A stretch of 49,359 bases of DNA, from assembly GCF_001887355.1 (NCBI RefSeq), contig NZ_MPIN01000008.1, forward strand, positions 2,575 through 51,933. The letters are read 5' to 3'. The position numbers and the translations under genes were made by a program. The notes under the pieces were generated by a model. That model saw nothing but the letters and a program-made list of their open reading frames with translations, made no database searches and was not told the origin of the DNA. Each line of letters starts with the position of its first letter. The first letter of the stretch is position 1. Below, piece after piece: positions 1 to 49,359 of this stretch. The DNA comes from Cystobacter ferrugineus. Its GTDB lineage: Bacteria; Myxococcota; Myxococcia; Myxococcales; Myxococcaceae.

Positions 1-145
1 GCCCCGTCGCCCCCGTCGCACACGCGGCCTGCAGCACGAGCACCACGAGGAGCACCACGCCCTCCAGCCGACTCTTCCTCCAGCCTCCCGAGCCCGAGCC
101 CGCGGGCTCCCGCCGCCGGGCCTCGCCTCCATGGACATCCGTCAT
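1..145 (-). CDS. Lipoprotein, N-terminal part only (cut by window edge)
   Basis: An open frame starts at an ATG at 145 (minus) and runs off the left edge (48 codons seen). After a basic, Gly-rich start it has a hydrophobic stretch (VVLLVVLVLQ) followed by AAC, a lipobox-like signal-peptidase II site, so the product is probably an exported lipoprotein. GAGAGG lies 5 nt before the ATG. Nothing of the mature protein beyond a few Ala/Gly/Thr residues is visible, so no function can be given. An overlapping frame from 138 lacks a signal-like segment and was not chosen. Confidence 0.5.
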   Translation of the reverse strand, partial: MTDVHGGEARRREPAGSGSGGWRKSRLEGVVLLVVLVLQAACATGATG

Positions 146-208
146 CCCGAGCCTCTCAATGCCACCGCCCCGATCGTCCATCATCCCACGGCTCTCGCCC
201 CCTCCACC

Positions 209-272
209 CCCCTGCCTTGACAGGACACCGCCCCCCTTGCCCTCACCCGAGGCCATGCGCTGATTCGTCCTC
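209..272. repeat. 64-bp flanking repeat, copy A
   Basis: This segment matches 1616-1679 at 58 of 64 positions without gaps. Copy B contains the upstream region, ATG and first codons of the secreted-protein gene at 1662. In copy A the matching ATG is followed by one codon and then TGA, so it is a dead relic. The two copies bracket the minus-strand lipoprotein gene at 286-1545. Confidence 0.85.
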
Positions 273-285
273 TGGCATCCAGAGG

Positions 286-1545
286 TCAGTTGTTGAAGTA
301 GGGCGAAAGCGGACCCGCCCAGAGGCTGGGTACGTCTCGCGCATTGGTGCCTGATGCTGGGGTCGGCTGATAAGCGCGAAACTCGCCGCTCGCGGTGCCG
401 ACCTGCGGAAACAAGAGGCGTTGCGAATAATCCATCTTCATGATTTCGACGGAGCCGGTGGAGCTCACCGTATAGCTCTGCCCCACGGCCACTGAAACGG
501 CGGTGGGCAACGTGCACTTCCGGAAGCCATAGCCTTGCGAGGGCGTGCAGCTCGACTGCGCGCCAGTCGACGTATTCTTGATCGTCAAGGTGCCCACGTT
601 CGTACCCGATGCGATGAATCCGCCGAGTTCGGTGAAGGTGCGGGCGTAACGCGCGTTCGCATACGCGACGGTACAGCCAACGCAATCCGTCAAATAGGCA
701 TAGTACGGCTGCCCTGCCAAGGTCGCTCCGTTCGACAACCGGAAACCGTACTGCGGCAATCGCGTTGCCGGGTGCGCGGTGTCGTTGTCGTTCATGTAGG
801 AACGGTACTGGCCATTGGCGGAGCCGTATCGCCATGTGCTGCCATTGTCCTCGGACCAGGCCACATGTTCGCGAGGATCGAGTGACAGGAGGGCGCCAGT
901 CGCCGTCGCGCTCAACTCATTGCGCGCATGGGGGCCCGCCAGGGCGGTGTCGGCGAGCGGCGCGTTGAACGAGAAGAAGTTGGTCGCCGGGCTGGCGTGC
1001 GCATTGCTCACGATCAATCCGTACATCGTCCCGCCTTGGAGCGTCGCGGGTGTGTTCACCCAGGCGAGCACCGGGACCGCGTCATTGAACTCCGCCTTGG
1101 CCTCATTGTGGCGGGTGCAGCCGTTGACGGTTTCCGTGGCGATCACGTTCGCCGGAAGTCCCGTGGTGGGATTGATCTGCACGAGACTCCCGCGAAGAAG
1201 CCCGCCGTCTCCAGCGCCATAACCCGCCTTGTTGGCGTCCCAGCAGTTCGCACCGCGCAACTTGAAGCCGAAGTAGAACCGATCGATGGTGATGGTGCTG
1301 GTTGGCACGAAGCGCAGCAGCGTCCGGTAGTTCGCGGCTTTCAACGGCGAGTCGTTGACGTTCTCGATTCCGATTGGAATCGAGGCAGCCCTTCCACCCG
1401 CGGCCACTGCCGCGACCGCGGCTGACGCCGGGCTTGTGCCGACCACCTGAGTGTTGCCGTCCTCGTTGCCCCCACCGCATGCGGTGAACAAGGTTGCCGC
1501 GGTGGCAAGTGCGGCGCTCAGCGTCGAAGATCGAAATGCAGTCAT
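286..1545 (-). CDS. Secreted lipoprotein of unknown function, probably acquired
   Basis: A 419-residue protein. The ATG at 1545 gives a signal peptide ending ATLFTAC-GGG, a textbook lipobox followed by glycines, so it should be a lipidated envelope or surface protein; an in-frame ATG at 1554 is the alternative. No Shine-Dalgarno sequence is obvious. The mature part is rich in Asn, Thr, Ser, Ala and aromatic residues, contains several cysteines (for example ANCW, DCVGC, SSC and RKC) that could form disulphides, and ends in YFNN. It looks beta-rich, but I recognise no family. Its base composition and codon use are less GC-extreme than its neighbours, and the TACGGGN-type lipobox is a style common in beta-proteobacteria. 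With the 64-bp repeats on both sides this suggests insertion into the locus. No transposase is present. Confidence 0.7.
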   Translation of the reverse strand: MTAFRSSTLSAALATAATLFTACGGGNEDGNTQVVGTSPASAAVAAVAAGGRAASIPIGIENVNDSPLKAANYRTLLRFVPTSTITIDRFYFGFKLRGANCWDANKAGYGAGDGGLLRGSLVQINPTTGLPANVIATETVNGCTRHNEAKAEFNDAVPVLAWVNTPATLQGGTMYGLIVSNAHASPATNFFSFNAPLADTALAGPHARNELSATATGALLSLDPREHVAWSEDNGSTWRYGSANGQYRSYMNDNDTAHPATRLPQYGFRLSNGATLAGQPYYAYLTDCVGCTVAYANARYARTFTELGGFIASGTNVGTLTIKNTSTGAQSSCTPSQGYGFRKCTLPTAVSVAVGQSYTVSSTGSVEIMKMDYSQRLLFPQVGTASGEFRAYQPTPASGTNARDVPSLWAGPLSPYFNN

Positions 1546-1615
1546 GATTGGCATGGCCAGGTGTCCGGAGAAGGAGAAGGTGTCAAAGGAATCGAAACAC
1601 CATATCGCACCGTCT

Positions 1616-1679
1616 CCCCTGCCTTGACAGGACACCGCTCCCCTTGTTCTCACCCGAAGCCATGCTCTGCTTCGTCCTC
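1616..1679. repeat. 64-bp flanking repeat, copy B
   Basis: Intact partner of the repeat at 209-272. It covers the upstream sequence, the ATG at 1662 and six codons of the secreted-protein gene. A TTGACA is present in both copies (1625-1630 here), but no good -10 follows at the right spacing, so a promoter is uncertain. Confidence 0.85.
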
Positions 1680-3077
1680 GCGGCCTCGCTCGCCGCCGCC
1701 CCCGCGCCCCGCGCCGCCACCGCCACGGAAACCCTCGTCCACATCCCCCGGATGGATGCGATCCAAGGCCTCACCGCCTTCCTCGAACGGGCGGGTCAGC
1801 CCTCCGCGATGCTACGGCCCGATGTCTGGTTCGCCGAGCTCCACCCCTTCCTCTCGATCGACCCCCGCCAGCCAGATACCTTCACCCGCGCGGGCATCGA
1901 CCCCGCCACTCCCCTCACCCTGTCCGTGCTGGCCTCGGGCCGCATCTCCTGCACGCGCCTGGCCGACCCCAAGCTCTTCCAGGAGCGGGCCGCCGCGATG
2001 CTCCTGTCCGCCAATCCCAAGGTGACGGAGGTGAAGCCCACCACCAGCGCGGGCCTCACCTCCGTGCTCGTTCCCCGCGAGTCCGGAGGCGACATCGGCT
2101 ACGCCCTCAAGGGAAAGGAGGCATGCGCCTTCGCGAGCGAGGGAGGGGGCTTCGTCGACGACGGCCAGGGCAAGGTGCTGTTCAAGGAGGCCTCGCGGCT
2201 GGTGAGCCAGGCGCCCAAGGCCGACGCCCGGATGGGCAAGCTCCCCGGCACCCTCTACGTGTCCATCCCCAAACGCGGCCTCACCGTGGGCCTGGACGGT
2301 TCGGCCACGGCGCTCCAGGTGGAGGGCACGGGCACGAACCTGCCGCTACCCGCCTTCCAATCCTCGGGCACGAGCCCCTACGGCACCATGATGCCCAGCG
2401 GCCTGCTCTTCTCGCGCGCCCGCCTCACCCCCGCCGGCGTGTCCGACGTCATGGACAACGTGCGCTCCATCATCCAGCGGATCTGCCCTGACTGCCCCAA
2501 GGCCGAGGTGACCTCCATCACGCGCTCGGTGAGCGGGCGGCTCACGGGCAACGTGCTGACGGTGGTGGACGGAGTGCGGCCACGGCCCAACCTGCGCACC
2601 CCCGAGGGCCGCTTCTTCGCACCGCGTCAAGCGCTCGTCGCCGAGATGACGGACCCGGCGGCGGTGAAGAGCGCGCTCGCCCCGCTGGCGAAGTTTCCCG
2701 GCGTCCGGGTGCTCGAGGATGGGTACGCCCTGGACGTGAAGGGGGGCACCCTCATCCTGCACATCCGGGGCCGGCACCTCGCCCTGGGCAACGACGAGAC
2801 CGTGGCCTCCAGCCTGCTCTCCGTCGTGCCCGCACAAGGCGCGAAGCTGCCCCACGCCGTGACCTTCACCGTGGACCCGGCCCGGGTGGCCAGCGGGCTC
2901 AAGCAGGTGTCCCTGATGGACGTGATCAGCGACAAGCGCCTCGCCGGCATCTTCACCGTGGGTCTCGAACTGGGCCCCCTGTTGACCCAGAGCAAGGACA
3001 TCGAAGGTTGGCTCGACAGCCTTCCGGGTGGAGGCCACCGCTTCTCCAGCCGCTGGACGCTGCCCGCCACGCCCTGA
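1662..3077 (+). CDS. Secreted protein of unknown function
   Basis: A 471-residue protein. The ATG at 1662 gives a clear signal peptide (FVLAASLAAAPAPRAA, probable cleavage near residue 15-20); the open frame continues upstream but without a signal-like start. The mature protein consists of alternating Val/Leu-rich strands with repeated themes (a 'LTLSVLASG' strand early, 'ALDVKGGTLILHIRGR' late) and resembles the uncharacterised periplasmic proteins common in myxobacteria; I do not recognise a catalytic motif. It ends 21 nt before the carboxylase gene, which has its own -10-like element in the gap, so co-transcription is not required. Its upstream sequence is duplicated at 209-272. Confidence 0.75.
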   Translation: MLCFVLAASLAAAPAPRAATATETLVHIPRMDAIQGLTAFLERAGQPSAMLRPDVWFAELHPFLSIDPRQPDTFTRAGIDPATPLTLSVLASGRISCTRLADPKLFQERAAAMLLSANPKVTEVKPTTSAGLTSVLVPRESGGDIGYALKGKEACAFASEGGGFVDDGQGKVLFKEASRLVSQAPKADARMGKLPGTLYVSIPKRGLTVGLDGSATALQVEGTGTNLPLPAFQSSGTSPYGTMMPSGLLFSRARLTPAGVSDVMDNVRSIIQRICPDCPKAEVTSITRSVSGRLTGNVLTVVDGVRPRPNLRTPEGRFFAPRQALVAEMTDPAAVKSALAPLAKFPGVRVLEDGYALDVKGGTLILHIRGRHLALGNDETVASSLLSVVPAQGAKLPHAVTFTVDPARVASGLKQVSLMDVISDKRLAGIFTVGLELGPLLTQSKDIEGWLDSLPGGGHRFSSRWTLPATP

Positions 3078-3080
3078 TCG

Positions 3081-3089
3081 TGCTAGATG
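3081..3089 (+). promoter_or_regulatory. Extended -10 element before pccB
   Basis: TGCTAGATG (TGn-TAGATG) lies 9 nt before the ATG at 3099. If it is the -10, the mRNA begins within a few bases of that ATG, and the upstream in-frame ATG at 3087 would lie inside the promoter. No SD is present for either start. Confidence 0.45.
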
Positions 3090-3098
3090 CGCGGACCT

Positions 3099-4661
<1,563 letters not shown>

Positions 4662-4757
4662 GCGGCTCGCCGGGGGGCCTCGTCACTCGGGGGCCCCCAC
4701 GACGCGCCGCGTCCCACCGGCTTGCGCGGCGACGGGTGAGCCGTTAGGGAGGGGCGC

Positions 4758-5360
4758 ATGGCCAACCCGCGTCCCTCCCTCGATGATGCCTCCCTGAACA
4801 TCCTCTTCAACGAAGCGCGCAGCCACAACGCGTGGCTCGACCGCCCGGTGGAGGACGCCGTCCTCGAGCGCCTCTACGAGCTCGCGCGCATGGGTCCCAC
4901 GGCGGCCAACGCGCAGCCCCTGCGCCTGGTCTTCGTCAAGAGCCAGGCCGCCAAGGAGAAGCTCAAGCCCGCGCTCTCCGCCGGCAACGTGGACAAGACG
5001 ATGAACGCGCCGGTGACGGCCATCGTCGCGTACGACACCGAGTTCTACGAGCAGATGCCCAAGCTGTTCCCCGCCCGGGACATGAAGCCCATGTTCCTGG
5101 GAATGCCGCCCGAGGCGCGTGAGAAGTCCGCCTACATGAACAGCAGCCTCCAGGGCGCCTACGTCATCCTCGCGGCCCGGGGCCTGGGCCTGGATTGCGG
5201 CCCCATGGCGGGCTTCGACAACGCCAAGGTGAACGCCGCGTTCTTCCCGGACGGCAAGTGGAAGAGCAACTTCCTGCTCAACCTGGGCTACGGCGACCCG
5301 GCCAGGCTCTTCCCGCGCAACCCCCGCCTCGACTTCGCTGACGCCTGCCGGATTGAATGA
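4758..5360 (+). CDS. Nitroreductase-family protein, RutE/malonic semialdehyde reductase type
   Basis: A 200-residue flavoprotein-type reductase, the usual length of the RutE/HadB branch. Typical blocks are the N-terminal [15 protein letters not shown], the FMN-binding [17 protein letters not shown], and the C-terminal [20 protein letters not shown] with [11 protein letters not shown]. These enzymes reduce small aldehydes or nitro compounds with NAD(P)H. A role in clearing malonic semialdehyde, a by-product of propionate metabolism, would fit its place between carboxylase subunit genes, but that is inference. GGGAGGGG precedes the ATG, and TAGGGA ends 7 nt before it. The gap to pccB holds complementary CGGCTC/GAGCCG arms near its two ends. 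Confidence 0.85.
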
Positions 5361-5489
5361 GGCCTCCCCGGCTTGCGAAAGCAGGCAGGCAGTCGAAGAC
5401 TATCTCCTGAAAATTCGAGGTGAATCCCCCTGGAAATTTTGGGGGGTCCGTTCGCGCTTCAAGGAGCGCACTCAATAAGGAGCCCCCGT

Positions 5490-6122
5490 TTGTCTCAACC
5501 CCGCCTGGTCCTCTTCCTCGCCGACATCGAAGGCAACCTCACCGCCCTGCGTCAGACGCTGTCCCGGGCGTGTGAGACCGCGCATGTCCCCCTGCCCGAC
5601 GTGCGCTGGGTGGAGGCCGCCACGCCCATGACCGATGCGGGCTGGCGCGTGGCCGAGGTGAAGCTGCAGCCCTCCGGCGGCAAGGCCGTTCCCGAGGACC
5701 ACCTGGACTCGCTGGTGCGCGCCGTGGCGCGCGACTTCCGCGACCAGGCGGTGGGCCTCTACACCGACAAGGCCGGCAGCTACGGCCGCGCCTCCCTGAG
5801 CGAGCCCGGCCGCCCGTCGCGCTCGCTCGAGGGCGAGTACATCGACGTGGTGCGTCAGACGGCACGGTGGCTCGGCGTGGAAGCGCCGGTGCTCGGCCGC
5901 CTGCTCGACGGGGGAGCGACCGCGCGCAACCTGCTCGCCGCGGCGGTGGACTTCGGCAACGAGGAGCCCCAGCAGGGCGCCGCCTCCCAGGGCAAGCCGA
6001 GCCGGCGCGGAGAGCAGCCCCCCGCGCCGCCTCCGGAGCCGGACGAGGATGACCGCTTCGTCGAGGCGAAGCTGGTCGAGGCCCGCCGGCTGATGGAGCA
6101 GTACCTCAGCCACCGCAAGTAG
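5490..6122 (+). CDS. Unknown 210-residue protein in the carboxylase cluster
   Basis: The start is a TTG at 5490 with AAGGAG 8 nt upstream; the frame is open further upstream but the sequence there (MGGPFALQGA) has no SD. The protein has a mixed alpha/beta N-terminal part (residues 1-150) beginning RLVLFLADIEGNLTALRQ, a charged Pro/Glu-rich linker, and a C-terminal helix (DDRFVEAKLVEARRLMEQYL). There is no signal peptide or membrane segment. I do not recognise the family. It sits between the reductase and biotin carboxylase genes, about 50 nt before the latter, and may be co-transcribed. Confidence 0.75.
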   Translation: MSQPRLVLFLADIEGNLTALRQTLSRACETAHVPLPDVRWVEAATPMTDAGWRVAEVKLQPSGGKAVPEDHLDSLVRAVARDFRDQAVGLYTDKAGSYGRASLSEPGRPSRSLEGEYIDVVRQTARWLGVEAPVLGRLLDGGATARNLLAAAVDFGNEEPQQGAASQGKPSRRGEQPPAPPPEPDEDDRFVEAKLVEARRLMEQYLSHRK

Positions 6123-6173
6123 GACGTGTCTCGAAAGGGCCGGCGCCGCTCCCGTGTGCTAAAGGGGGCGCCC

Positions 6174-7685
6174 ATGGCCAAGATTCGAAAAATCCTCGTC
6201 GCCAACCGCGGCGAGATCGCCGTCCGGGTGATGCGCACCTGCAAGGAGCTCGGCATCGCCACGGTGGCCGTCTACTCCGAGGCGGATCGCTCCGCCCTCC
6301 ACGTGCGCACCGCCGACCAGGCCTTCCTCGTGGGCCCGCCGCCCTCGCGCGAGAGCTACCTCGTGCAGGAGCGCATCCTCGAGGCCGCTCGCCAGTCCGG
6401 TGCGGACGCCATCCACCCCGGCTACGGCTTCCTCTCGGAGAACGCGTCCTTCGTGCGCGCGTGCGAGAAGGCCGGCATCACCTTCATCGGCCCGCCCGCC
6501 AGCGCCATGGACGCCATGGGCGAGAAGACGCGCGCCCGGCAGAACATGATCAAGGCGGGCGTGCCCGTGGTGCCCGGCAGCACCGAGCCCTTCGCCACCC
6601 ACGAGGAGGCGCGCGCCTACGCCGAGAAGATCGGCTTCCCCGTGATGCTCAAGGCCGCGGGCGGTGGCGGCGGCAAGGGCATGCGCCGCGTGGACCGGCT
6701 CGAGGACTTCGACTCCTCGTGGCGCGCCGCCAAGAGCGAGGCGCTCAACGCCTTCGGCAACGACGCCGTCTACATCGAGAAGTACCTGGAGAAGCCCCAC
6801 CACGTGGAGATCCAGGTGTTCGCCGATGCGCATGGCAACACCATCCACCTGAATGAGCGCGAGTGCTCGGCGCAGCGCCGCCACCAGAAGGTGGTGGAGG
6901 AGACGCCCAGCCCCATCCTCACGCCCGAGCTGCGCGCGAAGATGGGCGAGGTGGCGGTGAAGGCCGCCCAGGCGGTGGGCTACGTGGGCGCGGGCACGGT
7001 GGAGTTCCTCGTCGACGTGAACCGCGACTTCTACTTCCTGGAGATGAACACCCGGCTCCAGGTGGAGCACCCCGTGACGGAGTGGGTGACGGGGTTGGAT
7101 CTGGTGGCCTGGCAGATCAAGGTCGCCGAGGGCGAGAAGCTCCCGCTCACCCGGGCGCCCACGCCCAACGGCCACTCCATCGAGGTGCGCATCTACGCGG
7201 AGGACCCGGGGCGCAACTTCATGCCGAGCCCCGGCCGCATCACCGAGCTGCGCGTGCCCGGCGGGCCCTACCTGCGCGACGACTCGGGCGTGTACCCCGG
7301 CTACACCGTGCCCAACTTCTATGATCCCATGATCTCCAAGCTGTCCGTGTGGGCCCCCACGCGCGCCGAGGCGATCGAACGGGCGAAGCGGGCGCTGGAC
7401 GAGTACGTGGTCAAGGGCATCACCGCCAACGTGCGCTACCTGCACGCCATCCTCTCGCACCCCGAGTTCACCGGGGGCGACTACGACACGGGCTTCCTGC
7501 CGCGCCAGCACGAGGCGCTGCTGGGCAAGACGGAGGACCCGAAGCTCACCGAGGCGGCGCTGCTGGCCAGCGTGGTGTACGCCTACCAGCGCGACCAGAA
7601 GCGGGCGAAGAGCCTGCCCCAGACGCCCGCGCAGGGCGAGGTGGGCATCTCCGCGTGGCGGCGGGCGCTCCGCCACGGCCGCTAG
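6174..7685 (+). CDS. accC: Biotin carboxylase subunit of acyl-CoA/acetyl-CoA carboxylase
   Basis: Catalyses ATP- and bicarbonate-dependent carboxylation of the biotin carrier. The 503 residues match the family. They begin KIRKILVANRGEIAVRVMRT; the ATP-grasp Gly-rich loop is AAGGGGGKGMR, followed by EKYLEKPHHVEIQVFAD, NERECSAQRRHQKVVEE (ERxCSxQRR motif) and the active-site strand EMNTRLQVEHPVTEWVTG. The C-terminal cap domain is present (EVRIYAEDP to the end), but there is no fused biotinyl domain; that is supplied by the next gene, 30 nt downstream. The ATG at 6174 is chosen from the conserved N-terminus; TGCTAAAG ends 9 nt before it. Confidence 0.95.
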   Translation: MAKIRKILVANRGEIAVRVMRTCKELGIATVAVYSEADRSALHVRTADQAFLVGPPPSRESYLVQERILEAARQSGADAIHPGYGFLSENASFVRACEKAGITFIGPPASAMDAMGEKTRARQNMIKAGVPVVPGSTEPFATHEEARAYAEKIGFPVMLKAAGGGGGKGMRRVDRLEDFDSSWRAAKSEALNAFGNDAVYIEKYLEKPHHVEIQVFADAHGNTIHLNERECSAQRRHQKVVEETPSPILTPELRAKMGEVAVKAAQAVGYVGAGTVEFLVDVNRDFYFLEMNTRLQVEHPVTEWVTGLDLVAWQIKVAEGEKLPLTRAPTPNGHSIEVRIYAEDPGRNFMPSPGRITELRVPGGPYLRDDSGVYPGYTVPNFYDPMISKLSVWAPTRAEAIERAKRALDEYVVKGITANVRYLHAILSHPEFTGGDYDTGFLPRQHEALLGKTEDPKLTEAALLASVVYAYQRDQKRAKSLPQTPAQGEVGISAWRRALRHGR

Positions 7686-7715
7686 AACCGTCAACCCGGG
7701 ACACGACAACGAGCC

Positions 7716-8225
7716 ATGCGTTACTTCGCGAAGCTGCACGGACAGAAGGAAGCGGTGCCGGTGGACATCGAGCCCGCGGGAGACAACCGCTACAAGCTCA
7801 CGCACGCGGGGAAGAGCGTGGTGGTGGACGCCCTGGCGCTGGAGGGGGGCGCGCTGTCGCTGTTGATGGAGGGCCACTCGTACAACGTCGAGTTCGACGA
7901 GGCGGGCGACGAGGTGCGGGTGCTCGTGCGCGGGCAGTGGTCGCGCATCGACGTGGCGGACGAGCGGCGGCTGCGGCTGCGCCAGGGCACGGCGGGCTTC
8001 ACCGTGGAGGGCAAGCAGCTCATCGCCGCGCCCATGCCCGGCAAGGTGGTCAAGGTGCTGGTGAAGCTCGGCGACGAGGTGAAGGAGGGCCAGGGGCTGG
8101 TGGTCGTCGAGGCGATGAAGATGGAGAACGAGCTGAAGAGCCCCAAGGCGGGCAAGGTGGTGGAGCTGCCCGCCAAGGAAGGCACCGCGGTGGAGATCAA
8201 CGCGCGGCTCGTGGTGGTCGAGTAG
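7716..8225 (+). CDS. Biotin carboxyl carrier protein of acyl-CoA carboxylase
   Basis: A 169-residue carrier whose C-terminal biotinyl domain (residues 95-169) contains the biotinylation site EAMKMENEL (central Lys) with the usual flanking IAAPMPGKVVKVLV and EGTAVEINARLVVVE. The N-terminal 90 residues are a beta-rich region linking it to the partner subunits. It is longer than a bare biotinyl domain and resembles the detached C-terminal part of a propionyl-CoA carboxylase alpha chain rather than E. coli AccB. It follows accC by 30 nt and is very probably co-transcribed, completing a three-subunit carboxylase with pccB. Confidence 0.92.
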   Translation: MRYFAKLHGQKEAVPVDIEPAGDNRYKLTHAGKSVVVDALALEGGALSLLMEGHSYNVEFDEAGDEVRVLVRGQWSRIDVADERRLRLRQGTAGFTVEGKQLIAAPMPGKVVKVLVKLGDEVKEGQGLVVVEAMKMENELKSPKAGKVVELPAKEGTAVEINARLVVVE

Positions 8226-8267
8226 CAGGCGGACACGAGGACAACCCCGCGTCTCCCCGGAGGGGTG

Positions 8268-8783
8268 ATGGAAATGCTCTGCACGTTGCGCAGTCTGACG
8301 GAGAACCAGCGCCGGGCGCTGCTCGCGGCACCCGGCCAGCTCGAGGCCTTCCTCGATGACGAGGAGGACTTCGAGGACGCGGAGGGCGCGCGCTTCCTGG
8401 AGCTGGACATCGGGGAGACGTGGCACGGCCTGCAGTACCTGCTCACGCACACCGCGTGGGAGGGCCAGGCCCCGCTGGACTTCCTCGTGCGTGGCGGCGA
8501 GGACGTGGGCGACATCCCCTCGGACGAGGGCACCGCGCGCCTCTTCACCCCCGCGCAGGTGCAGGAGTTGTCGCGGGCCCTCCAGGCGCTCCCCGCGAGC
8601 ACGCTGCGCCAGCGCTACGAGCCGGCGCGCATGCAGCGCGAGGACATCTACCCGGGCTTCTGGGAGGAGCCTCCGCCGGATCTGGATCCCCAGGAGGAGC
8701 TGCTGTCCTACTTCGAGGAGCTGAAGAAGTTCGCGGCCAGCATGGCCCGGCGCGGCCACGCGCTGCTCGTGTTCATCGGCTGA
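8268..8783 (+). CDS. DUF1877 (YfbM-like) protein
   Basis: A 171-residue cytosolic protein of the YfbM/DUF1877 family. Recognisable blocks are LELDIGETWHGLQYLLT, ARLFTPAQVQELSRAL and EDIYPGFWEE, with a C-terminal helix and strand (YFEELKKFAASMARRGHALLVFI). The biochemical function of the family is unknown. GGAGGGG lies just upstream. ATG 8268, ATG 8274 and GTG 8265 are in frame; 8268 is a compromise between SD spacing and N-terminal length. It follows the biotin carrier by 42 nt and ends 3 nt from the convergent TSUP gene. Confidence 0.85.
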   Translation: MEMLCTLRSLTENQRRALLAAPGQLEAFLDDEEDFEDAEGARFLELDIGETWHGLQYLLTHTAWEGQAPLDFLVRGGEDVGDIPSDEGTARLFTPAQVQELSRALQALPASTLRQRYEPARMQREDIYPGFWEEPPPDLDPQEELLSYFEELKKFAASMARRGHALLVFIG

Positions 8784-8786
8784 AGC

Positions 8787-9554
8787 TCAGGCCGTGAGCA
8801 CGTCGTGGCCCAGCTTGATCACGAGCGCCACCACCACGGCCAGCACCACCTTGCGCACCAGCCGGTCACCTCCGCGCACGGCGAAGTGCGCGCCCAGCCA
8901 CGCGCCGGTGAACTGGGCGGCCGCCATGGGCAGCGCCACGTGCCAGAGCACCAGCCCGCGCCAGGCGAAGAGGCACACCGCCGAGAGGTTCGTCGCGAAG
9001 TTCACCACCTTGGCGTCCGCCGAGGCGTGCGTCAGGCTGTGCCCGAGCAGCCCCGAGAAGGCGATGATGAGGAAGGTGCCCGTGCCCGGCCCGAAGAAGC
9101 CGTCATAGGTGCCGATGAGGAGCGCGATCAGCGCGCCCAGCGCCCGCAGGCGCGCGAGCGGAGGCTCGGGCCGCTCTCCGGGCGGGGGCCCCCGGCGGAA
9201 GGCCAGGAAGGCGGCCACCACCACCAGCAGCACGAGCACCACGGGCTTGAGGACCTCCGGGCGCAGGAGCAACACCAGCGCCGCGCCCAGCAGCGCGCCC
9301 ACCAGCCCCAACGGAAAGGTGATGGCGGCCAGCCCACCACGCACCAGCCCCGCCCGCCAGAAGCGCACCAGCGCCGCGAACGCGCCGAACACCGACTGGC
9401 CCTTGTTGGTGCCCAGGGCCACGTGGGGCGGCAGGCCGGTGGACAGGAGAGCAGGCAGGGAAATCAACCCGCCTCCTCCCGCGATGGCATCCACCATACC
9501 CGCGGTGAGGGCCGCGACACACAACAGGGCGATTTGCAGCGGGGAGAGGTCCAC
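8787..9554 (-). CDS. TSUP-family membrane transporter (TauE/SafE-like)
   Basis: A 255-residue integral membrane protein of the sulfite exporter TauE/SafE family with about eight hydrophobic segments. It contains both family signatures: the N-terminal AGMVDAIAGGGGLISLPAL with GTNKGQSVFG, and the repeat-related DGFFGPGTGTFLIIAFSGLLG with NFATNLSA in the second half. Substrates in this family are small organosulfur or organic anions; which one applies cannot be told. The GTG at 9554 is chosen because it directly precedes the first membrane helix and has TTAGGT ending 8 nt upstream; the open frame continues to 9674 without membrane character. Confidence 0.88.
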   Translation of the reverse strand: MDLSPLQIALLCVAALTAGMVDAIAGGGGLISLPALLSTGLPPHVALGTNKGQSVFGAFAALVRFWRAGLVRGGLAAITFPLGLVGALLGAALVLLLRPEVLKPVVLVLLVVVAAFLAFRRGPPPGERPEPPLARLRALGALIALLIGTYDGFFGPGTGTFLIIAFSGLLGHSLTHASADAKVVNFATNLSAVCLFAWRGLVLWHVALPMAAAQFTGAWLGAHFAVRGGDRLVRKVVLAVVVALVIKLGHDVLTA

Positions 9555-9637
9555 GGGCGGGCACCTAACATGTCCAAAGCTTGCGCGCGCGCCCACTCTG
9601 CGCGTCAATCGGGGGAAGACACTCCCGAGGTCCCATC

Positions 9638-10444
9638 GTGCTCGCGTCCCTCGTTTCCATGATGACCGCCGCATGGCTGATGGCCGCGCCCACGGAGGCG
9701 GCGGCCGGCCCCACCTGCCGCTCCATCGATGGGCACGTGGCGTGCGGCTATCAGTGCAAGTCGGATGGGCAGCGCGTGCGGTGCGCGCAGACGCCCCAGG
9801 GCTCCTGCCAGGTCATTGACGGACAGGCCGTCTGCTTCGACCCGCCCGCCTACATCGTCCGGGTCTACGGCTCCGCGCTGCCCGCCCCCGAGTGCAAGAC
9901 GATCGACGGGCAGGTGGCGTGCGGCTACCAGTGCGTCACCCAGTTCGGCAAGGTGAAGTGCGCACGCACCCCGGCGGGCATCTGCGGCGGCCGCAACGAC
10001 GAGATTGTCTGCTTCGATCCGCCCGCCGAGGTGTTCGCCCTGTATGGCCGCGAGGCGCCTCGCGCCGAGTGCAAGGGCTACGGCTCGAACCTGGCGTGCG
10101 GCTACAAATGCACCGTGGGCGCCGGCCAGGTGGCCTGCAATACGACGCCCATGGGCGTCTGCAAGAGCGATGGTTTGCAGCTCAAGTGCTTCGATCCGCC
10201 CGCCCAGGCGCTCTGTGCGTGGGGCAAGTCGCTGCCCCCACTGCAGTGCCAGACGAGTGATGGGCACCCCGTGTGCGGCTACGGCTGCGTGAAGGCCTAC
10301 GCCAAGGCGGCCTGCGCGAGCACCCCCAAGGGGATGTGCAAGGTGTTCGATAGCGAGGTGCACTGCTTCGATCCCCCCGCCACCCAGGACGCGGACGCCG
10401 AATGTCTGAAGCTCATTGGAATGGCCACGTTGGACACCCCGTGA
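9638..10444 (+). CDS. Secreted protein of four six-cysteine repeats
   Basis: A 268-residue exported protein. The GTG at 9638 has GAGG about 8 nt upstream and gives a signal peptide (VLASLVSMMTAAWLMAAP) with cleavage near AEAAAG. The mature protein is four tandem units of about 60 residues. Each has the order C-x(7-8)-CGYxC-x(7)-C-x(3)-TPxGxC-x(6-7)-CFDPP, so six cysteines per unit, followed by a variable linker; a further Cys follows the last unit. The pattern suggests disulphide-bonded domains outside the cytoplasm. I know no characterised family with this spacing. The gene is divergent from the TSUP gene with a gap of 83 nt. Confidence 0.8.
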   Translation: MLASLVSMMTAAWLMAAPTEAAAGPTCRSIDGHVACGYQCKSDGQRVRCAQTPQGSCQVIDGQAVCFDPPAYIVRVYGSALPAPECKTIDGQVACGYQCVTQFGKVKCARTPAGICGGRNDEIVCFDPPAEVFALYGREAPRAECKGYGSNLACGYKCTVGAGQVACNTTPMGVCKSDGLQLKCFDPPAQALCAWGKSLPPLQCQTSDGHPVCGYGCVKAYAKAACASTPKGMCKVFDSEVHCFDPPATQDADAECLKLIGMATLDTP

Positions 10445-10523
10445 GACAAGCCCGGCAGCTTGCTTTCCCTGAGCCGATGGCAGGGTTAGCCTGACCCAGG
10501 GCACACAAGGAGCCGCACCCGCG

Positions 10524-13500
10524 ATGGCCGAGGGAGACGTCCGGCAGTACTTCGTGAGGAATGATCAGGGCGCCATCTGGGGCCCCCTGGAATTGGCCAC
10601 CATCGAGTTGCTCATCGACAACGGCGCCATCCAGGGTCGGCTCCAGGTGTCCGAGGACGGCATCCACTTCGCCCAGCCCGGACTCTTCCCGCATCTGCGC
10701 GAGGCCTTCCCTCGCGAGATGTGGGGCGACGTCATCACCCCGGGCCCCAACACGCCCGTTCCGAACAACCGCCCGCCCCCGCCCAACGCGCCCGGGCCCA
10801 TGCCATCCGCCGCCCCACCGCCTGGAAGCGCGGGCGTGCCCATGGCGGGACCCGGTATCCCCCGAGCTCCCGTGGCGGCACCCGGTGCCCCCGCCGCGGC
10901 TCCCGGTGCCCGGCCCATGGCGCCGCCTCCGGGCGCGCCTCGCCCAGGACCCGGCGCGGCTCCCCCACCCGCTCGTCCCGCCGCTCCTGGCGTCGCCCCT
11001 CACGGCGGTCCGGGAGTGCCCCCCGCGGCTGGGCCTCGACCCACGGTTCCGGGTGTGCCGACCGCCACGGCTCCTGGCGTCGCCCCCCACGGTGGCCCAG
11101 GTGTGCCTCCCGGCGCGGGGCCTCGGCCCACGGCTCCGGGTGTGCCGACCGCGGCTCCCGGAGTCGCTGGTCCCCGGCCCACCGCGCCCGGTGTGCCAAC
11201 CGCCACGGCTCCTGGCGTCGCCGGTCCTCGCCCCACTTCTCCGGGTGTGCCAACCGCCGGTGCTCCTGGCGCCGTCCCCCACGGTGGCCCGGGCGTGCCT
11301 CCCGGCGCGGGGCCTCGGCCCCCGGCTCCGGGTGTGCCGACCGCGGCGCCCGGAGCCGCTGGCCCCCGGCCTACGGCGCCCGGCGTACCGACCGCCGCCG
11401 CTCCTGGCGTCGCCCCCCACGGTGGCCCAGGCGTGCCGCCTGGCGCGGGGCCTCGGCCCACGGCTCCCGGTGTGCCGATCGCCACGGCTCCTGGCGTCGC
11501 CCCTCACGGTGCCCCGGGAGTACCGCCTGGCGCGGGGCCCCGGCCCACGGCTCCGGGTGTGCCGACCGCCACGGCTCCTGGCATTGCCGGTCCTCGCCCC
11601 ACTTCTCCTGGTGTGCCGACCGCCGCCGCGCCCGGCGTACCGACCGCCGGTGCTCCTGGCGTCGCTCCCCACGGCGGCCCGGGTGTGCCGCCCGGCGCGG
11701 GGCCCCGCCCCACGGCTCCTGGCGTCCCCACCGCCGCCGCTCCTGGCGTCGCCCCTCACGCGGGGCCCCGCCCCACGGCTCCTGGCGTCCCCACCGCCGC
11801 CGCTCCTGGCGTCGCCCCTCACGGTGGCCCGGGCGTGCCTCCCGGCGCGGGGCCTCGGCCCACGGCTCCTGGCGTCCCCACCGCCGCCGCTCCTGGCGTC
11901 GCTCCCCACGGCGGCCCGGGTGTGCCTCCCGGCGCGGGGCCTCGGCCCACGGCTCCTGGCGTCCCCACCGCCGCCCCCGGAGTCCCTGGGCCTCGGCCCA
12001 CGGCGCCTGGCGTGCAAACCACCACGGCTCCTGGCGTCGCCGGTCCTCGCCCCACTTCTCCGGGTGTGCCGACCGCCACGGCTCCTGGCGTCGCCCCCCA
12101 CGGTGGCCCAGGCGTGCCGCCTGGCGCGGGGCCTCGGCCCACGGCTCCGGGTGTGCCGACCGCCACGGCTCCTGGCGTCGCCGGTCCTCGCCCCACTTCT
12201 CCGGGTGTGCCGACCGCCACCGCGCCCGGCGTGCCGACCGCCGCCGCTCCTGGGGCGCCCCTGCCCACCGCGCCAGCTCCCGCGTCTCCCGAGACCACGG
12301 GCACACCCGCCTCGACATCCGACGAGTTCCCCACACGCGGTCAGCTCTCGGCCATCTCGGCCGTGCGCCTCTATGGCCTCATCGCCGCGGGCAATCACAC
12401 GGGTCAGCTCTCGCTCACCCTGGCCGATGGCACCCTCGGCATCCACTTCCGCAAGGGCAATCCCGAGCTCGTCGAGTCCTCGCATCCCGAGGACGCCCTG
12501 GGCTCCTGGCTCCTCCAGGCGAAGCTCGTCACCCCGGAGCAACTCCAGCAGGCCGAGTCCGCTCGAGAGCGTTTCGGCGGCGAGGTGCTCGCGGCCCTCT
12601 TCGGCCTGGGACTGCTCCAGCCCGCCTCCGCCTTCGCCCAGCTCGCCCAGCGCGCGCAGAACATCCTGCTCAAGGCCCTGCGCGCCGAGTCCGGTTCCTT
12701 CTCCTTCGAGGCCCGGGAGCTCCCCGCCGCCAAGGCGATGCCGCTGGGCAACAAGTGGGCCGTGCTCGGCGACCTCGTGCGCCGCATTCCCACCACCGAC
12801 CTGCGGCGCCTGTTGCAGCCCGTGCTCGCCCTGCCCGTGATGAAGTCCAACGGACGCGTGGGCCCCGGAGATCTGCGGCTCACCCCGCATGAGGTGCGCG
12901 TGCTCGCCTTCATCGACGGCGCGCGCTCGACGGCCCAGCTCATCCAGGATCTCCCCCAGGACGCCGACCACCTGCTGCGGCTCGTGTTCCTCCTCCGGGA
13001 ACTCGACGGCGTGTCCTTCGCCGCCGTGCGAACGGCCCCCTCTGCCCAGGCGACGCCCCAGCCAGCTCCGGCTTCCGCCGCCCCCCAGGGCCCCGCCACG
13101 CCCTCCATGAGTGGCATCCCGGCCGCCAAACCCGCCACGCCCTCCATGAGTGGCATCCCGGCCGCCAAACCCGCCACGCCCTCCATGAGTGGCATCCCGG
13201 CCGCCAAACCCGCCGCTCCCTCGGCCCCGGCGCCCGCTGCCGCCGCCAGGCCCGCTGCCGCCCCGGCTCCCACCGCGAAGCCCGCTGCTGCCCCGGCTCC
13301 CGGTGCCGCCGCCAGGCCCGCTGCGGCGCCCTCGGCTCCGGCTCCCGGCGCTGCCGCCGCCAAGCCCGCGGCGCCCTCGGCTCCGGCTCCCGGCGCTGCC
13401 GCCAAGCCCGCGGCGCCCCCGGCTCCCGCCCCCACCGCGGCGAAGCCAGCCGCTCCCTCGGCTCCGGCGCCTGCTCCCGCTGCCGAGCCCACGGCCAAAC

Positions 13501-14228
13501 CCGCCGCTCCCGCTCCAGCGGCCCCGTCCGCTCCGGTTCCCGGCGCGAACGACATCGCCGCCCTCCAGGAGCTCGCCCAGAAGATGAAGGAGCAGAACCA
13601 CTTCGAGCGCCTGGGCCTTGGACCGGACACCAACGGCCCGGCGGTGCGCATCGCCTACTTCAAGCTGGCCAAGCTGTACCACCCGGACACGAATCCTCCC
13701 GGCGCGCCTCCCGAGATGGAGAAGCTCAAGGCCGACATCTTCGCCTACATCGGCGAGGCCCATCGCACGCTCGCGGACGAGAAGAGCCGCGCCGCGTACA
13801 TCGAGGAGCTCAAGTCCGGCGGCAAGAAGGAGGCCGAGGTCGACGTGGTGGCCATCCTCAAGAGCGAGGAGCTGTTCCGCAAGGCCGGCGTCTACATCAA
13901 GGGCCGCAAGTTCGCCGAGGCCGTCAAGCTGCTCGACGAGGCCATCCAGCTCAACGCCGAGGAGGCCGAGTTCTACGCCTGGCGCGGCTACGCCCGCTTC
14001 TTCACCTTCGAGGACAAGAAGGCGGGCTTCAACGAGGCCTACAAAGACATCCAGCACTGTCTGAAGAAGAACGACAAGGTCGCCGCCGGGCACTATTTCC
14101 TGGGCGTCATCGCCAAGCTATGCGGGGACATGAGCGGTGCGCTCAAGCACTTCCAGAGGACCGTGGAGCTGCAACCCAACCACATCGAGGCCCAGCGCGA
14201 GCTGCGCATGGCCGCGCAAAAGAAGTAG
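10524..14228 (+). CDS. Large GYF/DUF4388/DnaJ/TPR protein with Pro-rich repeats
   Basis: A 1234-residue cytosolic protein. In order it has: a GYF_2-type domain (residues ~8-60, with [17 protein letters not shown]); a Pro/Gly/Ala repeat region (~75-590) built from PHGGPGVPP and [10 protein letters not shown] units; a DUF4388 domain (~597-780, starting [15 protein letters not shown]); a second Ala/Pro/Lys linker (~835-1007) with three identical 13-residue units; a J domain (~1013-1100) with its HPD motif intact ([11 protein letters not shown]); and TPR-like helices to the end. DUF4388 and J domains recur in myxobacterial signalling and scaffold proteins, so an adaptor role that recruits an Hsp70 is plausible, but no function is established. 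AAGGAG precedes the ATG, with TAGCCT about 30 nt upstream. Confidence 0.85.
10970..12270 (+). repeat. Degenerate tandem repeat encoding a Pro/Gly/Ala region
   Basis: About 1.3 kb of imperfect, nested repeats within the large gene. The protein shows nine PHG(G/A)PGVPP units, one shortened unit and many GPRPT(A/S)PGV units. At nucleotide level a 63-bp unit is repeated perfectly back to back at about 11697-11822. Such arrays can change length by slippage or recombination and are prone to assembly collapse. Confidence 0.9.
13095..13211 (+). repeat. Three perfect 39-bp direct repeats
   Basis: Three identical 39-bp copies (13095-13133, 13134-13172, 13173-13211) encode [13 protein letters not shown] three times in the second linker of the large gene. 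Complete identity, synonymous sites included, implies recent duplication. Confidence 0.95.
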
Positions 14229-14283
14229 GGTGCGCCACCCCGGGAGCGCCGCCGCGCGCCTCCCCACTTGAAGGAGAAGCATC

Positions 14284-14574
14284 TTGCCGTTGACCGGAAA
14301 GCAGCGCCGCCAGCTTCGCGCGCTGGGACATCACCTCGAACCCGTGGTCATCGTGGGCCAGGCGGGCGTCAGCGAGGGCGTCATCGCCGCCGTGGCCCAG
14401 GCGCTCCACGATCACGAACTCATCAAGGTGAAGATCAACGAGGGCCCGGAGGATCGCCACGAGGCCGCCGAGAAGCTCGTCCAGGGCACCGGCGCCGAGC
14501 TCGCCCAGCTCCTGGGCCGCACCGTGCTGCTCTTCAAGAAGCGGGACGAGGACTCGAAGTTCGAGAAGCTCTGA
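14284..14574 (+). CDS. yhbY: YhbY-family RNA-binding protein
   Basis: A 96-residue CRS1-YhbY (CRM) domain protein, the normal full length. It begins LTGKQRRQLRALGHHLEPVV, carries the family GxxG-type loop in VIVGQAGVSEGV, and ends in the strand LGRTVLLFKK. YhbY binds pre-50S ribosomal particles and is thought to help large-subunit assembly. The start is a TTG at 14284 with GAAGGAGAAG upstream. It lies 55 nt after the large DnaJ/TPR gene and converges on the ceramidase-like gene, 7 nt away. Confidence 0.9.
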   Translation: MPLTGKQRRQLRALGHHLEPVVIVGQAGVSEGVIAAVAQALHDHELIKVKINEGPEDRHEAAEKLVQGTGAELAQLLGRTVLLFKKRDEDSKFEKL

Positions 14575-14581
14575 GCGCGCC

Positions 14582-15886
14582 TCACGGGGTGAAGCCCGCC
14601 GCCCGCGCGGCCAGCTCCGCCCCGGCGCCCAACCGCTCCAGCAACGTGGCCCCGAAGTACTGGCGGCGAGCCTCGCCCTCGCGCGCCTGCACGGCCTCGG
14701 ACGTCTCCACGTAGCCCACGTACCCATCCGCCAGGCCCAGCACGTCGCGGGCGCCCGTGCGCCGCGCCAGGGAAGAGCCCGCCGCCACCGTGGGCTCACC
14801 CGGCACCAACAGCCACTCGAGCGGCCCCAGCCGCAGCGCCCCCACCTCGGTGCGGCGCGCGGACGAGGCACACAGGAAGTTGTCTCCCGCCGCCCGGGCA
14901 TACCAAGGCACCAGCCGCGAGGCGTCCGGCCTCGGCAGCGCCACCTCCACCCGCGCGAAGCCCAGCTCCGGGCGCTCCACCGGCACCGGGGTCGCCCGCG
15001 CCGCCAGCTCCGCCACGGCCCGCGCGTACCCGTCCACCGTCTCCAGCCCCTCGCTCCCCGCCCACACCGCCGTGGCGTTGCCACTCGCCCCCTGGAGGAT
15101 GAGCGTCACCCCGCCCTCCGCCTCGCGGAGCTGACTCACGCGCCCGGGCCAGTCTGGATCCACCACGTCGCGCTTGCGCGGCACCAGCGTGGGGTGCGAG
15201 GCGAACAGCAGCAGCTCCGCCACGGGTCCCCGCTCGCCGCGCAGCACCGCGCGCGTCAGGCTTCCATCCGGGGACTCGCCTCCCGAACGCGAGCGCACCA
15301 GTCCAGGCTCGTGTGACTGCCCCACCTCCAGGGAGACATCGGTGAGCTGGGAGGCCGCCTGGCGCAGGGCCTCGCTCGCCCCCTCCACCGCCGCCTTCAG
15401 CGACGCCTCGCGAAAGCGCCCCGTCCCGCCGAGCTGGGCAACCGGCCGGGCGTCATACCCACCAAAGGAGGAGTGCGTGTGCGTGGCCACCACCACCACC
15501 GCGCCGAGCCCCAGGCTCGCGGTCCGCTCACGCACCGCGGCCACGAGCGCATCGGGCACCAGCATCAGCTCGAGCGACACCAGCCCTACCTTCATGTCTC
15601 CCGCGGCCAGCACCACCGCGCGCGCCTGAGGAGGCAGGCTCGCCCCGGCCGCCTCGGGAAGCGGCAGTCCATAACCGGCCACCACCACCGGGTAGGGCGG
15701 AGCCAGGGCCACCCGGGCCGCCCCGGCCTTCAGAGGACCCCCGGCACGCGCCTGGCCCACCAGCGCGGGCTCGCCCTCTCCCCAGCGTCCACACCAGTTC
15801 CAGGACGCGAGCGCATAGGCGCACCCCAGGGTCAGCAGGGTCATCGGAACCAGGGCGCGCAGCCGTTGTCGCCACGAAACAGACAT
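14582..15886 (-). CDS. Membrane-anchored neutral ceramidase-like protein
   Basis: A 434-residue protein with an N-terminal hydrophobic segment (LVPMTLLTLGCAYALASW) that should anchor or export it. The rest resembles the catalytic half of neutral/alkaline ceramidases: an HTHSSFGGYD block with Zn-ligand-type histidines, a second His in FASHPTLVPR, and QGASGNATAVW corresponding to the active-site region. It lacks the C-terminal immunoglobulin-like domain of full-length ceramidases (over 600 aa). The true substrate may therefore be another amide or ester, although myxobacteria do make sphingolipids. The ATG at 15886 is chosen because the hydrophobic segment follows; upstream in-frame codons run through intergenic sequence. 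Confidence 0.75.
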   Translation of the reverse strand: MSVSWRQRLRALVPMTLLTLGCAYALASWNWCGRWGEGEPALVGQARAGGPLKAGAARVALAPPYPVVVAGYGLPLPEAAGASLPPQARAVVLAAGDMKVGLVSLELMLVPDALVAAVRERTASLGLGAVVVVATHTHSSFGGYDARPVAQLGGTGRFREASLKAAVEGASEALRQAASQLTDVSLEVGQSHEPGLVRSRSGGESPDGSLTRAVLRGERGPVAELLLFASHPTLVPRKRDVVDPDWPGRVSQLREAEGGVTLILQGASGNATAVWAGSEGLETVDGYARAVAELAARATPVPVERPELGFARVEVALPRPDASRLVPWYARAAGDNFLCASSARRTEVGALRLGPLEWLLVPGEPTVAAGSSLARRTGARDVLGLADGYVGYVETSEAVQAREGEARRQYFGATLLERLGAGAELAARAAGFTP

Positions 15887-16031
15887 GTGACGCAAGAGCC
15901 TATCCGGAGCCGGGAAATTCCCGAGGATCCTCTTGGGCACCCTGAATTCCGGAGTCACTTCGAGGAATACCCCCGAAGGAGGCAACCGTTCTCCGTTCCG
16001 TTCAGCACCCGAAGGGGGTAAGGCACGCCGC

Positions 16032-17429
<1,398 letters not shown>

Positions 17430-17452
17430 GGCGCCCCCCCGCGCCCCGGGAC

Positions 17453-19123
17453 ATGGCGAGCCCCCCTCCCCCTGATCTGCGCACCTCCGAGCGGCAGTTC
17501 ACCCGCTCGGTGCTCGCGGGCCTGTGCCTGCTGGGCCTCGTCGCCGTGGCGGGGCCCCTGCTGTCCTACCGCGGGGACGTCCTGGAGATGCGCGAACAGT
17601 TCCGCTCGCGGCTGGAGCGTGAGGGGCGGGTGTACGCCGAGGCCCTCGGCCTGCACATCCAACTGCTCAAGTCGGAGTTGTCCCGCGTGGCCATGGGCGT
17701 GGGTCCCGAGTTGCAGGAGGGCCGCGCCATCGAGGACATGCAGGATCTCACCGCGCCCGATATCGGCCTCTTCCGACAGGGCCTCCTCCTGCTGGATGTC
17801 TCGGGCACGGTGCGCTGGAGCGAACCGCTCTCGAGGATCCCGAGCGACGTGCTGCGCGGGCGGGAGTGGTTCCAGCGCATCCTTCAGCACCCGGCGCCCG
17901 TCGTGGACGCGCTCGAACCGGGCTCCTCCACCTTCGTCGTCGCCGTGCCCGTGGTGCGCGAGCGCCGCACGCTGGGGATGCTCGTCGGGCTGATCGACGC
18001 CAGCACGGGACTGCCCGGCTCGCGCTCCCTGAGCAGGCACCTGGAGCTGGCGGTACTCAACCGGGAGGGAGACATCTTCCTGCCCTCTCGGCCGCCCCCC
18101 TGGGCCACCACGCCGAGCCTCGCCAGGAAGGTGGACGCACTGCTGGCTCGGGGCGGTCAGGAGGTGGAGACGGCCCAGGGCACGCTGTTCGCCTGGGCCA
18201 CGGTCGTGCCGGGCACGGAGTTGCGGCTGGTGCTGGCCGCGGACGAGACGACCACCGTGGCCGCCATCCGCGAACGGCTGCTCGCGCAACTGCTCGTGCT
18301 CGCGGGGTTGCAGGTGGGCACCCTGCTGCTCTTCAGCCTGCACTGGCGGCGCGTCTACCGCCTCTTCCTGGAGATGGAGCGGCGCGCGGCGGAGAAGGAG
18401 ACGATGGCGGCGCTCGGCTCGGCCGCGGGCCTCATCGCCCACGAGGTGAAGAACTCGCTCAACGGCCTCAAGGTGGCCACCGGCATGCTCACGCCCGGAG
18501 AGGAGCAGGCCTTCGCGGTGCGCGCCCTGCGCGGGCAGATCGATCGGCTCGCGCACCTGGCCACCTCGCTGCTGCACTTCGGCAACCCCCCGCGCGTGCA
18601 GCGCATCCCCGTGGACCTGCCGCACCTGGTGCGCGAGGTGCTCGAGGGCCTGCGCGTGCTGCCCGAGGCCGAGGAGGTGCACCTCACCGCCCACCTGCCC
18701 GAGGCGCTCGACATCCAGGGAGATCCGCTGCTGCTGGCCACCGCGCTGGACAACCTGGTGCGCAACGCCATGGAGGCGGCCGTGGCCGCCAAGGACCTGG
18801 GACGGCTCACGACGCCCGAGGTGAGCGTGCGCGTGCGTCAGGAGGAGGACCACGCCGTGGTGGACGTGGAGGACAACGCGGGCGGCCCTCCCGAGGGCTT
18901 CGAGGCGCGGCTCTTCGAGCCCTTCGTCACCTCCAAACCCAAGGGCGTGGGACTCGGGCTGTCCATGACCCGGCGCGCGGTGGAGCAGCAGGGAGGCCGC
19001 GTCTCTTTCACGCGCATTCCCGGCGGCAGCCGATTCACGGTGATACTGCCCCCACCCGACGCCGCCCCTCCGGCCGATTCCCAGGAGCCGCCCCATGAGC
19101 GCCCCCCTGCTCTTCATCGATGA
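17453..19123 (+). CDS. Membrane sensor histidine kinase (NtrB-like core)
   Basis: A 556-residue sensor kinase. The first membrane helix is at ~19-40 (VLAGLCLLGLVAVAGPLL), followed by an extracytoplasmic sensor region of about 240 residues probably of dCache type, and a second helix near residue 285 (LLVLAGLQVGTLLLFSL). The phospho-acceptor block is GLIAHEVKNSLNGLK, an NtrB/AtoS-style H box, followed by N box DNLVRNAMEA, G1 VEDNAGGPP and G2 GVGLGLSMTRRAVEQQGG. Its last 29 nt overlap the response-regulator gene, so the two are translationally coupled partners. The ATG at 17453 lies 23 nt after purF. Confidence 0.9.
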   Translation: MASPPPPDLRTSERQFTRSVLAGLCLLGLVAVAGPLLSYRGDVLEMREQFRSRLEREGRVYAEALGLHIQLLKSELSRVAMGVGPELQEGRAIEDMQDLTAPDIGLFRQGLLLLDVSGTVRWSEPLSRIPSDVLRGREWFQRILQHPAPVVDALEPGSSTFVVAVPVVRERRTLGMLVGLIDASTGLPGSRSLSRHLELAVLNREGDIFLPSRPPPWATTPSLARKVDALLARGGQEVETAQGTLFAWATVVPGTELRLVLAADETTTVAAIRERLLAQLLVLAGLQVGTLLLFSLHWRRVYRLFLEMERRAAEKETMAALGSAAGLIAHEVKNSLNGLKVATGMLTPGEEQAFAVRALRGQIDRLAHLATSLLHFGNPPRVQRIPVDLPHLVREVLEGLRVLPEAEEVHLTAHLPEALDIQGDPLLLATALDNLVRNAMEAAVAAKDLGRLTTPEVSVRVRQEEDHAVVDVEDNAGGPPEGFEARLFEPFVTSKPKGVGLGLSMTRRAVEQQGGRVSFTRIPGGSRFTVILPPPDAAPPADSQEPPHERPPALHR

Positions 19124-20462
19124 TGACCGGGCCTTCTCGTCACTGGGCGCGGCGGCGCTGCAGCGCGAGGGCTACGCCGTCACCCTGGCGCGCTCGCTGC
19201 ACGAGGCCCGCGCCGCGCTCACGCGCCTCACGCCCGCCCTGGTGGTGCTCGACCGGAGGCTGCCGGATGGAGACGGCCTCACCTTCCTGCCCGAGCTCAA
19301 GGCCCAGGCGCCCGGCGCGGCCGTGGTGATGGTGACGGCGCACGGAGACATCGCCAGCGCGGTGGACGCGGTGCGCGCGGGCGCGGCGGACTACGTGGCC
19401 AAGCCCGTGGAGCTGGCGGACCTGGTGCTGCGCGCGCGCCGGGCACTGGACACGGGCCGCTTGAAGGATCGGCTGGCCGCGGCCGAGGCCGAGCTGTCCG
19501 GACGGCGCCGGCTCGTGCCCCCCGCGTCGGCGGCCATGCAGCGGGTGTTCGCGGCGCTCGAGCGCATCGCCGCCTCGCCTCGCAGCGCGGTGATGCTGCT
19601 GGGGGAGACGGGCACGGGCAAGGAGATGCTCGCGCGCCACCTGCACGCGCTGTCCTCCCCGGGCGACGACGCCCCCTTCGTCCACGTCAACTGCGCGGCC
19701 CTGCCCGAGCAGACGGTGGAGAGCGAGCTGTTCGGGCACGAGAAGGGCGCCTTCACCGACGCGCGCACCGCGCGCCGGGGGCTGGTGGAGGTGGCGCACG
19801 GGGGCACGCTCTTCCTCGACGAGGTGGGCGAGCTGCCCCTGGGCCTGCAGGCCAAGCTGCTCACCTTCCTCGACTCGGGCCGCTTCCGGCGCCTGGGCGG
19901 CACCACGGAGCACTCCAGCAGCGCGCGCATCGTGGCCGCCACCCACCGCGACCTGCCGGGCCTCATGGCGCGCGGCGAGTTCCGCGAGGATCTGTGGTTC
20001 CGCCTGGGTGTCTTCCGCATCGACATCCCGCCCCTGCGCGAGCGCCCCGAGGACATCCTCCCGCTCGCCGAGGGCATCCTCGCCGACCTGCGCCGGGAGC
20101 TGGGGCGCCGGGGCGCTTCGATTGGGCCTCGCGCCCGCGCCCGGCTCGCCGCCTACGCCTTTCCCGGCAACGTGCGCGAGCTGCGCAACCTCCTCGAGCG
20201 CGCCCTGGTGATGGAGCCCGGCCCCGAGCTGGAGCTGGACGTGCTCGAGGGCACCAGGCCCGTGCCGGCCGGAGCCCCGGTGGCGAGTCCCTCCGAGGCG
20301 AACGCCTTCGTGCTCTCCGGACCGCCTCGCGCCCTGGAGGAGGTGGAGCGCGCCTATACCCGCTGGGTGCTGGAGCAGATGGGCGGCCGGCGCATGGAGG
20401 CGGCCAAGGTGCTCGGCCTCTCCTACCCCACCTTCCTCAAGCGGCTGGGCGAGGGGACATGA
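19095..20462 (+). CDS. NtrC-family sigma-54-dependent response regulator
   Basis: A 455-residue enhancer-binding protein: receiver (1-115; acidic pair D10/D11, phospho-acceptor D53, K103), AAA+ domain (~145-380; Walker A GETGTGKE at 170-177, Walker B TLFLDE near 238-243) and a Fis-type HTH at the C-terminus (GGRRMEAAKVLGLSYPTFLKRL). The sigma-54 contact loop reads GAFTDA (218-223) instead of GAFTGA. The D variant occurs in natural family members, so activity may be retained. It is the cognate partner of the overlapping kinase gene; the target genes are not evident. Confidence 0.92.
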   Translation: MSAPLLFIDDDRAFSSLGAAALQREGYAVTLARSLHEARAALTRLTPALVVLDRRLPDGDGLTFLPELKAQAPGAAVVMVTAHGDIASAVDAVRAGAADYVAKPVELADLVLRARRALDTGRLKDRLAAAEAELSGRRRLVPPASAAMQRVFAALERIAASPRSAVMLLGETGTGKEMLARHLHALSSPGDDAPFVHVNCAALPEQTVESELFGHEKGAFTDARTARRGLVEVAHGGTLFLDEVGELPLGLQAKLLTFLDSGRFRRLGGTTEHSSSARIVAATHRDLPGLMARGEFREDLWFRLGVFRIDIPPLRERPEDILPLAEGILADLRRELGRRGASIGPRARARLAAYAFPGNVRELRNLLERALVMEPGPELELDVLEGTRPVPAGAPVASPSEANAFVLSGPPRALEEVERAYTRWVLEQMGGRRMEAAKVLGLSYPTFLKRLGEGT

Positions 20463-20515
20463 GCGAGGGGCACCCCAGAAGCCCACCTCGACCGCTCTAG
20501 CGTTTGACGCCGAAG

Positions 20516-20544
20516 TTGTCCGAACCTGGAACCTGACCTATTAG
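20516..20544 (+). promoter_or_regulatory. Sigma-70-like promoter before the Septu-like pair
   Basis: TTGTCC (20516-20521), a spacer of exactly 17 nt, and TATTAG (20539-20544). Initiation would fall near 20551, giving either a near-leaderless GTG start at 20555 or a 30-nt leader carrying GGAGGAG before the ATG at 20582. It gives the defence-like pair its own transcription start, separate from the two-component operon. Confidence 0.5.
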
Positions 20545-20581
20545 ACCCACCCAGGTGCGCCAGACGCGCCCGGAGGAGATG

Positions 20582-21850
20582 ATGTTCGAGAGGCTGGAAC
20601 TCCACCACGTCGGACCAGCACCGGAACTCGTCTTCGAATTCGCCAGGCGACTCAACCTCCTCACGGGTGACAACGGGGTGGGAAAGACCTTCCTCCTCGA
20701 TGTCGCTTGGTGGGCATTGACCCGGACCTGGACTGGCCATCCCGCGGCACCCCACCGGGAGCCTGGGCTCAAGCCACGCATCTCCTTCCAGTTCGAGGGG
20801 AAGTACAAGTCCATCAACAGTTCGAGCGACTATGACTTCCAGGCGCAAGCCTGGACCCTCAAGGAGGGTCGGCCGCCCAACCCGGGAATGGTGCTCTACG
20901 CGCGAGTCGATGGCTCCTTCTCGGTCTGGGATCCCGCTCGCAACTACTGGCGCAATGCACCCTCAAGGGGCGTAAACGCGCCAGACCGCCCCCCCGCCTA
21001 TCTCTTCGGACCCCAACAAGTGTGGGATGGCCTGGAGCAGGACGGCAAGTACCTGTGCAATGGGCTGATCCGAGACTGGGCCTCCTGGCAGGGCCGCAAT
21101 GGCGAGCCTTATCGACAGCTCCTGCAGGCCCTGGCCGCCTTGTCCTCCTCCGAGCAGGAACCACTCGTTCCAGGCGAACTGACCCGTATCAGCCTGGAGG
21201 ACGTGCGGGACATGCCGACGCTGCGCACCGGGTATGGCCAGGAAGTGCCGGTGGTGTACGCGTCCGCGGGAGTCCGGCGCATCATCTCGCTGGCCTACCT
21301 GCTCGTCTGGACCTGGCAGGAGCACCTGCAGGCCAGCCGCCTGCTCAACCAGGACGTCACCCGGTCCATCATCTTCCTGATCGACGAGGTGGAAGCACAT
21401 CTGCACCCGCGCTGGCAGCGCACCGTCCTACGCTCCTTGCTGCGCGTCATGGGGGCACTCACGGGTTCCGAGGACGTCCAGGTCCAGGTCATCGCGGTGA
21501 CCCACTCGCCGCTCCTGCTGGCGTCGATGGAGCCACTGTTCGATGCCCAGCAGGACGCGCTGTGGCACCTGAACCTCAAGAACCAGCGCGTGGTCCTCGA
21601 GCGAGAGGAGTGGCACCGCCGTGGAGATGCGAACTCCTGGCTCATCTCCGATGTCTTCGAGCTGGGCGAGCCCCGTTCCCTGGAAGCGGAACAGGCCATG
21701 CAACATGCCGAGGCGCTGATGGAAAGCCCGGACGTCCAGCCAGAGGAGTTCTCGCGGGTTCGCAATGAACTCCGTGCCAGCCTGCCGGATGTGGACCCGT
21801 TCTGGCTGCGCTGGCGCTTCTGGGCCCGGGGGGCGGGACTCGAAAAATGA
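20582..21850 (+). CDS. AAA/ABC-type ATPase, Septu PtuA-like
   Basis: A 422-residue ATPase of the AAA_21/OLD-like type. Walker A is GDNGVGKT (29-36), an ABC-type signature is SAGVRR (228-233), Walker B is IIFLIDEVEAHLHP (263-276) with catalytic Glu269, and the switch His is in AVTHSP (His308). There are no membrane segments. The next gene overlaps by 4 nt and encodes an HNH nuclease; a PtuA-type ATPase followed by a small HNH protein is the layout of the Septu anti-phage system. Septu membership is inferred from architecture and order, not from a database match. GGAGGAG supports ATG 20582 (or ATG 20579); GTG 20555 is a leaderless alternative. Confidence 0.75.
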   Translation: MFERLELHHVGPAPELVFEFARRLNLLTGDNGVGKTFLLDVAWWALTRTWTGHPAAPHREPGLKPRISFQFEGKYKSINSSSDYDFQAQAWTLKEGRPPNPGMVLYARVDGSFSVWDPARNYWRNAPSRGVNAPDRPPAYLFGPQQVWDGLEQDGKYLCNGLIRDWASWQGRNGEPYRQLLQALAALSSSEQEPLVPGELTRISLEDVRDMPTLRTGYGQEVPVVYASAGVRRIISLAYLLVWTWQEHLQASRLLNQDVTRSIIFLIDEVEAHLHPRWQRTVLRSLLRVMGALTGSEDVQVQVIAVTHSPLLLASMEPLFDAQQDALWHLNLKNQRVVLEREEWHRRGDANSWLISDVFELGEPRSLEAEQAMQHAEALMESPDVQPEEFSRVRNELRASLPDVDPFWLRWRFWARGAGLEK

Positions 21851-22566
21851 TGCACGTCGAGCAGCAGCCAGAACCGACGCCCCCGGGATTCGACTTCGAC
21901 GGGAGGGTTCGCCAGCCTGGATTGAGCGCGTTGGCGGAACTGACGGGCCAGCCTCCCACCCTGAAGCGCGGGGGACCCAGAATCGCCAGGCGGGCGGATC
22001 GAATCGAGGATCTCAAGCCCGCTGTCCTTCGCGAATACGATTATTGGACCCGGGCGCTCGACGCGCTGCACGCGGCCTACGGCGGAATCTGTGCCTATGC
22101 CTGCGTCTACATCGAGCCGCTCTGTGGACCCACGGTCGATCACTTCGCCGCCATGGTGAGCGCGGAGCCTCGGCTCGCGTACGAGTGGAGCAACTACCGG
22201 CTCGCCTGCTCGCTGATGAATGCGCGCAAGCGGGAGTTTCCGGATGTGCTCGATCCCTTCCGGATTGAAGATGGCTGGTTCGTTCTCAACCTGGGGACGT
22301 TCAAGGTCGAACCCGCGCGGGGACTCGCCCCGGACCTGGAGCAGCGGGTGCGCGAAACCATCACACGCCTGGGCCTCGACTCGCGCGAGTACCGCAACCT
22401 GTGTGGCAGGTACTTCGACAGCTATTGGCATCCGAAGGATCCCGCTCATCCGCTCCCACTCTGGTTCCTGGAGGAAAATGCGCCCTTCCTCGCCCGGGAG
22501 ATGCGCCGTCAGGGCCGCGTTCGTCCCGAGGACCTTCCCCCAGGCCCTCACTCCTCGGGGATCTGA
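21847..22566 (+). CDS. HNH endonuclease, Septu PtuB-like
   Basis: A 239-residue protein with an HNH core at ~80-140: GGICAYAC (Cys82, Cys86), TVDHF (Asp98-His99, the expected catalytic pair), WSNYRLACSLMNARK (Asn116, Cys121, Asn125, Lys128) and DPF. The family normally has a CxxC at the first position and CxxC before the final Asn; here the spacing is altered and one Cys is replaced by Met, so the zinc site is degenerate while the His/Asn nuclease residues remain. The start overlaps the ATPase stop as ATGA, implying coupled translation. Its 3' end overlaps the convergent kinase gene by 19 nt. No reverse transcriptase is nearby, so it is not a retron-associated PtuAB. Confidence 0.72.
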   Translation: MMHVEQQPEPTPPGFDFDGRVRQPGLSALAELTGQPPTLKRGGPRIARRADRIEDLKPAVLREYDYWTRALDALHAAYGGICAYACVYIEPLCGPTVDHFAAMVSAEPRLAYEWSNYRLACSLMNARKREFPDVLDPFRIEDGWFVLNLGTFKVEPARGLAPDLEQRVRETITRLGLDSREYRNLCGRYFDSYWHPKDPAHPLPLWFLEENAPFLAREMRRQGRVRPEDLPPGPHSSGI

Positions 22567-25064
22567 TAGGGCAGCTCCATCGTGAAGGTGGCACCCTGTC
22601 CCGGCTGGCTGTCCACGGTCAGGCGTCCGCCGTGGGACTCGACGATTTCCCGGCTGATGTAGAGCCCCAGGCCCAGGCCCCCATAGTGCCGTACCGTGAC
22701 CGCGCGCTCGAAGCGGCTGAAGATGCGGGGCAGGTCCTCGGGGGCGACGCCCATCCCCTCGTCGCGCACGATGAACCGGGCGTGCACGCCGTCCGACTCC
22801 AGCCGGAGGGTGATGGGCTTGCCCGCGCCGTAGCGGGCCGCGTTGGTGAGCAGGTTGACGATGACCTGCTCCAGGCGGAGCGCATCCCAGCAACCCACCA
22901 CGGGCACGGGCGCATGGAGCGTCACGGCGCAGCCCGCGCGAGTGAACACGTCACGCAACCGATCCATCACCTCCTGGACCAGCCGGGTGAGATCCATCTC
23001 GGCGCGATCCAGGGACACGCGGCCGGTGACGATGCGGCCCACGTCGAGCAGCAACGTGATGAGCTGTGAGAGCCGCCGCGCCTGACGTTGGGCCTCGTCC
23101 AGTTTCGCGCGCATCCGCTCGCCCGCCTCCGCGGGCAGGTGACGCTCCACCGAGGACAACTGGAGCCGCAGCACGGTGAGGGGTGTTTTCAGCTCATGGC
23201 TCGCGATGGAGAGGAACTCGTCGCGCAGCCGGATGGCGTCCTGGGCATCGCGGTACAGCCGCGCGTTGTCCAGACACAGGGCGGCCCGGCGCGCCAGCTC
23301 CTCGGCCAGCGTCAGGTCCGCGCGCGAGTAGTGCCGGCCGCTCTCGCCCTGCGCCAGCATGAGCGTGCCGAGGGTCCGTCCGCGCGCCACCAGGGGCACG
23401 CAGATATAGGAGCAGAGCTGGAGCGCGCTCAGCGGCGCCTCGGCCTCGGCACTGCGCGCCCTCTGGACGATCTGCCCCTCGGAGAACTCCGGGACCCACT
23501 CCGACTCGCCCGTGCGCAGCACCTTGCCGACGCCGTGGTCGGCGGACAACTCGACGGGCTGGAGTTGGAGCACCTGGAGCGCCACCCGGGCCTGGTCCGG
23601 ATCCCGGTGCAACCCCGCGAGTTGCTCCACCCGACCCTCCTCGGTGAGCACGTGCACCGCGCAGCAGTCGGCGAAGCGGGGCACCACCAGCTCCATCAAG
23701 CGCTCCATCGTGGAGACGGAGTCGAGCGAGCCGCCCAGGAGCGTGCTGGCCTCGTACAGGAAGTGCTGCCGCTCGGCGAGCGCCTCCACCTCGCGCCGCG
23801 CGCGCACGTGGTCCGTCACGTCGTAGGAGAAGAAGGCCACCCCATCCACGTGGCCCGCGGTATCGCGCAGCGGCTCGTAGGAGAAGTTGAAGAAGCGCTC
23901 CTCGCGGGGAGCCCCCGTGCGGGGATCCTCCGCCACCCGGTATTCGCGCGCGACGAAGCGCTCCCCCCACATATAGACGCGGTCGAGCGCGTCGAGCATG
24001 CCCTGGCGCATGTGGTGGGGCAGGGCGTCGCGCATCTTCTGGCCCACGAGGCCGCAGTCCCCCTGGTGGGCCTGGTGCAGCGGGTTGTCCAATTCGATGA
24101 CATGCTCGGGGCCGCGCATCAGACAGACCGCCAGGGGCGCCTGCATCACCACGGCTTGCAGGCGGGTACGTTGGAACTCGGCCTCGGCGCGCGCGGCCTG
24201 CTCCTTGTCGAAGAGCCGGGCGCGCTCGAGCGCGAGCGCGCCCTGGTGGGCGAGCGACAGCAGGAAGTCACGGTCCGCCGAGTCGAAGACGTGCAGGGGC
24301 GCGAAGGTGAGGGACAGCACCGCCATGGGCGTGCCCTTGGCGAGCATGGGCAGACAGGCCAGGGAGCCGGACCACTCGGGCCGGCCCGAGCGGAAGACCC
24401 GGGTGATGGGCAGGTTCGCCTCCATGGGCACCTGGGACAACCGGTAGCCGGGACCCCCGGAGATGCTCTCGCGGCTGAGCACCCGGAGCGAGCGGCCATC
24501 CATCTCGGGCAGCGCCACGGACAGCCGCCGGGCGTCCATCGCCTCCAGGGCGCCGCGCGCGATGACCTCCACGACCTCGGCGGCGGAAGCCACCGAGCAC
24601 AACTTCGTCGTCATCTCCTGCAGCAGGGCGAGCCGACCGACGCTCTTCTCCCTGGCCACTTCCGCTTCCCGGCGCGCCGTCACGTCGCGCAGGAAGACGA
24701 GGAGCCGGGAGCCATGGGGCACCGCGCTCGCCTCGTATGAGGTCTCTCCCGGGGGGGCGATCCACTCCGCGGTGGTGGTCACCCCCTCCGCCCGGGCGCG
24801 CAGATAGGCCGTACCGAACGAGGTGTCGAGCAACGACGGGAAGAGCGACCACAACACCTGGCCGAGCAACTCCTCGCGCGGGTGGCCGAGCAACCGCACC
24901 GCCACCGGGTTGAGCGCGACGATGCGCCACTGCTCATCGAGCACGAACGCTCCATCGGGGACCAACTGGAGCGGGATGTCGAAGGACTCTTCCTCGAGCT
25001 CCATCCGTTCGCGCGACAATCCGAGTCCGAGGGTGTCCTCGGGAGAGGATGGGGCTTCACTCAT
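22548..25064 (-). CDS. Soluble PAS/GAF sensor histidine kinase
   Basis: An 838-residue cytosolic kinase without membrane segments. In order: PAS (~30-130, QLVPDGAFVLDEQWRIVALN), GAF (~150-300), a second PAS (~315-440, ending VAFFSYDVTDH), a second GAF (~455-610), HisKA (SIASHELKTPLTVLRLQ, phospho-acceptor His) and HATPase_c (NLLTNAARYG, DEGMGVAP, GGLGLGLYISREIVESHGG). There is no receiver domain, so the partner is encoded elsewhere. It is the last gene of the minus-strand wecB-rluA group, but a TAACTT element 6 nt before its ATG, overlapping the stop of the upstream gene, suggests its own leaderless transcript. Confidence 0.92.
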   Translation of the reverse strand: MSEAPSSPEDTLGLGLSRERMELEEESFDIPLQLVPDGAFVLDEQWRIVALNPVAVRLLGHPREELLGQVLWSLFPSLLDTSFGTAYLRARAEGVTTTAEWIAPPGETSYEASAVPHGSRLLVFLRDVTARREAEVAREKSVGRLALLQEMTTKLCSVASAAEVVEVIARGALEAMDARRLSVALPEMDGRSLRVLSRESISGGPGYRLSQVPMEANLPITRVFRSGRPEWSGSLACLPMLAKGTPMAVLSLTFAPLHVFDSADRDFLLSLAHQGALALERARLFDKEQAARAEAEFQRTRLQAVVMQAPLAVCLMRGPEHVIELDNPLHQAHQGDCGLVGQKMRDALPHHMRQGMLDALDRVYMWGERFVAREYRVAEDPRTGAPREERFFNFSYEPLRDTAGHVDGVAFFSYDVTDHVRARREVEALAERQHFLYEASTLLGGSLDSVSTMERLMELVVPRFADCCAVHVLTEEGRVEQLAGLHRDPDQARVALQVLQLQPVELSADHGVGKVLRTGESEWVPEFSEGQIVQRARSAEAEAPLSALQLCSYICVPLVARGRTLGTLMLAQGESGRHYSRADLTLAEELARRAALCLDNARLYRDAQDAIRLRDEFLSIASHELKTPLTVLRLQLSSVERHLPAEAGERMRAKLDEAQRQARRLSQLITLLLDVGRIVTGRVSLDRAEMDLTRLVQEVMDRLRDVFTRAGCAVTLHAPVPVVGCWDALRLEQVIVNLLTNAARYGAGKPITLRLESDGVHARFIVRDEGMGVAPEDLPRIFSRFERAVTVRHYGGLGLGLYISREIVESHGGRLTVDSQPGQGATFTMELPYQIPEE

Positions 25065-25073
25065 GCGCGAAAG

Positions 25074-26069
25074 TTATGCACCGTCCACGCCAGGGAAGAT
25101 CAGCCCAGCCGGTGTCCGGTTGGCGATGAAGTCCTGGAGGTCTCCGGGGAGCGGGGACTCGAACGTGACGCGCAGGCCGGTGGCCGGGTGGGGAAAGGAG
25201 ATGCGCGTGGCGTGGAGGGCGTGGCGGGGCAGGCGCAACCGCACCCACGCCTCGGGCTCGAGGCAGCGCTTGCTGAATCGATCGAAGTAGCCCGGGTCCG
25301 GCCCGTACATCTTGTCGCCCACGAGAGGGAAACCCGCCTCGCGCAAGTGGACGCGGATCTGATGCTGGCGACCGGTTTCGGGGTGGCAGCGCAGCAGGGC
25401 GAAGGGCTCGCCCTTGAGGGTGAAGCGACTGAGCACCTCGAAGCGCGTGTGGCTCTCTTTTCCCAGGACGGGGTCGATGCGTACCGCGATGCGGATGAGC
25501 TCGGTACCCTCGGCGATGGGGGCATCCACGCGGAAGGTGTCCTCGGGGGGATGGCCCTCGCAGATGGCGAGATACTCCTTGTGCACCTCGCGCGAGACGA
25601 AGAGCCGGCCCAGCACCCGGCACGCCTCGGTGGTGCGTCCGCAGACGACCAGGCCACTCGTCTCGCGATCCAGGCGGTGCGCGGGCTCCGCGGAGGCGTG
25701 GCCCAGGCGCTCGCGCAGCAGGGAGACGAGCGTGCCCTTGTGGTAGCGGGCGGTGGGGTGCAGCGGCAGCCCGGCGGGCTTGTCGAGCACGAGCAGCCAG
25801 TCGTCCTCGAAGAGGACGGGCACCTCGGTGGGCGTGTCGGGCTCGGCGCTCGCGGGCCGGCGGATGCGGAAGGAGAGGCCCGGGTAGACGGGCGTGGAGG
25901 GCTTGAGCCGGCGCTCCTCGCAGAGGACTCCGCGTTGGATGACACCGAGGAGCCGCTCGCGTGGCAGCCGGCGGAGCTTCTGGGCGAGGTAGCGCTCGAG
26001 CCTCCAGCCGGCGTAGTTCGGCTCGACGACGAAGGAGATGTCGACGAAGCCCTCGGGGGTCTCACTCAT
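25074..26069 (-). CDS. RluA-family RNA pseudouridine synthase
   Basis: Isomerises specific uridines in rRNA or tRNA. The 331-residue protein has an N-terminal S4-type RNA-binding part (RLERYLAQKLRRLPRERLL, with VIQRGVLCEERRLKP) and the RluA catalytic domain with the HRLDRETSGLVV motif (catalytic Asp), GRQHQIRVHL and a hydrophobic C-terminal block. Which of RluC, RluD or RluA it matches in target cannot be decided. It follows wecB by 33 nt. Its TAA stop coincides with the -10-like element of the next gene. Confidence 0.9.
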   Translation of the reverse strand: MSETPEGFVDISFVVEPNYAGWRLERYLAQKLRRLPRERLLGVIQRGVLCEERRLKPSTPVYPGLSFRIRRPASAEPDTPTEVPVLFEDDWLLVLDKPAGLPLHPTARYHKGTLVSLLRERLGHASAEPAHRLDRETSGLVVCGRTTEACRVLGRLFVSREVHKEYLAICEGHPPEDTFRVDAPIAEGTELIRIAVRIDPVLGKESHTRFEVLSRFTLKGEPFALLRCHPETGRQHQIRVHLREAGFPLVGDKMYGPDPGYFDRFSKRCLEPEAWVRLRLPRHALHATRISFPHPATGLRVTFESPLPGDLQDFIANRTPAGLIFPGVDGA

Positions 26070-26102
26070 GAGGCCCCCGGCATAACACGGCGCGTGGGGT
26101 GG

Positions 26103-27230
26103 CTAGACGGCCGCGCGGCGTGGCGGAGCGACGGCGCCGAGCGTCTCCTCGTAGAGCTGGGCGATGCGCTCGCCGGTGCGGCCATCCCAGCGGTCGGGCA
26201 CCCGGCCCTTCTTCTCGTGCCCGTCGAGGATGCGGTCCGCTTCCCGCTGGATGTGGGCGGGGTGGGTGCCCACGACGAGGTTGGTGCCCACGTCCACGGT
26301 GATGGGCCGCTCGGTGTTCTCGCGCACGGTGAGGCAGGGGATGCCGAGCACGGTGGTCTCCTCCTGGAGGCCGCCCGAGTCGGTGAAGACGAGCCGGGCC
26401 TGGGAGGTGAGCGCGAGGAACTCCAGGTAGCCGAGCGGATCCACCAGGCGCAGGCCCGGGGTGCGATCCAGGGTGGGCCCGAGGCCCAGGTCCGCGATGC
26501 GCTTGCGGGTGCGCGGATGGACGGGGAAGACGACGGGCAGGCGGCTGGCCACGTGGCCGAGCGCGGAGAGCAGCCCCCGCAGCGTGCCCTCGTCATCCAC
26601 GTTGGAGGCGCGGTGCAGGGTGCACACCGCGTAGCCGCGCGGCGTGAAACCCATGTCCTTGAGGGTGGACAGACGCAGGGCCTGGTCGCGCGCCGACAGG
26701 AGCGAGTCGATCATGACGTTGCCCACCATGCGGATGCGCTCGGGCGCGATGCCCTCGCGCAGCAGGTTGGCGTCCGCGTCGGCCGAGGGCGTGAGCAACA
26801 GGTCCGAGATGCGATCCACCAGCAGCCGGTTGATCTCCTCGGGCATGGTGAGGTCGCCGCTGCGCAGTCCCGCCTCCACGTGGGCGAGCTTGATGCCCAT
26901 CTTCACCGCCACGAGCGTCCCGGCCAGGGTGCTGTTGACGTCACCCACCACGGACACGAGGTCGGGCTTTTCCTGGGTGAAGACCTTCTCCAGTTCGAGC
27001 ATCACCCGGGCGGTCTGCTCGGTGTGGCTGCCCGAGCCGATGCCCAGGTGGACGTCGGGGGCGGGCATGCCGAGGTCGGTGAAGAAGACATCGCTCATCT
27101 TCACGTCGTAGTGCTGCCCGGTGTGGACGAGGGTCTGGGCGAGCAGGCCGCGCTCGCGGATGGCCCGGTGGATGGGCGCGACCTTCATGAAGTTGGGACG
27201 CGCCCCGACGATATGGAGAACCTTCTTCAT
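26103..27230 (-). CDS. wecB: UDP-N-acetylglucosamine 2-epimerase (non-hydrolysing)
   Basis: Interconverts UDP-GlcNAc and UDP-ManNAc, supplying ManNAc units for surface polysaccharides. The 375 residues match the family and show its motifs in order: HIVGARPNFMKVAP, HTGQHYDVKMSD, GDVNSTLAG, HVEAGLRSGDLTMPEEINR, GNVMIDSL, TLHRASNVD and DSGGLQEETTVLG. The ATG at 27230 begins the conserved N-terminus; TAGCTT ends 8 nt before it. It is divergent from kdsB and heads the minus-strand group. Together with the kds genes it suggests a locus for envelope polysaccharide precursors. Confidence 0.92.
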   Translation of the reverse strand: MKKVLHIVGARPNFMKVAPIHRAIRERGLLAQTLVHTGQHYDVKMSDVFFTDLGMPAPDVHLGIGSGSHTEQTARVMLELEKVFTQEKPDLVSVVGDVNSTLAGTLVAVKMGIKLAHVEAGLRSGDLTMPEEINRLLVDRISDLLLTPSADADANLLREGIAPERIRMVGNVMIDSLLSARDQALRLSTLKDMGFTPRGYAVCTLHRASNVDDEGTLRGLLSALGHVASRLPVVFPVHPRTRKRIADLGLGPTLDRTPGLRLVDPLGYLEFLALTSQARLVFTDSGGLQEETTVLGIPCLTVRENTERPITVDVGTNLVVGTHPAHIQREADRILDGHEKKGRVPDRWDGRTGERIAQLYEETLGAVAPPRRAAV

Positions 27231-27323
27231 GGTGACCGAAGCTAGGCACCCTCCTCGCATCGGCCAGGGGGCCCCTGGCCCTGGGGGTCTCGCAGCGTCC
27301 TGAATCTGATAGACAGCGCCGCC

Positions 27324-28061
27324 ATGTCCGCCCCCCGTCCCGTCGCCGTCATCCCCGCGCGCTACGCGAGCACGCGCTTTCCTGGCAAACCCCTGGCGCT
27401 CATCGCGGGCCGGCCGATGATCGAACACGTCTGGCGCCGCTGCCAGGAGGCCCGCGTCTTCGGCGAGGTGCTGGTGGCCACCGACGATGCGCGCATCCAG
27501 GAGGCGGTGGAGGGCTTTGGGGGCACGGCGGTGATGACCTCGCCCGCGTGCGCCACGGGGACGGACCGGGTGGCCGAGGTGGCCCGGGCGCGTCCGGACG
27601 TGGACGTGTGGGTGAACGTGCAGGGAGACGAGCCGCTGGTGGACCCGGACACCCTGAGGGTGCTCGCGGGCCTCTTCGCCGACCCGTCGGTGGAGATGGG
27701 CACCCTGGTGCGGCCCCTGGAGGCGGCCGAGTACTCCAGCCCCCACGTGGTGAAGGCGGTGCTGGCGCTCAACGGGGACGCGCTGTACTTCAGCCGTGCC
27801 CTCCTGCCCTTCGTCCGCGAGCCGGGCGAGGCCAGCGCGGTACGGCACTGGGCGCACCTGGGCCTGTATGGCTACCGGCGCGCGACGCTGCTGCGGCTGG
27901 CGGGGCTGAGCCCCACCCCGCTGGAGGGGGCGGAAAAATTGGAGCAGCTACGAGCCCTGGAGCATGGGGTGCGCATCCGCTGTGGGCAGGTGGCGGGACA
28001 CACGGTGGCGGTGGACGTACCCGGGGACGTGGCGCGGGTGGAGGCGGTGTTGCGCGGCTGA
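27324..28061 (+). CDS. kdsB: 3-deoxy-manno-octulosonate cytidylyltransferase
   Basis: Activates Kdo as CMP-Kdo for lipid A-core synthesis. The 245 residues match the family: VAVIPARYASTRFPGKPLALI at the N-terminus (nucleotide-binding region), ATDDARIQEAVE, TGTDRVAEVAR and WVNVQGDEPLVDP, with a C-terminal GVRIRCGQV block. The ATG at 27324 has TAGACA ending 8 nt upstream and no SD. The kdsA and kdsC genes follow about 5 kb downstream, with pyrG supplying CTP, the co-substrate, in between. Confidence 0.94.
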   Translation: MSAPRPVAVIPARYASTRFPGKPLALIAGRPMIEHVWRRCQEARVFGEVLVATDDARIQEAVEGFGGTAVMTSPACATGTDRVAEVARARPDVDVWVNVQGDEPLVDPDTLRVLAGLFADPSVEMGTLVRPLEAAEYSSPHVVKAVLALNGDALYFSRALLPFVREPGEASAVRHWAHLGLYGYRRATLLRLAGLSPTPLEGAEKLEQLRALEHGVRIRCGQVAGHTVAVDVPGDVARVEAVLRG

Positions 28062-28140
28062 GGCGGCCTGTCCGGCGGGCGGGCGGACACGGAGCGAGAG
28101 AGTACGGGCCGGACGGCCTGTCGCGAGGTAGGCTGCGCGC

Positions 28141-29919
28141 GTGTCCGACGCCAAGAACAAACCCGACGCCTCCAAGAAGCCCCGGTTCTCCCGGGCAACG
28201 TTCCGCCGCCTGATGGGGCTGGCGCGCCCCCAGGCCCGCCGGATCATCGCCGGCACCTTCTTCCTCGTGCTCGCGAGCGCCCTGGGACTGGTGTACCCGA
28301 AGATCATCGGGGACATCGTCGACCAGAGCCTCAAGTCGGGGAACCGGGAGCACATCGACCAGGTGGCCCTGGCCATGGTGGTCATCTTCCTCTTCCAGGG
28401 CGTGGCGATGGCGCTGCGCTTCTACCTCTTCACCACCGCGGGCGAGCGCGTGGTGACGCGGCTGCGGCAGAACCTGTTCGCGAGCCTCATGTCCCAGGAG
28501 GTGGGCTTCTTCGACGAGCGCAAGACGGGAGAGCTCACCAACCGGCTGTCCTCGGACACCACGGTGCTGCAGAACGCGGTGAGCGTGAACATCTCCATGG
28601 CGCTGCGCAACGCGGCCCAGGCGTTCGGCGGCATCGGGCTGCTCTTCTACACCTCGCCGGTGCTCACCGCGCTGATGCTCGCCATCGTGCCCGCGGTGGC
28701 GGTGGGGGCGGTGTCGTATGGGCGCAAGGTGCGCGGACTCTCCAAGGAGTCGCAGGACGCGCTGGCGGTGGCCAACGAGGTGGCCGAGGAGAGCCTGTCG
28801 GGCATCCGCACCGTGCGCTCCTTCGCCGCCGAGCGCCACGAGGTGGAGCGCTACCAGAGCGCCACCGAGCACGCCTACGACGTCGCGCGCCGCCGGGCGA
28901 AACAGTCCTCGTTCTTCCTCGCGGGAGCCTCGTCCGCGGGCTACCTCGCCTCGGCGGTGGTGCTCTGGTACGGCGGGCGGATGGTGGTCGACGGGAGGAT
29001 GACGGTGGGCAACCTCACCTCCTTCCTCATCTACTCGCTCATGGTGGCCTTCGCGCTGGGAGCGCTCGCGGACCTGTGGGCGGACTTCATGCGCGCCTCG
29101 GGCGCCGCCGAGCGCGTCTTCGAGCTCATCGACCGCGTGCCCGCCATTCCCGCCTCGGGGGGTGAGCGGCTGGCGGCCGTGCAGGGCCGGGTCGAGTTCC
29201 AGGAGGTGCGCTTCGCCTACCCCACGCGCAGGGACGTGCCGGTGCTCAAGGGCATCCACCTGGCGCTCGCGCCGGGCGAGGTGGTGGCCATCGTCGGCCC
29301 CTCGGGCGCGGGCAAGTCCACGCTCGCCGCGCTGCTCGCGCGCATGTACGACCCGCAGGAGGGCCGGGTGCTGCTCGACGGGCGGGAGCTGAGCACGCTG
29401 GACACCGAGTGGCTGCGCCAGCAGGTGGGCACGGTGGCGCAGGAGCCCATGCTCTTCGCCACCTCCATCGCGGACAACATCCGCTACGGCCGCAAGGACG
29501 CCACGGACGCCGAGGTGGAAGCCGCCGCGCGCACCGCCAACGCCCACGAGTTCATCTCCCGCTTCCCCGAGGGCTACCACACCATGGTGGGCGAGCGGGG
29601 CGTGCAGCTCTCCGGCGGCCAGAAGCAGCGCATCGCCATCGCCCGCGCGGTGCTCAAGGATCCGCGCCTGCTGGTGCTCGACGAGGCCACCAGCGCCCTG
29701 GACGCCGAGAGCGAGCACCTGGTGAAGGAAGCCCTCGAGCGGCTGATGCGTGGGCGCACCACGCTCATCATCGCCCACCGCCTGTCCACGGTGATGGGGG
29801 CCAACCGCGTGGTGGTGATGGAGGCGGGCCAGGTGGTGCAGAGCGGCGACCACTCCACCCTCATGGGCCAGGAGGGCCTCTACCGCCGGCTGGTGGAGCG
29901 CCAGTTCGTGGCCGCCTGA
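28141..29919 (+). CDS. MsbA-like ABC exporter (fused TMD-NBD)
   Basis: A 592-residue half-transporter that should work as a homodimer. Six membrane helices fill residues ~30-320 (for example [19 protein letters not shown]). The nucleotide-binding domain follows with Walker [10 protein letters not shown], signature [14 protein letters not shown], Walker [13 protein letters not shown] and switch IIAHRLSTV. Location between kdsB and pyrG/kdsA/kdsC makes lipid A or lipopolysaccharide flipping (MsbA role) plausible, but drug or lipid export by the same family cannot be excluded. The start is GTG 28141 with TAGGCT ending 6 nt upstream, a clear leaderless arrangement; kdsB ends 79 nt upstream. Confidence 0.88.
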
Positions 29920-30000
29920 GCCACCTCCCGCCCTCCTGTCTGCCTGAGGTACGGCCTCGGCCCACACCTCCCGACCAGTGGCGCGAAAAGAAAGAGGTGG

Positions 30001-30007
30001 TTAGAAC
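30001..30007 (+). promoter_or_regulatory. Possible -10 of the leader-peptide RNA
   Basis: TTAGAAC lies about 30 nt before the TTG start of the 16-codon peptide, a suitable place for a -10 box. No convincing -35 is present, so this is tentative. Confidence 0.3.
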
Positions 30008-30023
30008 AAGCCCCGCAGACGAA

Positions 30024-30036
30024 AGGAGGTGATGCC
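30024..30036 (+). promoter_or_regulatory. Exceptionally strong Shine-Dalgarno
   Basis: AAAGGAGGTGAT is a 12-nt perfect complement of the universal 3' end of 16S rRNA. GGAGG is 7 nt from the TTG at 30037. No other gene in the window has pairing this long. Confidence 0.8.
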
Positions 30037-30087
30037 TTGACTGAGAGCATGAGTCAGGCGTCCACCTCCGTCGGCACGGCGCGCTGA
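30037..30087 (+). CDS. 16-residue leader peptide
   Basis: TTG-initiated frame (MTESMSQASTSVGTAR if TTG reads as Met) with a near-maximal Shine-Dalgarno at 30024-30036 and two consecutive stops (TGA TAA). It is rich in Ser and Thr and has no run of one amino acid that would suggest classic amino-acid attenuation. It is followed at once by several alternative hairpins and a terminator (30091-30189). It may be a regulatory leader peptide or the coding part of a small dual-function RNA. It is too short for family recognition. Confidence 0.5.
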   Translation: MTESMSQASTSVGTAR

Positions 30088-30090
30088 TAA

Positions 30091-30189
30091 GGCCACCGTC
30101 CGGCGGACGTTGACGCTGAAGGTAGATCGGCCCGCCCGGGCCACGCACCCCACCATTCGACGGGGCCGTGGACCGGACGGGCCTTTTTT
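30091..30189 (+). terminator. Terminator with alternative pairings after the leader peptide
   Basis: A central hairpin pairs CCACG/CCCC (30141-30151) with GGGG/CGTGG (30162-30171). GGCCCG (30129-30134) can close it by pairing with CGGGCC (30178-30183), directly before six Ts (30184-30189), giving a Rho-independent terminator. The same 3' strand has a competing partner: CCGTCCGG (30096-30103) is perfectly complementary to CCGGACGG (30173-30180). CGTCC-GGC-GGACG can also fold locally right after the stop codons. Mutually exclusive folds next to a leader peptide are typical of attenuators. Confidence 0.6.
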
Positions 30190-30276
30190 CATCTTCCCTC
30201 CGGGAATGCGAGCGGACGGGCCCTGTTGCAGCCCGCCGAGGGGGGAAGGCTCGTTTCATCCGCTGGAGGCCCGACC

Positions 30277-30510
30277 TTGTCCATCACACCCTGCCCGAGT
30301 CCGCTGCCTTGCGCCCTGCGCGACGAGTCGGTGGTGGAGGTTCAACGCAATCTGTTCTGCGCCAACTATGACGCCTGCCTGCACCTCGCGGTGAAGCAGG
30401 GCTGGGACGGGTGGACGTGCCGGCACTGCCCGCTGCGCGAGCACCGGGGGAGCGTTCCCCAGGCACGCGACTACGCCGAGAGCCGTCCGCGCAGTCAGGG
30501 CCAGGACTGA
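30277..30510 (+). CDS. Small Cys-rich protein of unknown function
   Basis: A 77-residue protein. TTG 30277 has GGAGG about 9 nt upstream, which decides the start. Its core reads NLFCANYDACLHLAVKQGW followed by WTCRHCPLREH, a C-x5-C ... C-x2-C layout suited to a small zinc or iron-sulfur site; two more Cys lie near the N-terminus (TPCPSPLPC). There is no signal peptide. It lies after the leader-peptide terminator and 93 nt before pyrG. I do not know the family. Confidence 0.65.
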   Translation: MSITPCPSPLPCALRDESVVEVQRNLFCANYDACLHLAVKQGWDGWTCRHCPLREHRGSVPQARDYAESRPRSQGQD

Positions 30511-30573
30511 CAGCCCCGGACTCGCCGGGATCCAGGGCATCGACGGGGGACGGGGAACCTACAGAAACATTGA

Positions 30574-33056
<2,483 letters not shown>

Positions 33057-33096
33057 GAGAATCGAAGTCGCGGGGAGGGAATCCGAGGGACACGAC

Positions 33097-33675
33097 ATGA
33101 CGGAGCTGCCGCCAAAGCCCAACCGGGACGAGTTGACGGAGCGCGCCGCGCGGGTGCGCCTGCTCGTTTTCGACGTGGATGGGGTCCTCACGGACGGCGG
33201 CCTGTATTACGGCGACAGCGGCGAGGTGATGAAGCGCTTCGACGTGAAGGACGGCCACGGCCTGGTGATGGCCCGGCTGGCCGGCCTGCGCACCGCCATC
33301 CTCACCGCGCGCTCCTCCTCCATCGTGGAGGTGCGGGGCCGCGAGCTGGGCATCGCCGCCATCTTCCAGGGGCGCAAGGACAAGTCAGCGGGCCTGGACG
33401 AGCTGCTCTCCCAGCTCGGGGAGGCCCCCGAGGCCTGCGCCTATATGGGGGATGACCTCAACGACCTGGGTCCCTTGAGCCGGGTGGGCCTGTCGGCTTG
33501 TCCGGCCGACGCGGCACTCGAAGTTCGGCAGGAAGTGCATTACATCGCACGCAACCGGGGAGGTCACGGGGCAGCGCGCGAACTGGTGGAACTGTGCTTG
33601 CGGGCGGCGGGGCATTGGGAAGCCACCGTCCGACAGATGAAAGCCGCCGAGGCCCTACAGGCTGTCAAGTTGTGA
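33097..33675 (+). CDS. kdsC: 3-deoxy-D-manno-octulosonate 8-phosphate phosphatase
   Basis: Dephosphorylates Kdo 8-phosphate, the step between KdsA and KdsB. A 192-residue HAD-superfamily protein of the compact C0 type: motif I LLVFDVDGVLTDGGLYY (nucleophile and acid Asp), motif II ILTARSS, Lys in GRKDKSAGLDEL and motif IV MGDDLNDLGPL. The C-terminal GGHGAARELVE tail is typical of KdsC. ATG 33097 lies 40 nt after kdsA with GAGGGA upstream; an in-frame extension to 33031 overlaps kdsA and was not used. Confidence 0.94.
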   Translation: MTELPPKPNRDELTERAARVRLLVFDVDGVLTDGGLYYGDSGEVMKRFDVKDGHGLVMARLAGLRTAILTARSSSIVEVRGRELGIAAIFQGRKDKSAGLDELLSQLGEAPEACAYMGDDLNDLGPLSRVGLSACPADAALEVRQEVHYIARNRGGHGAARELVELCLRAAGHWEATVRQMKAAEALQAVKL

Positions 33676-33757
33676 AAGCAAAGAATTTTCGCTTCCCGGT
33701 TAGGTGTCCTATCCTATGAGTGCCGGAATGAAGCAGGGCAGAGATGAGGAAAGTTCG

Positions 33758-34357
33758 ATGACGGATCAGCTCTACACGACCCACGACATCAGCCGGTTGC
33801 TCCAGGTGGACCCGTCCACGGTGAGCAAGTGGATCGACCGCGGCATCCTCATGGCGTTCCGGACGCCAGGCGGCCACCGGCGGGTGCGCTCGGCGGACCT
33901 GCGCACGTTCCTCATCACGCACCAGATGCCGGTGCCCGAGGAGTTGGGCAGCAGCACCGTGCGCCTGCTGGTGGTGGACGACGAGCGTCAGGTGCTCGAC
34001 GCCATCAAGCGCGCGTTCAAGCCCTACGCCAACCAGGTGGAGCTGCAGACGACCACCAGCGGCGTCGAGGCGCTGCTGCTGGTGTCCGAGCAGAAGCCCC
34101 ACGGCATGCTCATCGACCTGAACATGCCGGACATCGACGGTATCGAGGTGTGCCGCCGCATCCGCGCCCGCAAGCAGATGGAGGGCGTGCGGCTCATCAC
34201 CATGACGTCCGCCCACTCGCCCGAGGTGGTGGAGCAGTCCAAGCAGGCGGGCGCCGTGGCGTGCCTGCCCAAGCCGCTGGACGTGCAGCAGGTGCTCGAC
34301 CTGTTCCGCGTGCCGCTGGCGCTCGGGGGCACCACCCCCGCCGCCGTCAAGCGCTAG
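33758..34357 (+). CDS. HTH (MerR/excisionase-type) plus receiver protein
   Basis: A 199-residue regulator in reversed domain order: an N-terminal MerR/excisionase-type HTH (YTTHDISRLLQVDPSTVSKWIDRGILMAFRTPGGHRRV, ~5-45), then a receiver (~68-185) with acidic pair VVDDER, phospho-acceptor in LIDLNMPDIDG, TS at MTSAHS and Lys in CLPKPLD. Ordinary response regulators have the receiver first. No kinase gene is adjacent. ATG 33758 is chosen because GAGGAAAG precedes it by 4 nt; in-frame ATG 33716 and 33728 and GTG 33704 lie in or just after a TATCCT -10-like element at 33710-33715. Confidence 0.85.
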   Translation: MTDQLYTTHDISRLLQVDPSTVSKWIDRGILMAFRTPGGHRRVRSADLRTFLITHQMPVPEELGSSTVRLLVVDDERQVLDAIKRAFKPYANQVELQTTTSGVEALLLVSEQKPHGMLIDLNMPDIDGIEVCRRIRARKQMEGVRLITMTSAHSPEVVEQSKQAGAVACLPKPLDVQQVLDLFRVPLALGGTTPAAVKR

Positions 34358-34479
34358 CCACGCGACAAAGGGCGGAGCCCGGACGCGCCCCGCCCCACGT
34401 CTCACTCCCGGCGTGCCCAGGTGGACGAGTCGGACCCCTGACTTCGGGGCCCGAGCCCACTGGGTGCGCCGTTCGTGCT

Positions 34480-34932
34480 TCAGCCATTCACCTTCACTTC
34501 GATGACGCGCGGCTTGGTCTCCTCACGCCGGGGCAGCGACAGCGTCAGCACGCCATTCTCGTAGCGCGCCTCCACCCGGGACGGATCCACCGTGCGCGGC
34601 AGCACGAAGGAGCGGGTGAACACGCCGAAGTTGCGCTCCAGACGCCGGGTGCCCTCGTCCTTCGGCGACTCCGGACGCTTGCGCTCGGACTTGAGGGTGA
34701 GCGTGTCGTTCTCGACCTTCACCTCGATGGACCTGGCGTCATGGCCCGGCAGGTCCACCTGCAGGGTGATGCCCTCGGCGGTCTCGTAGATGTCCGCCGC
34801 GGGGGCGAACTCACGCGAGCCGGACGGACGCACGGGCAGGTCGCGGAAGAACTGGTCGAACTCCCTCAGGACCAGGGGGCCCAGCGCCACGGCACCATTG
34901 CTCATCTCGAACGGGTTCCAACGGCTTTGCAT
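34480..34932 (-). CDS. Hsp20/alpha-crystallin small heat shock protein
   Basis: A 150-residue ATP-independent holdase chaperone. The alpha-crystallin domain covers ~45-140, from FAPAADIYETAEGITLQVDLPG to the family signature YENGVLTLSLPRREE, and the tail has RVIEVKVNG, in place of the usual IxI motif. ATG 34932 has AGGAGA 6 nt upstream; the open frame upstream of it is leader sequence. The ~150-nt leader holds an 11-bp perfect hairpin (35014-35045) and, further up, an inverted repeat with a TTGACA. Confidence 0.93.
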   Translation of the reverse strand: MQSRWNPFEMSNGAVALGPLVLREFDQFFRDLPVRPSGSREFAPAADIYETAEGITLQVDLPGHDARSIEVKVENDTLTLKSERKRPESPKDEGTRRLERNFGVFTRSFVLPRTVDPSRVEARYENGVLTLSLPRREETKPRVIEVKVNG

Positions 34933-35013
34933 GGACGTCTCCTGTGCGCGCCAGACTCCTCGCGGAGCCATGGCACGTGGTGGTGGTGAAACAGAAAGGG
35001 TTTGTCTGCTCTC

Positions 35014-35045
35014 GCGCGGCGCCCTCTCTCTCGGGGGCGCCGCGC
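35014..35045 (-). promoter_or_regulatory. 11-bp perfect hairpin in the hsp20 leader
   Basis: GCGCGGCGCCC (35014-35024) and its exact reverse complement (35035-35045) are separated by a 10-nt pyrimidine-rich loop. It lies about 80 nt before the hsp20 start codon. It does not include the SD, so a simple thermometer masking the SD is not supported. A transcription pause or mRNA stabiliser, or a terminator for the upstream small gene, is possible. Confidence 0.5.
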
Positions 35046-35066
35046 CTCTCACAACTCCAAGAGAAC

Positions 35067-35086
35067 CATGCTTTGGAGCATGTCAA
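35067..35086 (-). promoter_or_regulatory. Inverted repeat overlapping a -35-like TTGACA upstream of hsp20
   Basis: CATGCT-TTGG-AGCATG (35067-35082) is a perfect 6-bp inverted repeat. On the minus strand TTGACA (35086-35081) overlaps it. No good -10 follows at 17 nt, and it is neither a CIRCE nor a clear sigma-32 site, so it is an operator candidate only. Confidence 0.35.
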
Positions 35087-35117
35087 GGAAGCGCGCCGCG
35101 CGCGTCGGGCCGCCGCC

Positions 35118-35312
35118 TCAATCGTCCTCGCGCCCGAGGGAAACGAAGACCTCGTCGTCCTCACGCGAGACGCGCACGACCCACGGCCGGCAGCACACCG
35201 GGCAGTCTTCCACGTATGTCTCCGAGGCGACGCCCAGTGCATCGGCGGCCACCTCCACCTGCTCCCCGCAGTAGGGGCAGAGCTGCAACGAGTCGTCAGC
35301 GAAGGGCTGCAT
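35118..35312 (-). CDS. CPXCG-motif small cysteine-rich protein
   Basis: A 64-residue protein with two Cys pairs, LCPYCGE near the N-terminus and EDCPVCCRPW in the middle, then an acidic tail; this matches the small CPXCG cysteine-rich family, probably a zinc ribbon of unknown function. ATG 35312 has GGGAGGAG upstream and overlaps the stop of the DUF309 gene (TGATG), so translation is coupled. A longer in-frame extension to 35480 lies inside the DUF309 gene and was rejected. Confidence 0.85.
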   Translation of the reverse strand: MQPFADDSLQLCPYCGEQVEVAADALGVASETYVEDCPVCCRPWVVRVSREDDEVFVSLGREDD

Positions 35313-35671
35313 CAGCGCTCTCCTCCCGAGGCGTCCAGCGGCCAGACGAGCAGGGGCCTGTCCGTCCCCTCGCCCGCTCGCCACCGGGTGATGTCCCGCC
35401 TCAACCGGTCCACGTCCACGCCCTCGCACAGCGGGGCCAGGGGCTCCATCCGCTCGAGGGCGCGCGAGAAGAGTGTCCACGAGCCCCGGGTGTTGCCCGC
35501 GTCACGCTTGAGCCAGCCCGCCGCGGCGAGGATGAGACCCTGAAGCAACAGCCGGCGTGGGCCGTGCTCGTGCCGCCACGCCTCCTCCCACGCCTCATGG
35601 GCCGCGTGGAAGGCGCCCGCGTTGAAGAGTGTCATCCCTTCCGCCAGACAAGTAGCGAACGCACGAGGCAT
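35312..35671 (-). CDS. DUF309 domain protein
   Basis: A 119-residue helical protein of the DUF309 family, recognised by FNAGAFHAAHEAWEEAWR and the following LLLQGLILAAAGWLKR, the conserved H..HE.WE pattern. Function is unknown; the motif suggests metal or phosphate binding. It is divergent from the MshEN gene (42-nt gap) and its stop overlaps the start of the CPXCG gene. Confidence 0.85.
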   Translation of the reverse strand: MPRAFATCLAEGMTLFNAGAFHAAHEAWEEAWRHEHGPRRLLLQGLILAAAGWLKRDAGNTRGSWTLFSRALERMEPLAPLCEGVDVDRLRRDITRWRAGEGTDRPLLVWPLDASGGER

Positions 35672-35700
35672 CGAAACGCGACTCCAGGCTCCTTCCTTCG

Positions 35701-35706
35701 TAGACT
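35701..35706 (+). promoter_or_regulatory. -10 element 7 nt before the MshEN gene
   Basis: TAGACT (TAnnnT) followed by 7 nt, GGAGGTC, and ATG. Initiation 6-7 nt after the -10 would put +1 at the ATG, making the transcript leaderless; the GGAGG would then not be transcribed in full. Confidence 0.5.
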
Positions 35707-35713
35707 GGAGGTC

Positions 35714-36550
35714 ATGGCCGCACCTCGCAACCGGATTGGAGAAATCCTCGTCAAGGCCCGTGTCCTCGACGAGATGCAGCTGCGCAGCGCGCTCGCCCAG
35801 CATGATCAATGGGGCGGACGCCTCTCGCGCATCATCAGCGACATGGGGATCGCCGCGGAGGACACCCTCACCCAGGCGATCGCCGACGGCCTCGGCATGC
35901 AGCGCGTCCAGCTCGGCACCGCCAGGGATCCCGGCGCGCTCGCCAGGCTGGACGTCAACCTGGCCGAGCAGAAGGGCATCTTCCCCGTGGCCCTGCGCGA
36001 CAACGGCAAGACGCTCGTGCTGGCCATGGCGGACCCCTCGGACCTGGCGACGATCGATCAGGTGGCCGCGCTCAGCCGCACCCGCGTCATCCCCATGGTG
36101 GCGGGCGACCAGGAAATCCAGAACGCCATCCAGCGGCACTACCGCAACCAGGAGCCCATCGTCTCCCCCACCGCCCGCACCGCGCCCACCGGGCGAACGG
36201 GCGCGTCCGGGGACGAGGACGAGTTCAAGATCGTCGACATGGCGGGCAAGACGGTGAGGAAGTCCATCGCCGACATCGCGCCGAACATCGCGCGCGAGAA
36301 CGCGGCCCGGCAGAACTCCGCCCCCATGCCCCCGCGTCCGAGCATCGGCTCGAGTGCGGCGGATCTGCTCGATGAAATCCTCAACGCCTCTCCCGCCGAG
36401 ACGTTCTCCGCCGAGGAGATGCAGCGGTTGCAGGCCGTGCAGGTGAACCAGGAGAAGAGCTCGAAGATCTTGCGCGCCCTGCTCGAGCTGCTGCTGGAGA
36501 AGGGACACATCCAGCAGCGGGAGCTGGCGGCACGCATGCGCGCCCCCTGA
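35714..36550 (+). CDS. Stand-alone MshEN/GspE N-terminal domain protein
   Basis: A 278-residue protein. Residues ~1-140 form the MshEN (type II secretion/pilus ATPase N-terminal) domain: RNRIGEILVKARVLDEMQLRSALAQH and RLSRIISDMGIAAEDTLTQAIADGL, then ARLDVNLAEQKGIFPVAL and LVLAMADPSDLATID. MshEN domains can bind cyclic di-GMP. A linker with PTARTAPTGRTGA follows, then a helical C-terminus. No Walker motifs are present, so it is not a motor. It may act as a c-di-GMP-dependent regulator of pilus or secretion machinery (inference). It ends 6 nt from the convergent serB. Confidence 0.8.
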   Translation: MAAPRNRIGEILVKARVLDEMQLRSALAQHDQWGGRLSRIISDMGIAAEDTLTQAIADGLGMQRVQLGTARDPGALARLDVNLAEQKGIFPVALRDNGKTLVLAMADPSDLATIDQVAALSRTRVIPMVAGDQEIQNAIQRHYRNQEPIVSPTARTAPTGRTGASGDEDEFKIVDMAGKTVRKSIADIAPNIARENAARQNSAPMPPRPSIGSSAADLLDEILNASPAETFSAEEMQRLQAVQVNQEKSSKILRALLELLLEKGHIQQRELAARMRAP

Positions 36551-36556
36551 ACCGCC

Positions 36557-37759
36557 CTACTCCCCCACTTCCCGCACCTCGCGGGCCGAGAGCCCCAGGA
36601 AGTAGAGGATGGTGTCCAGGCCGCCCGCGGAGATGGAGGTATCGGCCGCCTGGCGCAGCTTGGGCTTGGCGCGGAAGGCGATGCCCAACCCCGCGCGCTC
36701 CAGCATCAACAAGTCATTGGCGCCATCGCCCACGGCGATGACCTGGTCGAGCAGGATGCCCTCCTCCCGGGCGATCTTCTCCAGCAGCTCCGCCTTGCGG
36801 CGTGCGTTGACGATGGCGCCCAGGGTGCGGCCGGTGAGCTTGCCGTCCGCCTCCTCCAACAGGTTGGAGTGGGCGTAGTCGATGCCCAGGCGGGCCTTGA
36901 GCGCCTCGGCCGCCACGGAGAAGCCTCCGCTGATGATGGCGGTGCGGTAGCCCAACCGCTTGAGCACGCGGATGAGGGTCTCCGCCCCCTCCGTGAGGGG
37001 AAGACGGGCGGCGAGATCATGCAGCACCCGCGCGTCCAGCCCCTCGAGCAGCGCCACGCGCTGACGCAACGACTCGTCGTAGTCCATCTCGCCGTGCATG
37101 GCGCGCTCGGTGATGCGCGACACCTGATCGCCCACGCCATGGGCTCGCGCCAGCTCGTCGATGACCTCGATGCGGATGAGCGTGGAGTCCATGTCCATCA
37201 CCACCAGGCGCTTGGCGCGCCGGTAGAGGCTCTCACGCTGCAGCGCCACGTCGAAGGCGCTCGTGGCCATGGCCAGCTCCAGCAACGAGCGCTTGAGTTC
37301 CTCCGGCTCCTTGTTCGCCGGCAGGGCGAGGTGAATCTCGAACGAGCCGGGCTCCACGTCGGACTGTCGGTGGATGCGCTCGATATTGGCCTCGTGCCGG
37401 GCCAGGCACGCGGTCACCGCGTGCAGCTCGCGCGCGCCGAGGGAGCGGCCCACCATGGTGGCGACATGACGGCTGGGGGACGCGGCGCTCTGCTCTCCTG
37501 ACTCGCCCACCGCTCGGGATTCCAGGGACACGCCCAACGCCTGAGCCGCGGAGTGCAGTTCCTGAAGCACGCCCCCTTCCTCGGGCAGACGCACGAGCAG
37601 GCAGAGGGTGAGCTGGCCCTGCACCACCACCTGCTCGATGTCGAGCAGCACCGCGCCCGCCTCGGCGAGCAGGCCCGTCAGCCGGGAGACGATACCGGGA
37701 TGGTCCTTGCCGGTGAGGGTGAGGAGAAGGGACTCGTGCGAAGCGGAGGTGGAAGTCAT
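36557..37759 (-). CDS. serB: Phosphoserine phosphatase with N-terminal ACT domains
   Basis: Last step of serine synthesis. A 400-residue long-form SerB: ACT region at ~8-175 (LLLTLTGKDHPGIVSRLTGLL at the start and a second ACT-like part with HEANIERIHRQSD), then the HAD domain with VVMDMDSTLIRIEVIDELA (nucleophile Asp), IISGGFSVAAEALKARLG and AVGDGANDLLMLERAGLGIAF. The ACT part probably gives serine feedback control. It lies 21 nt downstream of the kinase-like gene on the same strand, so the two are probably co-transcribed. Confidence 0.93.
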   Translation of the reverse strand: MTSTSASHESLLLTLTGKDHPGIVSRLTGLLAEAGAVLLDIEQVVVQGQLTLCLLVRLPEEGGVLQELHSAAQALGVSLESRAVGESGEQSAASPSRHVATMVGRSLGARELHAVTACLARHEANIERIHRQSDVEPGSFEIHLALPANKEPEELKRSLLELAMATSAFDVALQRESLYRRAKRLVVMDMDSTLIRIEVIDELARAHGVGDQVSRITERAMHGEMDYDESLRQRVALLEGLDARVLHDLAARLPLTEGAETLIRVLKRLGYRTAIISGGFSVAAEALKARLGIDYAHSNLLEEADGKLTGRTLGAIVNARRKAELLEKIAREEGILLDQVIAVGDGANDLLMLERAGLGIAFRAKPKLRQAADTSISAGGLDTILYFLGLSAREVREVGE

Positions 37760-37780
37760 GGTGTTACGGCCCGGGTGGTA

Positions 37781-39169
37781 CTACCGCGGCTCCGAGGAGA
37801 GGATGAGATCGCCCTTGGCGAGGAACTGCGCCTCGGGGAAGGACTTGTAGAAGTCCTCCAGCATGGCGTCGAGGTCCGGATAGCGCTGGTCCACGCGATC
37901 CTGGGTCATCTTGTCGAAGAGCGCATCCAGACCGGAGGGAGCCTCGGGATTGACCTCGGAGGGCAGCGGCGAGCGGCGGCCGGGGATCTGCCCGGTGAGC
38001 ATCTCGTAGAGGAGGATGCCCAGCCCGTAGACATCGGAGGCGGGACCCGCGTCCTTCGCGCGCTGCGGCTGGAGGAGCTCCGGCGCCAGGTACACCATGC
38101 CGCTGGCGCCCACGAAGACCTGGGGCAGGCCCTTGGAGGCATCCTGCTCCACCACGCGGCTCAGCCCGAAGTCGCTGAGCTTCGCGTTGCCGTGGATGTC
38201 GAAGAGCACGTTCTCCGGCTTGAGGTTGTGGTGGGACAGACCCACGGCGTGCGCGGCGCGCAGCGCGTAGGCCAGTTGGAGGAAGCAGCGCAGCGCGAAG
38301 GGCACGGGCACGCCCTTGCCCCCGCCCTCCTCCAGCATGGACTTGAGGTTGCCCTGCAGCAGCTCGAGCACGTAGTAGGGGCGCGCCGCCTCCACGTTCT
38401 GATCCAACACCTGGACGATGCCCGGATGGCGCACCTGGGCCTGGGCACACAGCTCGCGCTTGAGCCGCTTGAGCACCTCGCCCCGCTGCAGGAAGGAGAA
38501 GTAGCCGAAGATGTCCTTGAGTTCCTTGATGCAGACGTCCAACCCAAGTGCGTTGAAGCGGCCCTTGCTGGTGGTGCCCAGCGGACCGGAGCCGAGGGCC
38601 TCCTGCTTCTGGTAGCGCTGATCCAGCACCTCCACGGCCTTGGAGGCGGGCGTCGAGGCGGGGGGCGCGGCCGGAACCGGCGGCTCCACGGCGGGGGACG
38701 AACTCACAGTAGAGACCTGGGCGGGACGCGCGCGAGGCAGGGCGGGCGGCTCCGCGGACGGCCGCGCCTCGGAGGGAGCGGCCTCCGACTCGTCCTCCGG
38801 CGGAGGTGGAGGCTTGAGCGCGTGGGCCTGAGCGACCGTGTCCTCGGTGGTGAGCGACTCCAGCCCCAGTTGCTCGGCGAAGAACTCGCCCACCTCGGCG
38901 ATGAACTGGTCCTGCATCCCGGTGTCCACCACGCGCTCGCCCATGTCGGTCAGGCGCAGCTGCGCCTCGCGGGGATCCAGGGCGATGTAGTGGTACTTGC
39001 GCAGGAAGAGGTAGTAGCTGTCGAACTCCAGCGAGACGGACGGCTCGAGCGCGGCCTTCACATCGGCCAGCTTGTTCGAGCGTCCCAGACGGCCGTTCTC
39101 CCTCAGGCTCTGGAGGATGAACAGCGCCTCGCCGCAGATGGTGTCGCGGTGGATGACGGGCGTGGGCAT
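37781..39169 (-). CDS. Eukaryotic-like Ser/Thr kinase fold with Asn in place of the catalytic Asp
   Basis: A 462-residue soluble protein: an N-terminal domain of unknown type (~1-115), a Pro/Ala-rich linker (~119-180), and a protein-kinase domain (~185-455). Visible kinase features are the Gly loop GSGPLGTTSKG (193-203), VAIK-type Lys215 in VCIKELKD, DFG at 333-335, and YLAPELL for APE. The catalytic loop reads LSHHNLKPENVLF, so the HRD aspartate is Asn315, while Lys317 and Asn320 are kept. It should bind ATP/Mg but may be catalytically weak or inactive, a pseudokinase or scaffold. There is no membrane segment. A TTGGTC-N17-TAGAGT promoter precedes it; serB follows by 21 nt. Confidence 0.85.
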   Translation of the reverse strand: MPTPVIHRDTICGEALFILQSLRENGRLGRSNKLADVKAALEPSVSLEFDSYYLFLRKYHYIALDPREAQLRLTDMGERVVDTGMQDQFIAEVGEFFAEQLGLESLTTEDTVAQAHALKPPPPPEDESEAAPSEARPSAEPPALPRARPAQVSTVSSSPAVEPPVPAAPPASTPASKAVEVLDQRYQKQEALGSGPLGTTSKGRFNALGLDVCIKELKDIFGYFSFLQRGEVLKRLKRELCAQAQVRHPGIVQVLDQNVEAARPYYVLELLQGNLKSMLEEGGGKGVPVPFALRCFLQLAYALRAAHAVGLSHHNLKPENVLFDIHGNAKLSDFGLSRVVEQDASKGLPQVFVGASGMVYLAPELLQPQRAKDAGPASDVYGLGILLYEMLTGQIPGRRSPLPSEVNPEAPSGLDALFDKMTQDRVDQRYPDLDAMLEDFYKSFPEAQFLAKGDLILSSEPR

Positions 39170-39178
39170 GTGGGCGCG

Positions 39179-39207
39179 ACTCTACGCGCTCACGCCACCG
39201 GGACCAA
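39179..39207 (-). promoter_or_regulatory. Promoter of the kinase-like gene
   Basis: On the minus strand TTGGTC (39207-39202), 17 nt, TAGAGT (39184-39179), then 9 nt to the ATG at 39169. Both boxes and spacer fit a sigma-70 promoter giving a 5' leader of only a few nucleotides. Confidence 0.5.
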
Positions 39208-39233
39208 TGGAGGAGAGAAACGGAAGAGGGACT

Positions 39234-39989
39234 TCAGGGGATGTGGAGCAACTGCTTCACCGTCTCCAACACTTCCTGGAAGCGCACGGGCTTGCGCAGG
39301 TAGATGTCCACCCCGAGCTGCATGGCGCGCTCGCGCGCCTCGGGGCCTCCCGCGGAGATGGCCACCACGGGAATGGACTTGAGCGCCTCCTCGGCGCGGA
39401 TGCGCTCGATGAGCGCGAAGCCGTCCATCACCGGCATGTACAGGTCCGTCATCACCAGGCTGAAGCGGCTGGAGCGCAGCGCCTGCAGCGCGTGGTGCCC
39501 GTCGGGAGAGAAGTGCACCTCCAGGGGCACCTTTCCCGCCAGCTCGCCGCTCGCCAGCTTCTTGAGCACGTAGCTGTACATCTCGATGATGTGTGGATTG
39601 TCCTCGACGATGAGGACGCGATAGCCCTCGGCGGGGACGGCCGTCCGGTCCGACGCGCGGGTCTGTCCTGGCGCACTCAAGATTTCACCCAATCGCTGCC
39701 GGTCCTCCGCTTGGAGCACCCGGATGCCGACACCCCCGGGTGCTTCGGGCGACACGGGCCGGACCCACGCCACCGTTCCCACGACTTCTACCGGATCCAG
39801 AAGCCCCGGGAAAGAAAGTGCCAAACCCACGGACTCACCCACGGTGAAAAGACGGTCGGTCTGCACGAAGATTCCTCCTCGTGACAGGTTCTCCGTCACC
39901 TCCGTCATCCGGGCCTGGTCCGGAAAGCGCACGCGTAACACGAGCGGCACTCGGGGTCCTTCACGCTGGTCGTCTGATCCCCGATTCAT
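39234..39989 (-). CDS. PilZ domain plus receiver protein
   Basis: A 251-residue cytosolic protein. The N-terminal PilZ domain (~8-100) has the c-di-GMP-binding elements: an Arg motif in REGPRVPLVLRVRF and NLSRGGIFV (N-x-S-x-x-G). The receiver (~125-250) has VEDNPH, phospho-acceptor Asp in VMTDLYMPVMDG, SAG and Lys in YLRKPVRF. This combination would let phosphorylation and c-di-GMP act on one output; PilZ-receiver proteins are frequent in myxobacteria, where they affect motility. It is divergent from the nuo operon (104-nt gap). No SD is evident at the ATG, so a short leader is possible. Confidence 0.88.
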   Translation of the reverse strand: MNRGSDDQREGPRVPLVLRVRFPDQARMTEVTENLSRGGIFVQTDRLFTVGESVGLALSFPGLLDPVEVVGTVAWVRPVSPEAPGGVGIRVLQAEDRQRLGEILSAPGQTRASDRTAVPAEGYRVLIVEDNPHIIEMYSYVLKKLASGELAGKVPLEVHFSPDGHHALQALRSSRFSLVMTDLYMPVMDGFALIERIRAEEALKSIPVVAISAGGPEARERAMQLGVDIYLRKPVRFQEVLETVKQLLHIP

Positions 39990-40054
39990 AACAAGGGGTT
40001 GAAATCGCTCGGAAATTTGCTGGTGCCGGCGCAGTGTAGCGCCGAGGGTTTATG

Positions 40055-40083
40055 TTGACAACGCGGGCGTCAGAGACTTACGA
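40055..40083 (+). promoter_or_regulatory. Sigma-70-type promoter of the nuo operon
   Basis: Consensus -35 TTGACA (40055-40060), spacer exactly 17 nt, -10 TTACGA (40078-40083). Initiation near 40090 leaves only about 4 nt before the nuoE ATG at 40094. The -35 is perfect and the -10 weak. Confidence 0.6.
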
Positions 40084-40093
40084 ACCCCCCGCC

Positions 40094-40582
40094 ATGGCGG
40101 AGTCCCTGTTCACCCCCGAAGAGCAGAAGAAGTTCGACACGGAGATCGCGGAGATCCTGTCGCACTATCCCGCGGACCGAAAGAGCGCAGCGATGCTTCC
40201 CGCGCTGCGGTTGATGCAAGACATCAAGGGGTGGTTGCCGCCCGAGGGTCTCAAGCTCGTCGCGCAGGTCCTCGGTGTCACGCCGGAGCGCGCCTATGAG
40301 GTCGCCAGCTTCTACGTGATGTACCACCTGAAGAAGCCCGGCAAGTACGTCATCGACGTCTGCACCAACCTGCCCTGCGCGCTCCGGGGAGCCGAGAAGA
40401 TGCTCGCCCACCTGGAGAACAAGCTCGGGTTGAAGGCCGGAGAGGCGAACGAGCGCTTCACCCTGCGCGAGACGGAGTGCCTGGCCTCGTGCGGCACCGC
40501 GCCGTGCCTGCAAATCAATGAGGACCACCACGAGAGCCTCTCGAGGGCCAAGCTCGACGAGCTGATCGACAAGCTCTCCTGA
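40094..40582 (+). CDS. nuoE: NADH-quinone oxidoreductase subunit E
   Basis: Part of the NADH-input module of complex I, carrying the N1a 2Fe-2S cluster. The 162 residues match the family; the four cluster cysteines are visible in VCTNLPCALRG and ECLASCGTAPCLQIN. The ATG at 40094 starts MAESLFTPEEQKKF, a normal NuoE N-terminus; an in-frame start at 40052 would lie inside the promoter. nuoF follows by 26 nt. Confidence 0.94.
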   Translation: MAESLFTPEEQKKFDTEIAEILSHYPADRKSAAMLPALRLMQDIKGWLPPEGLKLVAQVLGVTPERAYEVASFYVMYHLKKPGKYVIDVCTNLPCALRGAEKMLAHLENKLGLKAGEANERFTLRETECLASCGTAPCLQINEDHHESLSRAKLDELIDKLS

Positions 40583-40608
40583 CCCGCTCCATCAAGGAAC
40601 CTGATTTC

Positions 40609-41943
40609 ATGGCGACAACGGCATTCGAACCCGTCATCTCGACCGCGTGGGGCACGCCCCAGTCGTGGACGATGGACGCGTACAAGAAGCGCGGGGGCTA
40701 CCAGGGACTCGCCAAGGCGCTGGAGCTGACGCCCGCGCAGATCATCGACGAGGTGAAGAAGTCCAACCTGCGCGGGCGCGGCGGAGCGGGCTTTCCCACC
40801 GGGCTCAAGTGGAGCTTCGTCCCCAAGGACAACCCCAAGCCCAAGTACCTCGCGGTCAACGGCGACGAGTCCGAGCCGGGGACGTTCAAGGACCGCAACA
40901 TCCTCTCGCATGATCCGCACATGCTGCTGGAGGGGATCGCCATCGCGGCCTACGCGCTCAACGTGCACACCTGCTACGTGTACCTGCGCGGCGAGTTCAA
41001 GTTCCCGGCGGAGCGGCTCAACGCGGCCATCAAGGAGGCGTACGCCGCGGGCATCTTCGGCAAGAGCCTGATGGGCAAGGACTACGCGCTGGACTGCTAC
41101 CTGGTGCGCGGCGCGGGCGCCTACATCTGCGGCGAGGAGACGGCGCTCCTGGAGAGCCTGGAGGGCAAGAAGGGCTGGCCGCGGCTCAAGCCGCCCTTCC
41201 CGGCGGTGGTGGGCCTGTTCGGCTGCCCCACGGTGGTCAACAACGTGGAGACGCTCTCGAGCGTGCCGCACGTGTTCACCCGGGGCGCGGCCTGGTACGC
41301 GGGCCTGGGCACGGACAAGTCGGGCGGCACGCGCCTCATCTGCCTGTCGGGCACGGTGAACCGGCCGGGCGTGTACGAGGTGCCGCTGGAGGCGACGTTC
41401 AACCAGCTCATCTTCGACGACAAGTACGGCCAGGGCCTGCCCGCGGGGCGCAAGGTGAAGGCGGTGGTTCCGGGAGGCTCCTCGGCGCCCATCCTCAGCC
41501 CGGACGAGCTGGACATCGCCATGGAGTTCGAGGCGCTCAAGGTGAAGCAGAGCATGGCGGGCTCCGGCGGCGTCATCGTCATGGATGACACCACCTGCAT
41601 GGTGCGCAGCCTGTGGCGCATCGCGCGCTTCTACGCCGAGGAGTCGTGTGGCCAGTGCACGCCGTGCCGCGAGGGCACGCCGTGGCAGGCGCGCATCCTG
41701 CGCAAGATCGAGGAGGGCCGGGGCGAGCCGGGCGACGTGGAGCAGCTGAGCAACGTGGCCTCCTCCATCGCGCCCTACCCGCCCATCGGCCTGGGCAACA
41801 CCATCTGCGCGCTGGGCGATGCCGCGGCGCTGCCGACGCATTCCTTCCTCATGCGCTTCCGCGACGAGTTCGAGGCGCACATCCGCGAGCACCGCTGCCC
41901 GTTCGGCGACAAGCCCTGGGGCGCGTTCGGAGATTGGTCTTGA
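40609..41943 (+). CDS. nuoF: NADH-quinone oxidoreductase subunit F
   Basis: The flavin and NADH-binding subunit of complex I. The 444 residues match the family: FMN/NADH-binding GRGGAGFPTGLKWSFVP and VNGDESEPGTFKDRNIL, GAGAYICGEETALLESLEG, and the N3 4Fe-4S ligand block SCGQCTPCREGTPW with the last ligand in GNTICALGDAAALP. The stop overlaps the TTG start of nuoJ (TTGA), so no nuoG, nuoH or nuoI lies between, unlike the classic 14-gene order. Confidence 0.96.
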   Translation: MATTAFEPVISTAWGTPQSWTMDAYKKRGGYQGLAKALELTPAQIIDEVKKSNLRGRGGAGFPTGLKWSFVPKDNPKPKYLAVNGDESEPGTFKDRNILSHDPHMLLEGIAIAAYALNVHTCYVYLRGEFKFPAERLNAAIKEAYAAGIFGKSLMGKDYALDCYLVRGAGAYICGEETALLESLEGKKGWPRLKPPFPAVVGLFGCPTVVNNVETLSSVPHVFTRGAAWYAGLGTDKSGGTRLICLSGTVNRPGVYEVPLEATFNQLIFDDKYGQGLPAGRKVKAVVPGGSSAPILSPDELDIAMEFEALKVKQSMAGSGGVIVMDDTTCMVRSLWRIARFYAEESCGQCTPCREGTPWQARILRKIEEGRGEPGDVEQLSNVASSIAPYPPIGLGNTICALGDAAALPTHSFLMRFRDEFEAHIREHRCPFGDKPWGAFGDWS

Positions 41944-42452
41944 GCATCGAGCACGTCCTCTTCGGAGTCTTCGCCCTGCTGACCGTGGTGTCGGCGGTGA
42001 TGGTCATCGTCGCCAAGAGCCCCATCAGCTCCGCCATGTCGCTGGTGGCCACCTTCTTCTTCCTGGCCGGCATCTACGTGCTCCTGTGGGCGCACACCGT
42101 GGCGGTGCTGCAGGTGCTCGTCTACACGGGCGCCATCATGGTGCTCTTCCTCTTCGTCATCATGCTGCTCAACCTGGGCGAGGCGAACGTGACGGGCCCC
42201 CGGGTGACGCTGGCGCGCGTGGCCGGAGGCGTGGCGGCGGCGGGACTGCTGGCGGTGCTGGTGACGGCCATCTGGCGCATCCCGTCGGCCAGCACGTTCA
42301 CGGGAAGCCAGGCGATGAGCCAGGGCTTTGGCACCCTGGCGGTCATCGGCCAGACCATCTACACCCGGTGGCTGCTGCCCTTCGAGGCCGTCAGCCTGCT
42401 GCTCCTGGTGGGCATGGTGGGCGCGGTGGTGGTGGCCAAGTCGCGGATTTGA
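41940..42452 (+). CDS. nuoJ: NADH-quinone oxidoreductase subunit J
   Basis: Small membrane subunit of the complex I proton-pumping arm. 170 residues with about five hydrophobic helices; family blocks are LSIEHVLFGVFALLTVVSAVMVI, SPISSAMSLVATFFFLAGIYVLL and QVLVYTGAIMVLFLFVIMLLNL. TTG 41940 overlaps the nuoF stop by 4 nt and is the only plausible start. nuoK follows after 62 nt that contain a TGCTAGAAG element and a GGCGG/CCGCC hairpin, possibly an internal promoter. Confidence 0.93.
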   Translation: MSIEHVLFGVFALLTVVSAVMVIVAKSPISSAMSLVATFFFLAGIYVLLWAHTVAVLQVLVYTGAIMVLFLFVIMLLNLGEANVTGPRVTLARVAGGVAAAGLLAVLVTAIWRIPSASTFTGSQAMSQGFGTLAVIGQTIYTRWLLPFEAVSLLLLVGMVGAVVVAKSRI

Positions 42453-42514
42453 GCGCGTCCCCTTCAACCCTCTGCTAGAAGGCGGGCCGAGTCCGCCCTC
42501 CTTCCCCCGGCGTC

Positions 42515-42826
42515 ATGGTCCACTCCGTCGACATCAAGTACTACCTCGTCCTCGCCGCCGTCCTGTTCTGCCTGGGCATGTTCGGCGTGCTGGTGCGCCG
42601 CAACGCCCTGGTGGTGTTCATGTGCGTGGAGCTGATGCTCAACGCGGCGAACCTGACGTTCCTCGCCTTCGCGCGGCAGAACGGGGACGCCACGGGCCAC
42701 GTGTCCGCCTTCTTCGTGATCGCCGTCGCGGCGGCGGAGGCCTCCATCGGACTGGCCATCGTCATCGCCGTGTTCCGCAGCCGCGGCACCGTCAACATCG
42801 AAGAAATCCGGACCATGAAGCACTGA
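42515..42826 (+). CDS. nuoK: NADH-quinone oxidoreductase subunit K
   Basis: 103-residue membrane subunit with three helices. The family signature RRNALVVFMCVELMLNAANLTFLAF contains the conserved membrane Glu used in proton translocation, and a second conserved Glu is in AAAEASIGLAIVI. The length is typical. nuoL follows after 47 nt. Confidence 0.95.
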   Translation: MVHSVDIKYYLVLAAVLFCLGMFGVLVRRNALVVFMCVELMLNAANLTFLAFARQNGDATGHVSAFFVIAVAAAEASIGLAIVIAVFRSRGTVNIEEIRTMKH

Positions 42827-42873
42827 CGGTCCCCCCCTCCTCCTTCTTCCGCCCTACGAGAGCCCTCAGAGCA

Positions 42874-45111
42874 ATGGATGCCCTCAAGTCATTCTTCATG
42901 ACCGCGCCGGTGGAGCCCGCCGTCTTCGCGCAGTCGTTGTGGCTCATCATCGCGTTGCCGCTGCTGGGCGCGTTCGTGTGCGGCGTGTTCGGCAAGAAGC
43001 TGGGCCGCGCCAACGTGAACTTCATCGCGTGCGCGATGGTGGCCGGCTCCTTCGCGCTGTCCGTGCTGGCCTTCTGGTGCGTCAACCACGCGCCGTCGGG
43101 CGGCACGCCAGTTGCCATGGAGAACGCCTTCTCCTCCAGCGCCATCCGCTACGCGCTCGGGTACGACTACGGCATCTGGTTCGCCGCCGGTGACTTCCGG
43201 GTGAACCTCGGCCTGATGGTGGACCACCTGTCGGGCATCATGCTGCTGGTCATCACCGGCGTGGGCTTCCTCATCCACGTGTACTCCACCAGCTACATGG
43301 AGCACGACGAGAGCCCCTGGCGCTACTTCGCCTACCTCAACCTCTTCATCGCGGCGATGCTCACGCTGGTGCTCGCCGACAACCTCGTCCTGCTCTTCGT
43401 GGGGTGGGAGGGCGTGGGCCTCGCCAGCTACCTGCTCATCGGCTTCTGGTACACCGACGCGGCCAAGGCGTGGGCGGGCCGCAAGGCGTTCATCGCCAAC
43501 CGCATCGGCGACTTCGCCTTCCTCATCGGCTCCTTCCTCATCGTGTTGCTGGTGGGGGCGTTCAACGACCAGGCGAGCACGAGCAACTACGCCCCGGTGG
43601 GCATCAACCCCGAGGCCGCCCAGGTGCGCTTCCGCGAGGGCCTGGAGATGAAGGGCCCGCTGACCTTCCAGGGGCTGGAGGTGATGGCCAACGCGGTGCC
43701 CGCCTCGAGCGACAAGGCGCCCAACGCGCTCACCCTGCAGACGCCCATCCAGGCGGGTCCGCTGGCGGGCCGCACCTTCGGCGGCGTGCTGACGGCGGCG
43801 CTGCTCTTGTTCCTCCTGGGCGCGGCGGGCAAGAGCGCCCAGTTCCCGCTGTACGTGTGGCTGCCGGACGCCATGGCCGGCCCCACCCCCGTCTCCGCCC
43901 TCATCCACGCGGCGACGATGGTGACCGCGGGCGTCTACCTGTTCTGCCGCATGAGCTACCTGCTGGTGCTCAGCCCCACGGCCATGCTGGTGGTGGCCAG
44001 CATCGGCGCCTTCACCGCCCTCATCGCGGCGCTCATCGCGTTCGCGCAGGACGACATCAAGAAGGTGCTCGCCTACTCCACGGTGTCGCAGCTCGGCCTG
44101 ATGTTCATGGGCGTGGGCACGGGCATCTTCTGGGCGGCGGTGCTGCACCTGGTCACCCACGCCTTCTTCAAGGCGTGCCTCTTCCTGGGCGCCGGCAGCG
44201 TGATGCACGGCAACGGCGACGAGACGGACATCAAGAAGCTGGGTGGGCTGCGCCACGAGATGACGTGGACGTGGGTCACCTTCCTCATCGCCACGCTGGC
44301 CATCACCGGCATCGCCCCCTTCTCCGGCTTCTTCTCCAAGGACGCCCTGCTGCACGGCGTGCACCACAACCACCTGCACGGCTTCGAGTCGGCCTCCACG
44401 CTGCTCTACGCGGTGGGGCTCGTCATCGCGGCGTGCACGGCCTTCTACATGACCCGCCTGTACGTGCTCACCTTCGAGGGCCAGCGCTCGCCCGAGGCGA
44501 AGACCGAGCACGCCCACGAGAGCTCCGGGTACATGACGGTGCCCCTGGTCATCCTGGCCATCCTGAGCGTGGTGGCGCTCGTGTACGCGCTGCCCCTCAT
44601 GCCCAGCCGCAACGGCCTGCAGCCGGTGATGGAGAACTTCCTCGGCCCGGTGTTCGCCAGCGCCGAGCGCATCGCCTCGCGGGGCGCGCTGGCGACGCTG
44701 GACCACAGCGTGCCCACGATGGCCGACTACCTCATCGCCTGGGTCGTGGCGCTGGTGGGCGGCGGAGCGGCGGCGTTCGCGTACCTGAAGTACTACCCGA
44801 GCCGCGGGGAGCAGCCGGCGCCGGCGTTCGCCCGCGCGGTGCGCCGCTTCACGCAGAACAAGTTCTATGTGGATGAGGTCTACACCTTCCTGATCATCCG
44901 GCCGGTGAAGAACCTCGGTGTCCTGCTGTTCAAGCTGGTGGACACCATGCTCATCGACACAGTGTTGGTGCGCGGCACGGCGTGGGTCACGGCCCGCGTG
45001 GGCGGCGCGCTGCGCTACGCGCAGACGGGAGATGCCCAGGCCTATGCCGCGGTGATGGCCCTGGCCCTGCTCGGCGGCGCGGTTTACGCGATCATCCAGG
45101 TGCTGCAGTGA
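42874..45111 (+). CDS. nuoL: NADH-quinone oxidoreductase subunit L
   Basis: Largest antiporter-like pump subunit of complex I, 745 residues with numerous membrane helices and the long C-terminal lateral-helix region. Family blocks include GLMVDHLSGIMLLVITGVGFLIH, GWEGVGLASYLLIGFWY, LPDAMAGPTPVSALIHAATMVTAGVYL and DDIKKVLAYSTVSQLGLM. ATG 42874 (MDALKSFF) is chosen since the protein becomes hydrophobic shortly after it; the frame upstream belongs to shadow sequence over nuoK. The stop overlaps the nuoM GTG. Confidence 0.95.
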   Translation: MDALKSFFMTAPVEPAVFAQSLWLIIALPLLGAFVCGVFGKKLGRANVNFIACAMVAGSFALSVLAFWCVNHAPSGGTPVAMENAFSSSAIRYALGYDYGIWFAAGDFRVNLGLMVDHLSGIMLLVITGVGFLIHVYSTSYMEHDESPWRYFAYLNLFIAAMLTLVLADNLVLLFVGWEGVGLASYLLIGFWYTDAAKAWAGRKAFIANRIGDFAFLIGSFLIVLLVGAFNDQASTSNYAPVGINPEAAQVRFREGLEMKGPLTFQGLEVMANAVPASSDKAPNALTLQTPIQAGPLAGRTFGGVLTAALLLFLLGAAGKSAQFPLYVWLPDAMAGPTPVSALIHAATMVTAGVYLFCRMSYLLVLSPTAMLVVASIGAFTALIAALIAFAQDDIKKVLAYSTVSQLGLMFMGVGTGIFWAAVLHLVTHAFFKACLFLGAGSVMHGNGDETDIKKLGGLRHEMTWTWVTFLIATLAITGIAPFSGFFSKDALLHGVHHNHLHGFESASTLLYAVGLVIAACTAFYMTRLYVLTFEGQRSPEAKTEHAHESSGYMTVPLVILAILSVVALVYALPLMPSRNGLQPVMENFLGPVFASAERIASRGALATLDHSVPTMADYLIAWVVALVGGGAAAFAYLKYYPSRGEQPAPAFARAVRRFTQNKFYVDEVYTFLIIRPVKNLGVLLFKLVDTMLIDTVLVRGTAWVTARVGGALRYAQTGDAQAYAAVMALALLGGAVYAIIQVLQ

Positions 45112-46787
45112 GCCTCTTCGACACCCATCTGCTCAATCTCGTCGTCTACCTGCCGCTGCTCTTCGCGGCGCTCCTGTGCCTGCTGCCCGCGGGCGAGCGC
45201 GGACAGGTGCGCGCGATCACGCTCATCGGCATGCTGTTGGACCTGGCGCTCGGCGTCTGGGCCTACCTGCGCTTCGAGCCCGCCGGTCCCGAGTTCCAGC
45301 TCGAGCACCGCGTGCGGTGGCTGGAGCAACTGGGCGTGAGCTACCACGTCGGCGTGGACGGCCTGTCCATCAGCCTCGTGCTGCTCACCGTGTTCATGGG
45401 GCCGCTGGTGGTGCTGGCCTCGCGCACCGCCATCACCGAGCGCGTGAAGGAGTTCCACATCGCCCTGCTGCTCCTGCAGGTGGCGATGATGGGCGCGCTG
45501 GTGTCGCTGGACGTGCTGCTCTTCTACGTCTTCTGGGAGGCCATGCTCATCCCCATGTACCTGCTGGTGGGCGTGTGGGGAGGCGAGGATCGTCAGGCGG
45601 CGGCGGTGAAGTTCTTCCTCTACACGCTGGCGGGCTCGCTGCTGATGCTGGTGGCCATCGTCGCCCTGTACTTCATCAGCGGCACGGCCGGCACCCGCTC
45701 CTTCGACTACGCCGCGCTCTACAACAGCCTGGTGGAGGCCAACCGGCAGCTCGCCACGTGCGGCGAGGACTGTGGGCGGCTCACCGGCGTGGCGGGCGCG
45801 CTGTTGCGCTGGGGCCCCTGGATGTTCGCGGCCTTCGCGCTGGCGTTCGCCATCAAGGTGCCCATGTGGCCGCTGCACACCTGGCTGCCGGATGCCTACG
45901 TGCAGGCGCCCACCGGGGGCACCGTCCTCCTGTCCGCGGTCATGGCGAAGATCGGCGTCTATGGCTTCTGGCGCTACGCCATCCCCTTCTTCCCCGCGGC
46001 GATGCACCAGGTGCGGCCCGTGCTGGCGGCGCTCGCGGTGGTGGGCATCGTCTACGGCGCGCTCATGTGCCTCGCGCAGCGCGACATCAAGAAGCTCATC
46101 GCCTACTCGTCGGTGAGCCACCTGGGCTACTGCATGCTGGGCCTCGTGGCGCTCACCAGCGAGGGCGCCAGTGGAAGCGCCTACCAGATGCTCAACCACG
46201 GTGTGGCCACCGGCGCGCTCTTCCTCCTGTTCGGCCTGCTCCACGAGCGGCGGCAGACGCGCCTGATGTCCGACTACGGCGGCATCGCCAAGGTGGTGCC
46301 GGTCTACACGACGGCCTTCCTCATCATGACCTTCTCGTCCGTGGCGGTGCCGGGCACCAACAGCTTCGTGGGCGAGTTCCTCGTGCTGCTGGGGACCTTC
46401 AAGAGCAACCTGGGCGTGGGCTTCGGCGTCCTCGCCACGCTGGGCGTCATCCTGGGCGCGGCGTACATGCTGTGGATGGTGCAGAAGGTCTTCTTCGGGC
46501 CGCTCACCCACCGTGACAACCAGAACCTGACGGACCTCAACGCGCGCGAGCTCGTCACGGTGCTGCCCTTCGTGGTGCTCGTGGTCGTCATGGGCCTCAA
46601 GCCCCAGCCCTTCCTGGATCGCATCAACCCCGCCACCGAGCGCTTCGTCAGCCGCGCCAACCTGGGCGCGCCCGGCAGCCAGGTCCAGCCCGCCGACGTG
46701 CGCATCAACGTGATGGGCCTGCCCCCCTCCGGCGAGGCCGCCGCCCCTCATGCCCAGCCGGCGGGTCCGCTCGCCGACCGGCGTTAG
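45108..46787 (+). CDS. nuoM: NADH-quinone oxidoreductase subunit M
   Basis: Antiporter-like membrane subunit of complex I, 559 residues. Typical motifs are GVDGLSISLVLLTVFMGPL, FYVFWEAMLIPMYLLVGVWGG (conserved Glu), FAIKVPMWPLHTWLPDAYVQAP (conserved Lys) and AQRDIKKLIAYSSVSHLGYC. The start is GTG 45108, overlapping the nuoL stop by 4 nt (GTGA). The hydrophilic tail is Pro/Ala-rich. nuoN follows after 16 nt. Confidence 0.95.
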   Translation: MSLFDTHLLNLVVYLPLLFAALLCLLPAGERGQVRAITLIGMLLDLALGVWAYLRFEPAGPEFQLEHRVRWLEQLGVSYHVGVDGLSISLVLLTVFMGPLVVLASRTAITERVKEFHIALLLLQVAMMGALVSLDVLLFYVFWEAMLIPMYLLVGVWGGEDRQAAAVKFFLYTLAGSLLMLVAIVALYFISGTAGTRSFDYAALYNSLVEANRQLATCGEDCGRLTGVAGALLRWGPWMFAAFALAFAIKVPMWPLHTWLPDAYVQAPTGGTVLLSAVMAKIGVYGFWRYAIPFFPAAMHQVRPVLAALAVVGIVYGALMCLAQRDIKKLIAYSSVSHLGYCMLGLVALTSEGASGSAYQMLNHGVATGALFLLFGLLHERRQTRLMSDYGGIAKVVPVYTTAFLIMTFSSVAVPGTNSFVGEFLVLLGTFKSNLGVGFGVLATLGVILGAAYMLWMVQKVFFGPLTHRDNQNLTDLNARELVTVLPFVVLVVVMGLKPQPFLDRINPATERFVSRANLGAPGSQVQPADVRINVMGLPPSGEAAAPHAQPAGPLADRR

Positions 46788-46803
46788 CCGAAAGCCTTCC
46801 ATC

Positions 46804-48363
46804 ATGAACCTGCCCACCCTCACCTCGGCAGACTTCCTCCCCCTGATTCCCGCGTTCATCCTGGTGCTGGGCGCGTGCATCCTGCTGCTCTCGGAGGTGT
46901 TCCTCTCCGCGAGCTCCACCCGCGGCTACCAGGCGGTGCTGGCCAGCATCACGGCCGTCATCGCCGGCGGCGTGTCGTTGCAGCTCTTGTTCGAGCCCGC
47001 GCGCGAGGTGTTCCTCGGCTTCGGCGCGTTGGATCCCTTCTCCAGCTTCCTGACCTTCATCGTCTGTGTGTCGCTGGCGCTGGCCACGCTCACCTCGGCG
47101 GGCTTCCTGCGCCGCCGGGGCGCCGAGCGCGGTGAGTTCTACGCGCTCATGCTCTTCGCGGGCGCGGGCATGAGCCTGTTGGGCCTGTCCAACGAACTCA
47201 TCACCGTCTTCGTCAACATCGAGGTGCTGTCCATCTCCACGTACGCGCTCACGAGCTTCCTGCGCCGTGGCACGCGGCCGAGCGAGGCGGGCTTCAAGTA
47301 CTTCATCCTCGGCGCCTTCTCCTCGGCGGTGCTGCTCTACGGCGCGGCGCTCTTGTACGGCGCCACGGGCACCACGCTGCTGTCGAACATGGCGCAGCCG
47401 CTGCGCAACGCGATGGAGACCCACGCGGCGCTCGTCTACGCGGGCGCGGTGCTGGTGGCCGCGGGCTTCGCCTTCAAGGTGGCCGCGGTGCCCTTCCACA
47501 TGTGGACGCCGGACGTCTACGAGGGCGCGCCCACTCCCGTCACCGCGCTCATGAGCGCGGGCGTGAAGGCCGCCGCCTTCGTGGCGCTCGTGCGCGTGTT
47601 CGTCACCGTGGGCAGCGGCATCGACAGCAAGCTGCCCTTCGCCCTGTTCTCCACCCTGGCGTTGCTCACCATGGTGGGCGGCAACCTGCTCGCCATCCCG
47701 CAGCGCAACATCAAGCGCATGCTGGCCTACTCCTCCATCGCCCATGCCGGCTATCTGCTGCTGGGCGTGGCCGCCCTCTTCGTCGTGCAGCCCGGCCAGC
47801 AGTTCCAGTTGCTCGGGCCCACGTCGCTCACCGGCGCCAGTGTCGAGGCCGCGGCACGCGTCGATGCCCTGCGCAGCATCCTCTTCTACCTGCTCGCCTA
47901 CGCCGTCACCGCGATCGGCGCCTTCGCCATCGTCTCCCTGCTGGAGCGCCGCGAGGACGAGGAGCGGGGCACCGCGTGGGACCTGGAGCGCCTCAGCGGA
48001 CTGGCCCAGCGCCGGCCGGGTTGGGCCTTCGCGATGGCCGCCTTCATGCTGTCGCTCGCCGGCATTCCGCCCACCGTCGGCTTCCTCGGCAAGCTCCTGC
48101 TCTTCCGCGCCGCGGTGGACTCGGGCCTCGTCGGGCTCACCATCATCGCGGTGCTCTCCAGCGCCGCCGGCGCCTATTACTACCTGCGCGTGGTCGTCTA
48201 CATGTACATGCGCCCGGTTCCCGAAGGCGCCCACCCGCTGGAGCGGGCATGGATGACGGAGCTGGCGCTCGTCATCTCCACCGCCGCCGTGGTGCTGCTG
48301 GGCATCCTTCCCGGGCCCCTCACCGAGTGGATCGCCCAGGCTGGCAGCCTGCTCAACCGCTGA
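46804..48363 (+). CDS. nuoN: NADH-quinone oxidoreductase subunit N
   Basis: Third antiporter-like subunit of complex I, 519 residues with about 14 hydrophobic segments. Markers are VFVNIEVLSISTYALTSFLR (conserved Glu), FKVAAVPFHMWTPDVYEGAP, QRNIKRMLAYSSIAHAGYLL and LAGIPPTVGFLGKLLLF. ATG 46804 follows the nuoM stop; no strong SD is seen, so translational reinitiation is likely. It is the last gene of the operon and is followed by a terminator. Confidence 0.95.
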   Translation: MNLPTLTSADFLPLIPAFILVLGACILLLSEVFLSASSTRGYQAVLASITAVIAGGVSLQLLFEPAREVFLGFGALDPFSSFLTFIVCVSLALATLTSAGFLRRRGAERGEFYALMLFAGAGMSLLGLSNELITVFVNIEVLSISTYALTSFLRRGTRPSEAGFKYFILGAFSSAVLLYGAALLYGATGTTLLSNMAQPLRNAMETHAALVYAGAVLVAAGFAFKVAAVPFHMWTPDVYEGAPTPVTALMSAGVKAAAFVALVRVFVTVGSGIDSKLPFALFSTLALLTMVGGNLLAIPQRNIKRMLAYSSIAHAGYLLLGVAALFVVQPGQQFQLLGPTSLTGASVEAAARVDALRSILFYLLAYAVTAIGAFAIVSLLERREDEERGTAWDLERLSGLAQRRPGWAFAMAAFMLSLAGIPPTVGFLGKLLLFRAAVDSGLVGLTIIAVLSSAAGAYYYLRVVVYMYMRPVPEGAHPLERAWMTELALVISTAAVVLLGILPGPLTEWIAQAGSLLNR

Positions 48364-48390
48364 AGTCGCGCAGCCTTCTCGTTTCACCCA

Positions 48391-48419
48391 CGCCCGGGCG
48401 GCTCACGCCCGGGCGTTTT
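48391..48419 (+). terminator. Rho-independent terminator of the nuo operon
   Basis: Two copies of the palindrome CGCCCGGGCG (48391-48400 and 48406-48415) separated by GCTCA form a 10-bp GC stem, followed by TTTT (48416-48419). It lies 28 nt after the nuoN stop. Confidence 0.9.
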
Positions 48420-48664
48420 CGTTCCGGCACTCGAGCACGTGCGGCCGGACGTTCCACCCCATTCCACACCGCCCGGACATCTCCAAGCCGCCACACGCCC
48501 CAGCGAGGACGTGAACGGACGCGAGGGGAATCGATCCAGCTTGGCGCCAATCCGACGAAAGGTGTCCGTGACGAAGGACCCCCGCCAAGGGCCTCGCCTC
48601 GCGCAACTGGAAGGGCGGGAGCAACGCGTGGTGGAAGAGCCCTCCACGGCGGACTCAGGAGTGA
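48420..48664. other. Intergenic stretch without recognised features
   Basis: Between the nuo terminator and the sRNA repeat I see no convincing gene: the open frames across it have no SD or family resemblance and run on into the non-coding repeat. It is where read-through from the minus-strand sRNA genes would end. Confidence 0.6.
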
Positions 48665-48708
48665 GAAAAAGAAGACGGCCCGGAGCCCTCAGAAAGGGCT
48701 ACCGGGCC
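48665..48708 (-). terminator. Terminator of sRNA copy 1
   Basis: On the minus strand GGCCCGG and AGCCCT pair with AGGGCT and CCGGGCC (48677-48708; one unpaired base and a 5-nt loop), followed by GTCTTCTTTTTC. This is a strong Rho-independent terminator only in the minus orientation. Confidence 0.85.
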
Positions 48709-48790
48709 GCGGGTTCTTCTCAGGAAGCCATCTGGAGGGCTGAAGGCGGTGGGGGGGAACCTCCTTCGACCAGCTCCGACATGCTCCGGG
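48665..48790 (-). ncRNA. pxr: Pxr-like sRNA, copy 1
   Basis: Predicted RNA of about 125 nt on the minus strand, from +1 near 48790 (12 nt after the -12 GC of a sigma-54 promoter) to the U-rich tail at 48676-48665. Its first strong stem-loop pairs GAAGG and GGU with ACC and CCUUC (48742-48767) around a loop containing seven consecutive cytosines. The 3' end is a perfect terminator hairpin. As I recall, Myxococcus Pxr, which blocks fruiting-body development while nutrients last, is a sigma-54-dependent RNA of this size with a seven-C loop, encoded beside a nuoN gene. Size, promoter class, loop and position all match; identity was not checked by alignment. Confidence 0.72.
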
Positions 48791-48800
48791 TCTATGCTTT

Positions 48801-48816
48801 AGCACTCCCCATGCCA
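48801..48816 (-). promoter_or_regulatory. Sigma-54 promoter, sRNA copy 1
   Basis: Minus strand TGGCATGGGGAGTGCT: the GG (-24) and GC (-12) are separated by exactly 10 nt, matching the TGGCAC-N5-TTGC layout. The -12 C is at 48802, giving +1 at about 48790. Such a promoter needs an NtrC-type activator. Confidence 0.75.
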
Positions 48817-48922
48817 CCCCTCTCCTCCACCTAAACCCCAAGGATTCCAGGCACTTGGCCTTCTGGGGGGAGACGCGGGAGTCGGGCCGCTTTCAGCTCT
48901 GCAATGCAGCCCTGCAATCGCC

Positions 48923-48936
48923 TTTCACATGTGAAA
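48923..48936. promoter_or_regulatory. Palindrome upstream of sRNA copy 1 (possible enhancer site)
   Basis: TTTCACATGTGAAA is a perfect 14-bp palindrome about 135-145 nt upstream of the predicted +1 of copy 1, a normal distance for a sigma-54 activator site. Next to it are CTGCAATGCAG and a second CTGCAAT (48899-48918). The whole block is unchanged in unit 2. Confidence 0.55.
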
Positions 48937-48989
48937 AGCCCCCAGCCCTTCTCTCCCGGGAGGCGGGGCTCGTCTGGCGCCCAGGGCCT

Positions 48990-49033
48990 GGAAAAGAAGA
49001 CAGCCCGGAGCCCTCAGAAAGGGCTACCGGGCC
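48990..49033 (-). terminator. Terminator of sRNA copy 2
   Basis: Same hairpin as in copy 1 except for one outer G-U pair, followed on the minus strand by GTCTTCTTTTCC; the T tract is slightly shorter than in copy 1. Confidence 0.8.
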
Positions 49034-49115
49034 GCGGGTTCTTCTCAGGAAGCCATCTGGAGGGCTGAAGGCGGTGGGGGGGAACCTCCTTCGACCAGCT
49101 CCGACGTGCTCCGAG
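48990..49115 (-). ncRNA. Pxr-like sRNA, copy 2
   Basis: Second predicted sRNA, offset by exactly 325 bp, from +1 near 49115 to the U-rich end near 48990. The seven-C loop and its stem are identical to copy 1. Of three differences in the transcribed region, two fall in the first ten nucleotides of the RNA and one changes the last terminator base pair from G-C to G-U. Its own sigma-54 promoter and upstream palindrome are intact, so it should be expressed. Confidence 0.7.
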
Positions 49116-49125
49116 TCTATGCTTT

Positions 49126-49141
49126 AGCACTCCCCATGCCA
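49126..49141 (-). promoter_or_regulatory. Sigma-54 promoter, sRNA copy 2
   Basis: TGGCATGGGGAGTGCT on the minus strand, identical to the copy 1 element, although the sequence just upstream of it has diverged between the units. Confidence 0.75.
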
Positions 49142-49247
49142 CTCCTTCCCTCCACCCAAAACCCAAGGATTCCAGGCACCTGGCTTTCTGGGGGGAGACG
49201 CGGGAGTCGAGCCGCTTTCAGCTCTGCAATGCAGCCCTGCAATCGCC

Positions 49248-49261
49248 TTTCACATGTGAAA
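49248..49261. promoter_or_regulatory. Palindrome upstream of sRNA copy 2
   Basis: Second copy of TTTCACATGTGAAA, with the same flanking CTGCAAT repeats, in the same position relative to the sRNA promoter of unit 2. Confidence 0.55.
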
Positions 49262-49314
49262 AGCCCCCAGCCCTTCTCTCCCGGGAGGCGGGGCTCGTCT
49301 GGCGCCCAGGGCCT

Positions 49315-49359
49315 GGAAAAGAAGACGGCCCGGAGCCCTCAGAAAGGGCTACCGGGCCG
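49315..49359 (-). ncRNA. 3' end of a third Pxr-like sRNA (cut by window edge)
   Basis: The first 39 bp of a third repeat unit (from 49321) match unit 1 exactly and hold the complete terminator hairpin of a minus-strand sRNA plus its U-rich tail. The rest of the gene and its promoter would lie beyond the window. Confidence 0.6.

Follow-up and report, generated by a model that had tools for sequence, protein, structure and literature searches.

The locus lies at the right-hand end of a 49,359 bp window (the whole stretch of DNA analysed, C8:2575-51933) in the Cystobacter ferrugineus draft genome, which comprises 12.05 Mb in 42 contigs. The gene order is nuoN, four tandem copies of a putative pxr small-RNA gene, pxrR and pxrK, with the following features:

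46804..48363, + strand: nuoN, flanking the array on its left, within an open frame that starts at 46750 (ORF L005:1325-2938); NCBIfam TIGR01770
48667..48991, - strand: array unit 1, the pxr copy farthest from pxrR; direct-repeat, tandem-repeat and genome search
48668..48790, - strand: pxr RNA of unit 1, predicted start 48790, with SL1 carrying the seven-C loop and a terminator hairpin; model R2 (59.6 bits, E 2.7e-11) and folds
48801..48816, - strand: sigma-54-type -24/-12 element of unit 1, TGGCATGGGGAGTGCT (begins 48816); sequence match to the known consensus
48891..48936, no strand assigned: three enhancer-like palindromes of unit 1 (14-mers from 48891, 48904 and 48923); motif scan
48992..49316, - strand: array unit 2; direct-repeat, tandem-repeat and genome search
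48993..49115, - strand: pxr RNA of unit 2, predicted start 49115; model R2 (57.5 bits, E 7.9e-11)
49126..49141, - strand: sigma-54-type element of unit 2, TGGCATGGGGAGTGCT (begins 49141); sequence match
49216..49261, no strand assigned: three enhancer-like palindromes of unit 2 (14-mers from 49216, 49229 and 49248); motif scan
49317..49359, - strand: third pxr copy, terminator end, cut by the window end; genome search
L005:3893-4015, 4216-4338, 4535-6166 and 5965-8463, all - strand, beyond the window: rest of the third copy, fourth copy, pxrR and pxrK; genome search, ORFs and RNA model

The repeat search returned a 325 bp tandem repeat of 2.1 copies with 96% matches, spanning 48667-49359 with the third copy beginning at 49317, in agreement with the first-pass annotation, which had described two units and the start of a third. 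That annotation spoke of three tandem paralogs; the assembly shows four, at C8:51241-51565, at 51566-51890, from 51891, and a fourth, pxrR-proximal copy matching at 52214-52387, where the genome search found 75% identity to the array unit over 173 bases. An additional match of model R1 (34 bits) lies on the opposite strand inside the array, besides the four full copies. The gene preceding the array had been named nuoN, and this is borne out by the NuoN family TIGR01770 (411 bits, cut-off 332.6). Beyond the window, pxrR encodes a protein with receiver, AAA+ and Fis-type domains, the make-up of a sigma-54 response regulator, and pxrK one with PAS/GAF histidine kinase domains; both lie on the same strand as the array. 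Elsewhere in the window dense tandem repeats with units of 18-192 bases are located at 10983-12250 and 13092-13495.

In published work Pxr blocks fruiting during growth under the control of pxrR, and tandem paralogs from Cystobacter differ in their effect in M. xanthus (PMC5568312, PMC5684412, PMC11928866 and PMC10217877). Published Pxr has two forms, Pxr-L and Pxr-S; it blocks development, and Pxr-S disappears on starvation. The proposal that the units are pxr had been made from promoter class, size, seven-C loop and adjacency to nuoN, all of which agree with published descriptions and with the M. xanthus record, where we found a sigma-54-type promoter, the length, the seven-C loop and the NADH dehydrogenase neighbour. 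Our sequence comparisons support this identification. The array lies between pxrR (nla19) and an NADH dehydrogenase gene, and the neighbours resemble the frames of the M. xanthus record L017: 76% identity for the regulator (558 residues), 58% for the kinase (906 residues; both measured on stop-to-stop frames) and 75% for nuoN (521 residues). A covariance-model search had been suggested as a check. Model R2, made from 11 single-copy pxr rows with no row from Cystobacter or Archangium, detected both window units; over the 111,363 bases searched it scored copies 1-4 at E 2.7e-11, 7.9e-11, 2.5e-11 and 5.5e-18. The E-values of R1-R3 are rough according to the search tool itself. At gathering score no Rfam family matched anywhere in the window, and a distant-mode search of a plasmid collection gave no match.

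The RNA of each window unit was expected on the minus strand, about 125 nt long, with a sigma-54 promoter, a stem-loop with seven cytosines and a perfect terminator. All but the last of these held: the models start at 48790 and 49115, the elements were found, and the C-loop and terminator hairpins fold as described. The seven-C sequence GGTTCCCCCCCACC begins at 48761 and 49086, and all four copies carry GGUUCCCCCCCACC for the first hairpin with its C-rich loop. For the third stem the copies carry CGGCCCGG and CCGGGCCG; copy 3 has an N there, and unit 2 has a G-U pair, so that the terminator is not perfect in both units. The terminator-stem segment probably corresponds to the published conserved 8-bp core of the third stem. 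In alignment A1, which holds 41 of the 45 distinct RNA rows (G034_4, G003_4, G007_4 and L011_1 omitted), compensated changes occur in 12 of the 31 consensus pairs. The seven-C loop is constant in 41/41 rows, which had been picked using the loop and the sigma-54 element; each pxr copy that a looser pattern detected still had seven C, but in G013 the loops of two copies have six and eight. Three hairpins form when the M. xanthus-type RNA and each of the four copies are folded at the published length of 108 nt. We did not use the published distinction between three-stem and two-stem forms as a discriminator, as copies of many kinds also gave three hairpins. The idea that the repeats are mere shared terminators was likewise abandoned, because conservation extends beyond the terminators to the palindromes, the promoter and SL1. 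The ancestral SL1 primer sequence given in PMC5568312 is present in G035, and the U-to-C change in SL1 described in the same source is visible in the M. xanthus record.

The M. xanthus locus resembles the present one in position, promoter type, C-loop hairpin, terminator stem and upstream palindrome pair. It contains a single pxr between nla19/pxrR and the NADH dehydrogenase gene, whereas four tandem copies are found here. In M. xanthus the interval from pxr to the NADH dehydrogenase gene contains pxrA (PMC11928866); no pxrA-like gene was seen in the 304 bases that separate the array from nuoN. The M. xanthus RNA matches the distal copies at 81/124 and the proximal copy at 92/124 positions. 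The alphaproteobacterial cuckoo/CcsR-type sRNAs, like the array here, are tandem homologues with C-rich hairpin loops; their known loop motif, promoter and clade set them apart from Pxr. The Qrr sRNAs of Vibrio are different RNAs encoded at dispersed loci, and their likeness is one of analogy with no claim of homology. It consists in several sigma-54-dependent sRNA copies served by one NtrC-type response regulator, a parallel also mentioned in PMC5568312.

As a tandem pxr array the locus is of a known kind: tandem pxr paralogs in Cystobacter are published (PMC5568312). The first-pass annotation overrated the novelty, since both the tandem paralogs and the question of their functional divergence are already in print in that source. 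C. minor and C. violaceus, as reported there, carry tandem pxr at the same locus, each copy with its own reported sigma-54 promoter, in three paralogs per strain; within C. minor these differ by 14-23%, and between the two species they correspond by position. Unlike in these species, there are four copies here, three of which are 97.6-98.4% identical in the RNA. The new observation is that the three pxrR-distal copies encode almost one RNA and the pxrR-proximal copy another, which matches that of distal unit 1 at 87/124 positions.

Promoter elements were called with the -24/-12 consensus of sigma-54. By sequence match, TGGCA-N8-TGC is present in 4/4 copies, 57 bases before the loop. Sigma-54 is also the published class of the pxr promoter (PMC5568312), and an enhancer region of pxr is mentioned in PMC5684412. 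Upstream of the sigma-54 elements we noticed a 14 bp palindrome, TTKCA-N4-TGMAA, scored as present when at least 8 of its 10 fixed bases matched. The whole window contains 14 palindromes, and all four close pairs are inside the two units. Since the motif was first noticed in the units of this genome, the other genomes serve as a test. The 55 pxr copies had been picked by a pattern including the sigma-54 element and seven C, a number equal to that of the model hits in the ten array loci L005, L060-L065 and L068-L070; G005b_1, which has no upstream, was left out of the palindrome counts. A palindrome pair 17-21 bp apart was found in 53/54 upstreams examined and in 0/5400 mononucleotide shuffles (11/11 proximal, 31/31 distal and 11/12 single-copy upstreams). 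The third palindrome, 12-14 bp further on, is present in 28/31 distal, 1/11 proximal and 0/12 single-copy upstreams. The pair also occurs upstream of pxr in the M. xanthus record. In genus g4, which stands outside the count of 54, two palindromes (about 23 bp apart) precede 3/8 copies and one precedes 5/8; the strict promoter pattern is absent from most of these eight copies. The palindrome may be the binding site of PxrR, and offers a concrete, testable candidate for it.

Model R1 matched 95/96 genomes of the family at E 0.001. When hits of 45 bits or more were counted as copies, 16 of the 95 genomes had two or more pxr copies and 79 had one. The four genomes of this genus have 4, 2, 5 and 5 copies, and all six genomes of genus g3 are multi-copy, with 4, 5, 4, 3 (one cut by a contig end), 5 and 4. 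Two copies each are present in 4/6 genomes of g4. G080 has 4 copies on three contigs and G051 has 2 on two contigs. The tandem pair of g4 (L071, L072, L073 and L083), position-matched in three genomes, is separate from the window array. A record titled Comamonas sp. KCTC 72670 (L011:1402-1523) holds a pxr nearly identical to that of Myxococcus; this record seems to be wrongly labelled or a mixture.

The assembly has a single N at about L005 3935, past the window end and within the terminator stem of copy 3, which is a sign of an ambiguous consensus. With one N in a draft assembly, a consensus problem and a miscount of copies are possible. The draft state of the genome, this N, and the variation of copy number and period among related genomes are what could be expected if the array were a neutral tandem repeat or an assembly artefact, its copy number accidental and with no function of its own. 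We consider this highly improbable, as the substitutions between copies are concentrated in the spacer while the other parts are kept, and as the single-contig genomes G002, G006, G007 and G033 hold 4, 5, 4 and 5 copies. The array is no chance product: related genomes, including four single-contig ones, have arrays composed in the same way, whose copies show point differences from one another.

The distribution of these substitutions was determined for eight distal copies from three genomes of this genus. In the spacer 40/75 columns vary, compared with 3/46 palindrome columns and 3/111 RNA columns from +15 on (Fisher p 5e-8 and 2e-16, respectively); 3 of the first 14 RNA columns vary. Of the 28 distal copies that have a sister copy in their genome, 23 have their nearest relative in that genome, compared with an average of 2.4 and a maximum of 12 in 2000 label shuffles, so that the position-matched pattern of C. 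minor and C. violaceus was not found here. The five that do not pair within their genome are G003_2, G004_4 and G007_2 to 4. The truncated G005b_1 and G005a_2 were dropped from this count and from the first tree. Identity over 289 bases was seen for two pairs of copies in G033 (2 with 4, 3 with 5) and for one pair in G006 (3 with 5), where copies 2 and 4 have the same RNA. This pattern looks like duplication of two-unit blocks. Over the 328 columns of the whole unit there are 0-40 differences within G033, 11-31 within this genome and 36-53 between the two; 11 differences are fixed, and 15 columns vary in both genomes. The overlap of the ranges and the 15 shared variable columns indicate that the units have not been homogenised throughout. 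Hence the RNA and the switch are alike, and much of the spacer is old. The likeness of the distal copies may come from gene conversion or from selection.

The descent of the proximal copy was addressed by two trees, which disagree. In the tree including 140 bases upstream the proximal copy groups as direct ortholog of single-copy pxr (97/84); in the tree of promoter and RNA all array copies of g1, g3 and g20 fall together (97/94). Direct orthology, backed by the first tree and not by the second, is possible.

The reading that in our view best explains the array, with a probability of roughly 0.6, is that the four genes would supply extra doses of Pxr, each copy being a complete gene switched by PxrR. 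PxrR, as an NtrC-type regulator, would bind at the TTKCA-N4-TGMAA palindromes, of which two or three lie about 90-120 bp upstream, and would make sigma-54 RNA polymerase start. The RNA would expose its hairpin with seven C in the loop, an element that inactivates Pxr in M. xanthus when altered, and would end in the terminator hairpin. The proximal copy would yield one version of the RNA and the three distal copies an almost identical second version, the distal genes being kept alike by unit duplication or conversion within the species and by purifying selection on palindromes, promoter and RNA. With each PxrR signal yielding more Pxr, the likely outcome would be a stronger or sharper developmental block while nutrients last. 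The sequences show the array, its orthology to pxr, the promoter-like and enhancer-like elements and the pattern of conservation, whereas PxrR binding, expression, the dosage effect and target repression through the C loop are inferred. Several points weigh against this reading: the incomplete homogenisation of the units, the five distal copies that do not pair within their genome, the use of promoter element and seven C in picking the copies, the g4 copies that mostly lack the strict promoter pattern, and the N in copy 3.

Two other readings concern the division between proximal and distal genes and the palindromes. The paralogs may be subfunctionalised, the proximal and distal RNAs having different targets or timing, so that the array would hold two regulators and not mainly serve dose. 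The divergence of the proximal RNA (87/124 positions, as given above) and the bias of the third palindrome toward distal copies would suit this, and so would the published alleles: of four from Cystobacter, two prevented development in M. xanthus and the other two failed to, with Pxr-S scarce or absent (PMC5568312). These allele differences were measured in a foreign host, however, the C-loop core is common to all four copies, and the three distal RNAs are nearly the same, so at least the distal copies look redundant. We regard subfunctionalisation as possible but rather doubtful. It is improbable that the array acts as a decoy, in which its palindromes, about eleven in number (two in the proximal and three in each distal copy), would mainly titrate PxrR, the extra copies dampening or delaying the output per gene. 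Such an effect is suggested for merodiploids in PMC5684412, according to which PxrR may be drawn away by the second promoter and enhancer region, leaving less Pxr-L; the additional palindrome of the distal copies would fit it as well. Pure decoys would need neither promoter nor RNA, which are conserved together with the palindromes, and PxrR binding is itself only a proposal.

Dosage through complete, PxrR-switched genes is thus the reading we prefer. Since a single genome holds three near-identical pxr genes and one divergent one, each with a switch of its own, it allows the dosage of a developmental sRNA to be separated from its specialisation. Specialists will find the near-identical distal class with palindromes of its own unexpected, and above all a one-hairpin relative at the pxr locus of presumed non-fruiting bacteria.

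In a scan of the phylum with R1, weak matches appeared in 10 genomes of family f3, at about 32 bits among the three listed, and these three sit between the orthologs of pxrR and nuoN. A DNA query matched 8/9 genomes of genus g31, and 10/24 genomes of its family. We take g31 to be Anaeromyxobacter, G131, G126 and G127 presumably being Anaeromyxobacter sp. Fw109-5, A. dehalogenans 2CP-1 and 2CP-C. Anaeromyxobacter is placed in the suborder Cystobacterineae (NCBI taxonomy) and, as stated in PMC8538405, forms no fruits. The feature is:

L080:1946-2028 (also in L081, L082 and L114-L118): one-hairpin RNA of g31, between pxrR and nuoN

In 8/8 genomes of g31 examined a sigma-54 element precedes the hairpin, GAAGnAGGUCCCCCCCCGCCACUUCAGC, by 50-52 bases, a palindrome pair is located upstream, nuoN lies on the far side and pxrR is matched (in L118 over only 136 residues). 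Locus, promoter type and C-loop hairpin are thus those of Pxr in all eight. The separate third stem, SL3, is absent: there is one hairpin, whose closing stem is followed by U's and would with them form the terminator. Since SL3 is lacking, this RNA is classed here not as Pxr itself but as a Pxr-related one-hairpin RNA. Between the RNA and nuoN, at about L080 2040-2400, a small frame resembles, by eye, a stand-alone receiver domain.

Ten one-hairpin rows from two genera, in which 5/25 pairs are compensated, were the only rows used to build model R3. At E 0.01 it matched 46/145 genomes of the order. In Myxococcaceae every one of its hits (21/21) coincides with a pxr that R1 had also detected, but these hits cover only 20/96 genomes; the copies of this genome were not detected in that search. 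In family f6 the one-hairpin RNA adjoins pxrR in three genomes, and in f8 and others it is located elsewhere. G154 of f6 has three tandem copies by pxrR (L101:2013-2097, 2300-2384 and 2560-2642), with palindromes only at the pxrR-proximal one. Weak R3 hits (28-40 bits) in f2, f5, g32 and g35 have sigma-54-type elements, mostly with palindromes, and no pxrR neighbour in the stretches looked at. In a sample of 195 genomes of the phylum, G188 is the only one outside the order among the R3 matches listed. We treat the hits in f2, f5, g32, g35 and G188 as leads only. The R3 hit L112, with neither promoter nor palindromes, was rejected as a one-hairpin relative.

We hold the odds to be even that Pxr predates fruiting, in which case an ancestral poly-C hairpin would later have acquired SL3, the tie to development and tandem amplification, the window array being kept for dosage. 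The ancestor would have been a single hairpin driven by sigma-54 and PxrR, with a poly-C loop, doubling as its own terminator. Its spread would have taken in the order Myxococcales, the non-fruiting Anaeromyxobacter among them, and it would have acted through the C loop in a nutrient or metabolic role. Myxococcaceae would later have gained the separate terminator stem and tied Pxr to development, and tandem amplification would have taken place in at least three lineages (the present one, genus g4 and family f6). A literature search for Pxr with Anaeromyxobacter found no report of such a relative; the 2014 pxr survey may have covered it. In bacteria taken as non-fruiting, the one-hairpin RNA reduces Pxr to the common part, the C-loop hairpin, and a search for targets is thereby pointed at G-rich sites of mRNAs. 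It also opens the question of what role Pxr had before, or has apart from, fruiting bodies.

Two observations concern single leads. In f2 the one-hairpin candidates of three genomes (L107, L109 and L110) lie beside a gene for a TPR-repeat protein, away from pxrR, possibly a second context. In the A-T-rich genome G188, one of 8 genomes of its order with a match, L113:1963-2051 combines a sigma-54-type element, two TTTCATATATGAAA-like palindromes and a hairpin with a loop of nine C.
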